Under the pieces are notes generated by a model. The model was not told where the DNA came from. It worked only from the letters and a program-made list of their open reading frames with translations, and ran no database searches. From contig JADINA010000019.1 of the NCBI GenBank assembly GCA_017694295.1, positions 1 through 64,000 on the forward strand: DNA of 64,000 nt. Direction: 5' to 3'. Shown here piece after piece: positions 1 through 64,000 of the stretch. The number at the start of each line of letters is the position of its first letter. Within the stretch, counting starts at the first letter, position 1. The translations under genes and the position numbers were made by a program. This DNA is from Candidatus Alloenteromonas pullistercoris. Its GTDB lineage: Bacteria > Bacillota_I > Bacilli_A > RFN20 > CAG-826.

Positions 1-478
1 TCTGCCTTGGTCGGACAAGGTCCCGGAAGAGCTTAGGTTCTGACTTTTCGCCGCAGGAGTTTGCCTGCCGTGCGCAGGAGAACTCCTGTTTTAATTTTAC
101 CCGCATCAAAAAAAGCCCGATTTTATCGGACGCATAATTTAATTTGAGGATACGATCCGTCCTTGTAGGCAAACCCTTCCTCGGCCCCCTCCTCTTCGCC
201 GCCGCGTCGGCGTCGGCGCTTCTGTAGCTGTAGTAGAGCTTCCTCTTTCTGCAGTAAGCCCTCTTCGTGCATTTGCTGCAGACGTAGAGGCCCGGCCTGC
301 ACCTCGGGGCGGTTGGGTTCTTGACGGTCGACCTGGAGGTGATCTCCCGGCATATCGCCGACTTCGAGAACCCGGTGTCCTCGGCGATCTTCGATGGGGG
401 CAGCCCGCTTTCCAGGGCCGCTTGTATCCGGACGCGGTCGCTGATTCCGATCCGTCGCCGCTTCGGTTTGTCAACCAT
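1..478 (-). CDS. Partial IS30-family-like transposase, N-terminal part
   Basis: The minus strand is open from an ATG at 478 to the left edge with no stop, so the gene is cut by the window. The first 45 or so residues are basic and carry a helix-turn-helix of the IS30/Tra8 type, with the motifs PPSKIAEDTGFSKSAICREI. A Cys/Lys/Arg-rich stretch follows (CSKCTKRAYCRKRK), and then an SR-like linker. IS30 transposases have this N-terminal order before a C-terminal DDE domain, which lies outside the window if present. The part beyond about residue 115 does not look typical, so the copy may be decayed. The gene lies beside A/T-rich defence-like genes, in keeping with mobile DNA. Family call moderate; intactness unknown. 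Confidence 0.6.
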   Translation of the reverse strand, partial: MVDKPKRRRIGISDRVRIQAALESGLPPSKIAEDTGFSKSAICREITSRSTVKNPTAPRCRPGLYVCSKCTKRAYCRKRKLYYSYRSADADAAAKRRGPRKGLPTRTDRILKLNYASDKIGLFLMRVKLKQEFSCARQANSCGEKSEPKLFRDLVRPRQ

Positions 479-655
479 AAGGCATTTCTTTCCGCGCCCG
501 GCGGGCAGGATTATGCTAGCAAAAACAGGCAATCGGGGAAATCGCGAAAGCGACCGAAGGTTTTTACATCGTTTTCATCGAGCGTAAAGATGACTTTGTC
601 ATTTTAGGGTTTGTTAGTTTATGGCTGGGAAATATAGAGAAATGAAAATAGAAAG

Positions 656-679
656 TGTTATACTTTTTTGATAGTGAGG
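656..679 (+). promoter_or_regulatory. Extended -10 promoter and RBS of the HTH/DGQHR/Dam operon
   Basis: TGT-TATACT at 656-664 fits an extended -10 element. GAGG at 676-679 lies 8 nt before the ATG at 688 and decides that start over the upstream TTG/ATG-like codons. No convincing -35 is seen. Confidence 0.5.
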
Positions 680-687
680 CTTCGATA

Positions 688-885
688 ATGGATTATCCAA
701 AACTCATCAAAAAGCTTCGGGAAAAGCTTGTTGTTTCCCAAACTGAATTGGCCGAAATATTCGGCTGCGCTTTTGCTTCAGTTAACAGATGGGAAAACGG
801 AATCCACGAACCGACATTTAAAATGAAGCGGAAAATCCTATCTCTCTGCAAAAAACATGGAATTGTGGTGGAGGAATCAAAATGA
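688..885 (+). CDS. Small Xre-type helix-turn-helix regulator
   Basis: This 65-residue protein is almost wholly a Cro/CI-type HTH: KLIKKLREKLVVSQTELAEIF, then ASVNRWENGIHEPT, the usual recognition helix and WE-N-G-P signature. The ATG at 688 is chosen because GAGG lies 8 nt upstream. It overlaps the next gene by 4 nt (ATGA at 882-885), so the two are translationally coupled. Single-domain regulators of this sort commonly control restriction-modification or defence operons (C-protein-like role); that role is inferred here from position as first gene. The coding sequence is A/T-rich like the following three genes and unlike the G+C-rich bulk of the window. Confidence 0.8.
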   Translation: MDYPKLIKKLREKLVVSQTELAEIFGCAFASVNRWENGIHEPTFKMKRKILSLCKKHGIVVEESK

Positions 886-3161
886 CAACCTGGGAAAAAC
901 TAGTAACCGATGAAGCATTGAACGAAGTGGTTAAAGTCAGGAAGCCTACAGCAATTCAAGAAAAAGTAATGGAGGGCGATATTTCCGTCAAAGAAGCTGA
1001 CGGATGGACCGTTGTTAAGAGCTATGTGAACCGTTCTGCGTTAATGGAGAAGCCAAAACCAATTGGAGATGCTTTTGAAGATGAAGTTTGGATGATTTTC
1101 CAAAGAATGGGCTTTAAGGTCATGAATTCTGATCGAAAATTCAAACTCGAATATTCATCAGGGCTAACAAAACAAATCGACGTTGTCGCAATTGATGATG
1201 AAGTCTGCCTTTTGATTGAATGCAAAGCAACCGCTCAAGAAGGCAATAATCATCAATGGAAAACTGATTTAGAGGCTATTAATGGCTTCAGAGAAAAACT
1301 TTTTGCGGAGATTAGAACCCAGTACCCAAACAGAAAATGCAAATATATTTTTGCGACCAAAAATTATGTGATTGGCGATCAGGATGCAAAGAGAATGGCC
1401 GATTTCCAAATTGCAAATTTCGACTATGAAACGGTTCAGTATTATGCGCAACTTGTTGATCATCTTGGCCAAGCCGCAAAATATCAATTGCTAGGTAATA
1501 TTTTTGCCAAGCAGACCATCTCATCTTTAGATGAAAAAGTCCCCGCAATCGAGGGAAAGATGGGCGGTCTTACATACTATTCTTTTGTAATCGAGCCAGC
1601 TCGCTTGTTAAAAATCGCCTATATCCTTCATAGAAACAAGGCTAATCATAGGATGATGCCTACATATCAACGCCTAATTAAAAAAGATAGATTAAAGGCA
1701 ATTCGCGAGTACGTTAATCAAGGCGGTTATTTCCCAAATTCTTTGATTGTTTCCATTGATTCAAATGGCAGAGGCGTTCGATTTGATGCAGCGCAAGCTA
1801 GAAATGGTAATTGCCCATCGCGTATCGGTACCCTTCATTTGCCGAAACAATATCAAAGCGTTTATGTTATCGACGGGCAACATAGACTATACGGATATTC
1901 CGAAACACAATGGGCCGATAAGAATTCCATTCCTGTTGTTGCTTTCGTTGATTTACCGAAAGAAGACCAGGTCAAGATGTTTATGGATATCAACCAAAAT
2001 CAAAAGCCTGTGTCAAAATCACTGCGCAACACTCTCAACATCGATCTCCTTTGGAATTCGGAATCTTATGCTGACAGGCTGGAAGCCCTCATGCTCAATA
2101 TTGGCCAAGAACTGGGCGAAGATCCGCGCTCACCCCTCTTTGGCAGAATAGTCACTGGAGAAGATACCACATCCGGGAAAAGGTGCATCACTCTCGACTA
2201 CATCAAAGAAGCTTTGAAACAATCTCATTTCTTTAACACATACAAGAAAAAGAAAAATGAGGTACAAACCGTTGGTACATTTGACAAAATGGACAACGAT
2301 CAAACGTTTGAAACGCTCTTCCCCTTCCTCACCAAAAGTTTTCAGACGGTAAAGGAGTATTGCTCTGAAGAATGGGAAAAAGGCCAAGATGGTTTTTTGA
2401 CAATCAACAATTGCACTTATGCAATTCTTCGTATTTTCGACGATATTGCAAACATTGAACTTGCGAAGGCGGGAAAAAATAAAATCGATGATCCAAATGC
2501 CTTCTACTCAGAATGTGAGCCGCTGCTAATCGACCTTTGCGATACCATCAACCATCTAGACGATGAAGCAATCAATGTCATCAAGACCAGTAAGGGCGGA
2601 AGCGCAAAGAAAGACTCATGGAGAAAACTTCAGGTCGCCTTCCACAACATGTATCCTGAGTTCACAAACGAGGAACTGGAAAAGTTCATTCAGGAAAACT
2701 GCGTTAACAACGATGATGAATCCGACGACTTGTTAAGCAAAATTCTTGCCGCATTCAAAGAGAAACTTTGGAGTTCTTTCCCAGACAAAGGGAAATGGAT
2801 CTGGGATTATGCCCCGGAAAGCGTTCGTGATGCTTTGATAGCAAAAACTGCCATAGAAAACTCGAAAAGAGAAAACCGGGGTATTCTAGAAAAAGCCGAC
2901 CCATGGGAATTTGTGTCCTATCCGGAAATTCTAGAAATTGTTAAATATGGTTCGAATTGGTCCACTTTCGCCTCTTCGATTTTCGATGCTAACGGTTCGT
3001 CTATTAACAAAATGGAAGCCCTGTCTCTCATTAAAAATTTAGGAAGCTACAAGAATAAGTTGAGTAGTGCCCAGCATATTGTTTCGAGCCAATACCAAGA
3101 GATTAAAAAGATCTTCGAAAAATATGCTCAGTCTATCGATGCATCTACTACAGAGGAATAA
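882..3161 (+). CDS. Nuclease-like domain fused to a DGQHR (DndB-like) domain protein
   Basis: 759 residues. The N-terminal third has a PD-(D/E)xK nuclease-like core: a helix with GDAFEDEVWMIFQRMGF near residues 62-80, then QIDVVA with Asp100 and ECK at Glu113-Lys115, as in Mrr/RecB-type endonucleases. The middle holds the DGQHR motif at residues 331-335 (VYVIDGQHRLYGYS), followed by a ParB-like MFMDINQNQKPVSKSL segment, which is the signature of DndB/DGQHR proteins. The C-terminal 300 residues are helical and not recognised. DGQHR proteins are known from phosphorothioation (Dnd) systems, but no dndCDE genes lie nearby; instead the next gene is a Dam-type methylase 2 nt downstream. The likely role is DNA recognition and cleavage in a restriction-like system. 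Domain calls are good; function is inferred. Confidence 0.8.
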   Translation: MTTWEKLVTDEALNEVVKVRKPTAIQEKVMEGDISVKEADGWTVVKSYVNRSALMEKPKPIGDAFEDEVWMIFQRMGFKVMNSDRKFKLEYSSGLTKQIDVVAIDDEVCLLIECKATAQEGNNHQWKTDLEAINGFREKLFAEIRTQYPNRKCKYIFATKNYVIGDQDAKRMADFQIANFDYETVQYYAQLVDHLGQAAKYQLLGNIFAKQTISSLDEKVPAIEGKMGGLTYYSFVIEPARLLKIAYILHRNKANHRMMPTYQRLIKKDRLKAIREYVNQGGYFPNSLIVSIDSNGRGVRFDAAQARNGNCPSRIGTLHLPKQYQSVYVIDGQHRLYGYSETQWADKNSIPVVAFVDLPKEDQVKMFMDINQNQKPVSKSLRNTLNIDLLWNSESYADRLEALMLNIGQELGEDPRSPLFGRIVTGEDTTSGKRCITLDYIKEALKQSHFFNTYKKKKNEVQTVGTFDKMDNDQTFETLFPFLTKSFQTVKEYCSEEWEKGQDGFLTINNCTYAILRIFDDIANIELAKAGKNKIDDPNAFYSECEPLLIDLCDTINHLDDEAINVIKTSKGGSAKKDSWRKLQVAFHNMYPEFTNEELEKFIQENCVNNDDESDDLLSKILAAFKEKLWSSFPDKGKWIWDYAPESVRDALIAKTAIENSKRENRGILEKADPWEFVSYPEILEIVKYGSNWSTFASSIFDANGSSINKMEALSLIKNLGSYKNKLSSAQHIVSSQYQEIKKIFEKYAQSIDASTTEE

Positions 3162-3163
3162 CT

Positions 3164-3994
3164 ATGGAACCAATTCTTAAATGGGCAGGAGGAAAACGCC
3201 AGCTCTTAAAAGAATTGCTCAAACACGTTTCGAAAAACGATTTACAAACACACACATATTTCGAGCCATTTATTGGCGGTGGTGCTCTCTTCCTGTACCT
3301 TGCGCCAACAACAGCGGTAATCAATGATGTCAATGTTGAACTCGTAGGAATGTACACGGTTATCCGCGAACAGCCAGAACAACTTATTGAGCAATTAAAA
3401 ATATATAAAGAAGGCTATCCGAATAATTACGAGGAAATACGTTCATTAGATAGAAACCCTGACTTTTCTGAAGTTTCTCAAGTAATCCGGGCTGCTCGTT
3501 TTATATACCTGAACAAAACGTGCTACAATGGTTTATATAGAGTTAACTCACAAGGTTATTTTAATGTGCCAATGGGGAAATATAAAAACCCGGACATCGT
3601 CAACGAATTTAGAATCAGAAAACTTAGCGAATATCTCAAGAACAACAAAGTTAAAATTTCTAACGTCGACTTCGAAAAGGCGGTGAAATCAGCTAAGGCT
3701 GGGGATTTTATTTATTTCGATCCTCCTTATGATTATGAAACAACTGGATTTACCACATATTCAGCCGATGGCTTTACTAGAGAAGATCTTGAACGGCTAA
3801 AACATTCGTGCGATACATTAATAAATAAAGGGTGCATTGTAATGGTCAGTAACAATGACACGTCTTTCGTTAATCAATTGTTTTCTGACGACAATTATCA
3901 AATAAGTCACATCGAAGCTAACAGGTTTATTAATTGTGATGGACAAAAACGCACCAAAGCCAAGGAGGTCATTATTTATGGCAGAAAGAACTGA
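3164..3994 (+). CDS. D12-class (Dam/DpnM-like) DNA adenine N6-methyltransferase
   Basis: 276 residues, the usual length of the D12 family. Motif X/I is WAGGK (residues 6-10) with FIGGGALF near residue 37 for S-adenosylmethionine binding, and the catalytic motif IV is DPPY at residues 186-189. The enzyme should methylate the N6 of adenine in a short site such as GATC, but the site cannot be read from the sequence. Only 2 nt separate it from the nuclease-DGQHR gene, and its 3' end overlaps the next gene by 17 nt. This points to a methylase that protects host DNA from, or marks DNA for, the upstream nuclease-like protein. The RBS is GAGGAA just before the ATG. Confidence 0.9.
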   Translation: MEPILKWAGGKRQLLKELLKHVSKNDLQTHTYFEPFIGGGALFLYLAPTTAVINDVNVELVGMYTVIREQPEQLIEQLKIYKEGYPNNYEEIRSLDRNPDFSEVSQVIRAARFIYLNKTCYNGLYRVNSQGYFNVPMGKYKNPDIVNEFRIRKLSEYLKNNKVKISNVDFEKAVKSAKAGDFIYFDPPYDYETTGFTTYSADGFTREDLERLKHSCDTLINKGCIVMVSNNDTSFVNQLFSDDNYQISHIEANRFINCDGQKRTKAKEVIIYGRKN

Positions 3995-4433
3995 GTTTCC
4001 TTTTCCTCAAGCGGACGATTTTAACAAAGTCGTCACAATACTGAACGTTGAGGACGAAAACAAGTTGAACGACAAGAAGTCGTTGTGCATGTTGCTTGGG
4101 AATGTAACCGAAAGACAGGTCCAGTACTATATTTCTGCGTGCCAGTATCTCGGTTTAGTTTCGGCTGATAAAAAATACACTGATTTAGGAGATGAAATTA
4201 GGAGTTTGGGCGAAGATCAGCAATTCGTCCAATTAGCAAGGCTAGTGATTTCTAAAGACATTTTTGGAACCGTGTATTTTTCAGAAAAAAGTCTCGGCTG
4301 CAAGTACTCTAGAGAAGACATTATTGAAATCATGCACGATCACAATCTAGGTTTTGAAAGCGACGAGATGTTTAAAAGGCGTGCCCAGACCGTTCTGAAA
4401 TGGGTTGAATGGATTAACGATAAATTTGATTAG
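3978..4433 (+). CDS. Winged-helix-like protein of the Dam/DGQHR operon
   Basis: 151 residues, starting at the ATG at 3978, because AAGGAGG lies at 3961-3967 and an earlier in-frame ATG at 3936 has no RBS. The first half (LNDKKSLCMLLGNVTERQVQYYISACQYLGLV) reads like a winged-helix DNA-binding unit: helix, turn-helix, then YTDLGDEI as the wing. Similar small modules sit at the ends of some type II restriction enzymes and next to their methylases. No nuclease motif is visible. It overlaps the methylase gene by 17 nt, so it is the fourth gene of the operon. It could be the specificity or restriction accessory subunit. The family is not firmly recognised and the function is inferred from context. 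Confidence 0.6.
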   Translation: MAERTEFPFPQADDFNKVVTILNVEDENKLNDKKSLCMLLGNVTERQVQYYISACQYLGLVSADKKYTDLGDEIRSLGEDQQFVQLARLVISKDIFGTVYFSEKSLGCKYSREDIIEIMHDHNLGFESDEMFKRRAQTVLKWVEWINDKFD

Positions 4434-4523
4434 TTTTAAAAAAACGATAAAAAAGAAGGGGTTGCAGTCAACGCGCGAATTGTATCAATATCGTTGTGCC
4501 TTGCCACTTTGGGGAAAGACAAA

Positions 4524-4555
4524 GGGCCCGCATCACGCATGTGGGCTCTTTTTTT
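4524..4555 (+). terminator. Rho-independent terminator after the defence-like operon
   Basis: A 10-bp stem (4524-4533 with 4539-4548, two G-T pairs) with a 5-nt loop is followed by seven T. It closes the operon 90 nt after the last stop codon. Confidence 0.85.
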
Positions 4556-4966
4556 GCCAAAAGGCCGATGAAGCCCATTCTTCTTTGAACCTCGGTTTCC
4601 CGACAATAGTGGCTTAAGATTCCTGATTCCTCGACCCGGAAATAGCAAAAACGCCTATTCGCTTCGGTAAGGATGGCTTTTTGCCTTGCTTGTTCTTTGG
4701 CATTGGTTTTGTCTCAATTACGGGGCTTGCTTCGAACAGGAAAGCGGTTGGCATGGTTATAGTGACCTCGATGAGTTCTTCTCTTCCGAAGGGCATTTGG
4801 TAGAGTCGGCCGATATGGCTTCCATCCAGGCGATGCTAAACCGTGCATTGCAGACGACGACCGGCCTTCCCTGCCTCATGCAAAAGCAGGCTAATGCCGC
4901 CTTCCTTGGCCAAACCGCCTAATTTCGGCTTTGCCGCATAATAAGCAGTAAAAGGATCTTGGCAAA
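4556..4966. other. Gene-free stretch, possibly decayed sequence
   Basis: About 410 bp with no convincing gene. Short open frames on both strands (for example 4614-4796 minus and 4686-4922 plus) overlap each other, lack ribosome binding sites and match nothing I recognise. Decay of a former gene is possible but not shown. Confidence 0.4.
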
Positions 4967-4996
4967 ACTTACTTTGATAACAATACTAAAGTAACT
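4967..4996. promoter_or_regulatory. Inverted repeat upstream of the HTH-ART gene, candidate autoregulatory operator
   Basis: ACTTACTTTG (4967-4976) and TAAAGTAACT (4987-4996) form a dyad with 8 of 10 matches and a 10-nt spacer. It lies just upstream of the likely -10 (GATAAT at 5017-5022) of a gene whose own product starts with an HTH. Autorepression is an inference. Confidence 0.45.
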
Positions 4997-5030
4997 TTTA
5001 AACTGTGCATGCCGATGATAATATATAGGC

Positions 5031-5882
5031 ATGAAAGCAAACTTTTCTGTTAAAAAGGACGTGGAAGACGTCTGCGATTGCCTTCAAATAAGCGAAACCG
5101 AATTTGCCAATAACGCCAGCATGTCCTTAAAGACGCTGCGAGACGCCTGCAATGGAAAGTTCACAAATAAGACGCTTGAGAAGATATACAGTTCGATTTA
5201 CGAAGCCGGAATTCGCCTCAATGCCGCCAAGGTTGAACTGCTGGAAGAGCGAACGCAACCGGGGCACACCCTTCTATTTCACGGATCGAAAGGAGGCATT
5301 GATTGCCTTAGCGAAAACGGCTCGCGTCCAAATTGCGATTTTGGGCCCGGGTTTTATTGCTCGCAGCTTTATTCCTCCGCGCTTTGCTTCATCGAAACAT
5401 ACGATTATTCCTCAATCTACGTTTTGGATATCGACCTCGATGGGCTTTCGTGTGCGCATATCCCGCCTTCTCTGGATTGGATGATCATCGTTTGCTATTT
5501 CCGTCAAATGCTTAATAAGTACGAGGCTCACCCGGTTTTGAAGTCATCGCTTGAGAAAATCCGGGGAAAAGACGTCATCATCGCCCCAATCGCCGACAAC
5601 CGAATGTTTCAGATTATGCGCGAGTTTGGCGAAGGGAATATAACCGATGTCGAGGCGATCCATGCCCTTTCGGCTTCTCGATTAGGGTACCAATATGTCT
5701 TCAAGAGCAAAAATGCCTTAGAGCGAATCGTTTTTTCCGATAGGTTTTTCTGCTCGTCAAAGGAAAGGCAAAACTCCGCGCGGAACACGCTTGAAAGGAA
5801 AAGCGCCATCGATACGAAATTATTACTGGCCAAAAGGGAGTTTCGCGGGAAAGGCGTTTATGTCGATGAGGTATTAAAATGA
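5031..5882 (+). CDS. HTH-fused ADP-ribosyltransferase-like (DUF3990) protein, candidate toxin
   Basis: 283 residues. Residues 1-60 form an HTH-like helical unit (CDCLQISETEFANNASMS, LKTLRDACNGKF). From about residue 80 comes the DUF3990 signature: TLLFHGSKGGIDCL, then FGPGFYCSQLYSSALCF and YVLDIDLDGL. DUF3990 is regarded as an ADP-ribosyltransferase-fold family often found in toxin-antitoxin-like pairs. The stop overlaps the next start as ATGA (5879-5882), typical of a coupled toxin/antitoxin or effector/immunity pair. No good Shine-Dalgarno is seen: a -10-like GATAAT or TATATA ends 4-8 nt before the ATG, so the mRNA may be leaderless. An upstream dyad suggests autoregulation by the HTH part. 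Target and activity are unknown. Confidence 0.7.
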   Translation: MKANFSVKKDVEDVCDCLQISETEFANNASMSLKTLRDACNGKFTNKTLEKIYSSIYEAGIRLNAAKVELLEERTQPGHTLLFHGSKGGIDCLSENGSRPNCDFGPGFYCSQLYSSALCFIETYDYSSIYVLDIDLDGLSCAHIPPSLDWMIIVCYFRQMLNKYEAHPVLKSSLEKIRGKDVIIAPIADNRMFQIMREFGEGNITDVEAIHALSASRLGYQYVFKSKNALERIVFSDRFFCSSKERQNSARNTLERKSAIDTKLLLAKREFRGKGVYVDEVLK

Positions 5883-6379
5883 GGGAATTCGACGCTGATG
5901 GGCTAACTTTGGCCAAGTATCAAGCTGAGATATTTTCCGCCTCGGTGATCAAGGCGCCTTGTTCATCGCCCGTTTTTCTGCGCCGATTCTTCAGCAGCGA
6001 CTTCGCCAAGAAACTCGACCATATGGCAATCGCCTTTCTTTCCCTTGACGTGGATGAGGCCTTTTGCTCTTTGGCTAATGAATTTGGCGAATCCTCATAC
6101 GGAAAGGAGAGATACCCGGCGGAAGCCCTTTACTGGGTTGGCTATATCACCCGCTACATCTCCTATACACGATGCTGCTCCTCGTTTTTCGTCTATAAGA
6201 CCTTCCCAATGCGGCTATTGGTCGATTGCTACCCTGGCTTCCATACCCAGAGCGAGGAGTGGGCCATCGATAGGCTGTTATCGAAAGTGGGCAAAACCGA
6301 AGAGCATTTCGATCCCAACGCCCGCCTTAAGGAAATCCTTAGGAGGAGAAGAGGCTATGGCGATAAGACAAAGCCTTAG
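5879..6379 (+). CDS. Partner protein of the DUF3990 gene, possible antitoxin
   Basis: 166 residues that I do not recognise. The protein is largely helical with aromatic-rich segments (ALYWVGYITRYISYTR, PMRLLVDCYPGFHTQS) and a basic tail (LRRRRGYGDKTKP). No signal peptide or membrane segment is present. Start ATG 5879 overlaps the previous stop, so expression depends on the HTH-ART gene. In such two-gene units the second product is usually the neutralising partner; this is inference from layout only. The gene stops 20 nt before the stop of the convergent FtsK-like gene. Confidence 0.6.
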   Translation: MREFDADGLTLAKYQAEIFSASVIKAPCSSPVFLRRFFSSDFAKKLDHMAIAFLSLDVDEAFCSLANEFGESSYGKERYPAEALYWVGYITRYISYTRCCSSFFVYKTFPMRLLVDCYPGFHTQSEEWAIDRLLSKVGKTEEHFDPNARLKEILRRRRGYGDKTKP

Positions 6380-6399
6380 GTTTGCGGTTTGACAAAGGC

Positions 6400-7032
6400 C
6401 TATTCCCGGCCTTTAAGGCGATAGACGATGAGATGCCATTCGCCATAATCCTCTTCTCCGATCGCCTCGATCGCCGTTTTCAGGTTTTCTTGCCACGGCT
6501 TCGAGAAATAGCCTTGCTCGAAGGGGTTTTGGTTACCGTAATAGCAAATGGCGAGGAAATCGAATATCGCCCTCACCTGTGTTGACGAAAGCAAAAGGTG
6601 GGGGACTTGGGACGTGCATACGAGGTGGACGTTGGCTTTTTTGCAGCTGGTTCTGTCGCAAAGGCTTAATAGCCTATCGCCTATATCGTTGTCCTCGTCT
6701 TTCTCATCCGCTTCCTTTAGCCAATTCAGCCGATGCGAAAACTCCTCGAAAATGACGTATACTGGCGGGAATTCGGCTTCCTTGTTTTCCTTTATGGCCA
6801 AAAGGCGGGATTCCATGAGGCTGGTTGCTTCGTCTTCATCGTAAGGGCGGATGTTTGTTCCGTTTAGTAGACGCCTATATTCAAACTCTTTTGGGTCATC
6901 GATGTAGATGTTGGCTTCCGAATCGCTATTTTGGGTGATTTTCTTTATTAGGGCCTTTAGGAAATAGGTCTTGCCGGTTCCGGTTTCCCCGGCAACCAAC
7001 AAGTTGCTTGAGATGTCAAACGACATATCCAT
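6400..7032 (-). CDS. Short FtsK/SpoIIIE-like P-loop ATPase
   Basis: 210 residues with Walker A GETGTGKT (about residues 16-23) and a Walker B-like PPVYVIFEEFSH near residue 95, then a CTSQVPHLLLSS sensor-like segment. This is the order of the FtsK/HerA translocase motor core. It lacks the membrane, coiled-coil and gamma domains of housekeeping FtsK (700 or more residues), so it resembles the small motors carried by conjugative or defence islands, or a truncated gene. The start at 7032 is backed by AAGGAGGA 8 nt upstream on the minus strand. It is convergent with the ART pair and divergent from the AAA_14 gene. Substrate is probably DNA; its role is unknown. Confidence 0.65.
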   Translation of the reverse strand: MDMSFDISSNLLVAGETGTGKTYFLKALIKKITQNSDSEANIYIDDPKEFEYRRLLNGTNIRPYDEDEATSLMESRLLAIKENKEAEFPPVYVIFEEFSHRLNWLKEADEKDEDNDIGDRLLSLCDRTSCKKANVHLVCTSQVPHLLLSSTQVRAIFDFLAICYYGNQNPFEQGYFSKPWQENLKTAIEAIGEEDYGEWHLIVYRLKGRE

Positions 7033-7188
7033 GTTGTCTTCCTCCTTGTTGTTTTACTGCGTTAATCATTATTGGGTCGCTTATTCGGAAAAAGAAAGGA
7101 AAACCATTCGCGTTAACCATGGTCCCCCCTTTTTTAAGTTCGGCCGTTTTACAAAGATAATGAACAATTTTATATGTTCTGTCGGCTA

Positions 7189-7250
7189 GTGCCCCGAAAT
7201 TCTTTGAAAAACGGGGCACTTTGCCCCCTTTTGCAACGAAAAACGGGGCA
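7189..7250. repeat. Three CGGGGCA elements, two as an inverted and two as a direct repeat
   Basis: GTGCCCCG (7189-7196) pairs with CGGGGCAC (7212-7219), and a further copy, CGGGGCA at 7244-7250, shares the prefix GAAAAA with the second. They lie right upstream of the -35 of the AAA_14 gene and are well placed for a regulator. No T-run follows, so it is not a terminator. Confidence 0.5.
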
Positions 7251-7255
7251 GTAAC

Positions 7256-7284
7256 TTGATGTTGGATCTTTTTGACTTTATAAT
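7256..7284 (+). promoter_or_regulatory. Promoter TTGATG-17-TATAAT giving a leaderless AAA_14 mRNA
   Basis: TTGATG at 7256-7261 and TATAAT at 7279-7284 are spaced by 17 nt. The ATG at 7291 is only 6 nt after the -10, so transcription should begin at or next to the start codon. No Shine-Dalgarno sequence is present. Confidence 0.7.
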
Positions 7285-7290
7285 TTTGCC

Positions 7291-8637
7291 ATGAAAAGGG
7301 AAATCGAAGAGAGAATATCCGGCTGGGTTCGCAAAGGCGATAAAGCCCTTCTTGTTTCAGGGGCCCGTCAGGTCGGAAAGACATATATCATAAGGAAAAC
7401 GCTTGAAGACCTGGGCGTTCCCTTTTGCGAAATCAATTTCATCCTGAACCAGCAAATAAAACGGGCTTTGGATGAAGCGGAGGACATAAAGGACATTATC
7501 GGAATCTTCAAAAGGTCCTCGCTGACTCCTTTGCCTGAGAAGGGCAGCGTCGTTTTCCTAGATGAGATCCAAGCCTACCCTGATATTTTGACGAAAATAA
7601 AATTCCTAGTTGACGAGGGAAGCTTTAAATACGTTTTAAGCGGCTCTTTGTTGGGGGTGGAGCTAAATAACGTCCGTTCCCTTCCGGTTGGGTATTTGAC
7701 GGAAATCAAGATGTTCCCCATGTCGCTTTTCGAATTCGCGCGGGGAAACGGCCTAGGGGAGGACGTGTTATCCTATCTAAGCGAGTGCTTTGAGCAGAAA
7801 AAGGCCGTGGACGCTTCCACGCACGATAAGATGCTAAACCTCTTCTATGCCTATTTGGTAAGCGGGGGAATGCCCGATGTCGTGAACGCCTTGCTTCGCT
7901 CAGGCAGCCTAATGGAAATCCAGGAGACCCAGCGCAACATCATCAATCTCTATAAAGGCGATTTCTCCCAATACGAAAGCCGCGATAGACGGCTCCGGAT
8001 CATCGAGATATTCGACAACATCCCCGCCCAGTTGAACAAGCAAAACCTCAAGTTCGTCTTCAGCTATTTGAATAAGGAATTGAAATTCGATCGTTATGAG
8101 AATTCCTTCCTTTGGCTAAAGGACTCTGGCGTGGCCTATCCCGTTTTCGATGTAAGCGAGGTCCGTCCGCCTTTGCTGATATCGAAGGAAAAGAACAGTT
8201 TCAAGCTGTTCATGAACGACGTTGGGCTATTGAACAGCTATTATTCCATAATGGTCAAGCAGGCTATCTTCGAAAGAAACGCCGACAGGCTTCTTAATTT
8301 GGGCGGTTTGTTCGAATCGTTTGTCTGCTCAACTTTGAAGAGCAATGGCTTTGAGCCATTCTATTATCGAAGCCACGAAATGGGGGAGGTCGATTTCTTG
8401 ATTGAGAAAAACGGCAAAATCATCCCAATCGAGGTCAAAAGCGGGCGCGATTACCAAAAACATGCCTCCCTTAACAAGCTTTTGCTTTCGCCTTACGCCA
8501 AATACCTTTCAACCCCTTATGTCCTTTCGACGGATAATCTAGAGGTAAAGGGCGGAATCGTCTATTTGCCGATTTACATGTGCGATTTGATAAAACGCGA
8601 TGAGGAATCGCAATATCGAATTAAAATCGATTTATAA
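7291..8637 (+). CDS. AAA_14/DUF4143 family ATPase
   Basis: 448 residues. Walker A is GARQVGKT (residues 24-31), Walker B is VVFLDEIQAYP near residue 90, and VLSGSLLGVEL fits sensor 1. The C-terminal DUF4143 half ends with a nuclease-like strand pair, GEVDFLIEKNGKIIPIEVKSG, where Asp, Glu and Lys could form a PD-(D/E)xK centre. The family is widespread and multi-copy in anaerobic bacteria and archaea; its function is not settled. The start has no ribosome binding site but a consensus promoter ends 6 nt before it, so it is probably translated from a leaderless mRNA. A second, distant member is at 17916-19250. Confidence 0.85.
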   Translation: MKREIEERISGWVRKGDKALLVSGARQVGKTYIIRKTLEDLGVPFCEINFILNQQIKRALDEAEDIKDIIGIFKRSSLTPLPEKGSVVFLDEIQAYPDILTKIKFLVDEGSFKYVLSGSLLGVELNNVRSLPVGYLTEIKMFPMSLFEFARGNGLGEDVLSYLSECFEQKKAVDASTHDKMLNLFYAYLVSGGMPDVVNALLRSGSLMEIQETQRNIINLYKGDFSQYESRDRRLRIIEIFDNIPAQLNKQNLKFVFSYLNKELKFDRYENSFLWLKDSGVAYPVFDVSEVRPPLLISKEKNSFKLFMNDVGLLNSYYSIMVKQAIFERNADRLLNLGGLFESFVCSTLKSNGFEPFYYRSHEMGEVDFLIEKNGKIIPIEVKSGRDYQKHASLNKLLLSPYAKYLSTPYVLSTDNLEVKGGIVYLPIYMCDLIKRDEESQYRIKIDL

Positions 8638-8746
8638 AGGGCTCCGATTCGATTAGTTTGCATTATCCGCTTTTCCCAAAGGGTTTTTCTCTTTGGAGAG
8701 CAGAAGCCGCCTTTGTGGTAATATTGACGAAGCAGGAGGGGAAATT

Positions 8747-9733
8747 ATGTGCACTGCCATAAGGATGAAGGGCGCCGATGCCTATTTCGGGCGCAACTTG
8801 GATTTGAACGCCCAGTTTGGGCAGAAGGTGGTGTTGACGCCGCGGAATTACCGTTTTTCCTTTACCAGGGGCGAGGCGATGCCTTCACATTACGCTATCT
8901 TGGGTATCGCGACTCCGATTGATGGCTATCCGCTTTACGCCGATGCCCTCAATGAGCGGGGGCTAGCCATCGCAGGGCTTAATTATCCTAACAACGCCAA
9001 ATATTCCAAAACCGAGGAGGGCAAGGTCAACGTGTCTCCCTTTGAGCTCATCCCCTACATCCTTTCCCGCTTCGCTTCGGTTAAGGAGGCAAGGGACTTC
9101 CTCAACAGTCTTAATCTCGTCGACATCCCCTTTTCCAAGGATGTTCCCTTGGCCAGCCTCCATTGGATGCTCTCCGACGAGAATGAAAGCCTCGTCATCG
9201 AATCCGACGAAGGCGGCTTACATGTTTATGATAACCCCTATGACGTTTTGACCAATAACCCGCCTTTCCCTTTTCACCGCGAGAACATGAAGCGTTATCG
9301 CCTTCTTTCGGACCAACAGGGGGAGGCAGGCTTTGCCAAAGACATCGATCTAACTCCGTTTTCGGTCGGCTTCGGATCGATGTTTTTGCCCGGGGACTAC
9401 TCAAGCTCCTCGCGTTTCGTCAAGGCTTGCTTCCTCGCTAAGCATGCCTTGCTTGGGGAAAGCGAAGCCGAAAGGCAGCGGAATTTCTTCCGCCTCCTTT
9501 TCTCCCTTTCATTCCCTTTGGGTGCGGTGCTTAATCCTGATTCGACTTACGAGAGGACGATTTATTCAAGTTGCATGAACCTAAGCAAGAAAAGCTATTG
9601 CTACATAAGCGAGAATGGCGACGTGCCCCATTTGGTAAGGATTGCTGACTTTAACCTTGACGGAAATTCCCTCTTTGTTGGCCCGCTTTTGGAGGAAGAG
9701 GCGACGAAAGCCCAAAGCCTTTTGCCCTTATAA
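8747..9733 (+). CDS. Choloylglycine hydrolase family protein (bile salt hydrolase / penicillin V acylase)
   Basis: 328 residues. The ATG at 8747 is chosen because it places the catalytic Cys at position 2 (MCTAI) and has AGGAGGGG at 8734-8741; an earlier in-frame start would bury the nucleophile. Ntn-hydrolases of this family use an N-terminal Cys after Met removal. Other conserved residues are seen: Arg16 and Asp19 in GRNLD, the GLNYPNN loop, Asn in LTNNPPFPFH and Arg in SSSSRFVKACF. The enzyme would cleave the amide bond of conjugated bile salts, or related amides, in the cytosol, since no signal peptide is present. BSH is favoured over penicillin V acylase by the gut-like setting, but substrate cannot be fixed from sequence. 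Confidence 0.85.
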   Translation: MCTAIRMKGADAYFGRNLDLNAQFGQKVVLTPRNYRFSFTRGEAMPSHYAILGIATPIDGYPLYADALNERGLAIAGLNYPNNAKYSKTEEGKVNVSPFELIPYILSRFASVKEARDFLNSLNLVDIPFSKDVPLASLHWMLSDENESLVIESDEGGLHVYDNPYDVLTNNPPFPFHRENMKRYRLLSDQQGEAGFAKDIDLTPFSVGFGSMFLPGDYSSSSRFVKACFLAKHALLGESEAERQRNFFRLLFSLSFPLGAVLNPDSTYERTIYSSCMNLSKKSYCYISENGDVPHLVRIADFNLDGNSLFVGPLLEEEATKAQSLLPL

Positions 9734-9921
9734 GGGAAAGGCGGTTTTAGGCTATCGCCCTTTGGGCGCTTCCTCGATCCCACGCTTTTCCGGTCTTTGC
9801 CCTTTGAAGTCCGTATGTCCGGCAACCGGGGAATCTCCTATCTTTGCATTCAGGTTAAGGAAGGCTCCTTGGGACAATATACCGCCGCCGACGCCATAAT
9901 CGACTGAGGCAACCGCGATTG

Positions 9922-9946
9922 GCGCAGGTTAAACTTGCGCTTTTTT
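9922..9946 (+). terminator. Terminator downstream of the choloylglycine hydrolase
   Basis: An 8-bp stem (9922-9929 with 9933-9940) with a 3-nt loop is followed by six T. The 190 bp between the stop and this hairpin hold no recognisable gene. Confidence 0.8.
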
Positions 9947-10036
9947 CATGCCTTTAAGCGGGGTTTTGCGTTTTTTTCTGGTCAAAAAACCCTTAAATGT
10001 CCCCGAAAGCGTATTTAGTGTTTTTCCTTTCCCTCT

Positions 10037-10047
10037 TGCTATATAGT
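10037..10047 (+). promoter_or_regulatory. Extended -10 promoter of the BspA-like lipoprotein gene
   Basis: The sequence TGCTATATAGT provides TGn followed by TATATA or TATAGT. No clear -35 is present. AGGAGGCG lies just before the ATG at 10073. A very similar block (TTGCTATAGT then GGGCTT) precedes the GH13 gene at 12811. Confidence 0.5.
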
Positions 10048-10072
10048 ATGTGGGCTTTTCAGGAGGCGAGTT

Positions 10073-12700
10073 ATGAAAAAGGAAATCCGGTTAATGGGAA
10101 TATGCGCTTTGGCGGCTATCATGCTTGCCTCATGCGCTGAGTCCAGTTCCAAGATCGAATACACCATCTCGTTTTATGACGGGGACACGTTTATAAGCAG
10201 CTTGAAGACAAAGGGCAATGAGACCATCGAATTGCCCGACGCCCCGGAAAAGGAAGACGCGGAATTCAAGGGATGGTATTTGGATGAGGGCGTTTGGCAA
10301 GAGCAGCTGACCGAGGATTATTTCCTATCCCACGATATCGATGGCGATCTCGACAGCTTCGCCTATTACCTAGTCAAGGAAGAACCCGCCCCTGAGGAAT
10401 TTACCATCAGTTTTTTCGTCGACGGGGAGTTATATTCGAGCCTGCTTACCGCCGGCAACGAGCTTCTTTCCCTTCCCGAGGCCCCGAATAAGGACGACTA
10501 TGAGTTTAAGGGATGGTATTTCGATGATGGGACCTTCGAAAACCGGCTTTATCCGAATACCTATGAAAACCTTCCTCTGGAAGATGACGTAAGCGTCTAC
10601 GCCTATTATGCCTTGATTGAGGATATACCCGAGGAATACCAGGTGAGTTTTATAGTCAATGGGGGAACGCTCATTGAGCCTATCGTAACCTCCAAAATCG
10701 AGGATGAGCCGAAGACCTCGAGGAAAGGCTATACCTTCCTTGGCTGGTATTTCGACAAATCATTTTCCTCCAAAGCCAGCTTCCCGTTGGAAATAACCGA
10801 GGACATAACCCTATATGCCAAATGGGAGAAGAACACATATGACGTGCATTTCGAACTCTATGGCGGAAGAGGGGTTTCTGACCTTAAGACCGACCGCATC
10901 GAGACCGAACCCCTGCCAACGAAAGATGGCTACACCTTCCTTGGCTGGTATCTTGATTCCGCCTATTCCGAGAAAGCCTCTTTCCCCTTCGACGTCACCG
11001 GCAATATCACCCTTTACGCCAAATGGGAGAAGAACACCTACGACGTCCACTTTGAACTCTATGGCGGAACTGGGGTATCCGATCTTAAGACCGACCGCAT
11101 CGAGACCGAACCCATCCCAACCAAAGAGGGCTATACCTTCCTTGGCTGGTATTTCGACGAATCCTTTTCCTCCAAAGCCAGCTTCCCGTTGGAGGTCACC
11201 GGCAATATCACCCTTTACGCCAAATGGGAGGAAAATGAGCTGGCTGGGATAACCTTTACAGTTGACGGTTCCGGACTCTTGACCGCGGTGGAAGGGATAA
11301 GCGAAACCAATTCCGAGGTCATTATCCCCTCACAAGTAAATGGGCAGGCCGTTAAGCAAATAGGGCAGGACCTTTTCCGCGACAACCCCTACCTTAGGAA
11401 GCTCTCTATCCCCGATGGCGTTTCCCTCGGCTATCGGATGTGTTCCGGCTGCGCTTCCTTGGAAGAGGTCGATTTGCCCTCTGGCATCACCGTCATCCCG
11501 GATTATGCCTTTGAGGGCTGCGCTTCCCTTCGTTCCATCGAGCTTCCCAAAACCTTGGTCCAAATTAGGCTTGAGGCTTTTTCCGGCTCCGGATTGGAAA
11601 GCCTTTCCGCCCCCTCTTCGCTAAAGGAGATCTGGTCCTATGCCTTCAAGGATTGCCGTAGCCTTGCCGAAGTCGACCTAAATGAAGTCACCAGCCTTGG
11701 CGACATGGCCTTTGAAAACTGCGCCTTGCTTTCCTCCGTCTCATTGCCCGATTCGCTTCTAGAGCTAGGAAGCTACGTCTTCAGCGGCTGCTCCTCCCTT
11801 TATTCCATCACCATGCCCAGTCGAGCCATCGCCATAGAAAGCACCGCCTTCTATGGGACCGGCTACTACAATGATCCTTCTTCCTGGGATTCGGGCGTCC
11901 TTTACGTCGATTCGTATTTGGTTGCCACCAACGCCGATTTCGCCGCGGTTTCCTCCTATTCGGTTAAGCCCGGGACCATCGCCATCGCCGAGAAAGCTTT
12001 CGCGAACAACGGCAAGAAACTTGAATCCATAACCCTTCCCGATGGTTTGCTTTTCATTGGGAACGGGGCTTTCAGTTCATTATCCAGCTTAAAGACCGCC
12101 AATATCCCCTCATCCGTTAACCGAATCGGCTATGGCGTCTTCTCCGGGACCGCGCTTTATAAGGATACCGCCAATTGGGAGGGAAATGGCCTTTACCTCG
12201 ACTCCTGGCTTTTGGCGGTCGAAAACGTCAAAATCACCGAATTCGCCGTCAAAGAGGGGACGATCGGGGCGGCAGACGGGAATGACGCCTCGCTTTTCCC
12301 AAATCGGGCCAAATCGGTTGCTACCCTTTCCTTGCCTTCGACGCTTCGCTACGTCGGGTCGCGTAGCTTCGCCCAGCTTAAGGTCACTTCTCTTAGCTTG
12401 CCCGAATCGCTTCAAAGCATCGGGGAAGGCGGCTTTTCCTCCTGCGCCTTCCTCACCTCGGCCAACCTTGGCGACTGCCTTAGCCTCGTTTCAATCGGCG
12501 ATCAAGCCTTCTCAGGCGCTTCGCTAAGCCAAATCACCATTCCTTATAGCGTCCTAACCATGGGCGAGCTCGTCTTCAACCAAAACCGGGTCGATCTTTC
12601 CATTTCCTGCTTAGTGCAAAGCAAGCCGGAAGGATGGGAAGACGATTGGGCTTATTCGTATAAAGAGGGAGTCTCCATTTCGGTCAATTGGGCCGCTTAA
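10073..12700 (+). CDS. BspA-like leucine-rich-repeat lipoprotein with InlB B-repeats
   Basis: 875 residues. The signal peptide ends in a lipobox (MLASC, Cys about residue 21). Two divergent repeats follow, ending in FKGWYLDEG and FKGWYFDDG, then three close InlB/Flg_new-type repeats with GYTFLGWYxD and ITLYAKWE. From about residue 390 the protein is a chain of BspA-type LRR_5 repeats, with patterns such as SLEEVDLPSGITVIPDYAFEG. It should be a surface lipoprotein exposed by its repeats; relatives in gut and oral bacteria bind host or microbial surfaces. No C-terminal anchor is seen. The ligand is unknown. A terminator follows the gene. Confidence 0.9.
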   Translation: MKKEIRLMGICALAAIMLASCAESSSKIEYTISFYDGDTFISSLKTKGNETIELPDAPEKEDAEFKGWYLDEGVWQEQLTEDYFLSHDIDGDLDSFAYYLVKEEPAPEEFTISFFVDGELYSSLLTAGNELLSLPEAPNKDDYEFKGWYFDDGTFENRLYPNTYENLPLEDDVSVYAYYALIEDIPEEYQVSFIVNGGTLIEPIVTSKIEDEPKTSRKGYTFLGWYFDKSFSSKASFPLEITEDITLYAKWEKNTYDVHFELYGGRGVSDLKTDRIETEPLPTKDGYTFLGWYLDSAYSEKASFPFDVTGNITLYAKWEKNTYDVHFELYGGTGVSDLKTDRIETEPIPTKEGYTFLGWYFDESFSSKASFPLEVTGNITLYAKWEENELAGITFTVDGSGLLTAVEGISETNSEVIIPSQVNGQAVKQIGQDLFRDNPYLRKLSIPDGVSLGYRMCSGCASLEEVDLPSGITVIPDYAFEGCASLRSIELPKTLVQIRLEAFSGSGLESLSAPSSLKEIWSYAFKDCRSLAEVDLNEVTSLGDMAFENCALLSSVSLPDSLLELGSYVFSGCSSLYSITMPSRAIAIESTAFYGTGYYNDPSSWDSGVLYVDSYLVATNADFAAVSSYSVKPGTIAIAEKAFANNGKKLESITLPDGLLFIGNGAFSSLSSLKTANIPSSVNRIGYGVFSGTALYKDTANWEGNGLYLDSWLLAVENVKITEFAVKEGTIGAADGNDASLFPNRAKSVATLSLPSTLRYVGSRSFAQLKVTSLSLPESLQSIGEGGFSSCAFLTSANLGDCLSLVSIGDQAFSGASLSQITIPYSVLTMGELVFNQNRVDLSISCLVQSKPEGWEDDWAYSYKEGVSISVNWAA
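10821..11222 (+). repeat. 201-bp in-frame tandem repeat units in the lipoprotein gene
   Basis: AATGGGAG recurs at 10821, 11022 and 11223, giving an exact 201-nt (67-codon) period. The two units are highly similar at the DNA level, so they may vary in copy number by recombination. Confidence 0.85.
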
Positions 12701-12722
12701 TTAACGGCGAATATCAATCTCT

Positions 12723-12746
12723 AAGGGCCGTTTTTGCGGCCCTTTT
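12723..12746 (+). terminator. Hairpin terminator after the BspA-like gene
   Basis: AAGGGCCG (12723-12730) pairs with CGGCCCTT (12737-12744). The T-tail is short (TTTT), so strength is uncertain. Confidence 0.6.
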
Positions 12747-12811
12747 CCCGTTTTGCGGGCAAAACGCATAAAAACCAAAGGACGATTGGAGCAGACGCCT
12801 TGCCTTCTTTT

Positions 12812-12820
12812 TGCTATAGT
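12812..12820 (+). promoter_or_regulatory. Extended -10 promoter of the GH13 gene
   Basis: TGC-TATAGT at 12812-12820 fits an extended -10. GGAGGG precedes the ATG at 12849. Confidence 0.5.
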
Positions 12821-12848
12821 GGGCTTGTGAATCCGGAGGGAATAAGCG

Positions 12849-14147
12849 ATGGAATACGCCGATAAGGTCATTTACCAGGTTTTCGTGAGGAACCACACGG
12901 AGGAGGGGACCTTGAAAGCCCTCGTTGGCGATTTGGACAGGATTAAGGGGCTAGGGGCCGATATCCTTTACCTCATGCCGGTCCAGCCAATCGGGGTGAA
13001 GGGAAGGAAGGGGAGCCTCGGCTCGCCTTATGCCATCTCCGATTATTCGAAAATCAATCCCGAACTTGGCGACTGGGACGATTTCCGCCTGCTTGTTGCC
13101 AAGGCACACGAAAAGGGGCTCAAGGTCATCGTCGACCAGGTGTTTAACCACACCTCGCGCGATAGCGTCCTTCTTTCCACCCATCCCGAATTTTATTACC
13201 GCGGGCCTAATGGCGAGCTGGGCAACAAAATCGGCGACTGGTCCGACGTCTATGACCTCGATTATGGCGCGCCTGGGCTCATCGACTACCTTCTTGGGAT
13301 ATTGGATCTATTCCTCGACGCTGGGGCGGATGGGTTCCGTTTCGACGTCGCCTCCTTGATACCCGCCTCCTTCTTCGAGGCTTTGCGCGCCCATCTGTTG
13401 GAGCGTTACCCAGGTAGGGATGTCATTCTGCTGGCCGAATCCATCGAGGGCTCTTTCGCCTTGGAGGCGAGGTCACATGGCTATAACGCGACCTGCAACG
13501 CCGTCTTGTCGCTAAATGGCTTCTCCCTTTTCTATTCCTATTTCTCCTTCCCCTGGCTCCGCGACTACCTAGCCTATGGGCGGAAGGAGGATCTTGCGGC
13601 CTACCGAGCGGCCTGCATCCTGGAGGAGGCGGCCATCCCCTCTTTCCTTTCCTATATAACCCGGGCCTTGGAAAACCACGATCAGAGCCGCCTCGCCTCC
13701 TATTCGCTTGGCGATGCCCGCCACCACGGCCTATTGGCCTTTTCCTTCTTCACCAAAGGGCCGGCTTTTGTCTATGCCGGCGAGGAGTACGGGGCTACCC
13801 ATCAGCCCTCTTTGTTCGATTCTGACAAAATCAATTGGGATGCAAAGGGGAAGGAGGATACGCTTAAATACGTTTCCAAGCTCATCGCTTTGAAGAAAAG
13901 AAAGGAAAACGGAAAGCTTCGCGAGTCTCTCTTCCCCGATTCCAAAGATGAACTATTCGTCGTTGAGAACCGCTTCGAGGGATATAGCGAGTGGGGCGTC
14001 TTCAATTTCTCGGGCAATCCTAAGCCAATGCCGGAAGGCGTTTTGCCTAAGGGAAATTATGTCGACTTGCTTGGTGGGGCCCATTTTGCCAATCTCGACA
14101 AAGGCGGGATCGAGATAAGCGAACCGCTTTGGCTGAAGGCGGAATAG
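12849..14147 (+). CDS. GH13 alpha-glucosidase/amylase family enzyme, cytosolic
   Basis: 432 residues with an (alpha/beta)8 GH13 core. Region I is VIVDQVFNHTS, the nucleophile is Asp166 in DGFRFDVAS, the acid/base is Glu197 in LLAESIEG and the third acid is Asp278 in ENHDQSR. No signal peptide is present, so it acts on imported alpha-glucosides or stored glucan. It is short for the family (most are 500 or more), with a small C-terminal beta domain (ELFVVENRFEGYSEWGVFNFSG). Substrate could be maltodextrin, isomaltose or trehalose-type sugars; the sequence does not decide. It stands as a single gene with its own promoter. Confidence 0.85.
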   Translation: MEYADKVIYQVFVRNHTEEGTLKALVGDLDRIKGLGADILYLMPVQPIGVKGRKGSLGSPYAISDYSKINPELGDWDDFRLLVAKAHEKGLKVIVDQVFNHTSRDSVLLSTHPEFYYRGPNGELGNKIGDWSDVYDLDYGAPGLIDYLLGILDLFLDAGADGFRFDVASLIPASFFEALRAHLLERYPGRDVILLAESIEGSFALEARSHGYNATCNAVLSLNGFSLFYSYFSFPWLRDYLAYGRKEDLAAYRAACILEEAAIPSFLSYITRALENHDQSRLASYSLGDARHHGLLAFSFFTKGPAFVYAGEEYGATHQPSLFDSDKINWDAKGKEDTLKYVSKLIALKKRKENGKLRESLFPDSKDELFVVENRFEGYSEWGVFNFSGNPKPMPEGVLPKGNYVDLLGGAHFANLDKGGIEISEPLWLKAE

Positions 14148-14220
14148 AACACGCGTCCCCTTTGGCTGAGAGTATAAAACCTGAAATATAGATAACGAAT
14201 ACCAGGAAAACTTGCAGATT

Positions 14221-14247
14221 AAAGAAAAACGCCCCTTTTCGGGGCGT
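14221..14247 (-). terminator. Terminator of the small lipoprotein gene
   Basis: On the minus strand a 7-bp stem (14229-14235 with 14241-14247) is followed by a TTTTTCTTT tail (14229-14221). The plus-strand side has no T-run, so it serves the minus-strand gene. Confidence 0.75.
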
Positions 14248-14268
14248 GGCGGATCGATTTTGCCTTAC

Positions 14269-14679
14269 TTAGTCAAGCCAAGAGGAGAGAACCTTATAGG
14301 CTTCGTCGTCGCAGGTGACCAGGCAGCTGCCTTTGCGGTGCATCGCTTCACCGCTGAGAGAGAGTAGGTCGTAGATGGCCTTGGCTTCCTTGTCGCTGCC
14401 AAGTTCCACCATCTCGGCGACCGAGAGCCCTTTGGAGGCGCTGACCATGCTGACGATGTTGATTTCCTCGACGCCGATGTCATACCCGCTCATGCTGGCG
14501 GCGGTTATAGTGGCGTTTAAGGCGTGTTCGGCAAACTGAATCTCTTCGTCGGTGGCCTCGGTGATTTCGTAGCCGGCGTCGGTGAGCAATTTGGTGAATT
14601 GGGACGAACCAGAACAGCCGCTTAAGACGGGGAAGATGGCCATGGTGGCGGTGGCCATTAGCATTTTGAGTGATTTCAT
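14269..14679 (-). CDS. Small orphan lipoprotein
   Basis: 136 residues starting at MKSLKMLMATATM. The lipobox is LSGC near residue 22, followed by SGSS. The mature part is acidic and helical (ATDEEIQFAEHALNATITAASMSGYDIGVEEINIVS) with no known domain. A GGAGG sits about 13 nt before the chosen ATG; a longer start at 14727 would add a charged stretch before the signal peptide and is less likely. It is monocistronic with its own terminator. Function unknown; probably membrane-anchored. Confidence 0.75.
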   Translation of the reverse strand: MKSLKMLMATATMAIFPVLSGCSGSSQFTKLLTDAGYEITEATDEEIQFAEHALNATITAASMSGYDIGVEEINIVSMVSASKGLSVAEMVELGSDKEAKAIYDLLSLSGEAMHRKGSCLVTCDDEAYKVLSSWLD

Positions 14680-15050
14680 TTCCTTTTTTAACCTCCAACG
14701 ATAATTTTGACATGGGGTTAGACGCAAGTAAACATTTTAGTTGACTGATGTGAATGTTTTATCTTGGAGCCCGCTCCTAGGGCAATTTATCCAATATTTC
14801 GGTCTCCTATTACCGAAATATATCGTTGATTGGGTTTTTGTTGACGGCGTTTGATGATCGTTTTCCGTTTTGCCCATAGGCGATAGAGGTTATTCTTGCC
14901 TTTGGTTTGCTCCTATTCCAAGCATGCATGTCGATTGGACAATCCCCTATTTTTTGCGTTCGCTCTAATCCAATTAGGCAATTTCCATTCTTAAAACCAC
15001 ACAATTTAGGGCAAGGCTCCGCAAAAAGAAGCTTAATTTTGCATTTTCGC
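14680..15050. other. Intergenic stretch with a perfect 10-bp dyad at 14794-14821
   Basis: No gene is seen. ATATTTCGGT (14794-14803) is exactly inverted at 14812-14821 with an 8-nt spacer. It has no T-run and could be an operator rather than a terminator. A weak TTTACT-17-CAAAAT pair on the minus strand may drive the small lipoprotein gene. Confidence 0.4.
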
Positions 15051-16436
15051 CTAATCCCCGTGGGCCTTGGCCTCATTGCCTTGGAAATCGGCTTCGTTTG
15101 CCTTTATTGGCAAAGCCTGGTTTTCCTGCTCGTTGAGGCCTTTGCCTTCATTGGCCTTTTCAAGCCGCTTTAGGCTGATGGACTTGGCCGAGGTCGAGTC
15201 GGCGAGGTTGCGCTTTTTCCCGCTTTGGAGGTTTTCCTTGGGGATGGCTCCGCTTTTGAGCAGGGCGAACTTTGCCAAAGCCGGGCCCGCCATCTCGTAA
15301 AGCACCGAGGAGCAAAGGATTATCGAAAGGAAGGTGTCCCCGATTTCGCCAGGAAGCATCCTTTGCCCCAAATAGGCTAAGCCAATGGCCACCCCGGCCT
15401 GCGGGGCAAGCGCTAAGCCGAGGTAGCGGCGCACCTCCTTGCTCGATTTGGTGACCTTCGCCCCGAAATAGGCCCCGAAGTATTTGCCTAATAGCCGAAC
15501 CAGGAAATAGACCACGCCGACGACCCCAATCGTCATGAAGGAGGAGAAATCCATGCTGGCCCCGCTATAGACGAAGAATAAGAGCATGATCGGCGGGGAG
15601 AAGTGGTCGACGTATTTGAATAGCTTCTCGTCATGCGTGACGTTGACGTAGGTCGCCCCGAAAATCATGCACGAAAGCAAGGGTGAGACGTCAAGGAGGA
15701 TGCAGCAGCCGGAGATAAGGGCGATGATGGCGACCGCGATGATGAGCCTGGAATTTGGCGATCTCCCCTTCACCAGCCAAGAAAGGAGCAGTCCGCCGGC
15801 GAAGCCAATCACCATGAACAGGAGGTTATAGAGAATTGGGAGGATGATGCTTAAGGCGTCGATCGAGGAGGAGGAAAGCCCCTCGACCACGGCCGAGACG
15901 ATGGAGAAGGCGAGGAGGCAGACTACGTCGTCGAGGGCCACCACCTGCAATAACGTCTCGACGTATTCGCCTTTGGCCCCGTATTGGTTGATGGTCATCA
16001 AAGTCGAAGCCGGGGCGGTCGCGGTGGCGATGGCCCCCAAAAGCAAGGCGAACCCGATGCCGAGTTTGGGGAAGATGGCGTAGACGGCCACCGTTACCAA
16101 TATCCCGGCCAAAAGGGCCTCCATCGCCGTGATTATGAGCACGCGGGGGCCGCTGTTCCTTATGACTTCCTTTTTGAAGAACTTCCCGACCCCAAAGGCG
16201 ATGAAGCCAAGGGCCAAGTCGCTTAGGAAAGACATCCCCTCAACTGTGGCGGGCGGCAATAAATCGAGGGCGAAGGGCCCGATTATGATGCCGGAAATGA
16301 TGTAGCCGGTGACGTTAGGCAATTTGAGCAATTTGGTGAGCCGCGACAAGGCAAACCCGGCGACGAACATGATCGCGAGGGCGAGCAAGACGGTGGCGGG
16401 CCCGTTGCCGTCGTAATAACGGTATAGCTTAAGCAT
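15051..16436 (-). CDS. CPA2-type cation:proton antiporter
   Basis: 461 residues with about 12 membrane segments, starting at the ATG at 16436 (GGAGG 9 nt upstream on the minus strand). The pattern KLPNVTGYIISGIIIGPFAL and later GAIATATAPASTLM and ALDDVVCLLAFS is that of Na+/H+ or K+/H+ antiporters of the CPA2 (NapA/KefB) group. The Asp pair in the ALDDV helix is the likely ion-binding site. There is no TrkA-N domain; instead the last 65 residues form a charged cytosolic tail. It is divergent from a LysR gene with a shared 135-bp region that carries a LysR box, so that regulator probably controls it. Ion preference cannot be told. Confidence 0.85.
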   Translation of the reverse strand: MLKLYRYYDGNGPATVLLALAIMFVAGFALSRLTKLLKLPNVTGYIISGIIIGPFALDLLPPATVEGMSFLSDLALGFIAFGVGKFFKKEVIRNSGPRVLIITAMEALLAGILVTVAVYAIFPKLGIGFALLLGAIATATAPASTLMTINQYGAKGEYVETLLQVVALDDVVCLLAFSIVSAVVEGLSSSSIDALSIILPILYNLLFMVIGFAGGLLLSWLVKGRSPNSRLIIAVAIIALISGCCILLDVSPLLSCMIFGATYVNVTHDEKLFKYVDHFSPPIMLLFFVYSGASMDFSSFMTIGVVGVVYFLVRLLGKYFGAYFGAKVTKSSKEVRRYLGLALAPQAGVAIGLAYLGQRMLPGEIGDTFLSIILCSSVLYEMAGPALAKFALLKSGAIPKENLQSGKKRNLADSTSAKSISLKRLEKANEGKGLNEQENQALPIKANEADFQGNEAKAHGD

Positions 16437-16512
16437 GGCGAAAATCCTCCGAAAGAGCCTTCTCTTTCCTTCTTCCCTTTTATTGGGAAACGGGCATATC
16501 ATATATCCGCGG

Positions 16513-16533
16513 TCAATAAGAAAATCTAATTGA
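16513..16533. promoter_or_regulatory. LysR box (TCAAT-N11-ATTGA) between the antiporter and LysR genes
   Basis: TCAAT at 16513-16517 and ATTGA at 16529-16533 are perfect inverted arms with an 11-nt spacer, the T-N11-A form bound by LysR-type regulators. It sits midway in the divergent region, so it can serve both genes. Confidence 0.8.
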
Positions 16534-16571
16534 TTTATATAGGCCCATAAAAAACATTAATAGGAGGCGTT

Positions 16572-17465
16572 ATGGTTGATTCCAAGTTGCTCACCTTCCT
16601 CAAAGTCGTTGAGAAGGGTTCCTATACCTTAGCCGCGCAAGAGCTTTCCCTCACCCAGCCAGCCGTCAGCCTTCAGATGAAGCAGCTTGAAAGCGAACTC
16701 GGCGTCAAATTGTTCCACCGGCTCGACAAGGAGCTTAAGCTGACCTACCAAGGGGAAATCGCCCTGAAATACGCAAAGCGCATCGTTTCAATCTACGGCG
16801 AGCTGTCCTCCAAACTGTCGGATCTGCAAAATGGGCGGCGCAGCTATGTGGTCGGGATCACCCATACCTCGGAGGCCAATTTGATCGCCGAGGTGCTGGC
16901 CCATTACGCCGAATCCCACCCCGGGGCGAAGATAAAAATCATAAGCGACTCCATAAAAAAGCTTTATGAGAAGCTCTCCTCCTATGAGATCGACATCGCC
17001 ATCGTCGATGGCCCAATCCCGAGCAAGAAATACGACTCATTGCCCCTTGACACCGATTCGTTAGTCGCCGTCATGGGCAAAAGCCATCCCCTTGCCAAAA
17101 AAGCCTCGCTATCCCTATCGGATTTGAAGAAGGAAAGGCTAATTTTGCGCAGCAAATCGAGCGAGACCCGCAACTTGTTCGCCTCCGCCCTTTCATCCTT
17201 GAACCTGCGTCTAGACGATTTCAACATCGTCCTTGAGATCGATAACATCATGACCATCAAGGAACTCGTGGCCAAAGGGGAGGCGATAAGCGTCCTCCCA
17301 AGAAGCGCCTGCTTCGGCTATGGGGATAAGCAGATGCTTTCCCTTCGCCCAATCGAAAACCTCAATCTGGTTAGGGAGGTGAGCATCGTCTTCCAAAAGG
17401 AATTCGCCCCCCGTGCTTTGATCGATTATCTATCCGAGGATTATCGGAAGCTGCTTTCCCGTTGA
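16572..17465 (+). CDS. LysR-family transcriptional regulator
   Basis: 297 residues, the standard LTTR length. The N-terminal winged HTH reads LLTFLKVVEKGSYTLAAQEL, SLTQPAVSLQMKQLESELGVKLFHR, followed by the linker helix. The rest is a type-2 periplasmic-binding-like sensor domain. The start has AGGAGGCG 4-11 nt upstream. Divergent placement and the T-N11-A box in the intergenic region imply control of the antiporter gene and of itself. The co-inducer is unknown. Confidence 0.9.
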   Translation: MVDSKLLTFLKVVEKGSYTLAAQELSLTQPAVSLQMKQLESELGVKLFHRLDKELKLTYQGEIALKYAKRIVSIYGELSSKLSDLQNGRRSYVVGITHTSEANLIAEVLAHYAESHPGAKIKIISDSIKKLYEKLSSYEIDIAIVDGPIPSKKYDSLPLDTDSLVAVMGKSHPLAKKASLSLSDLKKERLILRSKSSETRNLFASALSSLNLRLDDFNIVLEIDNIMTIKELVAKGEAISVLPRSACFGYGDKQMLSLRPIENLNLVREVSIVFQKEFAPRALIDYLSEDYRKLLSR

Positions 17466-17801
17466 ACTTTCACGAGCCTGTTGCGGCTTTGGTGGAAAAC
17501 TTTCTGCGTGTTGATTTCCTTAATCATTTTGCTAGTTGATTAAGCTAAATACAGACGCAAATGGAAATAGGCGTCCGCGACGCATAATGCAGGGCCATCT
17601 TGGCGCCGTTTCCGCTTGTGCTAATGGCAATTTCCTTGTTCTGTGGCAAGGCCTTCCTCTCGCGGAGCGGGCTTTTGTGGCCGGGCGAAGCCCCTCTTCC
17701 CTTTAAACATGCGCGATCGGGTGCCATTTTAACGGTGTAGCTGTATCGTTTTTGCGCTTATATCCAGCAACAATCGCTCAAACGAGAGCCTTTTACATAA
17801 C
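17466..17801. other. Intergenic stretch with a short dyad
   Basis: No gene is supported. CTTAATCA (17519-17526) is exactly inverted at 17537-17544 with a 10-nt spacer and no T-run. The small frame at 17545-17727 on the minus strand lacks an RBS and resembles nothing. Confidence 0.4.
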
Positions 17802-17926
17802 ATTAACCTCGACAAAAACCTCAGTTTGGAGGAAAACGTCGATGTTAATTTTGCATATTAGGTTATTTGTGGTATATTAGCCTCGACAAAAACCTCAGTT
17901 TGGAGGAAAACGTCGATGGTAATTTT
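17802..17926 (+). repeat. 51-bp tandem duplication of an RBS and start-codon region
   Basis: 17802-17852 and 17876-17926 are identical except for two bases, with a 74-bp offset. Each copy carries TTTGGAGGAAAACGTCGATG, that is, a strong RBS and an ATG. Only the second ATG opens the ATPase gene. Confidence 0.9.
17842..17880 (+). CDS. Twelve-codon upstream ORF made by the duplication
   Basis: The first duplicated ATG (17842) with GGAGG in front reads 12 codons (a hydrophobic peptide, MLILHIRLFVVY) and stops at TAG 17878-17880, inside the second copy. It has the same RBS as the downstream ATPase gene and should be translated if transcribed. It may act as a leader, or may be a neutral relic. Confidence 0.5.
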   Translation: MLILHIRLFVVY

Positions 17927-19250
17927 CGAGAGATCGGCATATTTAGAAAAACTAAAGCAAAAGCAGAACAACGGCTTAATCAAAGTCATCACCGGCCTCA
18001 GGAGGTGTGGAAAGTCGTTTCTTTTGAATACGATTTTCTATAACTACCTGATCAACGAAAAGAAGGTTGATCCCAGCAACGTCATCAGGTTCGCTTTCGA
18101 TAACGAAGAAGACATTGAAAAACTGGATAAGTACTACCCGGAAAAAGACACGCTTGTGAAAATAGGCCGGGAATCCTTCGTCAGCAGTCGGAAGTTCCTT
18201 GCTTTCATAAGGGAAAACACCAACGACAAGGAGCAGTTCTATTTGTTGCTCGATGAGATACAAAACCTTGAGAATTTCGTTCGCGTCCTCAATTCATTCC
18301 TCTACAAAGGCAATTGCGACGTCTACGTAACCGGCAGCAATTCCCGTTTTTTGTCTAGCGAAGTCGATACCGAATTCAACGGCCGCGGCGATCGGATCCA
18401 CCTTTCGCCGTTGTCTTTTGGCGAATACTTAAGCAAATCCGGCTTAAGCGAAACGAAAGCATTGGACGAATATATGAAATTCGGCGGGCTCCCCCTAGTG
18501 GAACTTCAGCCAAACGAGGAAAGCAAAATCCAACAGGCCACCTCCATTTACCGGGAAACCTATTTAAAGGATTTGCAGCTACGCCATCCAAGAGCCAACC
18601 ATACTCAGCTTGAAGATACCTTCAAAGTCCTTTCGTCGATGATTTCGACCCCAATCAACCCGACGAAAATCGAGAACACGTTCCGAAGCGTCTATCGCCT
18701 GAAAGCCACCAATGACGCGGTAAGCGAGTATATCCGTTGGTTTGAGGATGCTTTTCTTTGCAAACGGGTATTTAGGTACGATATCAAAGGAAGGCAGTAC
18801 ATCGGGACGCCTTATAAAATCTATTTCGAGGATATCGGGATAAGGAACGCCGCGTTGGATTTCAAGGAAATCGATGAAACCGACTTAATCGAGAACATCG
18901 TCTACAACGAACTTCGCTTTCGAGGATTCAGGGTTGACGTCGGGGTCGTCAAAGTCAAGGAGAAAACCGATCGGGTTGACAAAAACAACAAGCCGATCTA
19001 CGCCGATTGCGACACGGAAGTCGACTTCGTGGCCAGCAGAAACGGCAAAAACTACTATATCCAGGTCGCCTTGGAAATAAGCAGCAGCGAAAAGAAAGAG
19101 CAAGAATACAAATCTCTAAGGAACATCGATGAATCGTTTAAGAAGGCGATCATCGTCAAAAACGGCGGGAAATATTACTATACCAACGAGGGGTTTCTAA
19201 GGATCAATTTGCTCGATTTCCTTTTAAACCCCGACTCCTTGGATTGGTAA
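17916..19250 (+). CDS. AAA_14/DUF4143-type ATPase, second copy
   Basis: 444 residues. Walker A is GLRRCGKS (about residues 27-34), Walker B is FYLLLDEIQNLENF near residue 110, and VYVTGSNSRFL is sensor 1. The C-terminal region contains TEVDFVASRNGKNYYIQVALEIS, a nuclease-like strand order in which the usual final Lys is replaced. Sequence is far from the copy at 7291-8637, so they are not a recent duplication. The RBS is GGAGG, 9 nt before the ATG, within a duplicated 51-bp segment. The gene is A/T-richer than its neighbours, which suits horizontal transfer. The physiological role of this family is unknown. Confidence 0.85.
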   Translation: MVIFERSAYLEKLKQKQNNGLIKVITGLRRCGKSFLLNTIFYNYLINEKKVDPSNVIRFAFDNEEDIEKLDKYYPEKDTLVKIGRESFVSSRKFLAFIRENTNDKEQFYLLLDEIQNLENFVRVLNSFLYKGNCDVYVTGSNSRFLSSEVDTEFNGRGDRIHLSPLSFGEYLSKSGLSETKALDEYMKFGGLPLVELQPNEESKIQQATSIYRETYLKDLQLRHPRANHTQLEDTFKVLSSMISTPINPTKIENTFRSVYRLKATNDAVSEYIRWFEDAFLCKRVFRYDIKGRQYIGTPYKIYFEDIGIRNAALDFKEIDETDLIENIVYNELRFRGFRVDVGVVKVKEKTDRVDKNNKPIYADCDTEVDFVASRNGKNYYIQVALEISSSEKKEQEYKSLRNIDESFKKAIIVKNGGKYYYTNEGFLRINLLDFLLNPDSLDW

Positions 19251-19508
19251 AACGCCTTTAAAGACGTTGCAAATAGGCTTAGCCGGCATCACACATCGGG
19301 TTTTGCCCGATCCTTTATATCAAGAAGCTTGCAAATCGCGTCTAGGCAAGCCTTTTTAGGCTAGCCGGCAACGCACATGGGTTCCCTTTCTACGCGTTTC
19401 CCGCGATGAGAATCGGTCTTTCTTTTCGCCACCTTTTTATGGCTTTCCCCGTCTATTTTTCAGTAAGCCGAGGTGATACAATCCTTGGCCGAAGGAAAGA
19501 GGTGCTAT
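19251..19508. other. Intergenic stretch with a weak terminator and imperfect repeats
   Basis: ATCGGG (19295-19300) pairs with CCCGAT (19306-19311), followed by CCTTTAT, a weak terminator for the ATPase gene. A motif TAGCCGGCA-n-C-n-CACAT occurs twice (about 19279 and 19363) within an imperfectly duplicated stretch. No gene is seen. Confidence 0.45.
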
Positions 19509-20975
19509 ATGAGAAGAACTTCAACGTCGGCTGCATTGTCTTTGGCCATCTTGCTTTCCGCGGGTTTGTCTTCCTGCGGCGGAGGAGGCGATGGCGTCGA
19601 CCTTGGAACCAACGCCGAGGAGGTGGGGCGGATGTACGACCTCCTCGATACCCTTAACCCCGAGGAAGCCTTTGCCTCCCTCAGTGGCTTTTCCGCCGTG
19701 AGTTTTTACCCAGGCGACCCCGGGGTTCGCGATACCCTAGACGTCGGCCTTAATGGCGGCGTCCCCGATTACATCTATTTCCGCCACGTCGACGAGGAAG
19801 CGCTTCTTGTCAAATCCCCGGAGGAGCTTTCTTCCTATGGGTCATATGTATATTCCGATACCTTCTTCGATAGGGAAAGCGAGTTCACCTCGTTCGAATA
19901 TGGCTTGGAACGCATAAACATCCATTCCGATTACGCCGATATCGCTAAGGCGATCGCCGACCCGGTTTCCGCCGGGCTCATCCTCCCTATGGTCCCCGAG
20001 GAGCTTTATCCCTATGTCGGCATCGAGTTCAGCCCAGACGGCGGGTTTACCTTCGCCATCGGCTATGACGGGGATGGCGATTTGCCGATCCCCGCGATGC
20101 ATTCCGAGGTCCAAATTGGAGGGGATGGGCTCCTTTCTCGGCTTGAAGGGGATGTTGACGGCTCTTCCTATTCTGTTGTCTTTGACTACAACCCCTCCTT
20201 CGAAAGGAAGGCCGACCTGGGCTTTGGACCCTCCATCGTTGACGACGATGTCTTTGATATCCTCGGGGTCTATCCCGAGAACCCGGAAAACTTTTTCTTC
20301 GAATACGGGGCCCTTAGGCTCGACATAGAAGGCGACGACGACTCCCTCCCCGCCTTCCTCAAGGGCCTAAGAAGCGCCACCGTATATTTGGAAACCCCCG
20401 GCTGGGCCCCGGTTTACCTTTGCCTAGAAGGCAACGATGGGGAAACCCATACCTACTACCAGGCCCCTAGTGACCACGCCATCACCCACCTATTCCCCAA
20501 CGGGGACAAGGAGACGATCCCAGTCGACATGGAGGGCGATTTCCTGCTCGATGAAAGGGCCGACGACATCTTCATGTTCGGCTCATTGGCCTCGCAATGG
20601 GTTTATCCCGCTTACTATAACGCCCCATACGATTCCTTCTTATATAGGAACCCCCTTTATGATTGGCCCCTCTCCTTTTCCTATCCCGACGATTGCCGTT
20701 ACGGCGCGGGCTTTTCCGGCATCGAGGTCATCCAATATAGCGAAATAGTTAACAACTCCAACATCGCTTCCCGCCTTATGGGCGAAGGCGAATTCTTCGA
20801 CGAGGAACCGCATGGCTATACCCGGGAAGGGAGCATCGATCCGGAAAATGGCTTCTTCAAGTCCGAGCGAATTGACTTCAATGGAATCGACACATCGATC
20901 GATAAAGTCGACGACCTCGGGGCCGAAATCGCCTATTCCTTTGTTGACCCATCCTCCCTCCCTTATATAAATTAA
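19509..20975 (+). CDS. Orphan lipoprotein
   Basis: 488 residues, starting at MRRTSTS with AGAGGTG just upstream. The lipobox is LSSC at about residue 24, followed by GGGGDG. The mature protein is very acidic and rich in Asp, Tyr and Gly, with no domain I recognise. Aromatic beta-strand-like segments (ASQWVYPAYYNAPYDSFLYRN) suggest an all-beta surface fold. Only 4 nt separate it from the following membrane protein gene, so the two are co-transcribed. Function unknown. Confidence 0.75.
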   Translation: MRRTSTSAALSLAILLSAGLSSCGGGGDGVDLGTNAEEVGRMYDLLDTLNPEEAFASLSGFSAVSFYPGDPGVRDTLDVGLNGGVPDYIYFRHVDEEALLVKSPEELSSYGSYVYSDTFFDRESEFTSFEYGLERINIHSDYADIAKAIADPVSAGLILPMVPEELYPYVGIEFSPDGGFTFAIGYDGDGDLPIPAMHSEVQIGGDGLLSRLEGDVDGSSYSVVFDYNPSFERKADLGFGPSIVDDDVFDILGVYPENPENFFFEYGALRLDIEGDDDSLPAFLKGLRSATVYLETPGWAPVYLCLEGNDGETHTYYQAPSDHAITHLFPNGDKETIPVDMEGDFLLDERADDIFMFGSLASQWVYPAYYNAPYDSFLYRNPLYDWPLSFSYPDDCRYGAGFSGIEVIQYSEIVNNSNIASRLMGEGEFFDEEPHGYTREGSIDPENGFFKSERIDFNGIDTSIDKVDDLGAEIAYSFVDPSSLPYIN

Positions 20976-20979
20976 GGGC

Positions 20980-21558
20980 ATGGATAACAAAAAAGCCGAA
21001 AAGCTCGCCAAACGGCTTAACATCGAGCTAGACGACGAAGGCCGGGCCATTTTGAAGATGAAGGTGGCCGACGATTCATCCTTCCTTTCGCCCTTTTACT
21101 TCGATAAGCCGATACTAAGCAACGAGGCCGCCGATTACCTTCTAAGCCATAAGATGATCTTGCTTTGGCGGGGCGGGGTCCACATCAAACTCATAAGCGA
21201 CGTTATCTCCAAAGAAGAGGAGCCAATCTATTCATCCGCCATCAAAGGCTATTTCGAGGAATCGGCCCTCCGGGGCAAAAGGACGATGAAGCGCAACTAC
21301 GTCCTCTCCGCCTTGCTTTTCCTCATCGGTTTAATCGTCTTCGCCCTTATGTTTATTCTCGACCATTTCCTTGGTGATGGCCTTGGGATGTGGAGCGAGG
21401 TCATCGACGTCATCGCCTGGGTGTTCATCTGGGAGGCGGTCGACATCGCCTTCATCGAGAAGCTAGAGAACTCATATAACGTCAAGATGGCCCATAACCT
21501 CATCGATAGCCGGGTTAGCTTCGAGCCGCTAGAAGGCAAGAAGGAGGGCGAGCGGTAG
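20980..21558 (+). CDS. Membrane protein with two transmembrane segments, unknown
   Basis: 192 residues. The N-terminal 105 residues are soluble and charged (MDNKKAEKLAKRLNIELDD at the start). Two membrane helices follow, YVLSALLFLIGLIVFALMF and VIDVIAWVFIWEAVDIAF, then a short cytosolic tail. No family is recognised. It starts 4 nt after the lipoprotein gene and ends 5 nt before ogt, so it lies within a three-gene operon. Confidence 0.7.
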   Translation: MDNKKAEKLAKRLNIELDDEGRAILKMKVADDSSFLSPFYFDKPILSNEAADYLLSHKMILLWRGGVHIKLISDVISKEEEPIYSSAIKGYFEESALRGKRTMKRNYVLSALLFLIGLIVFALMFILDHFLGDGLGMWSEVIDVIAWVFIWEAVDIAFIEKLENSYNVKMAHNLIDSRVSFEPLEGKKEGER

Positions 21559-21563
21559 GGCTT

Positions 21564-22082
21564 ATGCCTTTACTTCGCTCTAGCTTTCTTTCGCCCCTAG
21601 GGGAAATCGAGGTTTTCTCTTCCGCTTCGCGCATCGCCTACATCGACTTCAAAGGCCAGGCTTTGCCCACTTGGCTTATGGAAGGCGTGACAGAGGGGCA
21701 TGACGGGGCGATCGATAAAGCCATTTCGTATTTGCAAGATTACTTTGATGGGGCAAAGCCGGTCATCGATTTCCCCGTTTGCCCGGCGATGACACCTTTT
21801 CAGGAAGCCGTAAGGGCGGAGTTGCTTTCATTGCCTTATGGCGAAACGGTCTCCTACGTGGAATTGACCAGGCGGGTCGAAAGGCGAGTTGGCCGGAAAA
21901 GCTTCGTCAGGGCCGTGGCCAAAGCGGTTTCCCTTAACCCAATCCTCATCGCCGTACCTTGCCACCGGGTCATCCTTTCCTCTGGCGAAATAGGGGGATA
22001 CGCCGGCTCGGCGGAACGGAAAAAGCGGCTCCTAGAGTTCGAGAAGCGTGCTTTGGTTAGCGGGGCCAAGCCCGCCAAATAG
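21564..22082 (+). CDS. ogt: Methylated-DNA-protein-cysteine methyltransferase
   Basis: 172 residues. The active-site motif is PCHRV with Cys133, which takes the alkyl group from O6-alkylguanine in a one-turnover repair reaction. The N-terminal half matches the short Ogt-type fold, and FQEAVRAELLSLPYGETVSYVEL with the downstream AVAKAVSLNPI helix forms the DNA-binding winged helix. A glycine-rich GEIGGYAGSAERKKRLLEFE tail closes the site. It is last in a cluster with two unknown genes. Confidence 0.9.
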   Translation: MPLLRSSFLSPLGEIEVFSSASRIAYIDFKGQALPTWLMEGVTEGHDGAIDKAISYLQDYFDGAKPVIDFPVCPAMTPFQEAVRAELLSLPYGETVSYVELTRRVERRVGRKSFVRAVAKAVSLNPILIAVPCHRVILSSGEIGGYAGSAERKKRLLEFEKRALVSGAKPAK

Positions 22083-22146
22083 CAAAAACCCGCGATAGAA
22101 GCGCCGATATTCCGGTTCATTTCCCTTTGCATAGGCCCAAAGAAGG

Positions 22147-22160
22147 TGGAAGCGCTTTCA
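22147..22160. promoter_or_regulatory. cre-like site upstream of the fructan operon
   Basis: TGGAAGCGCTTTCA matches the CcpA/LacI consensus TGWNANCGNTNWCA in all but one position. It lies 9 nt upstream of the -35, a place suited to carbon-catabolite control. Confidence 0.55.
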
Positions 22161-22168
22161 AATTTTTC

Positions 22169-22198
22169 TTGACGTAGGGCGATTGGTGGTTTTTAAAT
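22169..22198 (+). promoter_or_regulatory. Promoter of the fructan locus
   Basis: TTGACG at 22169-22174 is followed after 17-18 nt by TTTAAAT at 22192-22198. The -35 is strong and the -10 weak, as expected for a regulated promoter. Confidence 0.55.
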
Positions 22199-22204
22199 AT
22201 CCGT

Positions 22205-22220
22205 GTGGGAACGTGCCCAC
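22205..22220. promoter_or_regulatory. LacI-type operator dyad at the start of the fructan transcript
   Basis: GTGGGAAC-GTGCCCAC is a 16-bp dyad with a central CG and one mismatched pair, the form bound by LacI-family repressors. It overlaps the expected transcription start. The locus repressor at 35042 is the natural candidate; this link is inferred. Confidence 0.55.
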
Positions 22221-22245
22221 ATTGACTTTGGAAGGAGTCAGCAAA

Positions 22246-23634
22246 ATGAAAACCAAGTTTCTCCCATTTGCCTTCATCGGCCTATTGGCTCTCACCGGCT
22301 GCGGTGAAAAGACCTCATCTGACATCATCGAATCCACTTGGACCGATTCCGAGGGGAGCATCCACGTCGAGACGACCAAGATCGTCAGCGTCTGGGTCCA
22401 CAAAGACAAATCGGAGGACGAGGGCAAGGTGTACCAAGCCATCGTCGACAACTTCAACCAAGCCAACATCAAGACCGCGTCCGGCGCCCGGGTCCAGATG
22501 ACCATCGAGTTCTTAGGGGCCAACTTCGACACCCGCATCTCCGCGGCTTTGGTCACCCGTGACCTCCCCGACATCATCGCCGTCGACTCTTCGGAAGTCG
22601 CCTCCCGCGTCCATTACGGGATCATTCAGGGCATCGGGGACTATGTGAGTGAGGAGCGGGTCGACCAATACGTCGACTCGGTCGTCAACCAGGGGACGAT
22701 CGATGGCGAGCTTTACACCCTTTCGGCCATGGAAGCCCCCGGCGGGCTTTATTACAACAAGACAATGCTCAAATCCGTCGGTTACGACGAAGGCGATTTC
22801 GGCACCGTCGATAACCCCTGGAGCTGGAACGACGTCCACGAGGCCCAGGAAAAGCTCTATGCCGCCGGGAAAGCTTATCAAATCAACCTCCATAACGGGT
22901 TCGGCACCGATGGGGACATGTATTTCTACTCGCCCCTTATCTATAGCGCAGGCGGGTCATTCGGCACCGATGACCACGTCGAGGAAGCTTTGACCAGCCC
23001 CGAATCGATGGCTGGGCTAGAACAGCTGGAGCAATTTTATGGCACCGAAGGCCTAGGCTCGAATGAGCGCTGGATCTACACCGGCAGCAACGACCTCGCC
23101 TTCGTCCAGGGGCTCATCCCCTTCTCGATCTATGGCCCTTGGGACATCAGAACCATCAAAAACTCCTATCCGGCCTTCGAATCCGAATACGGCATCATGC
23201 CCTATCCGGTCTATGAGGACGATAACGGCAACAAGAGCGACAAAGTCGCCATCCCCTGCGGATCCTTTGGCTTTGGCATAACCCGCGATTGCCGCGACGA
23301 GAAGATGGACGCGGCCGTCGAGGCGCTTCTTTATCTAACCGGCAAGGAATCCTCGGAGGAGATGTATTACGGCATCGGCACCTTCCCGACCAATAAGGAA
23401 TCGCTTGCGAGCATCGCCGAGCTTAGCAGCGGCCCCTCCAAGGTCCTCGTCGATTCGCTTAACGCCAACGAATACACCCGCCCCAAGCAGGTCAAATACC
23501 CGCAGCTGCGCCAGGCTTTCTCCAACATATTGACCTATATGCGCAACCAGGAATACTACGGATCTGACTACAACCTCGCCGAATACGTCGCCGAGCAGGC
23601 CTCCGACGTCGACGCCGACCAAATCGCGGGCTGA
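22246..23634 (+). CDS. Sugar ABC transporter substrate-binding lipoprotein
   Basis: 462 residues. The start at 22246 is set by AAGGAG 10-15 nt upstream; the longer frame would precede the signal peptide. The lipobox is LTGC (Cys about residue 19). The mature part is a family-1 extracellular solute-binding protein: DLPDIIAVDSSEVASRV, ALEAPGG-like MEAPGGLYYNKTML, and PWSWNDVHEAQEKLYAAG are typical. It is the first gene of an operon with two MalF/MalG-type permeases and fructan hydrolases, so it should deliver fructo-oligosaccharides or sucrose. Confidence 0.9.
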   Translation: MKTKFLPFAFIGLLALTGCGEKTSSDIIESTWTDSEGSIHVETTKIVSVWVHKDKSEDEGKVYQAIVDNFNQANIKTASGARVQMTIEFLGANFDTRISAALVTRDLPDIIAVDSSEVASRVHYGIIQGIGDYVSEERVDQYVDSVVNQGTIDGELYTLSAMEAPGGLYYNKTMLKSVGYDEGDFGTVDNPWSWNDVHEAQEKLYAAGKAYQINLHNGFGTDGDMYFYSPLIYSAGGSFGTDDHVEEALTSPESMAGLEQLEQFYGTEGLGSNERWIYTGSNDLAFVQGLIPFSIYGPWDIRTIKNSYPAFESEYGIMPYPVYEDDNGNKSDKVAIPCGSFGFGITRDCRDEKMDAAVEALLYLTGKESSEEMYYGIGTFPTNKESLASIAELSSGPSKVLVDSLNANEYTRPKQVKYPQLRQAFSNILTYMRNQEYYGSDYNLAEYVAEQASDVDADQIAG

Positions 23635-23644
23635 GGAGACGCCG

Positions 23645-24580
23645 ATGCAGATCGAAAACATCGTCGATCGTAGGCGCAAAGGCCATTTCCGCCTCTTTGG
23701 GCAGGAATACAACATCCGCGAGTCGCTGACGGCTTTCGGGTTCATGGCCCCGGCCGTCATCCTCTCCATCATCTTCGTCTTTTTGCCCATCGCCATCTCC
23801 TTGGCCTTTGCCTTCACCAACGCCAACATGATGACGATCGACAACTTCGACTGGGTCGGCTTCGACACAATTGCCCGCGTCTTCTCCGACCACCGGGTGG
23901 AAGAGGCGCTTACCAACACCCTTTATTTCGTCGCCGGCGTCATGCCGCTGCAGTTTCTAACCGCCCTTGGCTTAGCCCTAATCCTCAAGCATGTGAGCCA
24001 TGGCAACAAGTTCCTCCGCTGGGCTTTCTTCTGCCCGGTCATGCTCTCCCTCGCCGTCACCTCGATGCTTTGGATGAACTTGCTCAACAAGGAAGACGGC
24101 CTCATCAACACCTTGCTCCTCACCCTTGGGGCCAATCCGATCGCCTTTTTGGAAAACCCCAAGACCGCTATGCCCTGCATCATCTTCATCTCGGCTTGGC
24201 AGGGGGCTGGCTACCAAATGCTCATCCTCCTCTCGGCTTTGCAAAACATCCCCCGCGAGCAATACGAGGCGGCCGAGATCGACAAAGCCTCGAAATGGCA
24301 GCAGTTCCTCAACGTCACCCTCCCCGGCATCAAGCCGACGATGGTCTTCGTCTTCATCACCATGCTCATCGGGGCCTTCCGCATCTGCGTCCAGCCGATG
24401 CTCATGACCCCGGGCGGACTCAATGGGGCGACCATGACGATGAGCTATTTCATCTACAACCAAGCCCAGGAATACGGCAACTTCGGCTATTCATCGGCCG
24501 TCGCCCTCGTCTATACCTTCCTCATCGCCGCCGTGAGCTTGCTTCTTAGGAAGGTTTTGGGCGGGGACAACCAGGAGTGA
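23645..24580 (+). CDS. Sugar ABC transporter permease, MalF type
   Basis: 311 residues with six membrane helices. The cytosolic coupling loop carries the EAA motif as YEAAEIDKASKWQQFLNVTLPGIKP. The N-terminal 40 residues are cytosolic. The AGGAG site precedes ATG 23645. It lies 10 nt after the binding-protein gene and shortly before the second permease. An ATPase is missing next to it but an MsmK-like one closes the same locus at 37817. Confidence 0.9.
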   Translation: MQIENIVDRRRKGHFRLFGQEYNIRESLTAFGFMAPAVILSIIFVFLPIAISLAFAFTNANMMTIDNFDWVGFDTIARVFSDHRVEEALTNTLYFVAGVMPLQFLTALGLALILKHVSHGNKFLRWAFFCPVMLSLAVTSMLWMNLLNKEDGLINTLLLTLGANPIAFLENPKTAMPCIIFISAWQGAGYQMLILLSALQNIPREQYEAAEIDKASKWQQFLNVTLPGIKPTMVFVFITMLIGAFRICVQPMLMTPGGLNGATMTMSYFIYNQAQEYGNFGYSSAVALVYTFLIAAVSLLLRKVLGGDNQE

Positions 24581-24585
24581 GGACA

Positions 24586-25497
24586 ATGGAGAAAACCGAG
24601 TGGAACAAAATGGAGCCGCTTAGGCGGGAAAGGAAGCGGCTCTCCGCATCCTCCATCGCCAAGAAGGCCTTGATGGCCCTAGGCTGCGCCATCCTCGCCT
24701 TCCTTTTCCTCTTCCCGATCGTCTGGATGGTGTCGAATTCCTTCAAGGACAACGACACCGTCTTCGCCCAGATGGGCTCGATCATGACCTTCTTCCCACC
24801 AAGCTGGAACATCGGCGAGTGGTTCGTCTCCTATACGAAGCTGTTCTCCGAGTTCGAGAACTTCGGCCGCTCGATCCTCAACTCCGTCGTCTACTGCGCC
24901 ATCACGATAACGATGGTGCTCCTGATCAATTCGCTTGCCGGCTACGCCCTTGCCAGGATGCATTTCCCCGGCGGGAAGGCGATGACGACCATCATCCTCA
25001 TCATGATGATGGTGCCGGTCGAGACCTCGGTCGTCCCGACCTACCTCATCCTCTATTACCTCGGGCTCCTCACCGAGCCGCTTAACGTCATCGGGTATCT
25101 CCTCCCGGGATTCGCCTCGCTTATGTACACCTACATGTTCCGGCAGTTCTTCCTCTCGATGCCGGTGGAGATCGAGGAGGCGGCCCGCATCGACGGCTGT
25201 TCTAGGGTTGGCGTCTTCTTCAAGATGATCGTCCCCCTTAGCGCCCCCATATTCGCGACAGTTGGCATCTTCACCTTCATGGGCCAATGGAACGAATACC
25301 TAAGCGCCCAACTCATCATGCAAAACGAGCAGTACTACCCCCTTCAATACTATTTGCAGATCGTCAATAACTCCAATCCCCGCGACCTCGGCATGATCAT
25401 GGCCGCCCTCACCTTCTCGACGATCCCCATCGCCATCGTCTACATATTCTGCCAAAAATACATTGTGGAAGGAGTGAGCTTCACCGGGCTCAAATAA
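24586..25497 (+). CDS. Sugar ABC transporter permease, MalG type
   Basis: 303 residues with six membrane helices and the EAA loop EEAARIDGCSRVGVFFKMIVPLSAP. The ATG at 24586 has AGGAG 8 nt upstream and is preferred to the GTG at 24577, which overlaps the previous stop. With the MalF-type partner it forms the channel of a carbohydrate importer. Only 2 nt separate it from the following GH32 gene. Confidence 0.9.
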   Translation: MEKTEWNKMEPLRRERKRLSASSIAKKALMALGCAILAFLFLFPIVWMVSNSFKDNDTVFAQMGSIMTFFPPSWNIGEWFVSYTKLFSEFENFGRSILNSVVYCAITITMVLLINSLAGYALARMHFPGGKAMTTIILIMMMVPVETSVVPTYLILYYLGLLTEPLNVIGYLLPGFASLMYTYMFRQFFLSMPVEIEEAARIDGCSRVGVFFKMIVPLSAPIFATVGIFTFMGQWNEYLSAQLIMQNEQYYPLQYYLQIVNNSNPRDLGMIMAALTFSTIPIAIVYIFCQKYIVEGVSFTGLK

Positions 25498-25499
25498 AT

Positions 25500-27929
25500 A
25501 TGAAAGAAAAAGCTTTTGCACTGTTTTCCTGCCTCTTCCTTTTGGCTTCGTGCCAAGGCGGCGGGGAAAGCTCATTATCGGAAAGCATCACCCAAGGGAG
25601 CGAGGATTCGAGCGAATCCGACCCCGGGTTCGCCCTGGATAACGTCTACGCCCATTTCGCCTTCGACGAGAACGAGGCGGGCGACATACTAGACTTCACC
25701 GGCAACCTGCCCTCGATCCATCCCTCCTACGTCTTGGAGACCTCCCCGACCAAGGAGGGCAAAGACCATATTCCCTTTAAGCCCGGGATAGTGGGGGATG
25801 CCATGCTTTTCGACGGCTATTCGACCTATGGAAGCGTATCCGGCTACGAATTCGCCCCCGGCGGGAACGCCCTTTCGATCTCCGCCTGGGTCGCCCCGAG
25901 GAGCTATAACTACTCCGATCCCGACGTCAACGACATCAATTCGATCCAAGGGATCGTCAGCCAATATTTCAAATCCGGCTCCTTGGCCTTTGGCTTCACT
26001 TTGGGCTATGCCAGGGAAGGCAAATTGGCCTTTGGGGTTGGGACGGATAACGGCTGGTATGAGACTTGGGACGAGTTCGACCCCCTCATCCAATACGAAT
26101 GGAACCATGTGGCCGCCTCCTTCGACGGGGCTTCCGGGAAGGCCTCGATTTACCTTAACGGCCTGCCTGTCGGCTCGGTTTCCCTGCCAGAGGGGAGCGA
26201 GATCGCCGTGACCGCCGATTCGGATTTCTACATCGGCCGCAACTCGGTAGTCGCCTCCGACGGGGGCTGCTCAAAAGGCGTCCATAGCGGACTTCTAGAT
26301 GAGCTCTACCTGACTAGCGACGTCCTTTCCCCCTCCGAAGTCCGCGCCATCTACCAAGCTGGCCTGGTTAACGGGGAGAGGAAGGAACTTCCGCTGCAAG
26401 ACGTCTATTTGCAAAACTCCCTCACCGACGACCTCTATAAGCCCCAATACCACGCCGGGCCGCTGGAGCACTGGATGAACGAACCCCATGCCCCCTTTTA
26501 TTACAACGGGCTTTACCACCTCTTCTACCAATCCAACCCCAATGGGCCCTATTTCAACGGCGCCGCCGGCATCAACTGGGGACACCTGACCTCCCCCGAC
26601 CTCGTCAACTGGACCAACCACAAGGAAATACTCCAGCCGACCAAGGGGACCGTCGCCCCCGACGGCCTTTGGAGCGGCGGCTCCCTCATCGCCAAAGACG
26701 GGACCCCGGTGTTGCTTGTGACCGCCGGGGACTATGACCACCCCGGGATGGTTTCCAACCAAAACGTCGCCCTCGCCTTCCCCAAGGACCTAAATGACCC
26801 GTATCTACGCGAATGGGAGATTTCCGACCGCCTGGCCATTGAGCAGGTCGCCGGGCAGGGAAGGGCCAATGAGTTCAGGGACGCCAACGTCTACCAAGAC
26901 GGCGACGATTACTATTTGCTTATTTGCTCTGGCGACGAAACTAGCAGCCGGGGGACCGCCCTCATCTACCACACCAACGCCAACAAGGAAGACTACCTTT
27001 ACAATTGGGAATACAAAGGCCACGTCTTCGATTATTACAACTCCGACGCCAAATACGGCACCTCCTGGGAGCTTCCCTGCCTCCAGCCCCTTTTAGACGA
27101 ATCCGGGGAAAAGACCGACAAGTTCATCCTCGTCATCTCCCCGGCCCCGGCCTCGACCGCCGACAACAACATCATCTATTGGATCGGCAGCTTCGATAAA
27201 AAGAGCTGCCGCTTCACCCCCGATTTCCCCGATCCGCGGCGGATGGATTACGGCCGCAACGTCTTCACCGGCCCCTCGATGATGGTCGATCCCAGTTCGG
27301 GCGCCTCGCTTATCTTCTCCATCATGCAGTCGCAAAGGGAGGCGGCCCCGATGGCCTCCTCGGGCTGGGCCCATAACGTCGGCTTGGTCCGCGAGCTCTA
27401 TTACGATTCCTCTAGGCAGGACCTCGGCATCCGCTTCGCCGGCGATTGGTCTTCCTTGGAAGGGGAGGTTCTTTATGAGAAGAGCCAGGTCAAGGCCAGC
27501 CAAGTCAATTCCGATCTCGCCGCCTTCTCTTCCGATATGTACAGCCTCGAGCTCGAGATCTCCGGCTTAAACGAGGATTTCGCCCTCCATTTCCGGCGTT
27601 CCGAGCAAGGGGATGAGGCGACCGTCCTTTCCATCTCCTCCGGAGGCTCCAACTGCTCCATCGACACCAACCTCAACAAAGGCAACGCGAATACCTCGGC
27701 CGCCGGGAACTCTTCCGGCGAATTGACCGCCGAGGGCAAGACGACCCTGACCCTTTACGTGGACCGCTCGATGGTCGAGGCCCTCTTCAACGAGCAGAAA
27801 ACCATCAGCTGCCGCAGCTACACCACCGATTTATACGCCAACGGCATAAAGATCGCCTCCAACCCCGAGCAAACCATCGACCACATCAAGATCACCGCCA
27901 TTTCCTCAGGCATGAAGGAGGTAGTTTGA
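25500..27929 (+). CDS. LamG-GH32 lipoprotein with a divergent active-site motif
   Basis: 809 residues. Lipobox LASC (Cys 18) and a Ser/Glu-rich linker show a surface lipoprotein. Residues 45-285 form a LamG/concanavalin-like domain (NALSISAWVAP, EWNHVAASFDG, FYIGRN, GLLDELYLTSDVLS). The GH32 beta-propeller follows: the nucleophile block reads WMNEPHAP with Glu328 where most members have Asp; the stabiliser is Asp461 in EFRDANV; the acid/base is Glu524 in SWELPC. A beta-sandwich closes the protein. It should cut fructan outside the cell, although the Asp-to-Glu change makes activity and bond type uncertain. No strong RBS is seen; coupling to the permease gene is likely. Confidence 0.85.
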   Translation: MKEKAFALFSCLFLLASCQGGGESSLSESITQGSEDSSESDPGFALDNVYAHFAFDENEAGDILDFTGNLPSIHPSYVLETSPTKEGKDHIPFKPGIVGDAMLFDGYSTYGSVSGYEFAPGGNALSISAWVAPRSYNYSDPDVNDINSIQGIVSQYFKSGSLAFGFTLGYAREGKLAFGVGTDNGWYETWDEFDPLIQYEWNHVAASFDGASGKASIYLNGLPVGSVSLPEGSEIAVTADSDFYIGRNSVVASDGGCSKGVHSGLLDELYLTSDVLSPSEVRAIYQAGLVNGERKELPLQDVYLQNSLTDDLYKPQYHAGPLEHWMNEPHAPFYYNGLYHLFYQSNPNGPYFNGAAGINWGHLTSPDLVNWTNHKEILQPTKGTVAPDGLWSGGSLIAKDGTPVLLVTAGDYDHPGMVSNQNVALAFPKDLNDPYLREWEISDRLAIEQVAGQGRANEFRDANVYQDGDDYYLLICSGDETSSRGTALIYHTNANKEDYLYNWEYKGHVFDYYNSDAKYGTSWELPCLQPLLDESGEKTDKFILVISPAPASTADNNIIYWIGSFDKKSCRFTPDFPDPRRMDYGRNVFTGPSMMVDPSSGASLIFSIMQSQREAAPMASSGWAHNVGLVRELYYDSSRQDLGIRFAGDWSSLEGEVLYEKSQVKASQVNSDLAAFSSDMYSLELEISGLNEDFALHFRRSEQGDEATVLSISSGGSNCSIDTNLNKGNANTSAAGNSSGELTAEGKTTLTLYVDRSMVEALFNEQKTISCRSYTTDLYANGIKIASNPEQTIDHIKITAISSGMKEVV

Positions 27930-30022
27930 TGAATAAGACCCTTCCCATCGCATCCTTGGGGCTGCTTCTTCTCTCCTGCGCCCCAAGCCAAAGCCAATCC
28001 CCCTCTTTCAGCAGCCCATCCAGTAGCGAACAGGAAGACGAGGCGAACGCCTTGGCCTTCGCCAATTCCGACTTCGAATCCGGGACCTTGGCCAACTGGG
28101 AAAGCTCCGGAGACGCCTTTTCCCTAACCTCGGTCAAAACCGATTCGGACAAGGAGAAGTCCATCCGCCACATTGAGGGCGACTTCTACCTCGATGGGTA
28201 TGCCAATGACGGCGATGGGGCGACCGGGTCTTTGCTTTCCCCCGAATTCGAGGTTAAGGGAAACGGGATGCTCTCGCTTAAACTAGGCGGCGGGGCCAAC
28301 AGCGATCTTTGCTATGTCTCCATTTTGCTTAACGGCGAGGAAATAGCCCGAAAAGCCAACGATCTCTTTTGCGAGCCCTATCCCCTCAACCGGCTTTACC
28401 GGCAGCAGATCGACCTTTCCGATTATCTCGGAGAGAAGGTCCGCCTGATGGTCGTCGATGACGATTCCGCTTCCTCGGGCTGGAACCATCTGCTGGTCGA
28501 TGACATCAGGATGAACTCGACTTTGCCCCTAGATGACGGCAAATACATAACCGATGCCAACGCCTTTCAGCAAAAATACATCCCGTCCGTCCCCGACAAG
28601 TACCGCCACAAATACCATCTAATGCCCTTTTACGGGTGGATGAACGATCCCAACGGCTTCATCTACGACGGGGAGAAATACCATCTTTTCTATCAGGCCA
28701 ACCCCTATGATTCGGTTTGGGGCAACATGTCCTGGGGCCATGCGACCTCAACCGATTTGCTGCACTGGGAGAACGATGGCATCGCCATAACCCCGGACCA
28801 AAGCTATGACAAAAACGGCTGCTTCTCCGGCGGGGCCGCCATAGTAAACGGGACGATCCGCCTTCTTTACACCTCGGTGGGGGACGCTAACGTCCAAACC
28901 CAAAGCGTCGCCACCAGCTATGACGGCGTCAACTTCGCCAAATCCAGCCTCAACCCCGTCATAACCTCGGGCATGTCGATGGGCTCGCGCATCACCGATT
29001 TCCGCGATCCCTACGTCTTTGAGGAAGGCGGGTATTATTACGCCCTCGTCGGCGGGAAGAACCAGGGCGAAGGCGGGCAGCTTTTGCTTTACCGCTCCTT
29101 CGATTTCCTTTCCTGGGACGAGGTTGGGGTCACCTATTCCTCAACCTTGACCGGATCTGGCATGTTCGAATGCCCCAACCTCGCCTTCTTCGACGAGAAA
29201 GCCGTCTTGCTCACCTCCCCCCAAGGTGTCCGCGACGACGACATCGCGAGCTTCCAAAACGTCCATTCCGTCACCTACCAGGTCGGGGAAATCGATTTGG
29301 GAAGCGGCGTCTTTGCAAACGATTACGGGGCGGATGTCATGTTTGAGCCCGACAAAGGCTTCGATTTCTACGCGACCCAAATGGTCAATAACGGCCAAGA
29401 CAACATCATGGTCGCCTGGATGAACCACTGGAGCCGGAGCATGCCGACCTCGGCCTATGGCTGGGCCGGGGAGGTGACTTTGCCTCGCAAACTGGAATTA
29501 AGGGACGGGATGCTTTACCAGCATCCGATCGACGCGGTTTACGGGCTTTTCGAAAACACCGTGCAAAAGTCCGACATAACCGCCTCCTCCGAGGAAATAG
29601 ACCTGCAAACCCCGGGCGATTGCCTTTCCTTCAAAGCCAGCATCGACGTCTCCTCCCTTGGCGAGGACGGGAAAGCCGGCTTCTATATGTTCAAAGGGGA
29701 AAAGGAGAAAACCGCCATTTATTATGACGCCGCCAAAGGGATGCTCGTTTTCGATCGGCGCGATTCGGGGATCGACATCACCGAGGCCGACGACGATTCG
29801 CAGGATGGGATCCGCTACGCCAAGGTCGAGCCCAAAGACGGGATCATCGAGCTCGAGGTCTTCCTCGACGTCTCCTCGGTCGAGGCCTTCGTCAACGGCG
29901 GCGAGTTCACCATGACCGGACTCGTCTACCCGACGCAGGAGGATTCCCGCAACATCAGCTTCTATAGCGAAGGAGGGAAGGCGACGCTGCTTAGCTATTC
30001 CTGCAGCCAAATCGCCGCGTAG
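27929..30022 (+). CDS. Extracellular GH32 fructanase lipoprotein
   Basis: 697 residues. ATG 27929 has GGAGGT 7 nt upstream and overlaps the previous stop (TGATG). The lipobox is LLSC, followed by a Ser/Gln/Pro linker. Residues 40-190 form a beta-sandwich of the FESGTLANW type, shared with the two surface proteins downstream. The GH32 core has all catalytic residues: Asp240 in WMNDPNG, Asp360 in FRDPYVF, Glu414 in ECPNL. A C-terminal beta-sandwich ends the protein. Likely activity is hydrolysis of levan or inulin to fructose or oligofructosides at the cell surface. Confidence 0.9.
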   Translation: MNKTLPIASLGLLLLSCAPSQSQSPSFSSPSSSEQEDEANALAFANSDFESGTLANWESSGDAFSLTSVKTDSDKEKSIRHIEGDFYLDGYANDGDGATGSLLSPEFEVKGNGMLSLKLGGGANSDLCYVSILLNGEEIARKANDLFCEPYPLNRLYRQQIDLSDYLGEKVRLMVVDDDSASSGWNHLLVDDIRMNSTLPLDDGKYITDANAFQQKYIPSVPDKYRHKYHLMPFYGWMNDPNGFIYDGEKYHLFYQANPYDSVWGNMSWGHATSTDLLHWENDGIAITPDQSYDKNGCFSGGAAIVNGTIRLLYTSVGDANVQTQSVATSYDGVNFAKSSLNPVITSGMSMGSRITDFRDPYVFEEGGYYYALVGGKNQGEGGQLLLYRSFDFLSWDEVGVTYSSTLTGSGMFECPNLAFFDEKAVLLTSPQGVRDDDIASFQNVHSVTYQVGEIDLGSGVFANDYGADVMFEPDKGFDFYATQMVNNGQDNIMVAWMNHWSRSMPTSAYGWAGEVTLPRKLELRDGMLYQHPIDAVYGLFENTVQKSDITASSEEIDLQTPGDCLSFKASIDVSSLGEDGKAGFYMFKGEKEKTAIYYDAAKGMLVFDRRDSGIDITEADDDSQDGIRYAKVEPKDGIIELEVFLDVSSVEAFVNGGEFTMTGLVYPTQEDSRNISFYSEGGKATLLSYSCSQIAA

Positions 30023-30024
30023 TT

Positions 30025-31422
30025 ATGGTTTACCACCGCCCGAAATTGCACCTAACCGCCCATAAGGGGTGGATGAACGACCCCAATGGGTTCGTCTACG
30101 CCTTCGGGAAATACCACCTTTTCGGCCAAAGCAACCCCGAATCCCTGGGATTTGGCCTTATGCGCTGGGCCCATTATGTCTCGAGCGACCTCTTTTCCTG
30201 GGAATACGTCGGTGACGCAATCTCCCCGGAAGAGCCTTTCGAGAAGCCGCTTGGCTGCTTCTCCGGCTCATCTTATTTCGACGGGAAACGCCTCCACGTC
30301 TATTACACGGCCGCAAGCGAGGGCAAGCAGCAGCAATGCTACGCCTATTCCGATGACGGAATCCATTTCACGAAACACCCCGGCAACCCGATACTCGGGG
30401 AGAAGGATCTGCCCTCTGGGTATTTGGTAAGCGACTTCCGCGACCCCAAGGTATTGATGCATAACGGTAAGCCCTATCTTTTGCTTTCCTGCAGAAGGCG
30501 GCTTGGCGGGTCGTCGATATTGCTGTTCGAAGGGGACGATTATGCCTCCTTCCGCTTCAAATCGGTCCTCTTCACCATGATGACCGCCTCGGGCGGGATG
30601 ATCGAATGCCCCGATTTCTTCTTTTCCCAAGGCAACGAGGGGGCCCTCATCTTCTCGATGCAGTATTACAAAGCCAACGACCCCCGTTATTACCAAAACG
30701 TCCATTCAACCTGCTACCTTAAGGGCATATTGGATTTGGAAAAAGGCTATTTCCTCCCCGAAAGCGAGATACACGAAGTCGATCAGGGCTTCGATTTCTA
30801 TGCTTTGCAGACCACCTACGACGGCAAGCGCGTCCTCGGGGGAGCCTGGGAGGGGATGTGGGACCGCAACTACCCATCCTCGGTCGATGGGTATTGCGGC
30901 AATTTCACCGCCGTGCGCGAGCTTCGCCTCGATGGGGAAAAGCTCATCCAATCCTTCCCGCAGGAGCTTGATGCGAAGGCTAAGGAAACCCTTTCGCTGC
31001 CTAGCATCCGCAACGCTTCCGGAAGGAAGGTAATCCCGGCCCTTAATGGCGATTGCTGCCATCTCCGCTTCAAAGCCCGCCCGGGCGAGGGGGCGAGGAT
31101 CGATTTGCTTTCCGATAATCCCGAAAGCGCACTCCGCATCGAGTTCGAGAAGGAAAAACATAACCTGCTCATATCTCGGATTGGGATGAAGGAAAGCATC
31201 GTCAACGTCGACCATTCCTCCTCCGTCTCCCATTACATCCACATGCCGGAGGGGCTAGGGGAAGTCAGCTTCGACATCCTGCTCGACGGGACCGCCGTCG
31301 ACATCCTCATCAACGGGGGAAGGCATTCCTTCTCCACCCTTTTCTATCCAAGCCTCGGGAAAGCCGAGTTCGCCTTGGAAGGGGAAATGGAAATCGATTC
31401 GATCAGGAAAGACACTTTTTAG
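30025..31422 (+). CDS. Cytosolic GH32 beta-fructosidase (sucrose/oligofructoside hydrolase)
   Basis: 465 residues without a signal peptide. Catalytic residues are Asp19 in WMNDPNG, Asp140 in FRDPKV and Glu194 in ECPDFF. The size and lack of leader match intracellular sucrose-6-phosphate hydrolases and fructosidases. As the locus has an ABC importer and no PTS, the substrate is probably unphosphorylated sucrose or short oligofructosides. The gene starts 2 nt after the previous stop. Confidence 0.9.
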   Translation: MVYHRPKLHLTAHKGWMNDPNGFVYAFGKYHLFGQSNPESLGFGLMRWAHYVSSDLFSWEYVGDAISPEEPFEKPLGCFSGSSYFDGKRLHVYYTAASEGKQQQCYAYSDDGIHFTKHPGNPILGEKDLPSGYLVSDFRDPKVLMHNGKPYLLLSCRRRLGGSSILLFEGDDYASFRFKSVLFTMMTASGGMIECPDFFFSQGNEGALIFSMQYYKANDPRYYQNVHSTCYLKGILDLEKGYFLPESEIHEVDQGFDFYALQTTYDGKRVLGGAWEGMWDRNYPSSVDGYCGNFTAVRELRLDGEKLIQSFPQELDAKAKETLSLPSIRNASGRKVIPALNGDCCHLRFKARPGEGARIDLLSDNPESALRIEFEKEKHNLLISRIGMKESIVNVDHSSSVSHYIHMPEGLGEVSFDILLDGTAVDILINGGRHSFSTLFYPSLGKAEFALEGEMEIDSIRKDTF

Positions 31423-31433
31423 GAGGTAAGCAA

Positions 31434-33722
31434 ATGAAAAAAAGACTTTCCAGCGTCTTATCCTTAGCCCTGGGGGCCCTCGCTTTGGCCTCTTGCGGCG
31501 GGAAGGGCGCATCCTCATCCTCCTCCCCAAGCGGAACCGGCTCAAGGGGAGAAGGCTCTTCATCTGACGTCTCCGAAGGGGAAATCGCATTAGACGTCGT
31601 AAACGGCGGCTTCGAGACCGGCGACCTGACCGGCTGGACCACGACCGGGACGGCTTTCTCGGACGAAGACGTTACTAATGCCGATTCCTTTGGCGATTTG
31701 ACGGCCCCGCAGAAAGTGGGGGAGATGTATTACGCCGGCGGATCCGCCACCTTGCCCAGCTTCATCGGCACCATGGTTTCCGACCCGTTTGTCCTTGGCG
31801 GAATGGGGATGGTGACCCTCAAGATGGGGGCGATGAAGGACGCCGCTAACGTCTACATCGAGTTCTTCCTCGCATCAGATAAGGAATTCGCCACCCCGCT
31901 TAGCTTCACCAAAAACAACGGCGACGAGGTGCTCACCAAGCTCACCAACGACGACTTCGACGGCCTTGGCATCGCCTCGCAGCTTATCCGCAACGTCGTC
32001 GACCTCCGCCAATATGCCGGCGAAACCATCGTCATCCGCGTCACCGACAACGCCCGCGGCAGCACCTACGCCGACTACTCATTCGCCAACCTCGACGATA
32101 TCCGCCTCGTTCAGGATTCCGCCGACATGACTTCCCTTCTAACCGAAAGGGAGGATCAGCTCGCCTCCTTGGCGCAAGAGCCGATCGATAGCAACCCCCC
32201 GGTGACTGAGCTGCGCAACGGCGGGTTCGAATCTGGGCTCGATTATTGGGCTTCCATCTCCGGAACCGTTTTCCGCAACGAGGATAGCGTCTTGGAAGAA
32301 GCCCAAGGCAAGTACTGGTCGACCCGCGATTATTTCGGGGAAGGCGAGAAGATGCTCACCTCGCTTAACGCCGGCGAGGAGCTCACCGGGACCCTCCGGA
32401 GCGAAAAGTTCCTCGTCGAAGATCAAGGCGATGGCCATAGCTATGCTTCCTTCCTTATGGGGGCTGGCAAAACCTCCCAATGCTATGTCGCCGTTAACGA
32501 TGGGGCCAGCGGCGCCGAATTGCTTAGGCAAAGCAACGTCGTCTTCTCCGATCCGGCTTTGGCCCAGGGGATGGTCCGTTATTACTTCGACTTAAGCGAA
32601 TATATCGGCGATACCCTTTACTTCACCGTCGTCGATAACGCGACTTCCGGCGGCTTCGCCTTCATCCAAGCCGATGATTTCAAAATCAATATGACGGCCG
32701 AGGAAGTCGATTCCGACCTAAAGGCCAATCGCGCATGGGCGGAAACTTGCCCGGATGAGACCGCGAAAGCCGCTTATGTAAGCGCCTATAACGGCGGCAT
32801 CTCGGTTCCCTTGCCCGGCGAGGCACCCAAGTTCGAGCTAGACGGCGAATATGTTTACGAAGAGGAACGCCAGCCCGGCAACTACGATTTCTCGACCGTT
32901 TTGCGCAACGTCAAGGTTACCGATGATTACACCGCGACCTCGTCGATCGAAGTCAGCATCAAGTCGGTGGCCAAAGACGGCGAGGATTACGACTTCAACG
33001 CCAACCCCGAGCTTGGGGAAGGGGAGTATTTGGTCAATATCGAAGCCAAAGACGCCTTCGGCCAGGCTTCGACGGCGATGGCCCGCATTTACGTGAATTC
33101 CTCCGTCACCATCCCCAACACCATCGTCAACGGCGGATTCGAGACCGGCGATTTGACCGGTTGGACCGTTGTCCAAGGCGAGGTAAACGTCGGAGCGGCC
33201 GTCATCTCCGATCAGGTTTGGTGGAATGAGCAAGTCCCCTACAACAAAGAAGGCACTTACCATTTCGATGGCTGGAAAGCGGCCAGTGAGCCCGATACCT
33301 ATGCCCTCCGCTCCAGCGAATTCCAGCTGGGCGGGTCTGGGCAAATAAGCTTTAAGCTTGGGGGAAAGGTCGCGAGGCTGACGGTATATTCGGTTTCCGG
33401 CGAGGCGATTGCCAGCTATTCCAACGTCGGCTTCAACGATGGCGGGGTCGGTTATCCTTGCGTCTATAACGGATCGTTCCTCGCCACCATGATCACCTAT
33501 GTCGCCGATCTTTCCGATCACATTGGCGAGACCCTCTATATCGAAATCGCCGATACGACCGGCGAGGGTTGGGCCGTGGCTTTCTTCGATGACATCGTAA
33601 CCTATTACGAATCCCGCATCGATTACACGACCATGAAGGATACGGTCACCGAGGTCAATGCCTTGGTCAACCCCGAGGAATCGCGTCAAACCGATATTCC
33701 CTGGAGGGCCGCTTCCAATTAA
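31434..33722 (+). CDS. Surface lipoprotein with three fructan-binding-like beta-sandwich modules
   Basis: 762 residues. Lipobox LASC, then a Ser-rich linker. Three modules share the opening NGGFETGDLTGW or NGGFESGLDYW (near residues 53, 258 and 563) and the later VDLxxYxGETxxIxxxDN pattern. Between modules two and three lies an Ig-like DUF5011-type domain (VTDDYTATSSIEVSIKSV). There is no hydrolase motif, so it should bind rather than cut. The same module precedes the GH32 core of the enzyme at 27929, which points to fructan as ligand. RBS AGGAGG is just upstream. Confidence 0.75.
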   Translation: MKKRLSSVLSLALGALALASCGGKGASSSSSPSGTGSRGEGSSSDVSEGEIALDVVNGGFETGDLTGWTTTGTAFSDEDVTNADSFGDLTAPQKVGEMYYAGGSATLPSFIGTMVSDPFVLGGMGMVTLKMGAMKDAANVYIEFFLASDKEFATPLSFTKNNGDEVLTKLTNDDFDGLGIASQLIRNVVDLRQYAGETIVIRVTDNARGSTYADYSFANLDDIRLVQDSADMTSLLTEREDQLASLAQEPIDSNPPVTELRNGGFESGLDYWASISGTVFRNEDSVLEEAQGKYWSTRDYFGEGEKMLTSLNAGEELTGTLRSEKFLVEDQGDGHSYASFLMGAGKTSQCYVAVNDGASGAELLRQSNVVFSDPALAQGMVRYYFDLSEYIGDTLYFTVVDNATSGGFAFIQADDFKINMTAEEVDSDLKANRAWAETCPDETAKAAYVSAYNGGISVPLPGEAPKFELDGEYVYEEERQPGNYDFSTVLRNVKVTDDYTATSSIEVSIKSVAKDGEDYDFNANPELGEGEYLVNIEAKDAFGQASTAMARIYVNSSVTIPNTIVNGGFETGDLTGWTVVQGEVNVGAAVISDQVWWNEQVPYNKEGTYHFDGWKAASEPDTYALRSSEFQLGGSGQISFKLGGKVARLTVYSVSGEAIASYSNVGFNDGGVGYPCVYNGSFLATMITYVADLSDHIGETLYIEIADTTGEGWAVAFFDDIVTYYESRIDYTTMKDTVTEVNALVNPEESRQTDIPWRAASN

Positions 33723-33743
33723 AGAAATTCATAAGGAGACAAC

Positions 33744-35027
33744 ATGAAAAAGACTTTGATTTTGACTGCTCTCCTTTCCGGGCTGCTCCTTGGCGGTTAT
33801 GCCGCCATGGAGCCGCTTAGCCCGGAAATGGTTGGGGCAAAAGCCGCAAGGGCAACTTCTTCTCAAACTTCGGAGGGAATCTACGAGGATTTCGAATCCG
33901 GGGTTCTGTCCGATGATTGGACCCTTGACCCATATTTCGGACAAACAAGCGATAATGATACCAGTCATTATACCGGTTTTCTTCGCAATGAAGCCGTAAG
34001 TGATAGGGATACGCTTTCATGGGTTGAAAAGCTCCCTTTCAACAAAGACGGAACATATTTCCTTAATGGATGGAAAGGGGAGGATGGAGCTGCCGATGAG
34101 GCCGCGAGTTGGCGCCTTCTCAGCAAGCCATTCACTTTAAGCGGTTCGGGTCTTATCACTGCGAAGATGGGCGGAAACAGCTGCCGCCTTTCCCTTTATG
34201 CTTCGGAAGACGGAACTGTCGATGCCAACGCAACGCCGCTTGCTTATATCAATACGGCCAGCGACGATGGCGGTTGGTGGCGCGATGCAATGGACATTTC
34301 CTACAGCAAAAACGCCAAAGGCGATATCGTTGGCGGTGGCAACAACGTAACGATGCGCCGCGCGTATTTGGACGCCAGCGCATATTTGGGCCAAAAAGTC
34401 GTTCTCGCCTTGGAGGACTACCGGGCTGGAGGAGCTTGGGGGCATGCGCTGTTTGATTCCATCAATACCAACGTTAGCCTCGATGATTTCAAGTTCCAAA
34501 TCGACATCGTTTCGCAAAAGCATAAAGATTGGAGCCAGGCGAAGCATGTTGGATTTACCGATTTCTACAAATCAGGGGATTCAAAGGGCGATTTAGCCTC
34601 CGTCAAGGAAGCTTACGACTTCCTAAGCTCATATTATTCGACTGCCCGCAGCTTCGAAGGCCTTTACACCTATTGCCAGCTTGAGGAGGATGCGCTTAAC
34701 GAAATAGTCGTCGCCTACGAAAAATTATCCGAGCAAGCCAAAGTCATCGTTGATCGGAGCGATGACTTCTCCTATGAAGGCTATCTTGATCATAAAGATC
34801 AGATTGTCTACGAGGATAATATCGTCAAAACCCCCATCGGGGTTTCGATGGGGACTCTTGAATCGCTGGCGGCGGCTCAACGGGCGGCGACCAGCGGGCT
34901 ATTCTCCGTCAACAATTCCAACGACCACCTCTATATAGTCGCCGTTGCCTTCATTGGCCTTATGGCGATTGTCGGGGTCTCTGTTTCCGTGTATCTTTTC
35001 CTTAGAAAGAGGCGGATTTCCAAATAG
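33744..35027 (+). CDS. Membrane-anchored surface protein with a fructan-binding-like module
   Basis: 427 residues. A Sec signal peptide without lipobox (LILTALLSGLLLGGYAAM) is followed by one beta-sandwich module opening YEDFESGVLSDDW. A helical region of about 100 residues follows, and the C-terminus is a single membrane helix (LYIVAVAFIGLMAIVGVSVSVYLFL) with a basic RKRRISK tail. There is no LPXTG motif, so the tail is a stop-transfer anchor. Codon use is less G+C-rich than in the flanking genes. Probable role: holding substrate, or a scaffold, at the membrane. Confidence 0.7.
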   Translation: MKKTLILTALLSGLLLGGYAAMEPLSPEMVGAKAARATSSQTSEGIYEDFESGVLSDDWTLDPYFGQTSDNDTSHYTGFLRNEAVSDRDTLSWVEKLPFNKDGTYFLNGWKGEDGAADEAASWRLLSKPFTLSGSGLITAKMGGNSCRLSLYASEDGTVDANATPLAYINTASDDGGWWRDAMDISYSKNAKGDIVGGGNNVTMRRAYLDASAYLGQKVVLALEDYRAGGAWGHALFDSINTNVSLDDFKFQIDIVSQKHKDWSQAKHVGFTDFYKSGDSKGDLASVKEAYDFLSSYYSTARSFEGLYTYCQLEEDALNEIVVAYEKLSEQAKVIVDRSDDFSYEGYLDHKDQIVYEDNIVKTPIGVSMGTLESLAAAQRAATSGLFSVNNSNDHLYIVAVAFIGLMAIVGVSVSVYLFLRKRRISK

Positions 35028-35041
35028 TGTCCGATTAGCAT

Positions 35042-36004
35042 ATGGCATCGATAATCACAGTGGCGAAACTGGCCGGGGTCGGGAAGAGCACCGTTTCCCG
35101 CTATGTCAACGGAAACGGCTATGTTTCCGAGGAGAACCAAAAGAAGATCGAGAAGGCGATTAAGCAATGCGGCTACGTCCCCTCGACTTCCGGGCGCTCC
35201 CTTCGGCTAAACCGCTCCTACGCCATGGCCATATGCGTCCCGATGATCACTCATCCTTTCTTCTCCCGGTTTGCCGAATCGCTTGAAAAGGCGGTGTTCG
35301 AGCAAGCCGGGGAGGGGAATAACCGCCTCAACCAGGTCATCATCGTCTCCGGCGAGGAGCAGAAGCGCCTTAAATGGCTGATGGTCCGACATCTGATAGA
35401 CGGGGCCTTCCTCGTCACCCACGATGACTTCGACCCAAGCGAATACGGCATTCCGATCGTGACCGTCGACCGCCTTATGGGGAAGGAGGTCCCGGTCGTC
35501 ACAAGCGACAACTACGAATCGACCTATGCCGCATTGACCTATCTTTACGACACTGGGGCCCGCAAAATCGGCTTCATCGGGGGAAGGCCAAGCCAACGAA
35601 GCGAGGTTTTGCGTCGTTATGACGCCTATTCCGACCTCCTCAAGGCCAAGAATCTGCCTGGCTTCATAAGCTATGCCGACTACCGGCACGGCCAAGAGAT
35701 GGAGATATCGGCGCAGTTCCTTGCCAAATACAAGGATTTGGACGCCGTCTTCGCGACCTCCGACGCCTTCGGCTTCGCCCTCTACCGGGTGAGCCGGGCG
35801 ATGGGGCAAAACGATTTGCGGATCATCAGCTACGACGGGTGCATGGACGATTTCATCCAAAAGCCCGTCTTCACCTGCGTAAAGCAGGACACCGACCGCC
35901 TCGCCCGGACCGCCCTCGACTTGCTTTTGAAGAAAATCGGGGGCAAGGCTTGCCCGAACAAGGTCGTCATACCATCTACATTCCGAAAGGGGGAAACGGC
36001 ATGA
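35042..36004 (+). CDS. LacI-family repressor of the fructan/sucrose locus
   Basis: 320 residues. The N-terminal LacI HTH reads ITVAKLAGVGKSTVSRYVNGNGYVS, followed by the hinge helix and a periplasmic-binding-like effector domain (VPVVTSDNYESTYAALTYL, IGFIGGRPSQRSEV). It is embedded in the locus and overlaps the fructokinase gene (ATGA at 36001). It most likely represses the operon by binding the dyads near 22147-22220, with sucrose, fructose or a phosphate ester as effector; this is inferred. Confidence 0.9.
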   Translation: MASIITVAKLAGVGKSTVSRYVNGNGYVSEENQKKIEKAIKQCGYVPSTSGRSLRLNRSYAMAICVPMITHPFFSRFAESLEKAVFEQAGEGNNRLNQVIIVSGEEQKRLKWLMVRHLIDGAFLVTHDDFDPSEYGIPIVTVDRLMGKEVPVVTSDNYESTYAALTYLYDTGARKIGFIGGRPSQRSEVLRRYDAYSDLLKAKNLPGFISYADYRHGQEMEISAQFLAKYKDLDAVFATSDAFGFALYRVSRAMGQNDLRIISYDGCMDDFIQKPVFTCVKQDTDRLARTALDLLLKKIGGKACPNKVVIPSTFRKGETA

Positions 36005-36924
36005 TCGTCTGCGCCGGCGAATTGATCGTCGATTGCTTCAATGAAAACGGGAACACCGTCAAAGCGGCCGGGGGCGCGCCTTTTAACGTCGCCGCCGGGA
36101 TAAGCCTATTGGGCGGGGAGGCCTGTTTCTATGGGGCCGTTGGGGATGACGAGAACGGGGAATTCATGCTTTCCGAAATCGCCAAATTGCCTTTCTCGAA
36201 AACCCAGATCGACGTCATAAAGGGCCGCCATACCACCTATAGCGAGGTCATCTCGGAAAACGGGGAAAGGAGCTTCCGTTTCCACCGCGACGGGGTGGAT
36301 TATCTTCTTTCCTTCCCCTCGGCTTCCCTTCTTTTGGACAAGGAGCCAAGCATCATCCACCTCGGATCGCTTTGCCTTCCCTTCCCCGAGGGGCGGCAAT
36401 TCGTCGATGGTGTTTACGGCTATCTAAGCTCCCATCCGAACACCAGGCTAAGCTTCGACGTCAATTACCGCGACTCGATGTTCCCTGAGGGCGAGGAGGG
36501 CAAAAGGCTCTTCCTCGACGTCATCGCCCACGCCGACATCGTCAAGGTGACCGAGGAGGAGCTTGCCTACCTAACCGGGGAAGTAGACGTCGTCTTGGGG
36601 GCGAGGAGGCTTTCCTCCACCGGGCAATTGCTTTGCGTCTCCCTCGGGAGCAAAGGCTCCTTCTTCCACCTCGATGAGCTTGAGGGCTTTGTTCCCTCGC
36701 TTCGCGCCCTCGTCCCAGTCGACACGACCGGGGCTGGCGATTCGTTCCTATCCTACGTCCTTTTCGCCCTCGATGGGCGGGAACTGCGCTCCTTTAGGCA
36801 TGAGGAGCTATTCGATCTTTTCGAAAGGGCCAACGCCTGCGGGGCCTTGGCCACCCAGAAGAAAGGGGCTTTGTCCTCCTTCCCGCGCCTAAGCGAGGTC
36901 GAGGGCTATATTAGCCGGAGCTGA
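36001..36924 (+). CDS. PfkB-family fructokinase
   Basis: 307 residues, starting at ATG 36001 that overlaps the LacI stop. Ribokinase-fold motifs are AAGGAPFNVAAGISLLGG near residue 21 and the catalytic DTTGAGDSF (Asp as base) near residue 241. The FDVNYRDSMF and KVTEEELAYLTG blocks are typical of fructokinases. It would phosphorylate fructose released by the cytosolic GH32 enzyme, feeding it into glycolysis. It is coupled to the repressor gene and overlaps the next gene by one base. Confidence 0.9.
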   Translation: MIVCAGELIVDCFNENGNTVKAAGGAPFNVAAGISLLGGEACFYGAVGDDENGEFMLSEIAKLPFSKTQIDVIKGRHTTYSEVISENGERSFRFHRDGVDYLLSFPSASLLLDKEPSIIHLGSLCLPFPEGRQFVDGVYGYLSSHPNTRLSFDVNYRDSMFPEGEEGKRLFLDVIAHADIVKVTEEELAYLTGEVDVVLGARRLSSTGQLLCVSLGSKGSFFHLDELEGFVPSLRALVPVDTTGAGDSFLSYVLFALDGRELRSFRHEELFDLFERANACGALATQKKGALSSFPRLSEVEGYISRS

Positions 36925-37814
36925 TGGGCCTATTCTCCTATCTTCGCCCCGATGGGCCATCCCACCCAGAGGAAGCCAAATTGCCGAAGAACCGGTTCAA
37001 AGCCTATTTCGACATCGTGCGCAACCGCTTCTTCCTCCTCCTTGGCCTTTCCTTGCTCACCTTCCTCTTCTTCATTCCCTTCTATTTCTGGCGGATCGCC
37101 TGGGGCGCCTACATCGGGCTTGACCCAAGCGCCGAGCTTACGGCCGAAGAGCTCCTATACCGCGAATTCGTCCTCCGCGTCACCGGATCGCTGGTTGAAT
37201 GGCCGCTTCAGCTGCTTTCTTGCTTTGGCTTAGGTGGGGCGTTTGAGGTGGCATCTAGGCTTTGCCATCAGGAGGGAAGCGTCTTCCTTTGGAAGGATTT
37301 CAAGAAGGGGCTTAGGGAAAACTACAAGTCCTCGCTTCTTGCCGGGGCGTTGATTGGGCTTGGGAACTTCCTATTCACCCTCAATTCCCGTTTCTACCCT
37401 TTTTTGGAGGGGATGCCGGATTGGGGAAGCGTAGCCATCGCCATCGTCTTCGCCTTGGTCATGGCCTTCTTCCACATGTGGGGCTACTTCCTTCTATCCT
37501 CATCCACCCTCTACCGGTTCCGCTTCAAGGACAGCATGAAGAACACCTTCCTCTTCTCCTTCATCCTCTACCCGAAGAACCTCCTGTTCCTGCTGCTTGC
37601 GGCCCTTTTCCCCCTTCTTCTCGAGCTTATCCCCTATTTGCTCGTCCAGGAGGTGTTAATCGGCCTCATCGCGGTTTACGGCTTGGCCCATCTATCCCTC
37701 GTCTATGAGCTTTATGGGCTCCATGTCTTCGACCGTTACATAAATTCGACTTATGCCCCCGAGGAAATGGGGCGCGGGCTTGGCAATGAAGAAGAGCCCA
37801 GAAAGGAAAATTAA
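36924..37814 (+). CDS. DUF624 (YesL-like) membrane protein
   Basis: 296 residues with about six membrane helices. The pattern of helices with a central FKKGLRENYKSSLLAGALIGLGNFLF segment resembles the DUF624/YesL family, often found beside sugar ABC transporter genes in Firmicutes. Start ATG 36924 overlaps the fructokinase stop by one base. The family function is unknown; a role linked to the importer is inferred from repeated gene association. Confidence 0.65.
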   Translation: MGLFSYLRPDGPSHPEEAKLPKNRFKAYFDIVRNRFFLLLGLSLLTFLFFIPFYFWRIAWGAYIGLDPSAELTAEELLYREFVLRVTGSLVEWPLQLLSCFGLGGAFEVASRLCHQEGSVFLWKDFKKGLRENYKSSLLAGALIGLGNFLFTLNSRFYPFLEGMPDWGSVAIAIVFALVMAFFHMWGYFLLSSSTLYRFRFKDSMKNTFLFSFILYPKNLLFLLLAALFPLLLELIPYLLVQEVLIGLIAVYGLAHLSLVYELYGLHVFDRYINSTYAPEEMGRGLGNEEEPRKEN

Positions 37815-37816
37815 CC

Positions 37817-39889
37817 ATGGCTAGCGTCAAATTCGAACATGTCTACAAAGTCTATCCCGGCGGGGTAAGGGCCATCACCGACCTAAACCTCGAGATAAAG
37901 GACAAGGAATTCGTCGTCTTCGTCGGCCCCTCGGGATGCGGCAAGTCGACGACCCTGCGCATGATTGCCGGGCTTGAGGACATCTCGGCCGGGAACCTTT
38001 ACATCGACGGCACCCGGGTCAATGACCTCCCGCCGAGCAAGCGCGACATCACGATGGTTTTCCAAAACTACGCCCTCTATCCCCATAAGACGGTTTACGA
38101 GAACATGGCCTTTGGGCTTAGGATGGCCAAGGTCCCGAGAGAGGAGATCGACGCCCGGATCAAAAACGCCGCCAAGATATTGGGGCTTGAACCCTATCTT
38201 TCCAGGAAGCCAAGGGCCCTTTCCGGCGGGCAAAGGCAAAGGGTGGCTTTGGGGAGGTCGATCGTCCGCGAGCCGAAGGTGTTTTTGCTCGATGAGCCAT
38301 TATCCAACCTCGACGCCAAGCTCCGGGTCCAGATGAGGAGCGAGATATCCAAGCTCCACCGGCGCCTTGGCATCACCTTCGTCTACGTCACCCACGACCA
38401 GACCGAGGCCATGACGATGGGGACGCAGATCGTCGTCATGAAAGACGGCGTCATCCAGCAAGTCGATACCCCAACCAACCTTTACGACCATCCCTCCAAC
38501 GTCTTCGTCGCCACCTTCCTTGGAACTCCCCAAATGAATCTTTTCGACGGGGTTTTGCAAGGGAAAGGCGCCGATCTTGAGTATGTTATGACAAGCGACG
38601 ACGCCGAATACAGGATCCCGCTTGGGGAGAGGGTCTACCATCTGCTTGAGAGCAAGCAATGGGTGGGAAAGGCCTGCCAGCTTGGCCTACGGCCCGAAGA
38701 CATCGTCATCGACGAGGAGAATAGGCAATTCGAGTTAAACATCGATATGATTGAGAAGCTTGGGGCCGAACTTGTCCTCCATTGCTATTTGAAGGGGAGC
38801 AAGATCCCCGTCACGGTCAAAGGCGATGGCCGCCTATCGGTGAAGGAGGGAGAGAGCATCGGCGTCCGCTTCCTCGCCGGGCACGTCCATCTTTTCGCCC
38901 CTGGGAAGGAGGGGAAGCGCATTGCCGGGCTGTTATGCAAAAACCATATCAGCTGCGAGCTTGATCCAACCAAGGGAACGGTCAAGGCGGCGGGGATGGA
39001 GTTCGCATTGCCTTCGGAATCCCTTTCCTGCCTCATCCCCGAATACGCGAAAGAGAAAAAGACCTGCGCCTTGGAAATTAGCAGCGACGCCTTCCACCTT
39101 CGTCGCCGCGATGAGGGCGACTTGGCCTTTGAGGCCAGATTAAAGGAAGTCGAGGAAAGGAAAGACGGGGCGATCGCCTTCTTCTCTCTCGATGGAAGCG
39201 ACAGCTATTTAGGGGCCAAGTTCCCCCTCTCCCCCGGGAAAGCGGGCGATAAGATCGCGCTTTACGTCCGGAAGGAGGATGCGACATTGGTCGATGAAAC
39301 TCATAGCTTTCGCCTATTGGCTAGGCATCAATATACGACCAACATCGTCCCGGCCGAGGTTAAGGCCAAAGGGGAGAAACGGATATTGCGCTTTGCCTCA
39401 TTTAGCCTATTGGCCCCCTCTGACTTTGAGCCAGGGCTTTATAACCTTGAGATCCCCTATGACGCCTTCTTGAAGATCCCGTCGAATAAGAAAAAGGCGC
39501 GGGGCAAAAGAAAGCTTTCCGACCTCATCAAGCTTGGCTTTGGCAAGCTTTCAAGCAAAACGGCGGAAGCCAAGAAGCTGAAGTCATTGCCTAAGCAGGA
39601 GGCCGAGGCGCTTATCAAGAAGAAAAAAGAGGAGAAGGCTTTGGCGAAGGAGGAAGAAAGGGCGAGGAAGGAAAAAATAAAGGCGCTTAGAGCCGAACTT
39701 AAGGGCAAAACCTTCCGCCTGCATCCGGTCAATGAGGACCATATCGGCTCCGCGACCATCCTTTATGCCAACGTCAAGGGCTTCGCCGACTATTTGACGA
39801 TCAAAGGCGACAAAGACGATTCCTGCTTCGCCGAGCGCCATCCCGCCTACGCCCTCGATTATTCGAAGATCAAGCTGATGAAGCGCTAA
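37817..39889 (+). CDS. MsmK/UgpC-like sugar ABC transporter ATPase with a long C-terminal extension
   Basis: 690 residues; ordinary MsmK proteins have about 370. Residues 1-240 are a standard ABC ATPase: Walker A GPSGCGKST, signature LSGGQ near 135, Walker B VFLLDEPLSNLD, H-loop VYVTHDQTEA. Residues 240-370 are the usual TOBE/OB regulatory domain (LRPEDIVI). The extra 320 residues include a second OB-like stretch (CALEISSDAFHLRRRD, KIALYVRKEDATL) and a strong basic coiled-coil near 595-635 (KKKKEEKALAKEEERARKEK), ending in a small domain. It closes the fructan locus and should energise the 23645/24586 permeases, perhaps shared with other importers. The extension is of unknown function. Confidence 0.85.
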   Translation: MASVKFEHVYKVYPGGVRAITDLNLEIKDKEFVVFVGPSGCGKSTTLRMIAGLEDISAGNLYIDGTRVNDLPPSKRDITMVFQNYALYPHKTVYENMAFGLRMAKVPREEIDARIKNAAKILGLEPYLSRKPRALSGGQRQRVALGRSIVREPKVFLLDEPLSNLDAKLRVQMRSEISKLHRRLGITFVYVTHDQTEAMTMGTQIVVMKDGVIQQVDTPTNLYDHPSNVFVATFLGTPQMNLFDGVLQGKGADLEYVMTSDDAEYRIPLGERVYHLLESKQWVGKACQLGLRPEDIVIDEENRQFELNIDMIEKLGAELVLHCYLKGSKIPVTVKGDGRLSVKEGESIGVRFLAGHVHLFAPGKEGKRIAGLLCKNHISCELDPTKGTVKAAGMEFALPSESLSCLIPEYAKEKKTCALEISSDAFHLRRRDEGDLAFEARLKEVEERKDGAIAFFSLDGSDSYLGAKFPLSPGKAGDKIALYVRKEDATLVDETHSFRLLARHQYTTNIVPAEVKAKGEKRILRFASFSLLAPSDFEPGLYNLEIPYDAFLKIPSNKKKARGKRKLSDLIKLGFGKLSSKTAEAKKLKSLPKQEAEALIKKKKEEKALAKEEERARKEKIKALRAELKGKTFRLHPVNEDHIGSATILYANVKGFADYLTIKGDKDDSCFAERHPAYALDYSKIKLMKR

Positions 39890-39904
39890 AATCCGGCTTG
39901 ATAT

Positions 39905-39928
39905 GGGGAGGTGGCGCCCTCCCCTTTT
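39905..39928 (+). terminator. Terminator closing the fructan locus
   Basis: A 7-bp G+C stem (39905-39911 with 39918-39924) with a 6-nt loop is followed by TTTT and more T-rich sequence. It is the only clear terminator between 22.2 and 39.9 kb. Confidence 0.75.
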
Positions 39929-39951
39929 CCTTTGCCTAAAAGGGCGGACGC

Positions 39952-39980
39952 TTCCAATTTGGCAAGGCCATCAATAAAAT
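39952..39980 (+). promoter_or_regulatory. Promoter TTCCAA-17-TAAAAT of a probable leaderless gene
   Basis: TAAAAT at 39975-39980 ends 6 nt before the GTG at 39987. A perfect 12-bp palindrome, GTCCACGTGGAC (39981-39992), covers the expected transcription start and start codon. Confidence 0.45.
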
Positions 39981-39986
39981 GTCCAC

Positions 39987-41057
39987 GTGGACTACGATAA
40001 GGGACGGATAGCTTGGGCGGTTAAGGCCCGGATAAAGGCCAATTTCCTTTTTCGGATAGCCTGCTTTGCCTATTGCTTAGGTATTTTTTCCCTCTTTCTC
40101 TCCATAGGGGTGCTGATGGCCCCGTTCGACGTCAATTGGTTTGCCCTCTCCTTTATTTTGCTTTCCTTTCTTTTCCTATTCCTTGGCTTAGCCATCTTGC
40201 TTTGGCGTTATTTCCCGTTAAACCATTATTACCGGATTAAGGAAAGGGCCCTTTATATCGCCAAATCGCTTTCTGAGGACGATTCAAAGGCCAGGATGGA
40301 GATTGAATCGGCGATAAGAAGGAAAGACGAAAACGGGGCGATCGATGCGATAATCCGCCAATTCGATTTGGCGAATGAAAAGCTTTTGTCGACTGCATTC
40401 CCAAGGGAAAGCGCCTTAAACCGGGGCGGCTATGACGGCAACTCGTTCATCGCCTTCGCCTTAAGCTTTCTATTTGGGATGCTGTCGCTGCTTTCAGTTG
40501 GCTTGCTTTACCCCATTGGGTTTATCCATCTAGCCAAATACGAAGCCAAACACGATCGAATCGAAGGCAAAAAGCTCATTTTCGATGGGACATTGCGGGA
40601 ATTCTACCCCATTTGGCTGCTTTGGTATTTCCTTACCATCATCAGCTTTGGGATCTTTTTTCTCTTCATCCCCAAGCGGCTGCTTCGTTACCAATGGGCC
40701 CATACCCATTTCGAGGGGGAGCTTGCCTGCCTCGGAAGCGGCTTTCAAGGCAACGCCATCGTCTATTTTCTGGTGTCAGTTGGCTGCAAGGTGATCAATA
40801 TCGCCTCAGTTGACCTCCTTAGGCCTTTGACCATGGACTGGGAAAACGCCTATTTCCGCGACCACCTTTACGTCGATGGGAGAAAGCTCCGTTACGACGG
40901 GAACGCCATCGTCTTCCTCGGCAAATGGGTTTGCTGGGCTTTGCTCTCGCTTGCCACGCTTGGGATATACCGGATATTCTTAAGCGGAAAGCTCCGCGAT
41001 TACGTCAATTCCCATACAAGGGTTAACGGCGACCGCGAGTTGATGCTATGGCGATAA
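39987..41057 (+). CDS. DUF898 (YjgN-like) membrane protein
   Basis: 356 residues with about seven membrane helices. Two copies of the DUF898 pattern are seen: KKLIFDGTLREFYPIWLLWY with ITLG-like FGIFFLF, and RKLRYDGNAIVFLGKWVCWALL with LATLGIY. The first 110 residues hold two extra helices and a charged cytosolic stretch. The GTG start has no RBS, but a TAAAAT -10 ends 6 nt before it. The stop overlaps the frame of the following acetyltransferase. Function of the family is unknown. Confidence 0.7.
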   Translation: MDYDKGRIAWAVKARIKANFLFRIACFAYCLGIFSLFLSIGVLMAPFDVNWFALSFILLSFLFLFLGLAILLWRYFPLNHYYRIKERALYIAKSLSEDDSKARMEIESAIRRKDENGAIDAIIRQFDLANEKLLSTAFPRESALNRGGYDGNSFIAFALSFLFGMLSLLSVGLLYPIGFIHLAKYEAKHDRIEGKKLIFDGTLREFYPIWLLWYFLTIISFGIFFLFIPKRLLRYQWAHTHFEGELACLGSGFQGNAIVYFLVSVGCKVINIASVDLLRPLTMDWENAYFRDHLYVDGRKLRYDGNAIVFLGKWVCWALLSLATLGIYRIFLSGKLRDYVNSHTRVNGDRELMLWR

Positions 41058-41068
41058 ATGAGGATGGA

Positions 41069-41485
41069 ATGATGCTAAGGAAGCTTGAAGAAGCCGATTA
41101 TCAGTTTTGCAAAGGCCTTTTGCCACGGCTATCGAAATCCCATTTCCTGGTCTACTTATCATCAGGCCTTTCCTATGTGATAGAGGATGAAGGCCAACCC
41201 ACCGGCTTTATCTTCGCCATCCATCTTTGGGAGAAGATTCCCTTCATCGCCCATTTCATCATTGAGGAAGCAAGCCGGGGGAAGGGAAAGGGAAGCGCTG
41301 CGCTTGAAGAGTTCGAGCTTCTTCTTCGCCAAAGCGGGGAGAAAATGGTTTTGCTTTCGACCCAATCCGACGAAAGGGCCCAGTTTCTCTATCGCCGGCT
41401 AGGCTATAAGGACTGTGGGGCTCTTTTCCTGCATTCGACCCCCTATGAGCAGCCGGCTGAGGTGTTTTTGTTTAAATTGCTTTGA
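41069..41485 (+). CDS. GNAT-family N-acetyltransferase
   Basis: 138 residues. ATG 41069 has GAGGAT upstream; the in-frame ATG at 41048 is possible and would overlap the DUF898 gene. The acetyl-CoA site reads FIIEEASRGKGKGSAALEEFE (the R/Q-x-x-G-x-G/A motif), followed by ERAQFLYRRLGYKDCG, standard for GNAT. The acceptor is unknown. It is followed by a second GNAT gene 10 nt downstream. Confidence 0.8.
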   Translation: MMLRKLEEADYQFCKGLLPRLSKSHFLVYLSSGLSYVIEDEGQPTGFIFAIHLWEKIPFIAHFIIEEASRGKGKGSAALEEFELLLRQSGEKMVLLSTQSDERAQFLYRRLGYKDCGALFLHSTPYEQPAEVFLFKLL

Positions 41486-41495
41486 GGTCGGTTGC

Positions 41496-41981
41496 GTGAA
41501 TGGCATTAAGCGGGATTTTGAACTTAGGGCATATCGGGAAGAGGATTTCACTGCCTGCTTTTCCTGTTTCAAGGAAGCGATTTATGCAACCTGTGGGAAG
41601 GACTATGCCCCCAATGAGCTAATAGCCTGGGCCGAAGGGGCCTCAAGGGAGAGGATGGCCGCTAGCCTGGTCAATTCCTTTTCGCTTGTGGCCGTAAACA
41701 AAGGAACGGTAATCGGCTTTGGAAACCTCGTCGACGGCCATTACCTTGATTTGCTTTATGTTTCGCCCGCTTTCCAAAAACAAGGCGTCGCAACCGCAAT
41801 TTGCGACCTTTTGGAGGCAAACGCCCTTGCCGATATCGAAGTTTACGCCTCAAAGACCGCTTATCCTTTTTTCGCAAAAAGGGGATATTCGCCAGTGCGG
41901 GAAAACATCGTTGAGAGAAACGGGGCAAAACTGCAAAACTTCCTCATGGAGAAACCGGTTTTGCCTAAAAAACCAAGTTAA
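41496..41981 (+). CDS. GNAT-family N-acetyltransferase, second
   Basis: 161 residues. GTG 41496 is chosen since GAGGTCG lies 6-12 nt upstream; a longer frame would overlap the previous gene. Motif A is LLYVSPAFQKQGVATAICDLLEANA, then FFAKRGYSPV. It differs enough from the neighbour not to be a recent copy. It resembles putative acetyltransferases of the YafP type. Substrate unknown. Confidence 0.8.
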   Translation: MNGIKRDFELRAYREEDFTACFSCFKEAIYATCGKDYAPNELIAWAEGASRERMAASLVNSFSLVAVNKGTVIGFGNLVDGHYLDLLYVSPAFQKQGVATAICDLLEANALADIEVYASKTAYPFFAKRGYSPVRENIVERNGAKLQNFLMEKPVLPKKPS

Positions 41982-42003
41982 GCGCTACAAATGTCTATTT
42001 CCT

Positions 42004-42032
42004 TTGACCTTTATTTGGCTTAGTGGCATAGT
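42004..42032 (+). promoter_or_regulatory. Promoter TTGACC-17-CATAGT of the lipoprotein gene
   Basis: TTGACC at 42004-42009 and CATAGT at 42027-42032 are 17 nt apart; the ATG at 42067 follows 34 nt later. Confidence 0.6.
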
Positions 42033-42066
42033 TTGGCGCGTTGGACATTAAGAGGTTATTCGGAAT

Positions 42067-43746
42067 ATGAAAAGAGTTTATTGGCTGTTTGGGGCCGCCA
42101 TCGCCCCCTTGTTGCTAGTTTCCTGCGCTGAGGAAGGCAATAATTCCTCAAGCGGATCCTCCATCGGCTCAAGCGAGGAATCGTCATCTGAGTCGCCCTC
42201 AACTGAGCCGATAAAGGACATCGGCGATTTCCTGCTTCTTGGCAAGGAAGGCTATAAAGCCTCAAGCCTAGTCCGGGTGGGGAGCCCATCGCAGTCTTTC
42301 GTCTCCCATTGGGTCGACGCCTCCTGCGATCTTTCCTCCTATTCTTTTATATCCTATGAGTCTGCCCGCGACCCGATCGTCCCCGATAAAACCGGCGGCG
42401 TGAGGACGAATTACGTCCGCTACCCCCTCAATTCAGCGGTGGCCGAGGCTCGACTTGGGTTAAACAACAAGATAGCCTACCTCCCTTTAAGCGCGGATGG
42501 GACGAACGGCATCGCCTGGTCGACGGAGAATTTCGCCAACTTCCTTTCCATATTGGAGGAAAGCGACTTTTCGCTATCCAATGGGGTTTATGAACTTAAA
42601 GTAGACGGAAGCAAAGACCTATCCGGCGTTTCGGCTCAGCTTGGCGGAGCCTTGTCTTACGATCTTGCCTCCTTTTCGCTGGATCTAAGTAAGGAGCTTC
42701 CGACTTTCTCGGCCAGCTTTGAGCCGGTTTCCGGCCTATTTGGCGACGAGTATTGCTATATCCGCGGCGAGTTTACCTACCTTGGGGCCGATCCGGTTGA
42801 GCCGATTGAAGTCGTCGAAGACATCGCAGACGACGAATTTGATGAAGCCATGGCCAAGCTTGCCTTAGGCAATTACCGGCTCGACGCCACCCTTCCCTCT
42901 TCTTCCTTTGCCCTTTTTGCCGAGGACAAGCAGAAAATAGCCTATACCCAATTCGACCTTTCCGGAGACGAAGTCGGAAATTATGGGTATTACGAACTTA
43001 GCGATGGCTCCTTGCAGGGTGTCACTAAAATCGGGGATGCCTATTACCCTAACAAACCCTCCTTTAAGGGCGATTTGGGGAGCATTCTTCCTAGTTTTGA
43101 CATCTCCCCGGCCTTGTTTATAAAAGGCGAAGGCGAGCTTGCAAACGTCTACCGTCTCCGCGAGGATATAAACGCCTTTGCCTCTCCTTCCGTCTACTCA
43201 ATTTTCGGCTCTTCCTCGACCGGCTCGCTTTCGATAACCATCGAAGAGGATAAAGTGACCTTCGCCAATGACCTTGGCTATTCCGGCGTTGAGACGTTTG
43301 CCTATTCTGGCCTCGGTCAAGTCGAGGGGATAATCGGCGAAATCAAAGCTAGTGGCGACGGATTGACCTGGAACGAATTGCTAAGCTATGACGATGATCA
43401 ATTCGAGGAATTGCTCCGCGTCATCCCTTCCGATATCCTTTCCGCCATCCCCGTCATCGGCGGGCATTACAATTATTTCAGCCTAGAAGCCTCCTATAAC
43501 CCCGGCCATCCGGTTATCTTCTATGCAATCGATTCCCAGGACGAGGGAGCGGCCTTAATCGCCGATTACGGCGAAAAGTTGGCTTCTTCTGGGTTTGTCT
43601 TATCCTCCTTGCCTGGGGAAAACGGCGGATTGCTTTATGAAAAAAGCGTTGTGCTTGATGGGACTGCAGCTAGCCTAAGAGTCGAATTGGCGGTTGGGAT
43701 AGCCACCAGCGGATATCAATTCCTCATTTACCCGACTTTGTCCTGA
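42067..43746 (+). CDS. Orphan lipoprotein with Ser/Glu-rich linker
   Basis: 559 residues. Lipobox LVSC (Cys 20), then a long Ser/Glu linker (SSSGSSIGSSEESSSESPS). The mature protein is acidic, rich in Tyr, Ser and Asp and appears all-beta; no domain is recognised. It contains alternating LSGDEVGNYGYYELSDGSLQG and FANDLGYSGVETFAYSG-like blocks, suggesting repeats. It has its own promoter and a terminator, so it is a single-gene unit. Function unknown. Confidence 0.7.
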   Translation: MKRVYWLFGAAIAPLLLVSCAEEGNNSSSGSSIGSSEESSSESPSTEPIKDIGDFLLLGKEGYKASSLVRVGSPSQSFVSHWVDASCDLSSYSFISYESARDPIVPDKTGGVRTNYVRYPLNSAVAEARLGLNNKIAYLPLSADGTNGIAWSTENFANFLSILEESDFSLSNGVYELKVDGSKDLSGVSAQLGGALSYDLASFSLDLSKELPTFSASFEPVSGLFGDEYCYIRGEFTYLGADPVEPIEVVEDIADDEFDEAMAKLALGNYRLDATLPSSSFALFAEDKQKIAYTQFDLSGDEVGNYGYYELSDGSLQGVTKIGDAYYPNKPSFKGDLGSILPSFDISPALFIKGEGELANVYRLREDINAFASPSVYSIFGSSSTGSLSITIEEDKVTFANDLGYSGVETFAYSGLGQVEGIIGEIKASGDGLTWNELLSYDDDQFEELLRVIPSDILSAIPVIGGHYNYFSLEASYNPGHPVIFYAIDSQDEGAALIADYGEKLASSGFVLSSLPGENGGLLYEKSVVLDGTAASLRVELAVGIATSGYQFLIYPTLS

Positions 43747-43767
43747 ATCTAGGATATTTCTTGTGAA

Positions 43768-43795
43768 AGCCACTATCGCGAGATGGCGGCTTTTT
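43768..43795 (+). terminator. Terminator after the orphan lipoprotein
   Basis: A 10-bp stem (43768-43777 with 43782-43791; one mismatch, one G-T) with a GCGA tetraloop is followed by five T. Confidence 0.8.
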
Positions 43796-43818
43796 CCCTT
43801 ATTGGCTAAAATTAATGC

Positions 43819-44742
43819 ATGATTCTTTTCGTTTCTGGAAGGACCGACATCCCAGCATATTACGCGAAATGGTTCGCCAACCGCGTCGAAGCCGGATTCG
43901 TCGATACCAGGAACCCGCATGCCTATAGTTTGGTGTCCAGAATTTACTTTAAAGACGTTGAACTGATCCTATTTTGCTCGAAATATCCCCGTCCTCTTTT
44001 GGAACATTTACCTTTGATTGATGAGAAGCTTCCAAAGGTGGCCAAATTATTCCAAATCACCGTGACGCCATATAAAACCGATTTGGAACCGGTTGTCGGA
44101 AGCCATAAAAAAGAGGTGATTGAGGATATAAAAGCTCTTTCTGAGAGGTATGGAAGGGAATGCGTTTACGTCCGTTTTGACCCCATAATTAAGAGCCAAA
44201 CCTATACAATCGATTATCACATTAGGGCTTTTAAGCGGCTGATGGACTTGGTTGGCGACCATATCGAAGCGGTTGTCATTTCCTTTTTGGATGTGTACAA
44301 GAACACGAGAAAGAACGCCTCTAAAATCGGGTTTCTCGAATTTAACGAGGACGATTATAAGCAAATCGGGTTGAATTTCTCCTCCATAGCCCATTCAAAA
44401 GGCGTGAGGATCTTTACCTGTTCGGAGAAACGTAATCAAAGCGAATACGGTTTCGATATCGATTTTTGCCTTAGCGAACAGAAGGCGGCTTCCTTAATCA
44501 AGCGAAGCAACCCTGATGCGCTTCCGGTTTTTAAGAAACAGACTGCCCGCGAATCGCCTTATTGCCATTGTGTTCAAACGGTTGACATCGGGGAGTATTG
44601 CTCCTGCCCTTCCAAGTGCCTTTATTGTTATGCCAATTTCGATGAGGATAAAGTGGTGGGAGAATGCAAAAAGCACCTAGATAACAGGTCTCTCTTAATT
44701 GGGAAGTTTGAACCCTCCGACAAGCTCAAAATCAGACGCTAA
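43819..44742 (+). CDS. DUF1848 family protein, probable Fe-S enzyme
   Basis: 307 residues that match the DUF1848 pattern: SGRTDIPAYYAKWFANRVEAGF at the start, ITVTPYKTDLEP, VYVRFDPII, and a Cys-rich end with CHCVQTVDIGEYCSCPSKCLYCYAN. The spaced Cys residues suggest a bound Fe-S cluster; the fold is thought to be a TIM barrel related to radical SAM proteins such as spore photoproduct lyase. No reaction is established for the family. The start has no RBS; TAAAAT at 43807-43812 ends 6 nt before the ATG, so it is likely leaderless. The gene is A/T-richer than its neighbours. Confidence 0.8.
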   Translation: MILFVSGRTDIPAYYAKWFANRVEAGFVDTRNPHAYSLVSRIYFKDVELILFCSKYPRPLLEHLPLIDEKLPKVAKLFQITVTPYKTDLEPVVGSHKKEVIEDIKALSERYGRECVYVRFDPIIKSQTYTIDYHIRAFKRLMDLVGDHIEAVVISFLDVYKNTRKNASKIGFLEFNEDDYKQIGLNFSSIAHSKGVRIFTCSEKRNQSEYGFDIDFCLSEQKAASLIKRSNPDALPVFKKQTARESPYCHCVQTVDIGEYCSCPSKCLYCYANFDEDKVVGECKKHLDNRSLLIGKFEPSDKLKIRR

Positions 44743-44760
44743 AAAATTCAACAAAATTCG

Positions 44761-44785
44761 ATACGCAAACAATGCGTATTTTTTA
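44761..44785 (+). terminator. Terminator after the DUF1848 gene
   Basis: ATACGCA (44761-44767) pairs with TGCGTAT (44773-44779) with a 5-nt loop, then TTTTTT. The stem motif TGCGTATT recurs twice in the following A/T-rich spacer. Confidence 0.65.
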
Positions 44786-45202
44786 TTTGCAAGTTCTACG
44801 TATTATTTTAATGGTATCTGAAATATGCAATAATTGCCTATGCAAGATTAATAATTGATTTATTAAGATTTAGTCGAACGAAGTAATTGTTAATTGTAGA
44901 AATGGCGAGATAATAATATGCAAGTTATGCACGAACAATTTTTGCGTATTTACTCTTATTTCATGAAAATTTTCAATCAGTAAAGAATTAACGAAAAGCA
45001 AAATTAGCACGCAATTATTGCGTATTCGGCAAAAACGCTGTGGGAATTAGGTTTTTAGGTCCCAAGCTTGTCTTCTTGTTGGGGAATATTGACGGATTTT
45101 CAGTTTTACAAAACCCAAGTTTTTACGTTTCTCGATTTGACTTAGAGCCTTCTTTAAGGTTTTTAATAACGCATGCTTACCTAAAAAAGGAGGCCCTTTC
45201 TT
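44786..45202. other. A/T-rich gene-free spacer with recurring TGCGTATT and ATGCAA motifs
   Basis: No gene is seen in about 415 bp. TGCGTATT recurs near 44943 and 45017, beyond the copy in the terminator, and TATGCAA occurs at least three times between 44825 and 44925. The base composition departs strongly from the window. It could be a regulatory or recombination region; nothing decides this. Confidence 0.5.
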
Positions 45203-45547
45203 ATGAAAATTGGCGAATTGGCTGCTAAAGTTTGTTTGTCCGCCGATACTCTCCGCTTCTATGAAAAGATCCACTTGCTTAAGCCAGCAAGGCTTGAAAG
45301 CGGGGTTCGGAGTTATGGCCAAGCGGATGAGGAAAGGCTTCATCTCATCATCTGCCTTAAGGATTCGGGTATCCCTTTGGAGGATATTCGCGCCTACTTG
45401 CGCCTAGTCGACAAGGGGCCTGGCAATGAGGCTCAGAGGATTGAGATATTGCTAAAATCCCGCGAACGCCTTTTGGGGATGCAGGAAAAGCTCAATCGGA
45501 GCCTGGCGCTTCTTGATAAAAAGCTTAAGCTATACGGCGCCAAGTAA
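45203..45547 (+). CDS. MerR-family regulator
   Basis: 114 residues. The N-terminal MerR winged HTH reads MKIGELAAKVCLSADTLRFYEKIHLLKPAR, then a wing (GVRSYGQADEERLHLI) and a dimerisation coiled coil. The C-terminal effector part is short and lacks the Cys pattern of metal sensors; the nearest type is the YhdM/TipA-like group of MerR proteins. AAAGGAGG lies upstream of ATG 45203. It precedes the acetyltransferase gene but a terminator separates them, so it may act on it in trans. Confidence 0.85.
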   Translation: MKIGELAAKVCLSADTLRFYEKIHLLKPARLESGVRSYGQADEERLHLIICLKDSGIPLEDIRAYLRLVDKGPGNEAQRIEILLKSRERLLGMQEKLNRSLALLDKKLKLYGAK

Positions 45548-45565
45548 ACCCCTTTACACAACATT

Positions 45566-45586
45566 GGCCGACTCATCGGCCTTTTT
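45566..45586 (+). terminator. Terminator after the MerR gene
   Basis: A perfect 6-bp stem (GGCCGA with TCGGCC, 45566-45571 and 45576-45581) with a 4-nt loop is followed by five T. TATACT right after it (45588-45593) may be the -10 of the next gene. Confidence 0.8.
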
Positions 45587-45617
45587 GTATACTTTTTTGG
45601 CCATAGGAGGAATCCTC

Positions 45618-46229
45618 ATGAACGACAAAAAGAAAATGCTTGAAGGTAAGCTTTACATCGCTTCAGCCGATCCGGCGCTAAGGGAAGACAACAAGCGGTG
45701 CAAGCGCCTCCTTCGCGCCTTCAACGCGACCACCGAGGAGGAAATCGAGCAAAGGACCGCCATCCTCAAATCCTTATTCGCCGAAACCGGCGATTCGCTT
45801 TACATCGAGCCGCCTTTCCATTGCGATTACGGCTGCCATATCCACGTTGGCGAAAACTTCTACGCCAATTACGATTTGATCATCCTCGACGTATGCGACG
45901 TCTATATTGGGAACAACGTCTTTTTGGCCCCGCGCGTCGGCATCTACGCCGCCGGCCACCCAATTGACAAAGACGTGCGGAACATGCAGTTGGAATTCGG
46001 CGAGCCCATCCATATCGGCAATGACGTCTGGATCGGGGCCGACGTCACCATCAACCCCGGGGTCAGCATCGGCGACAACGTCGTGATCGGCTCGGGTTCG
46101 GTCGTCGTCAAAGACATCCCAAGCGGGGTGGTGGCCGCCGGCAACCCTTGTCGGGTCATCCGCGAGATCAGCGAGCAAGACGCAATCTATTGGAATAACC
46201 TGAAAAAAGAATATTTTGCCGATAATTGA
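45618..46229 (+). CDS. Maltose O-acetyltransferase-type (LacA/Maa) hexapeptide acetyltransferase
   Basis: 203 residues. ATG 45618 follows AGGAGG (45605-45610). The N-terminal Mac domain (MLEGKLYIASADPALREDNKRCKRLLRAFN) is followed by left-handed beta-helix hexapeptide repeats (VGENFYANYDLIILDVCDVYIGNNVFLAPRVGI, then IGNDVWIGADVTINPGVSIGDNVVIGSGSVV). The catalytic His is in YAAGHPID. It would acetylate maltose, glucose or galactosides with acetyl-CoA, perhaps to detoxify sugars that cannot be used. Confidence 0.9.
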   Translation: MNDKKKMLEGKLYIASADPALREDNKRCKRLLRAFNATTEEEIEQRTAILKSLFAETGDSLYIEPPFHCDYGCHIHVGENFYANYDLIILDVCDVYIGNNVFLAPRVGIYAAGHPIDKDVRNMQLEFGEPIHIGNDVWIGADVTINPGVSIGDNVVIGSGSVVVKDIPSGVVAAGNPCRVIREISEQDAIYWNNLKKEYFADN

Positions 46230-46273
46230 CAAAAATATGCGCCCTAAACGCCGATAAAATCTAAGCGCATACA

Positions 46274-46360
46274 TATCGGTAAATCAGTATCGGTAAAAAA
46301 TTACTTTTTACTTGTTGACGCTTTTCCTTTTTTTGTATTATCCTATGCGCGGTATCGGTA
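46274..46360. promoter_or_regulatory. Three TATCGGTA elements around the rex promoter
   Basis: TATCGGTA occurs at 46274-46281, 46288-46295 and 46353-46360. The first two are 14 bp apart upstream of TTGTTG (about 46313) and TATTAT (about 46337), which form an 18-nt-spaced promoter; the third is downstream of the -10. The usual Rex dyad is not seen, so this may be the operator of Rex in this lineage or of another regulator. Confidence 0.5.
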
Positions 46361-46385
46361 GGACGATGCCGGAAGAACAAGGAAG

Positions 46386-47027
46386 ATGAAGACCTACTCG
46401 CTCAACCAGTTGGGCCGTTACCCAGTCTACCTTAAACTGTTCAAGGAGTATGCCGATTCGGGCGTTGAGATTATCTCCTCCCCGCTTATCGCCAAGCGCC
46501 TTGGCTTTTCGGAAGAGCAAGTTCGCAAGGACCTTCAAAACGTCTCCTCGGAAGCCGGAAGGCCGAAGAAAGGGCGGGAGGTCAAGCAGCTCATCGACGA
46601 CATCGAGACATTCCTAGGCTACCGCGATTCCACCTCGGCCGTTTTGATCGGCGTGGGGCATTTGGGCGCGGCCCTTTTGAATTTCCCGGAGTTCGCCAAG
46701 ATGGGCCTTGAGATCCTCGCCGGTTTCGACACGGATCCGAAATTGCTTTGGTCGCGCATCGGGGGTAAGGAGATTTTCCCCGTTTCGATGATCAAGGAGA
46801 TCCTCCCGCGCCTCAATGCCCACATCGTCATCCTCGCCGTCCCGGCCTCCGCCGCCCAAGAAGCGGCCGATCTCGCCGTCGAAAGCGGGGCAAAGGCGAT
46901 CTGGAACTTCGCCCCTACCCACCTTGACCTCCCCGATGGAATCGTCGTCGAGGACGTCAACCTCGCCTCATCCCTAGCCGTGTTATCGCATCGGCTAAAC
47001 GTCATGCTTGCCAAGGAGGAAAAGTAA
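46386..47027 (+). CDS. rex: Redox-sensing repressor Rex
   Basis: 213 residues. The N-terminal winged helix (YSLNQLGRYPVYLKLFKEYADSG, FSEEQVRKDLQNVS) is typical of Rex, and the Rossmann domain begins with VLIGVGHLGAAL (GxGxxG). Rex senses the NADH/NAD+ ratio and represses fermentation genes when NAD+ is high. It sits directly upstream of adhE and the hydrogenase cluster, and probably controls them and itself. RBS: AAGGAAG before ATG 46386. Confidence 0.95.
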   Translation: MKTYSLNQLGRYPVYLKLFKEYADSGVEIISSPLIAKRLGFSEEQVRKDLQNVSSEAGRPKKGREVKQLIDDIETFLGYRDSTSAVLIGVGHLGAALLNFPEFAKMGLEILAGFDTDPKLLWSRIGGKEIFPVSMIKEILPRLNAHIVILAVPASAAQEAADLAVESGAKAIWNFAPTHLDLPDGIVVEDVNLASSLAVLSHRLNVMLAKEEK

Positions 47028-47034
47028 ATCATTT

Positions 47035-49689
47035 ATGGCAACCGCTAAGAAAACCGAGCAAGCCGCCGCCCCCCTCACCGCCGAGGAGAAGAAGGCCGCG
47101 GCCGAAAAGGAAGTCAACGAGCTCGTCGAGAAAGGCTTGAAGGCCCTTAACGATTTCGCTTCCTATGACCAGGCGAAGATCGATTACATCGTCGCCAAGA
47201 TGTCAGTCGCCGGCCTCGACCACCACGGCGACCTCGCCAAGATGGCCATCGAGGAGACCCACCGCGGCGTATTCGAGGACAAGGCCACCAAGAACCTGTT
47301 CGCCTGCGAATACATCGTCAACAACATGCGCCACCTCAAGACCGTCGGCATCATCAAAGACGACCCGGTCACCGGCATCACCGAAATCGCCGAGCCGGTC
47401 GGCGTCATCTGCGGCGTCACCCCGGTCACCAACCCGACCTCGACCGTCATCTTCAAGTCGCTTATTGCCATTAAGACTAGGAACCCGATCATCTTCGGCT
47501 TCCACCCGAAGGCCCAGCAGTGCTCGAAGGCCGCCGCCATCGTCATGCGCGACGCTGCCGTCGCCGCCGGGGCCCCCGAAAACTGCATCCAGTGGATCGA
47601 GCACCCCTCGATGGACGCCACCTCCGCGCTTATGAACCACCCGGGCGTCGCCACCATCCTCGCCACCGGCGGGAACTCGATGGTCAAGGCCGCCTATTCC
47701 TGCGGCAAGCCGGCCCTTGGCGTCGGCGCCGGCAACGTCCCCTGCTACATCGACCGCTCCTGCGACATCCGCCAGACCGTCAACGACGTCGTCCTTTCCA
47801 AATCCTTCGACAACGGCATGATCTGCGCCTCCGAATCGGCCGTCTTCATCGATGAGGTGATCTACGACCAAGTCGTCGACACCTTCAAGAAATACCGTGT
47901 CTACTTCGCCTCCGAGGAGGAGAAGCGCAAGCTTGAGAAATACATGTTCGGGGTCACCAAGGGCTCCGAGAACGTCGCCGATGCCCGCCTCAACGCCGAC
48001 ATCGCCGGCATGAGCGCCAAGCGCATCGCCGAGAACTCCGGCTTCTCCATCCCCGACGGCTGCCAGATCATCGCCGTCGAGTGCCAGGAAGTCGGCGTTT
48101 CCGAGCCGCTTTCCCGCGAAAAGCTCTCCCCCGTCCTCGCCGTCTACAAAGTCTCGGGCTTCGAGGAAGGCACGAAGCTTTGCGAGGAGATGCTCGAGTT
48201 CGGCGGCCTCGGCCACACCGCGGCCATCCATTGCCACGACCAGGAGATGTCCGACCGCTTCGGCGACATCGTCAAGGCCATCCGCATCGTCTGGAACTCC
48301 CCGTCGACCTTCGGCGGCATCGGCAACGTCTACAACTCCTTCATCCCCTCCCTCACCCTCGGCTGCGGCAGCTATGGCCATAACTCGGTCGCCGGCAACG
48401 TCTCGGCCATCAATTTGCTCAACATCAAGCGCGTTGGCAAAAGGAGAAATACCATGCAGTGGTTCAAAGTCCCGCAGAAGATCTATTTCGAACGCAATTC
48501 CATCCAATACCTCCGCTCGGCTAAAGACGTCGAGAAGGTGTTCATCGTCACCGACCACTCGATGGTTGAGCTCGGCTTCCTCAACAAGATCATCGACGAA
48601 TTGATGGCCCGCCGCAACAAGGTCACCTACCAGCTCTTCGCCGAGGTCGAGCCCGATCCGGACATCACCACCGTCCGCCGCGGCGTCGAGCTGATGAAGC
48701 AATTCCAGCCCGACACCATCATCGCCCTCGGCGGCGGCTCCCCGATGGACGCGGCCAAAGGCATGTGGATCTTCTATGAGCACCCCGAAGTCAACTTCGA
48801 CGACCTCAAGCAGAAGTTCATGGACATCCGCAAACGGGCCTTCAAGTACCCCGAACTCGGCCGCAAGAGCCACCTAATCTGCATCCCGACCACCTCGGGC
48901 ACCGGCTCGGAGGTCACCCCGTTTGCCGTCATCTCCGACAAGGCCAACCTCAAGAAGTACCCGCTCACCGACTACTCGCTCACCCCGAGCATCGCCATCG
49001 TCGACCCGGAGTTCACCACCAACATCCCGGCCCGCTCGACCGCCTATACCGGCATGGATGTCCTCACCCACGCCATCGAGGCCTACACCTCGGTTATGGC
49101 GAGCGACTACACCGACGGCCTCGCCCTCAACGCCATCAGGCTCGTCTTCGAGTATCTCCCGCGCGCCGTCCATAACGGCAAAAACGACCTCGTCGCCCGC
49201 GAGAAGATGCATAACGCCGCCACCATCGCCGGCATGGCCTTCGCCAACGCCTTCCTCGGCATCACCCACTCGATGGCCCACAAGATTGGCGCCGAGTTCC
49301 ACACGATCCATGGCCAAACCTGCGCCATCTTGCTCCCGCATGTCATCAAGTACAACGGCACCCAGCCGACCAAGCTCTCGGTCTGGCCGAAGTATGAGAA
49401 GTACGAATGCGATGAGCGCTACCTCAACATCTGCCGGGTCATCGGCTTGAACGCCAATACCCCGGAGGAGGCGACCAAGGTGCTCTCCGACGCCGTCATG
49501 AACCTCGGCAAGGAGGTCGGCATCGACATGAACTTCGCCTCCATCATCCCCGACGAGGAAGCCTACAACTCCCACCTTGAGGAGCTCGCTTACCTGGCCT
49601 ACGAGGATCAATGCACCCCGTGCAACCCCCGCGAGCCGCTCGTCGAGGACATGATCCAGATCATGAAGGATGCCTATAAGGGCAACTAA
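47035..49689 (+). CDS. adhE: Bifunctional aldehyde/alcohol dehydrogenase
   Basis: 884 residues. The N-terminal half is a CoA-acylating aldehyde dehydrogenase with the catalytic Cys in FDNGMICASES. A linker (VGKRRNTMQWFKVPQKIYFE) joins the Fe-dependent alcohol dehydrogenase half with IIALGGGSPMDAAKGMW, PTTSGTGSEVTPFAVI and metal-binding His residues around DVLTHAIEAY and MAHKIGAEFHTIHGQ. It converts acetyl-CoA to ethanol and regenerates two NAD+. The first 45 residues carry an unusual Ala/Lys/Glu-rich leader. It lies 7 nt after rex and is the first target of that regulator. AdhE normally forms filaments (spirosomes). Confidence 0.95.
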   Translation: MATAKKTEQAAAPLTAEEKKAAAEKEVNELVEKGLKALNDFASYDQAKIDYIVAKMSVAGLDHHGDLAKMAIEETHRGVFEDKATKNLFACEYIVNNMRHLKTVGIIKDDPVTGITEIAEPVGVICGVTPVTNPTSTVIFKSLIAIKTRNPIIFGFHPKAQQCSKAAAIVMRDAAVAAGAPENCIQWIEHPSMDATSALMNHPGVATILATGGNSMVKAAYSCGKPALGVGAGNVPCYIDRSCDIRQTVNDVVLSKSFDNGMICASESAVFIDEVIYDQVVDTFKKYRVYFASEEEKRKLEKYMFGVTKGSENVADARLNADIAGMSAKRIAENSGFSIPDGCQIIAVECQEVGVSEPLSREKLSPVLAVYKVSGFEEGTKLCEEMLEFGGLGHTAAIHCHDQEMSDRFGDIVKAIRIVWNSPSTFGGIGNVYNSFIPSLTLGCGSYGHNSVAGNVSAINLLNIKRVGKRRNTMQWFKVPQKIYFERNSIQYLRSAKDVEKVFIVTDHSMVELGFLNKIIDELMARRNKVTYQLFAEVEPDPDITTVRRGVELMKQFQPDTIIALGGGSPMDAAKGMWIFYEHPEVNFDDLKQKFMDIRKRAFKYPELGRKSHLICIPTTSGTGSEVTPFAVISDKANLKKYPLTDYSLTPSIAIVDPEFTTNIPARSTAYTGMDVLTHAIEAYTSVMASDYTDGLALNAIRLVFEYLPRAVHNGKNDLVAREKMHNAATIAGMAFANAFLGITHSMAHKIGAEFHTIHGQTCAILLPHVIKYNGTQPTKLSVWPKYEKYECDERYLNICRVIGLNANTPEEATKVLSDAVMNLGKEVGIDMNFASIIPDEEAYNSHLEELAYLAYEDQCTPCNPREPLVEDMIQIMKDAYKGN

Positions 49690-49693
49690 CGAC

Positions 49694-49948
49694 ATGGCGA
49701 AGATCGCAGTTTCGATTTGCGTCGGCAGCTCTTGCCACCTCAAGGGCTCGCGCGACGTCATCGAAAACGCCCGCAACGAAATATCCAAGCGCGCCCTCCA
49801 AGACAAAGTCGAGCTCAAAGCCGCCTTCTGCCTTGGGCAATGCGGACACGACGGCGTGACGGTCAAGATCAACGACAAGATCGTCCCCGGCGTCCATCCC
49901 AAGGACGTCAGCAAGGTTTTCGATGACGAGGTGATTCCGCTTCTTTGA
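49694..49948 (+). CDS. Small [2Fe-2S] thioredoxin-like ferredoxin (NuoE-type)
   Basis: 84 residues. Four Cys residues, CVGSSC near residue 10 and CLGQC near residue 46, give the C-x4-C...C-x3-C pattern of thioredoxin-fold [2Fe-2S] proteins (NuoE C-terminal domain, HydC-like). Such small proteins pair with hydrogenases as electron carriers. ATG 49694 follows the adhE stop by 4 nt. It opens the hydrogen/redox-sensing part of the cluster. Confidence 0.85.
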   Translation: MAKIAVSICVGSSCHLKGSRDVIENARNEISKRALQDKVELKAAFCLGQCGHDGVTVKINDKIVPGVHPKDVSKVFDDEVIPLL

Positions 49949-49958
49949 TTAACCGCAA

Positions 49959-49982
49959 GGGGCTTCCCGATTGGGAGGCCCC
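49959..49982 (+). terminator. Strong hairpin between the ferredoxin and HydS-like genes
   Basis: A 10-bp stem (49959-49968 with 49973-49982, one G-T) with a 4-nt loop has no T-run. It may be a partial terminator or an mRNA stabiliser that sets the ratio of upstream to downstream products. Confidence 0.5.
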
Positions 49983-50005
49983 TATTTCCGAAAGGAGGCC
50001 AAACC

Positions 50006-51682
50006 ATGAAACCGCCCCTATCGACTAGGGAAAACGATTGCCGCAGCTGCTATAAATGCATCCGCCACTGCCCGACCAAGTCCATCTCCTTCAAAGACGG
50101 GCAAGCCCAAATAATCCAGGACGAATGCGTCCTATGCGGGACTTGTTACGTCGTCTGCCCCCAAGGCTGCAAGGAGATACGAGACGACCGGGAAAAGGCA
50201 AGAGAGCTTTTGGCTAAGGGCAATTGCTACGCCTCCGTGGCCCCGAGCTACCTTTCGGCCTACCCCCAAACCTCCTTCCCGGAGCTGCGCAAGGCCTTGC
50301 TCAAGCTTGGCTTTGCCGGAGCCGAGGAGACGGCGGTGGGGGCGACCATCGTCAAAAGGGAATACGACCGGCTTTGCCATCAGGGGGAGATGGACGTCAT
50401 CATCTCCACCTGCTGCCACTCGGTCAACGCCCTCATAGAAAAACACCATCCTTCCGTGGCCCCCTGCCTCGCCCCCGTCCTTTCGCCGATGCAAGCCCAC
50501 GCCCAATACCTTAAGCAATCCCGCCCGGGCTGCTCGGTCATCTTCCTCGGCCCCTGCATCGCCAAAAAAGACGAAGTCGACCGCTACCCCGGATACGACG
50601 ATTTGGCCCTCACCTTCATCGAGCTCGACGACCTTTTCGCCGAAAAGGGCATCGAGGTCGGCAAAAGCGAGATCGACGCGCCCGCCCATTCCAAAGCCCG
50701 CCTCTTCCCAACCGAGGGCGGCGTTTTGGGCACCATGGAGCGCGATTGCCTCGATTACGACTATTTGTCCTTCTCGGGCATGGAAGACGTCCTATCGGCC
50801 GTCGAATCGATCGAGAAGGGTGAAATCCACCATGCCTTCATCGAGCTTTCGGCCTGCCGCGGCTCCTGCCTTAACGGCCCGGCCATAAGGCGGCGGGGCA
50901 ATAGCCCGCTTGAAAGCCTATTGAAGACCCGCCACTCGGCCGGCAAGCTCGACTTCGAGGTCGAAGCCTCCTCCGACCTTAAGAAGGCCTTCAGCCCCAG
51001 CAAGGAGAGGAAACGCTTCTACTCGGATGAGCAGATCGAGCAGGTGCTCCACGCCATTGGGAAATACGAGCCCAAGGACGAGCTCAACTGCGCCTCCTGC
51101 GGCTATTCGACGTGCCGTGAGAAGGCCAAGGCCGTTTTGGAAGGCAAGGCGAGCCTAGAGATGTGCCTCCCCTACCTAAGCGAGAAGGCCTCGAGCTTTG
51201 GCAACGACATAGTCGAGAATACGCCAAACGGCATCATCGTCGTCGGGGACGACTTCACCGTCCAGCTTATAAACCCGGCCTTATGCGCGTTATTGAAGGT
51301 GAGCGCCAAGCAAACGGTCGGGCAAAGCGTCGAGGCCGTCCTCGACCCCTCCTATTTCGCCCTTTGCCTGGCGGGGGAAAATATCCGCAACAAGCACGTG
51401 CATTTGGAGAAATACGACCTTTACGTCGAGCTTTCCCTCGTCCACGATGAGCGTTACCACATCATCATCGGCACCATCCGCGACAGGACCCAAACCCACC
51501 TCGAGCACGAGAAGCAGGTCCGTGATGCCAAGGCGACCGCCGAGATCACCAAAGACGTCATTGAGAAGAACATGCGGGCCGTCCAGGAGATCGCCCAATT
51601 GCTCGGCGAAAGCGCCGCCAACACCAAAATCGCTTTGACCAACCTCCAGAAAACCATCGATCCCGACCATGGAAAGAAGTGA
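50006..51682 (+). CDS. HydS-like [FeFe] hydrogenase homologue with FeS and PAS domains, probable H2/redox sensor
   Basis: 558 residues. Two [4Fe-4S] ferredoxin motifs open the protein (CRSCYKCIRHCP, CVLCGTCYVVCP). A hydrogenase-like large domain follows, with H-cluster-type ligands kept in altered loops: STCCHSVN, FLGPCIAKKDE and SACRGSCLNG, where catalytic enzymes have TSCCP, PCxxK and MACPGGC. A FeS domain (NCASCGYSTCREKA...C, about residues 355-385) and a PAS domain (ENTPNGIIVVGDDF) come next, then a helical output tail. This order matches group C/D sensory hydrogenases. Its gene overlaps that of a SpoIIE-type phosphatase by 14 nt, so it likely signals through that protein. Confidence 0.85.
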   Translation: MKPPLSTRENDCRSCYKCIRHCPTKSISFKDGQAQIIQDECVLCGTCYVVCPQGCKEIRDDREKARELLAKGNCYASVAPSYLSAYPQTSFPELRKALLKLGFAGAEETAVGATIVKREYDRLCHQGEMDVIISTCCHSVNALIEKHHPSVAPCLAPVLSPMQAHAQYLKQSRPGCSVIFLGPCIAKKDEVDRYPGYDDLALTFIELDDLFAEKGIEVGKSEIDAPAHSKARLFPTEGGVLGTMERDCLDYDYLSFSGMEDVLSAVESIEKGEIHHAFIELSACRGSCLNGPAIRRRGNSPLESLLKTRHSAGKLDFEVEASSDLKKAFSPSKERKRFYSDEQIEQVLHAIGKYEPKDELNCASCGYSTCREKAKAVLEGKASLEMCLPYLSEKASSFGNDIVENTPNGIIVVGDDFTVQLINPALCALLKVSAKQTVGQSVEAVLDPSYFALCLAGENIRNKHVHLEKYDLYVELSLVHDERYHIIIGTIRDRTQTHLEHEKQVRDAKATAEITKDVIEKNMRAVQEIAQLLGESAANTKIALTNLQKTIDPDHGKK

Positions 51683-52883
51683 ACAAGCCGCCGATATAAC
51701 CTCCCTAGAGGGCCAAAGCGAGCTCGAATCGGGCTATCTTTCGGTCAACCATAAAGGCGAGGAGCTTTGCGGCGACCACGTCCAGATCGTCAAAGGCGAG
51801 GACGGGTCGACGACTTTGGTTTTGGCCGATGGGCTCGGGTCCGGGGTCGTGGCCTCGATCCTCTCCACCCTCACCTCGGCCATGCTCTCGCGCATGGCGG
51901 AGGCCGGGCTTTCGATAGAAGACGGAGTCGAGACCCTCGTCAAGACCCTCCCGATCGCCCGCGACCGGGGCAACGTCGCCTATTCGACCTTCACCGTCTG
52001 CCGCATCGAGCCGGACTACTCGGCCGTCGTCTACAACTTCGATAACCCCGACCCCGTCTTCCTCCGCCTTGGCAAGCAAAAGGAGCTCGATTACCGAACC
52101 CTTGAGGTTGAGGGGAAGCTCATCAAGAAGGCGGAGTGCTACTTCGACGTCAACGACGAGCTCGTCATGTTCTCCGATGGGGCGGTCCACGCCGGGGTTG
52201 GGGAGACGCTCAACTTCGGCTGGACGCGCGATGAGATCGTCGCCTACCTCGAGGGGCTCGTCGACCCTTCCGTCAGCGCCAAAAACGTCTCAACCCTCCT
52301 AGTCGACCATTGCGACCTCCTGTATAATCGTCGCCCGGGGGACGACACGACCGCCCTCACGGTCAGGCGGAGGGAAAGGAAGAAGTGCAACCTGATGGTG
52401 GGGCCGCCCACCAACAAGGAGGACGACGAGAAGGTCCTAAGCCGCTTCTTCTCCCTTGAGGGCCCCCACATCGTCTGCGGCGGGACGACCTGCTCTTTGG
52501 CGGCCCGTTACCTGCATTCGCCAATTGAAGGGAGCCTAGATTACCTCGACCCCGAAGTCCCGCCCATCTCCTACATCCGGGGCGTCGACCTCGCGACCGA
52601 GGGCATCATCACCCTCAACAAGGTCCTAAGCCTATCCAAGGACTACCAAGGGCAAAACAAGGCTTACTTCGACTGGAGTTTCCGCAGCGATGGGGCGAGC
52701 CAAATCGCCAAAATGCTCTTTGAGGAGGCGACCGACATCGACTTCTACGTCGGCTGCGCCGTCAACCCCGCCCACCAAGACCCCCAATACCACATCGGGT
52801 TCAAGATGAAGATGCAGATCATCGACAACCTCGCCCAAGAGCTCCGCAACATGGGCAAACACATCAAAGTCACTTACTTCTAA
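51669..52883 (+). CDS. SpoIIE-type PP2C phosphatase coupled to the HydS-like sensor
   Basis: 404 residues. PP2C metal-binding motifs are LADGLGSGVVAS (about residue 55), VMFSDGAVHAG and PGDDTTALTV. The last 150 residues (from CNLMVGPPTNKEDDEKV) form a separate domain seen with HydS-linked phosphatases; its role is unknown. The gene starts inside the sensor gene and ends 12 nt before the hydrogenase gene. It probably dephosphorylates an anti-anti-sigma-like or enzyme target in response to redox state or H2; no such target is encoded in the window. Confidence 0.85.
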   Translation: MERSEQAADITSLEGQSELESGYLSVNHKGEELCGDHVQIVKGEDGSTTLVLADGLGSGVVASILSTLTSAMLSRMAEAGLSIEDGVETLVKTLPIARDRGNVAYSTFTVCRIEPDYSAVVYNFDNPDPVFLRLGKQKELDYRTLEVEGKLIKKAECYFDVNDELVMFSDGAVHAGVGETLNFGWTRDEIVAYLEGLVDPSVSAKNVSTLLVDHCDLLYNRRPGDDTTALTVRRRERKKCNLMVGPPTNKEDDEKVLSRFFSLEGPHIVCGGTTCSLAARYLHSPIEGSLDYLDPEVPPISYIRGVDLATEGIITLNKVLSLSKDYQGQNKAYFDWSFRSDGASQIAKMLFEEATDIDFYVGCAVNPAHQDPQYHIGFKMKMQIIDNLAQELRNMGKHIKVTYF

Positions 52884-52895
52884 GGAGAACATCCA

Positions 52896-54359
52896 ATGGC
52901 AATCGCGAAATTCGACACCCTCGTCCAACAGCTCAAATACCGCGTCCTCAAGGAAGTCGCCAAGGACTATTGGGACGGCACCTTGCAGGAGAAGATCAAC
53001 GATATCCCCAAGGTTATCGCCCCCGGCCCGAAGGCCAGCATGCGCTGCTGCGTCTACAAGGAGAGGGCAATAGCGAGCGACCGCGTCAAATTGGCCCTAG
53101 GCGGGGATAAGGACAACCCCAACCTCCTCGAAGTCATCGAGGCGGCCTGCGACGAATGCCCATTCGGCGGCATCACGGTCACCAGCGACTGCCGGGGCTG
53201 CCTCGCCCATCGCTGCGCCCAGGCCTGCCGGCTCAACTGCATCAGCTTCGGCGACGACCTAAGGGCCCACATCAACAAGGACAAATGCGTCAACTGCGGG
53301 CTTTGCATGAAAGCCTGCCAGTTCGGGGCCATCATCAATAGGAGAAGGCCCTGCGAGGCCAGCTGCAAGATCGGGGCCATCCACGCCCGGGCCGACGGCA
53401 TCACCGAGATCGATGAGGAGAAGTGCACCCGCTGCGGGCAATGCTCCTACGCCTGCCCATTCGGGGCCATCATGGACAAAAGCTACATCACCAAGTGCAT
53501 CGACATCGTAAAAGGCGCCGAAGGCGGGAAAAACTACAAGGCTTACATGATCGTCGCCCCCTCGATTTCCTCCCAATTCCATTACGCCAAGCTCGGCCAG
53601 GTCGTCACCGGCATCAAGGCGCTTGGCTTCACCGACGTCATCGAGGCGGCCTTAGGCGCCGATTTGGTCGCCTTAAACGAGGCTAAGGACCTTTCCGAGG
53701 AGGGCTTCTGCACTTCCTCTTGCTGCCCGGCCTTCGTCCGCTACGTCAAAACCAGCTACCCCGAATTGGCCGAAAAGGTATCTAGCAACCTCTCCCCGAT
53801 GGCCGCCATCGCCAAATACGTCAAGAAGATCGAGCCGGGGGCGAAAACCGTCTTCGTCGGCCCCTGCATCGCGAAGAAGATGGAGGTCACCCGCCCCGAC
53901 AGCGCACCCTACGTCGACTGCGTCATCACCTTCGAGGAGCTGCAGGCCCTAATCGACGCCAGAGGCATCGATTTGCCTAGCCTTGAGGAGAAGCCGCTTG
54001 ACAACGCCTCCTACTTCGGCCGCATCTTCGCCCGTTCCGGCGGGCTTAGCGATGCCGTCAAGCAGGCCTTGAAGGAGCAAAACATCGACTTTGAGGTCAA
54101 GCCGGTCGTCTGCTCGGGCCTCGACCAATGCAAGTTGGCCCTCAATCAAGCCAAAGCCGGAAAACTCCCCGGCAACTTCATCGAGGGCATGGCCTGCCCC
54201 GGCGGTTGCATCGGCGGCCCCTGCTGCTTGACCCACGAGGTCCGCGACGCCGCCTCGGTCGACAAATACGGCCACGAATCGAAGGAAACGACCTTGCTTG
54301 GGGCCGTCACCACCATCATGGCCGATCCCTCCATCGCCTCCAACAAAGAAGGGGAATAA
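52896..54359 (+). CDS. [FeFe] hydrogenase, monomeric group B type
   Basis: 487 residues. The N-terminal half has several [4Fe-4S] motifs (CRGCLAHRCAQACR, CVNCGLCMKACQ, CTRCGQCSYACP). The H-cluster motifs are TSSCCPAFV (L1), FVGPCIAKKME (L2) and GMACPGGCIGG (L3). The CCPA form of L1 and the overall size fit group B enzymes rather than the prototypical group A. It should make or oxidise H2 with ferredoxin as partner. RBS AAGGAGAA lies before the ATG. The maturases HydE, HydF and HydG are not in this window and must lie elsewhere. Confidence 0.9.
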   Translation: MAIAKFDTLVQQLKYRVLKEVAKDYWDGTLQEKINDIPKVIAPGPKASMRCCVYKERAIASDRVKLALGGDKDNPNLLEVIEAACDECPFGGITVTSDCRGCLAHRCAQACRLNCISFGDDLRAHINKDKCVNCGLCMKACQFGAIINRRRPCEASCKIGAIHARADGITEIDEEKCTRCGQCSYACPFGAIMDKSYITKCIDIVKGAEGGKNYKAYMIVAPSISSQFHYAKLGQVVTGIKALGFTDVIEAALGADLVALNEAKDLSEEGFCTSSCCPAFVRYVKTSYPELAEKVSSNLSPMAAIAKYVKKIEPGAKTVFVGPCIAKKMEVTRPDSAPYVDCVITFEELQALIDARGIDLPSLEEKPLDNASYFGRIFARSGGLSDAVKQALKEQNIDFEVKPVVCSGLDQCKLALNQAKAGKLPGNFIEGMACPGGCIGGPCCLTHEVRDAASVDKYGHESKETTLLGAVTTIMADPSIASNKEGE

Positions 54360-54377
54360 CCTCCTTTCCCCCTTCCT

Positions 54378-54411
54378 CCCCCGGGTTGACCCCGGGGGTT
54401 TTCCTTTTTTT
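54378..54411 (+). terminator. Terminator closing the rex-adhE-hydrogenase cluster
   Basis: CCCCCGGG (54378-54385) pairs with CCCGGGGG (54391-54398), loop 5 nt, followed by TTTTCCTTTTTTT. Confidence 0.9.
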
Positions 54412-54500
54412 AACGTAGTTAAGGTAAAGAGAACGCAAAAAAGGCTTTATTTTTTTCGTTTTGCTTTTACATTGACGCCACTATGAAAGGAGTTTGCCCT

Positions 54501-56795
54501 ATGGAAAAACGCGTCTTGGCCTTCCTCTTGCCGCTTCTTTCCCTTGGACTTGCAAGCTGCGAGGGAAACGCTTCCTCCAGCTTAGATTCAGGCGAAGGGA
54601 CGTCAACCGAGAATAGCCCCTCATCAAGCGAGGAAAGCTCTTCGGAAGTTTCTTTGCAAGGAGAGGAGCTTAAACTCGCCCTTCTTTCCTCCCTTCAAGC
54701 GGAGGAAGCCACCTACTTGGGCCGATATAGCGAATATTCATACAATTCGGCTTTGTCCACCTGGGTCATCGATCCGCTTGCCGAGGTCGAGTATCGGATT
54801 TACTACGCTAGAGACCGCCACTACGTCGAGGAGGAAGCCGCCTTATATTCGCTGACCACCGATCATTGGAAGGGGGAGGGCGGAAACGCGGTTGTCCGCT
54901 ACGTCGACCCCTACACCAACCAAGTTGAGGAGGCCCCGTTAACCGACTATTGGACCGGGGAGACGGTCGCCTTCGACGAGCTTTACTCCAACCCCTACCC
55001 CCTTCTTACCTCAGATGACCTGCTCGCCGACGATGAGGACCCACATTCATTCTCAATCGACCCCGAGTGCGAATTGCTTCCCTCGCTTGGCATGTGGATT
55101 AGCGGCGATTGGCTTTCCTCCAACCGGGTTGAGATCACGGCCAATCCCGATGGCTCGATAAAGGAGATGACCCTAGTTGAGGAAAGCGAAACCGACCGCG
55201 CCCTGATCACCCTCACCCCATCGGACAAGGAAACGCTTGGCATCGAGGATCCTTCGCCTTACGAAGTGGGGGAGGTCGACGATCTAATGGCGGTGCTTGA
55301 GCGTCTCCAACTCCTAAACTACACCGCCTACACCTATAGCCTCTCCTCCGACCCGACCAATTACCCCGAATACGATGGGACCGTCGTCTCCGACGGGGAG
55401 ACGGTTTGGATCGAAGGGACGTATGGGGAGCAGACGGCCCAAGTCGGCTATACGTTGACCGAAGATGGGCTATTGCCCTTTGATGAGGACGGGGAAGGAG
55501 GCTATAAAGCCACCCGCCCGGCCTATGATGGGATGGGCCTAGCCGACATCATCGCCGATTTCGCCTTCCATCCGGCGATGTATCTCGATAACGGCGACGG
55601 GACATATGGGGTGAGGGACTGCACCCTGGATTACATCTACTCCCTGCTTCCGGAGAACGCGATGATCGACCTTCGGCCCGACGAGGGGACGCTCCGGATT
55701 GCCATAACCGACGATGGGCTGACCATCACCTATAGCCAAACCGTTGATTCGGAGGGCCTCGTCGATTACGAGGTGACGACTGTGATCACCGGCATCGGCG
55801 CCACCCCCTCGCCAATTGGCGATATCGCAATCGCCCCCTATGACCCGCAGAAAAGCTGGGAGGACGTCGAAATGGCCATTGAGCTCTTCTCCGCCTATGG
55901 GTTTGATGCCGCCCTCATCCCCTTCTACAACGAGGACGGCTTAGGCGAATGGGGCGTCTATAGCGATTATTACGGCTATACCCTTGGCTATTCGCTTTAC
56001 GATACCGAAGGGGCGGAAGCGGCCTATGAAGCCTACCTTGGTTTGCTTGAGGGCTTAGGCTGGGCTTACCAAGGCGACAACTACGGCGAAGCGATATACG
56101 CCCTTTCGCATAACGGGGTCGATTACCTAATCGGGGTATCGAGCACTGATCAAACCGCCATCTTGATATACCTTTATTCGGCAACCGCCCAAACCGCGAT
56201 CGGCGATTACATCGCCACCGCCTTCGCCACCTCGCCTAACGCCACGGTCAACGCGACCATCAGCTTCATTTATTACGAAGCCGAAGTCGATATGGACACC
56301 TACGAGGTCAACCTAGTGGGGGAAGAGCAAACCGAATTGACCGAGGCTGAGGTGCTATTCGATGAGGAGGCTTGCCGCCAAACCCTAAACGGAGTGAGCT
56401 ACTATTACGTCAACACCCCTTCCGGGTCCTACGCCGCCTATGGCGATGGGGAGGTATTCGATTCCGCCGTCGGGATGGATTATTGGGAATACTACGTCAA
56501 TAGCCCGCTTGATCTCGCCGCCTACGCCTCCTTCGTCGATAACGGGGACGGGACCTATTCCGGGGACGTCAACGCGACCAACGTCCTCGCCTGGATGCTT
56601 GGCTTCGACCTAAGCGAGGATAACCCGGTGTCGAGCTGGGTGCTTGACGAGGAGAGCGGCGTCATCAGCGGCCAAGTCGTCGCCGAGCCCACCATCTACT
56701 ACAACTCCACCCAGACAGGCTATCTATACGGCTACTACTCGATCGACTTTGAGATTTCCTCAATCGGGGAAACCGTGGTCTCGCTTCCATTCTAA
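54501..56795 (+). CDS. Large orphan lipoprotein
   Basis: 764 residues. ATG 54501 is chosen with AAGGAG at 54487-54492; an ATG at 54483 lies before the RBS. The lipobox is LASC, then a Ser/Glu linker. The mature protein is strongly acidic and Tyr-rich, with repeated blocks: YLDNGDGTYGV and FVDNGDGTYSG, and paired Tyr-rich segments (YSDYYGYTLGYSLYDT). No known domain is recognised. Size, linker and composition resemble the lipoproteins at 19509 and 42067. It is monocistronic with a strong terminator. Function unknown; surface-exposed. Confidence 0.7.
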   Translation: MEKRVLAFLLPLLSLGLASCEGNASSSLDSGEGTSTENSPSSSEESSSEVSLQGEELKLALLSSLQAEEATYLGRYSEYSYNSALSTWVIDPLAEVEYRIYYARDRHYVEEEAALYSLTTDHWKGEGGNAVVRYVDPYTNQVEEAPLTDYWTGETVAFDELYSNPYPLLTSDDLLADDEDPHSFSIDPECELLPSLGMWISGDWLSSNRVEITANPDGSIKEMTLVEESETDRALITLTPSDKETLGIEDPSPYEVGEVDDLMAVLERLQLLNYTAYTYSLSSDPTNYPEYDGTVVSDGETVWIEGTYGEQTAQVGYTLTEDGLLPFDEDGEGGYKATRPAYDGMGLADIIADFAFHPAMYLDNGDGTYGVRDCTLDYIYSLLPENAMIDLRPDEGTLRIAITDDGLTITYSQTVDSEGLVDYEVTTVITGIGATPSPIGDIAIAPYDPQKSWEDVEMAIELFSAYGFDAALIPFYNEDGLGEWGVYSDYYGYTLGYSLYDTEGAEAAYEAYLGLLEGLGWAYQGDNYGEAIYALSHNGVDYLIGVSSTDQTAILIYLYSATAQTAIGDYIATAFATSPNATVNATISFIYYEAEVDMDTYEVNLVGEEQTELTEAEVLFDEEACRQTLNGVSYYYVNTPSGSYAAYGDGEVFDSAVGMDYWEYYVNSPLDLAAYASFVDNGDGTYSGDVNATNVLAWMLGFDLSEDNPVSSWVLDEESGVISGQVVAEPTIYYNSTQTGYLYGYYSIDFEISSIGETVVSLPF

Positions 56796-56805
56796 ACTTT
56801 GCTTG

Positions 56806-56839
56806 GCCGATCTCTTATCTTGCAAGAGGTCGGCTTTTT
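56806..56839 (+). terminator. Terminator after the large lipoprotein
   Basis: An 11-bp stem (56806-56816 with 56824-56834, one G-T) with a 7-nt loop is followed by five T. Confidence 0.9.
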
Positions 56840-56919
56840 GCGTGCTTTTTCGCTTGTCCTGCTAGAAACCTGGCTTTGCCTTTTGGCCACTAAGAATTGG
56901 TCAAACTCGTTTTTTGCCT

Positions 56920-56948
56920 TTGTCTAGCCCCCTTAACCCTTCTATAAT
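56920..56948 (+). promoter_or_regulatory. Promoter TTGTCT-17-TATAAT of the GPH symporter gene
   Basis: TTGTCT at 56920-56925 and a perfect TATAAT at 56943-56948, 17 nt apart. AGAGGAA then precedes ATG 56967. Confidence 0.75.
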
Positions 56949-56966
56949 CGAAAAGAGGAAACCATT

Positions 56967-58610
56967 ATGGCAGCGAATCAAGAGAAGAAAACGCGGGGCG
57001 TCGCTTTTTTCGCCCAAACTTACGATGGGGACGTCATCCCAAAGAAGACGAAGTGGATCTTCTCCATAGCCGCCGCCTTCCGCGACGGCTCCTACCAGCT
57101 CGTCTCCTCCTTTTTGATGACCTTCATGATGTATGCCGGGGTCTTAGGCACCGGCGGGGCCGATTACAACCAGCAGATCGTCGCCATCAACATCATCTTC
57201 GTCGCCTGCCTCATCTGGGATGGCCTAAACGACCCGATCATGGGCGTCATCATCGAGCGCATCCGCTTCAAAAGCGGCAAATACAAGCCTTGGATACTCA
57301 TAGGCGGCATCGGCAACTCGATCGTCATGCTTTGCTTATTCCTTTGCAAGCCGACGGGCTGGGCCTATGTCGCGACGTTTGCCGTCTTCTATTTCCTTTG
57401 GGACTTCGTCTTCACCATGAACGACTGCGCCTATTGGGCGATGGTCCCCTCGATGACGAGCGCGGAGAAGGAAAGGAACAACATCACCTTCCTGGTGTCG
57501 CTTTTCATCTCGATTGGGACCTTTGCCATGTATGGGGTTTGCTCCATAATCCCGAATGCGGCCAATTCATATTACGTTTACGGCGTCATCGCCATCGTCT
57601 CCTCGGTGCTGTTCTTGCTTTCCCAGCTTGCCGTCTTCTTCTTTTGCAAGGAGAAGCGGCTTGACCCAAACCAGGAGGCGATAAGCGACAAAACCACGAT
57701 CGCCGACATGTTCAGGATGGTTGGGAAAAACCGGCAGCTATTGGTGGTCGTCATCTCGATATTCCTCTATTACGCGGCCGCGTCGTTGGTCGTGGCCTTT
57801 GGGAGCAACTACTTCTATCTTTGCTTCGGCTATGGCGGGGATTCGGGCGGGGCCATCATGCTCGTCTTCACCGTCATGTATGCCATCGGGACGATACTCT
57901 CCCAGGTTCTGTTCAAGCCCCTTGTCGCCCGTTTCAAGCGATCTACCTTGCTGACCTGGTGCTTCTTCGTCGCCCTCATCGCCTATTTGGTTCTTTTCCT
58001 AGTCGGCTTCCCCCTTTTCGCTGACACCCCGCTTGCCTATAACGACGCCGCCCCAAGCGGCCTTCTTTGGGCGTTCGGGGGCACCCTCTCCCTCCTTTAC
58101 ATCCCGCCCATCTTCTTCTTCGCCGCCCAAGGCGTCTTCTACATGGTCTTGCTGGTCGATTTGCAAAACTGCATCGAGTACAACGAATGGAAGTTCGGGG
58201 AAAGGAAGGAGGCGGTGGCCTCTAGCTGGCGCCCATTCACCGCCAAGCTTTCCTCCGCCCTCCAAAAAGGGCTCATCCTCCTTTCCTTCCTCACCGCCGG
58301 CATCTATGACGTCACGCAGCAGATCAGCGGCGTCCAAAACGACCTCGCATCACAAGTCGCCTCCGACCCGGATAACGAAGCGCTTTACCAGGAGCAGGCG
58401 ACCGCGCGGGTCGACGCCATCATCGCCGGGGTCGACGCGACCCCGAAGGTCGTCATGGGCGTTTGGATGGTCGGGGCGGCTTTGGCCTTCCTACTCGCCT
58501 CCTATTTGCTTATGCGCTTCCTTTTCAAGATAGACGAGGACGCCTATAGGAAAATCGAAAGCGAGCTGAAGGAACGCAAATCGGCTGCAGATCAAAGCGA
58601 AACGGCGTAA
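56967..58610 (+). CDS. GPH-family glycoside:cation symporter
   Basis: 547 residues with about 12 membrane helices. DGLNDPIMGVIIERIRFKSGKYKPWILIGG is the family signature (D-x-x-x-D-P...R-x-G-x-x-R/K-P) in the first cytosolic loop. It should import a glycoside such as a galactoside or glucuronide with Na+ or H+. It is convergent with, and only 8 bp from, a GH2 hydrolase gene, which suggests uptake followed by cleavage of a beta-glycoside. There is an insertion before the last helix (GVQNDLASQVASDPDNEALYQ) typical of larger members. Confidence 0.85.
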   Translation: MAANQEKKTRGVAFFAQTYDGDVIPKKTKWIFSIAAAFRDGSYQLVSSFLMTFMMYAGVLGTGGADYNQQIVAINIIFVACLIWDGLNDPIMGVIIERIRFKSGKYKPWILIGGIGNSIVMLCLFLCKPTGWAYVATFAVFYFLWDFVFTMNDCAYWAMVPSMTSAEKERNNITFLVSLFISIGTFAMYGVCSIIPNAANSYYVYGVIAIVSSVLFLLSQLAVFFFCKEKRLDPNQEAISDKTTIADMFRMVGKNRQLLVVVISIFLYYAAASLVVAFGSNYFYLCFGYGGDSGGAIMLVFTVMYAIGTILSQVLFKPLVARFKRSTLLTWCFFVALIAYLVLFLVGFPLFADTPLAYNDAAPSGLLWAFGGTLSLLYIPPIFFFAAQGVFYMVLLVDLQNCIEYNEWKFGERKEAVASSWRPFTAKLSSALQKGLILLSFLTAGIYDVTQQISGVQNDLASQVASDPDNEALYQEQATARVDAIIAGVDATPKVVMGVWMVGAALAFLLASYLLMRFLFKIDEDAYRKIESELKERKSAADQSETA

Positions 58611-58618
58611 AACCCCGT

Positions 58619-60895
58619 TTAATCCTCTGCCTTTTCGATTTTAAAGGAGACGTTGGTCTCTATCTGCCCGCATTTGATTAATAGCGACCCGCTTCCCGCT
58701 TTGCCTTCTTTTCCCCTGACGTAGATGGCGCTTTGGCCGGCCTCGAGGGAGAAAATGGCGGGCGAGCAAAGCTCGATGTCGCCCATTGCCTTAACCTCAA
58801 CGACAGAATAATCGTATTTAAGGGGGTTGCCGTGGTCATCGGTTTTATTTAGGTAGACGGCCGCTTGGTCGCCTATAGGCAAGGTGGAGGAACTTTGTGA
58901 CACCTCCAGCTTTTGATAATGGAACGGGCCCCTGGTCAGGACGTTGACCAGGTTGCCGCCTCGGTAGAACTCGAAGCGGAACCCTTTCTTTTCCGCCCCC
59001 CATAGCCCGGCGGCCCTAGTGAAGATGTCGGCGACCTCCGAATAGGAAAGGCGGTGCCTCTTCATGAGGTAGAAAAGCAATAGCTTATGGCGGAGCTTAA
59101 GCTTGTTTAGCCCGTTTATGGCGGCGTAGTTGAAGGCCTTCGCCACCCATTTCCGCATCCTGCCCTTCAAAAAGGGCGGGAGGGCGCTTTCGGATATGTA
59201 GGAATCTATGAAAACGGGCGGATGGGGGAGGTGGGGGAAGAGCTTGCGGTTTGGGAGGAATTCGCCAATGAGGTCTTCGCCCCTGTAGAAGCTGACGCTG
59301 TCGGCGTTGGTGAAGATGGGTAGCGGGCTAGGTAACTTCGATTCGCTATAGTCGCCTAGCTCAAGCGAATAGGGGATGTAGGCGACGTCAGCTGAGGCGA
59401 ATTGGCTTTCTATCGCGTAGGCCGCCGCCTTCTTGACGCGGAACTGGCTAAAGACCCCGTGATAGCAAATATGGTCGCCCGAGCCGAAGTCGCGATGCGT
59501 CCCATAGTCGAAGGCGCACCAGCCGATTTCCCCGGCGAGGGATTCGAATTTAATCGCGTCGTCGATGACTTTGAGGTGGCGGAGGGCATGCTCAGCCGCC
59601 CGTTCGTCGCGATCGCCCATCTTGGTCGGGAACATATGCCCGTTATGCTCGGTCACGAGCCTTGCATGGCCCTTCTCCCCATAGGTTTTCGGGTCGTCGA
59701 GGCCATGGGCTAAGGAGGAGCAGGAGAAATCGTTGTAGCCGTATATGTCCTCAAGCAGCTCTGAGCCCTTGAAGTTCCTCACCCCAATCGAGGCCCGGCT
59801 TGGGTCGAGTTCGTTTTTTATTTTTTCTAGGCGCGAATAGTAATCGTGGTTATCCGGGGATTCGTCTATACGGAGCCCATAGGCGATGAGGCAGGGGTGA
59901 TTGCGTTCCTTTTTTATCATCCCCCTAGCCATCTGGGCCGACTTATCCTGCCATGCCTTATCCCCGATATGCTGCCACCCCGGGATCTCGTCGATGACGA
60001 ATAGTCCAAGGCGGTCGCAGGCGTTTAGGAAATGCTCGCTTTGGGGGTAATGGGAGGTCCTGACGACGTTTAGGCCAAGTTCCTTTATCTTCCTCGCGTC
60101 CTCTTCCTGGAGCCCCTTGGCCGCCGCCATCCCAAGGTAGGGGAAGCTTTGGTGGCGGTTGAGCCCGAATAGCTTGGTCTTCTTCCCGTTTAGGTAGAAG
60201 CCGTCCTCCTTCCATTCGACGTCGCGGAAGCCGGCGTCAAGATCGTATTCCTCATCGTTAAAGACGATCTTAAGACGGTAGAGGGTCGGGTGGAGGTGGC
60301 TATAGGGCGAGATGCCTTCAAAAAACGCCTCGCTTCCCTCAAATGAGCCGATTTCCCTTTCGCCTAGATATAGCGTTCCCCGCAAATCCGAAACCAAATC
60401 CCCGTTTTCGTCTTTGGCTTGGATTTGCATTTTACCCGAGGCGGAGGCACGGACGAAGATGTCTTCAAGGTGGCGCTTATTATGCGACACCAATTTGACC
60501 TCGCGGTAAAGCCCGGCGTAGGTTAGGTAGTCGACGACGTTGCCAAAAGGCGGGATGGCGGGGTCCTCAAAGCCATCGACCTCGGCGATAAGCTCATTGC
60601 CCTTCCTTTTCACCAAACCCGTCACGTCATACTCAACCGGCAAAAAGCCCGAGATTTTTTCCCCGAGCTGCTTCCCGTTTAAGCTGACCTTGAGCTTGAG
60701 CATCGCCCCTTCGAAAACAAGCTTCTTGCTTTCCTTCTCCGGGTAAAGGTCATCGAAGCAAAGCCGGTAGACGAAACATCCTTGGCAATCCCCTTCGGAA
60801 TAGTAGTGGGCGGGCAAGCTAAGCGGGCAATCGGGAAGGGTTATCTCCCGCCCCTCGCCTTCAATGCGCCAGAAAGAATTGAGTTTTTGCACCAT
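58619..60895 (-). CDS. GH2 beta-galactosidase/glucuronidase-like enzyme with an altered acid/base motif
   Basis: 758 residues, cytosolic. The order is sugar-binding jelly roll (residues 1-150), Ig-like domain (to about 235), TIM barrel (FGLNRHQSFPYLG, VVRTSHYP) and a C-terminal domain. The acid/base Glu345 sits in GLRIDES, where nearly all GH2 enzymes have Asn-Glu; here the Asn is Asp344. The nucleophile is Glu416 in LVTEHNGH. No RBS is present: on the minus strand TAAAAT (60908-60903) ends 7 nt before the ATG, with TTGTCC 16 nt upstream of it, so the mRNA is probably leaderless. Substrate likely a beta-galactoside or related glycoside delivered by the convergent symporter. Confidence 0.8.
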   Translation of the reverse strand: MVQKLNSFWRIEGEGREITLPDCPLSLPAHYYSEGDCQGCFVYRLCFDDLYPEKESKKLVFEGAMLKLKVSLNGKQLGEKISGFLPVEYDVTGLVKRKGNELIAEVDGFEDPAIPPFGNVVDYLTYAGLYREVKLVSHNKRHLEDIFVRASASGKMQIQAKDENGDLVSDLRGTLYLGEREIGSFEGSEAFFEGISPYSHLHPTLYRLKIVFNDEEYDLDAGFRDVEWKEDGFYLNGKKTKLFGLNRHQSFPYLGMAAAKGLQEEDARKIKELGLNVVRTSHYPQSEHFLNACDRLGLFVIDEIPGWQHIGDKAWQDKSAQMARGMIKKERNHPCLIAYGLRIDESPDNHDYYSRLEKIKNELDPSRASIGVRNFKGSELLEDIYGYNDFSCSSLAHGLDDPKTYGEKGHARLVTEHNGHMFPTKMGDRDERAAEHALRHLKVIDDAIKFESLAGEIGWCAFDYGTHRDFGSGDHICYHGVFSQFRVKKAAAYAIESQFASADVAYIPYSLELGDYSESKLPSPLPIFTNADSVSFYRGEDLIGEFLPNRKLFPHLPHPPVFIDSYISESALPPFLKGRMRKWVAKAFNYAAINGLNKLKLRHKLLLFYLMKRHRLSYSEVADIFTRAAGLWGAEKKGFRFEFYRGGNLVNVLTRGPFHYQKLEVSQSSSTLPIGDQAAVYLNKTDDHGNPLKYDYSVVEVKAMGDIELCSPAIFSLEAGQSAIYVRGKEGKAGSGSLLIKCGQIETNVSFKIEKAED

Positions 60896-60923
60896 ATAGG
60901 CAATTTTAGCAAAGAAGAGAGGG

Positions 60924-60952
60924 TGGACAAAGACCGCGTCTTGCGCTTTACT
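60924..60952 (+). promoter_or_regulatory. Promoter TGGACA-17-TTTACT of the glf gene, overlapping the divergent GH2 promoter
   Basis: TGGACA at 60924-60929 and TTTACT at 60947-60952. The -10 ends 7 nt before ATG 60960. The -35 overlaps that of the GH2 gene (TTGTCC, minus 60930-60925), so the two promoters compete. Confidence 0.6.
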
Positions 60953-60959
60953 TTTGCCT

Positions 60960-62075
60960 ATGAGAAAGCCATTTGATTACCTCGTCGTCGGAAGCGGCCT
61001 TTCCGGCGCTTCCTTTGCTCGCCTCGCCCTTGATAGGGGAAAGAGGGTCCTCGTCATCGAGAAGCGCGATGAAATCGGGGGCAACATCGCCACCAAGGAC
61101 GTCATGGGCATACCGGTCCACGAATACGGCCCCCATATATTCCACACCGACAGCAAGAGGGCCTACGATTTCTTTTGCTCCCACGTCGAAACCTATCCCT
61201 TCGTCAATTGCCCCCTCGCCTATTACAAAGGCTCCTATTACCACATGCCCTTCAACATGAACACCTTCCATGAGCTTTGGGGCGTCAACACGCCCGAGGA
61301 GGCGAAGGAAAGAATATGGGAGGAGGTTGCGAAAGAGGGGATCGATGAGCCCGCCAACCTCGAGCAGCAGGCCCTAAAGATGGTGGGCCGCACCATCTTC
61401 GAGACCTTGGTGAAGGGCTATACGGAAAAGCAATGGGGCCGCGATTGCCGCGACCTCCCCCCTTCCATCATCAAGCGGCTCCCCCTGCGCTTTGTTTACG
61501 ACAACAACTACTTCAACGACCCCTACCAATGCCTCCCCAAAGGCGGCTATTCTAAGCTGATCGATAATTTGCTTAAGGGGGCGGAAGTGCGCCTAGGCGT
61601 CGATTATTTGAAAAACAGGCAAGAGCTTTCCAACTTGGCCGAGGAGACGGTCTACACCGGGCGGATCGACGAGTATTTCGGCTTTCGGCTCGGCCATCTT
61701 GAGTATCGGAGCCTCCGTTTTGAGACACAGATAAAGCCCATCCCCTCCTTTCAGGGCAATCCGGTCGTCAATTACACCGACCGCGATGTCGCCTATACGA
61801 GGGTTTGCGAGCATAAGATGTTCGACGATTCGCTAAAAGGGCTGCCATACACGGTCGTGACCTACGAATACCCCGATTCCTTCGCCGAGGGGAAGATCCC
61901 CTATTACCCGATAAACGACGAGAATAATTCCAAACTCGCCGAATCATATAAGGAGCTTGCAAAAGGGGAGAAGGGCGTTTATTTCCTAGGCCGGCTCGCC
62001 AATTACCGTTACTACGATATGGACGACACCATCCTCGCGGCCTTTGATTTAGCCTCCTCGCTTGGCCTTCTTTGA
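60960..62075 (+). CDS. glf: UDP-galactopyranose mutase
   Basis: 371 residues. The FAD-binding motif is YLVVGSGLSGASFARLA (GxGxxG), followed by VIEKRDEIGGN and the substrate-site HEYGPHIFHT. Later blocks KGYTEKQWGRD and PVVNYTDRDVAYTR also fit. It converts UDP-galactopyranose to UDP-galactofuranose for surface glycans. ATG 60960 has no RBS and is probably read from a leaderless mRNA; a TTG at 60954 is in frame but less likely. No other glycan gene is next to it in the window. Confidence 0.9.
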   Translation: MRKPFDYLVVGSGLSGASFARLALDRGKRVLVIEKRDEIGGNIATKDVMGIPVHEYGPHIFHTDSKRAYDFFCSHVETYPFVNCPLAYYKGSYYHMPFNMNTFHELWGVNTPEEAKERIWEEVAKEGIDEPANLEQQALKMVGRTIFETLVKGYTEKQWGRDCRDLPPSIIKRLPLRFVYDNNYFNDPYQCLPKGGYSKLIDNLLKGAEVRLGVDYLKNRQELSNLAEETVYTGRIDEYFGFRLGHLEYRSLRFETQIKPIPSFQGNPVVNYTDRDVAYTRVCEHKMFDDSLKGLPYTVVTYEYPDSFAEGKIPYYPINDENNSKLAESYKELAKGEKGVYFLGRLANYRYYDMDDTILAAFDLASSLGLL

Positions 62076-62117
62076 GGAGGTTTTTCGCGCTTAGGCGGCA
62101 ATAGCTGACGAAAGGGC

Positions 62118-62146
62118 TTGCGCCATTCCCCAAATAGTCCTATATT
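62118..62146 (+). promoter_or_regulatory. Promoter TTGCGC-17-TATATT of the tRNA
   Basis: TTGCGC at 62118-62123 and TATATT at 62141-62146, 17 nt apart, place the start about 20 nt before the mature tRNA. Confidence 0.7.
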
Positions 62147-62173
62147 ATGCGGGCCGAAACAATTCGGCCATCT

Positions 62174-62250
62174 CGCGGGATAGAGCAGTCCGGTAGCTTG
62201 CCAGGCCCATAACCTGGAGGTCGGTGGTTCAAATCCATCTCCCGCAACCA
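62174..62250 (+). tRNA. Initiator tRNA-fMet (CAT)
   Basis: A 77-nt cloverleaf. The acceptor stem has the initiator C1-A72 mismatch followed by six pairs (GCGGGA with TCCCGC). The anticodon stem is CCAGG/CCTGG with loop CCCATAA, anticodon CAT at 62208-62210. GGTTCAAATCC forms the T-arm, and the CCA end is encoded (62248-62250). Confidence 0.95.
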
Positions 62251-62259
62251 AGATAATCC

Positions 62260-62285
62260 GGCGCCTAGGAATAGGCGCCTTTTTT
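62260..62285 (+). terminator. Terminator of the tRNA gene
   Basis: A perfect 8-bp stem (GGCGCCTA with TAGGCGCC, 62260-62267 and 62272-62279) with a GGAA loop is followed by six T. Confidence 0.95.
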
Positions 62286-62344
62286 GCATAAACCAAGCCA
62301 CTGTCCGCCATTTATACCCTATGGTCTCACTTTCATATAAAACT

Positions 62345-62386
62345 TTGTTAATAACTATAAACAACCCTTTCCCCCGGTGCTAAAAT
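62345..62386 (+). promoter_or_regulatory. feoA upstream region with a TTGTT...AACAA dyad
   Basis: TTGTTAATAACTATAAACAA (62345-62364) is an imperfect 20-bp dyad, 8 of 10 arm positions matching. TAAAAT at 62381-62386 is a likely -10. The dyad resembles a metal- or redox-regulator operator; it is not a clear Fur box. Confidence 0.4.
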
Positions 62387-62401
62387 CGCCTCGGATCGAA
62401 T

Positions 62402-62638
62402 ATGAACGTCAGCGAGCTTAGGATCGGCGAGAAAAGGAAAATCGCCAAAGTCGGAGGGGTGGGGGTAGTCCGCCACCGCCTCTTGGAGATGGGCATCATC
62501 CCCGGAACGCAGGTCTCGGTCACCAAGAAAGCCCCGCTAGGCGACCCCATCCAAATCCACATAAGGGGTTATGAGCTTAGCATCAGAAAAGAAGATGCCT
62601 TATTGATTGAGCTATCCGAAGAGGAGGAGAAAAGATGA
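62402..62638 (+). CDS. feoA: Ferrous iron transport protein FeoA
   Basis: 78 residues, an SH3-like FeoA domain: LRIGEKRKIAKVGGVGVVRHRLLEMGIIPGT then a short beta hairpin, PIQIHIRGYELSIRKEDA. FeoA is a small cytosolic partner of FeoB in Fe2+ uptake. No strong RBS is seen and the -10 candidate lies 15 nt before the ATG. It overlaps feoB by 4 nt (ATGA, 62635-62638). Confidence 0.9.
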   Translation: MNVSELRIGEKRKIAKVGGVGVVRHRLLEMGIIPGTQVSVTKKAPLGDPIQIHIRGYELSIRKEDALLIELSEEEEKR

Positions 62639-64000
62639 GGGTCGCGCTTGTCGGCAACCAAAACTGCGGGAAGACGACCCTATTCAATTGCCTCACCGGC
62701 TCCTCCCAGCGGGTTGGCAACTTCCCCGGGGTGACGGTGGATAGCAAAATCGGGACCATCAGGGGAGTGAAGGAGAAGATCGAGGTCGTCGACCTCCCCG
62801 GCATCTATTCCCTTTCCCCATATTCGAACGAGGAGATCGTCACCCGCGATTTCATTTTGCATAACGACGTCGACCTCATTTTGAACATCATCGACGCGAC
62901 CAACATCGAAAGGAACCTGTATTTGACGCTTCAGCTTATGGAGCTTGGCAAGCCGATGCTATTGGCCGTTAACATGATGGACGAGGTCAGGAAAGCCGGC
63001 AACTCCATCGACCAAAACAAACTCGAGGACGAGCTTGGCATTGAGCTTTGCTCCATCTCGGCCGCCAAAGGCGAGGGGATAGGGGAGCTTATCGAGCACA
63101 TAAAGAAGATCGGGACGTCTGGCGAATTGCCGAAAAAGCAGGACATTTGCCCAACCGATTCCCCGGTCCACCAGGCCATCCACGCGATGATGCACCTGCT
63201 TTCCGACCATTCCTCCCGTTATCATCTGCCGATCCGCTACTTGGCCTCCCGGATCGTCGAAGGCGACGCCTTGCTTGAGGATGAGGCACAGCTAAGCGAC
63301 AACGAGAAGGACATGGTGGGGCATATCGTCAAGGAGATGGAGAAGGATTGCGGGCTCGACCGCGAAGCGGCCGTCATCTCGATGCGCTACGAATACATCG
63401 ACAAGGTGTGCGCCGACTGCGTCAAGCGGGTTAGCGAGCTGACCGAAAGCCAAAGGAAATCGCAAGCCATCGACAAGGTCTTGACCAACAAATGGGCCGC
63501 CTTCCCGATATTCATCCTCATCATGGGGCTCGTCTTCTATTTGACATTCGGCCTTATCGGCAAGTATTTGAGCGACTGGCTCGACATGGGGATAACGGCC
63601 TTGGTCGAATTGACGGAGGGGGCCATGGAAAGCGCGGCGATAAACCCGGTCGTCGTCTCGCTTGTCTGCGACGGGGTGATGGGCGGCATCGGCTCCGTCC
63701 TTTCCTTCCTCCCGACCGTCGTCACCCTTTTCTTCTTCCTCTCACTTCTTGAGGATTCCGGCTATATGGCGCGGATCGCCTTCATCATGGATAAGCCGCT
63801 TCGCAAGCTTGGCTTATCGGGGAGGAGCTTCGTCCCGATGCTCATCGGCTTCGGCTGCTCGGTCCCGGCGGTTATGGCCAGCCGCACCTTGACTAGCGAC
63901 CGCGACAAGAAGCTAACCATTTTCCTAATCCCATTTATGTCCTGCTCGGCGAAGCTGCCGGTTTTCACGCTTCTTACCGCCGCCTTTTTCGGCGTCTATT
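62635..64000 (+). CDS. feoB: Ferrous iron transporter FeoB, N-terminal part (runs off the window)
   Basis: 455 codons are present with no stop before the right edge. The G-protein domain has G1 GNQNCGKTT, G3 DLPG and G4 NMMD, then the GDI-like spacer. The membrane part starts near residue 285 (WAAFPIFILIMGLVFYLTFGLIG) and includes the first Gate region with GFGCSVPAVMASRTL, whose Cys and surrounding residues line the iron path. It is coupled to feoA by an ATGA overlap and preceded by GGAGGAG. Full-length FeoB is about 650-700 residues, so roughly a third lies outside. Confidence 0.95.
   Translation, partial: MRVALVGNQNCGKTTLFNCLTGSSQRVGNFPGVTVDSKIGTIRGVKEKIEVVDLPGIYSLSPYSNEEIVTRDFILHNDVDLILNIIDATNIERNLYLTLQLMELGKPMLLAVNMMDEVRKAGNSIDQNKLEDELGIELCSISAAKGEGIGELIEHIKKIGTSGELPKKQDICPTDSPVHQAIHAMMHLLSDHSSRYHLPIRYLASRIVEGDALLEDEAQLSDNEKDMVGHIVKEMEKDCGLDREAAVISMRYEYIDKVCADCVKRVSELTESQRKSQAIDKVLTNKWAAFPIFILIMGLVFYLTFGLIGKYLSDWLDMGITALVELTEGAMESAAINPVVVSLVCDGVMGGIGSVLSFLPTVVTLFFFLSLLEDSGYMARIAFIMDKPLRKLGLSGRSFVPMLIGFGCSVPAVMASRTLTSDRDKKLTIFLIPFMSCSAKLPVFTLLTAAFFGVY

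Follow-up and report, generated by a model that had tools for sequence, protein, structure and literature searches.

The results described here suggest that the four-gene operon at positions 688-4433 of the window (the whole stretch of DNA that was analysed, 64,000 nt) probably encodes a restriction-modification-like defence module, in which methylation protects self DNA, a DUF7226 protein contributes recognition of the site and a nuclease is controlled by an NTP switch. The domains, the conserved active site, the conserved gene linkage and the exchange of modules are computed observations; from them we infer the target site, the direction of control, NTP gating and a role in defence. The operon consists of genes for an HTH protein, a 759-aa protein, a D12 adenine methylase and a 151-aa protein, with the following features.

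652-666, no strand assigned: near-perfect inverted repeat AAAGTGTTATACTTT that overlaps a promoter-like -10 (TATACT, 659-664) and may serve as operator for the HTH protein
688-885, plus strand: Xre/MqsA-like HTH protein, 65 aa, putative operon regulator (Pfam HTH_3, E 3.9e-9)
882-3161, plus strand: 759-aa nuclease-DGQHR protein (TIGR03187, DndB PF14072, structure model, VIA-align)
3164-3994, plus strand: D12/Dam-type adenine methylase, DpnM-like, GATC predicted (PF02086, E 1.6e-59)
3978-4433, plus strand: 151-aa stand-alone DUF7226 protein, putative target-recognition subunit (PF23871, E 3.4e-22)
4512-4562, plus strand: intrinsic-terminator-like stem-loop with a T run (fold -24.4 kcal/mol, z -4.3)

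The four genes are tightly packed. The 759-aa gene overlaps the HTH gene by 4 nt and is separated from the methylase gene by 2 nt, and the 151-aa gene overlaps the methylase gene by 17 nt if the ATG at 3978 is used; an alternative GTG start at 3936 is also open. The G+C content of the operon is 39.8% versus 53% for the window, and none of 121 same-size sliding blocks of the window was as low. The first-pass annotation, made from the letters alone, had described a packed, A/T-rich four-gene operon, and its description was borne out by the coordinates, the base composition and the stem-loop at 4512-4562, which a simple terminator scan did not pick up. Upstream of the operon, an IS30-like HTH gene on the minus strand (2-574) reaches the contig edge, window base 1 being contig base 1; its match to Pfam HTH_38 (E 5e-4) lies below the cut-off of that model, and the label 'IS30' is that of the first-pass annotation and our own. 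The HTH protein of the operon may limit operon expression. Promoter-like sites were no commoner than in shuffles, so the -10 at 659-664 is weak. Homologues of this HTH protein were found near the relative of the 759-aa protein in 4 of 87 loci, lying upstream of it in L094, L047 and L052.

The 759-aa protein (called the anchor below, together with its relatives) was modelled with a pLDDT of 91. The model points to a PD-(D/E)xK nuclease fold with core D, E and K residues at 1-210, a ParB/DndB-type domain at about 220-375 and a helical C-terminal part at 470-759. VIA-align gave Z 12.0 to 1y88, Z 9.0-9.7 to Card1/Can2 (9.0 for Card1) and Z about 8 to ParB; since Z values below 8, or below about 13 for helical bundles, may reflect a common arrangement, the ParB assignment leans on the TIGR03187 and PF14072 matches as well. 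TIGR03187 (DGQHR domain) matched with E 1.7e-51 and 175.6 bits, above the NCBIfam cut-off of 58.85, and DndB PF14072 with E 1.3e-20. The equivalog models for DndB (TIGR03233, 42.4 bits against a cut-off of 328) and DpdB (NF041060, 77 bits against 300) did not reach their cut-offs. The triad residues D100, E113 and K115 and the DGQHR motif at 331-335 lie where the first-pass annotation had placed them. DGQHR is invariant in all 87 loci, in which D, E and K of the triad are found in 77, 72 and 67, respectively, and the triad is intact in 60 of 78 anchors. Within the conserved INENQ motif, the window protein has Q372 where 82 of the 87 have E. The nuclease-DGQHR fusion proposed earlier is thus supported by the VIA-align fold, the conserved triad and the two profile matches, and the structure prediction that had been recommended found the N-terminal nuclease fold. 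The further proposal that the DndB-type domain itself reads methylation gained no support, the fold of this domain being that of ParB-type NTPases.

Neither DUF262 nor HNH/DUF1524 had a Pfam match in the 759-aa protein at E up to 1, indicating that it is not of the GmrSD/SspE/DndI type, and none of the PADLOC REase_II models matched it at E up to 1. A sequence search of solved structures returned one weak match (E 0.12), taken as chance, and Foldseek found no PDB match to the model at E up to 0.001. Among viral models, Foldseek found 17 matches, several of them named as DNA-sulfur-modification, ParB-like or GmrSD N-terminal proteins. A HEPN-like enzyme at the C-terminus was not adopted, as no His occurs among the positions in 560-756 that keep a charged residue or His in more than 70%. 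Hints of HEPN were seen in a PF18731 match below cut-off in L005 and in a Z of 5.9 to Csm6.

The methylase scored 260.8 bits with TIGR00571 (cut-off 114.85), which assigns it to the Dam/DpnM family, and matched a solved member, DpnM (2dpm), over its full length (residues 1-272, E 1e-69). A CYNGLYR...FNVPxG context is common to the window methylase and to the DpnII-linked and DUF7226-linked methylases. The target site, GATC, is a prediction that depends on which methylase residues read GATC. PD-Lambda-5 was considered and rejected: its B model matches the methylase, no A model was among the matches of the 759-aa protein, and a paper search for PD-Lambda-5 found nothing.

The relatives surveyed were chosen by similarity to the 759-aa protein and three homologues, not by their neighbours. 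A same-strand D12 methylase lies within 150 bp of the anchor in 68 of the 79 non-redundant loci, the window being one of the 79, and in all 7 of the long viral matches listed. In four further loci only a DpnII gene separates the two genes. No D12 methylase was found in the stretch examined in 3 of the 79 loci: L088, which is cut by the contig, and L004 and L005, where the anchor adjoins a radical-SAM protein and an ATPase instead. The D12 profile used for this count was built from anchor neighbours, and the count includes the methylases of L045 and L047, found by a stop-to-stop search; independently of that profile, searching with just the window methylase yielded 75 matches among the neighbours of the 87 loci, not all adjoining the anchor. 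The linkage extends over several phyla (Bacillota, Bacteroidota, Actinomycetota and others). In viral contigs, peptide-pattern scans with the window proteins alone detected no relative, and a profile scan detected at least 39. The neighbourhood search suggested by the earlier annotation confirmed that a DGQHR-nuclease usually adjoins a D12 methylase, in line with the Dam-type methylase partner described there. The four genes of the window represent a variant of a more widespread two-gene core, anchor plus D12 methylase. The order anchor-D12-DUF7226 occurs in 12 of the 87 loci, equal to 8 distinct rows including the window, and DUF7226 is near the anchor in 13 of 87. The recurrence of this order and of the anchor-D12 arrangement indicates that the gene set is more than chance.

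The DUF7226 model (pLDDT 93) is all helical. Its best VIA-align match was FokI residues 4-239, a tandem winged helix (Z 9.0, rmsd 3.9, 145 residues, 10% identity), a Z level at which, for an all-helical model, the likeness is possibly a common arrangement; Z to BrxA was 8.1. Foldseek found no PDB match at E up to 0.001, FokI being absent from its 50 best, and a sequence search of solved structures gave one weak match to the 151-aa protein (E 0.7), taken as chance. On this modelling, DUF7226 appears moderately like the FokI DNA-recognition domain, and the fourth protein is the better putative candidate for site recognition than the DndB-type domain. Between the 759-aa and 151-aa proteins, only the latter has a REase_II match in PADLOC (PDLC03513, in its last third).

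DUF7226 may, however, serve the methylase instead of the nuclease. If it were a methylase cofactor or regulator, the four-gene set would consist of a methylase unit and a nuclease that works independently of DUF7226. Consistent with this, DUF7226 is fused to D12 methylases elsewhere, in eight of nine regions examined D12 and DUF7226 occur together with no anchor in the surrounding 16 kb (the ninth holds a lone DUF7226), and in the D12 tree the window methylase clusters with fused D12-DUF7226 proteins and away from 53 anchor-linked methylases. This explanation is nevertheless rather doubtful, because DUF7226 also forms the C-terminus of methylase-linked plasmid proteins, which are classed by PADLOC as type II endonucleases, and because it shares an operon with the anchor in the 8 distinct rows.

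Some anchors occur beside other defence genes. Triad decay is concentrated in a single clade, which has DrmA/DrmB of DISARM and a NERD-helicase in its operons; this is what one would expect if another effector can take over from the anchor. Among 70 non-DISARM anchors the triad is changed in 10, four of these only by K to R. Because the DISARM rows form one clade, a Fisher test for association between triad loss and DISARM was not used. In L071, L077, L082 and L086 an intact-triad anchor lies inside a DpnII operon with its own endonuclease, implying that at these loci the anchor does not simply fill in for an absent restriction enzyme. Septu-like PtuAB accompanies the anchor in L074 and L081, and a shorter DGQHR protein with no recognised nuclease domain adjoins a BglII-type system. 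Near the window anchor, DrmA/DrmB queries from L026 had no match in the two genes upstream, up to the contig edge, or the five downstream, and a search for DpnII-family endonuclease genes adjoining the operon found none.

An alternative is that the nuclease-DGQHR protein does not act as restriction partner to this methylase. It might instead be a methylation-associated accessory that accompanies methylases and other defence systems, serving either as a regulator or as a second line of attack, by cleavage, on phage DNA that is methylated or modified. Its presence in complete DpnII operons and with PtuAB and DrmAB, the dispensable nuclease of the DISARM clade and the short protein beside the BglII-type system all fit this explanation. 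However, single-seed searches for six genes (DrmA, DrmB, NERD-helicase, DpnII, PtuA and PtuB) placed another effector in the vicinity of just 17 of the 87 anchors, most anchors retain the triad, and taking the anchor away would leave many loci with an orphan methylase; we therefore consider an accessory role unlikely. Far less probable is that the operon is a remnant of a phosphorothioate (Dnd) or deazaguanine (Dpd) system, the DndB/DpdB homologue having been left after loss of the other genes. The PF14072, DndB and DpdB models do match, but the equivalog scores are far below cut-off and the methylase linkage recurs in several phyla. A DndE profile had no match in the genome (G000) and none in its controls either, and no dnd-like gene was seen among the other three operon genes.

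Comparison with known systems places the module beside several of them. According to the accessible parts of two papers (PMC11662687, PMC13251355), DndI and SspE are phosphorothioate-sensing ParB-like DUF262 plus HNH nucleases; they share with the window protein a ParB-type NTPase domain with DGQ(Q/H)R, fused to a nuclease and linked to self-mark genes. In the window, however, the predicted mark is adenine methylation, the nuclease is an N-terminal PD-(D/E)xK domain, the DGQHR domain is TIGR03187/PF14072 rather than DUF262 and no HNH domain was found. DUF6996-DUF6997-DUF7226 proteins also combine an adjoining D12 methylase with DUF7226, but in them it is part of one chain with DUF6996-DUF6997, which its sequence suggests to be a putative nuclease, whereas in the window it stands alone and the putative nuclease is the DGQHR protein. 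DpnII/MboI systems have a DpnM-like methylase and can even contain the anchor; the window differs in that its putative nuclease carries an NTPase-type domain and in the lack of an adjoining DpnII-family gene. In DISARM, a subclade of the same methylase-DGQHR pair is joined to DrmA and DrmB, while the window copy keeps its nuclease triad. A methylase and a predicted nuclease in one operon, with conserved linkage, agree with the co-encoded methylase and endonuclease of type II restriction-modification. The first-pass annotation knew of no characterised system with this set; none was found in the family libraries searched or, judging by the titles and abstract openings of the matches listed, in the papers searched, a search mostly outside subscription papers and outside bioRxiv preprints.

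In the restriction-modification-like mechanism that we favour, the DpnM-like methylase would mark host DNA with N6-methyladenine, predicted at GATC, and the nuclease-DGQHR protein would be the restriction effector, its PD-(D/E)xK domain cutting DNA. The ParB-type domain would bind NTP and toggle the protein between DNA-engaged and released states, and DUF7226 would supply or sharpen site recognition. On unmethylated foreign DNA the complex would stay engaged and cut; on methylated self DNA it would either not be recruited or hydrolyse NTP and let go, as DndI does with phosphorothioate. DndI has a ParB-like DUF262 (DGQQR) domain and an HNH nuclease, and its ATPase is stimulated by the self mark, upon which it leaves self DNA (PMC11662687). 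The methylase is near-constant, and a nuclease switched on by methylation would attack its own host, which argues for methylation as protection. Of the restriction-like system with a DndB-type reader proposed at first, the nuclease, the fusion and the methylase partner are supported, and the reading of methylation by that domain is not.

A broader proposal, which we hold tentatively and at somewhat less than even confidence, is that these loci form a distinct methyl-protected restriction class, in which a ParB-type NTPase switch, and not site competition alone, separates self from non-self. The methylase-DGQHR core would then be a portable self-recognition module that can be coupled to various killers (DrmAB-helicase, Septu, DpnII or the nuclease fused to it), and in the window variant a type II recognition domain would have been set free to work with a foreign nuclease. 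If true, these loci, which occur in Bacillota, Bacteroidota, Actinomycetota and others, would be to adenine methylation what the phosphorothioate-sensing ParB-nucleases are to phosphorothioate. The natural versions, with a live nuclease, a decayed nuclease or different effector genes around the same domain, would allow a direct test of the role of the DGQHR/DndB-type domain, and DUF7226 is offered as a putative detachable, methylase-linked DNA-recognition module.

The first-pass annotation had claimed a defence-like operon of four tightly packed genes at 688-4433, and the gene calls confirmed this set, whose members are separated by overlaps or a 2-nt gap:

688-885, plus strand, HTH gene with an HTH_3 match
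882-3161, plus strand, gene for the 759-aa nuclease-DGQHR protein
3164-3994, plus strand, DpnM-like D12 (Dam/DpnM-type) adenine methylase gene
3978-4433, plus strand, gene for the 151-aa DUF7226 protein

The operon is low in G+C, a terminator-like hairpin lies 3′ of its last gene, and upstream an IS30-like HTH was weakly matched in a gene cut by the contig edge. At 5031-6379, genes for a DUF3990 protein and then a 166-aa protein weakly resembling DUF3791 lie next to a minus-strand gene (6400-7032) with DUF87/AAA matches; these are possible toxin or defence neighbours.

The 759-aa protein scored well over the cut-off of the DGQHR domain model, and a DndB model match spanned residues 220-383. 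Its structure model (pLDDT 91, built on 71 aligned sequences) showed that residues 61-189 align to 1y88 (Z 12.0) and to Can2, Card1 and Nt.BspD6I (Z 8-10), all with nuclease-type domains, that ParB, Noc and PadC structures align to residues 223-375 (Z ~8), and that the rest is helical. The putative PD-(D/E)xK site (D100, E113 and K115, hereafter the triad) and the DGQHR motif (331-335) had been placed correctly in the first-pass annotation.

Homologues of this protein (with it, called anchors) were sporadic close to home, occurring in 3/96 near relatives and 6/279 genomes of the order, counts that take in the window's own genome or list it alongside. Genome contigs were scanned with a four-sequence profile (the window and L002, L004 and L005; L-numbers denote loci from other genomes, plasmids or viral contigs), and the best 80 of 350 relatives were used. 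The set comprised 99 loci including the window, 94 with a match; leaving out duplicates (L001, L097, L098) and loci of only partial likeness (L003, L006, L007, L008) gave 87 loci, two of them (L050 and L088) truncated at a contig end; 79 formed a non-redundant set (<90% identity). DGQHR was invariant (87/87), D100, E113 and K115 were found singly in 77, 72 and 67 of the 87 anchors, and the triad was complete in 60 of 78 (the 79 without L088). Glu stands in 82/87 at the position of the window's Q372.

A same-strand D12 gene lay within 150 bp of the anchor in 68/79 loci, and in four more only a DpnII gene intervened. D12 was divergent and 141 bp apart in L042, 2.3-4.0 kb away in L016, L074 and L078, and not found in L004, L005 and the contig-cut L088; altogether, 73/76 D12 frames were within 1 kb of the anchor. 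At least 39 viral-contig loci were matched; among those listed, seven matches were long and the others partial, and all seven had an intact triad and an adjacent D12, split over two frames in L131. Named hosts include Bacillota, Bacteroidota, Actinomycetota and one spirochaete. In the Akkermansia phage Chantilly (L169:1519-4625), a DGQHR-like protein is convergent with a DNA methyltransferase near an integrase.

The surrounding genes were exchanged in several ways. Nine of the 87 loci (L026, L039, L043, L044, L046, L048, L053, L057, L062) carry three extra genes 5′ of the anchor, which in L026 matched the PADLOC models DrmA (E 3e-137), DrmB (7e-44) and NERD-helicase (5e-43) and in the other eight are homologous to those of L026. 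The triad was intact in none of the nine. Their anchors form one clade of eight rows (SH-aLRT 100, quick tree; redundant loci removed, and L002, whose protein is that of L048 on a contig cut short, added), in which D and E are kept in L026, D in L002 and L053, and none in the other five, showing that triad loss in this clade is a single event with gradual decay rather than eight independent ones. The triad was changed in 10 of the 70 other anchors, four by K to R only. The DISARM-like operon of L026 (195-10298), shared by the other eight loci, comprises DrmA, DrmB, NERD-helicase, D12 methylase and a DGQHR protein whose nuclease site has decayed; no description of such an operon was found in the literature searched.

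Septu genes (PtuA-like and PtuB-like) adjoin the D12 gene in L074 and L081, and an Acinetobacter BglII-type system comes with a shorter DGQHR protein. In L071, L077, L082 and L086 an anchor with intact triad stands among DpnII and DpnA-type genes, an arrangement that argues against reading these anchors simply as the "missing endonuclease". On the alphaproteobacterial plasmids L004 (9368-13591) and L005 (9332-13472), which may encode another DNA-modification system, the methylase gives way to a radical-SAM protein and an ATPase, the latter classed by Pfam as GHKL type in L004, alongside an anchor-type and a short DGQHR protein. The more remote relatives, L007 and L003, show D-E-T at the triad positions, and each is adjoined by a methylase gene, weakly matched in L003.

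The 151-aa protein matched the DUF7226 profile. The best alignment of its all-helical model (pLDDT 93) was to the recognition domain of FokI, covering 145 residues at Z 9.0, and BrxA also aligned (Z 8.1); for helical models such values are, per the alignment tool, compatible with a common arrangement. Since the FokI domain and BrxA both bind DNA, the model suggests that the protein is likely a tandem winged-helix DNA-binding module. In four plasmid records (L010-L013) DUF7226 is the C-terminal domain of ~430-aa DUF6996-DUF6997 proteins, each adjoined by a DNA adenine methylase, and in a fifth (L009) it belongs to a 388-aa protein without DUF6996 or DUF6997. DUF7226 was found in 18/392 genomes of the phylum, the window's included; within the 3.1-3.4 kb stretches examined, a D12 frame was fused to or adjoined it in 17, with four clear fusions (L105, L106, L110, L113), and in the exception, L109, a D12-DUF7226 frame lay ~5 kb off.

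DUF7226 was near the anchor in 13/87 loci. The anchor tree puts the window in a nine-row group (support 100): eight rows have DUF7226, and the ninth, L016, faces a DpnII operon. L037 stands apart. The methylase tree (86 rows, leaving out 11 of the 79 loci with D12 missing, cut or divergent) placed the window's D12 with the D12-DUF7226 fusions and a further six DUF7226 rows (11 rows in all, 100/95), separate from 53 anchor-linked D12 (100/99). The L037 D12 grouped with L011 and other DUF7226-bearing rows, and that of L019 lay on a long branch near DpnII-linked rows. From these positions of the window, L037 and L019 methylases, methylase and DUF7226 appear to be a cassette acquired at least twice by the nuclease-DGQHR protein. 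Two other arrangements were seen. L120-L123 have a four-gene row, possibly a separate defence system, with a ~650-aa protein (566-aa frame in L120), a ~310-aa protein and a terminal D12-DUF7226 fusion, and with a DUF6339 protein (by Pfam) in L123. In L117 and L119, a RecF/SMC-type ATPase, a small protein, a D12 methylase and DUF7226 form a row that recalls a DndD-type ATPase core with a methylase attached.

The 759-aa protein scored under the DndB and DpdB model cut-offs, so neither identity was accepted; the domain profile search gave no DUF262-HNH match, and no PADLOC REase_II model matched at E up to 1. The methylase-anchor pair was described nowhere in the searched literature mentioning DGQHR, judged mostly by titles and the starts of abstracts, and no mention of DUF7226, DUF6997 or DUF6996 was found in the literature searched. 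On these grounds, we class the pair as a form of restriction-modification new within the literature searched.

The closest solved structure to the window methylase is DpnM (E 1e-69), a resemblance from which GATC is predicted as its target; no second D12 gene was found in the window's 87%-complete genome. The near-constant methylase, the conserved nuclease site and a partner that probably binds DNA suggest methyl-protected restriction as the role of the window-type operon. Given its modelled ParB-type fold, the anchor may have an NTP switch. ParB-fold proteins require a P-motif arginine to bind NTP, and ATP and GTP were bound by a DndB-like protein (PMC12704722). Self-mark sensing stimulates the ATPase of DndI, which then leaves self DNA (PMC11662687). 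By analogy, we infer that the window system may work as DndI does, in which case an NTP switch would drive its release from marked self DNA.
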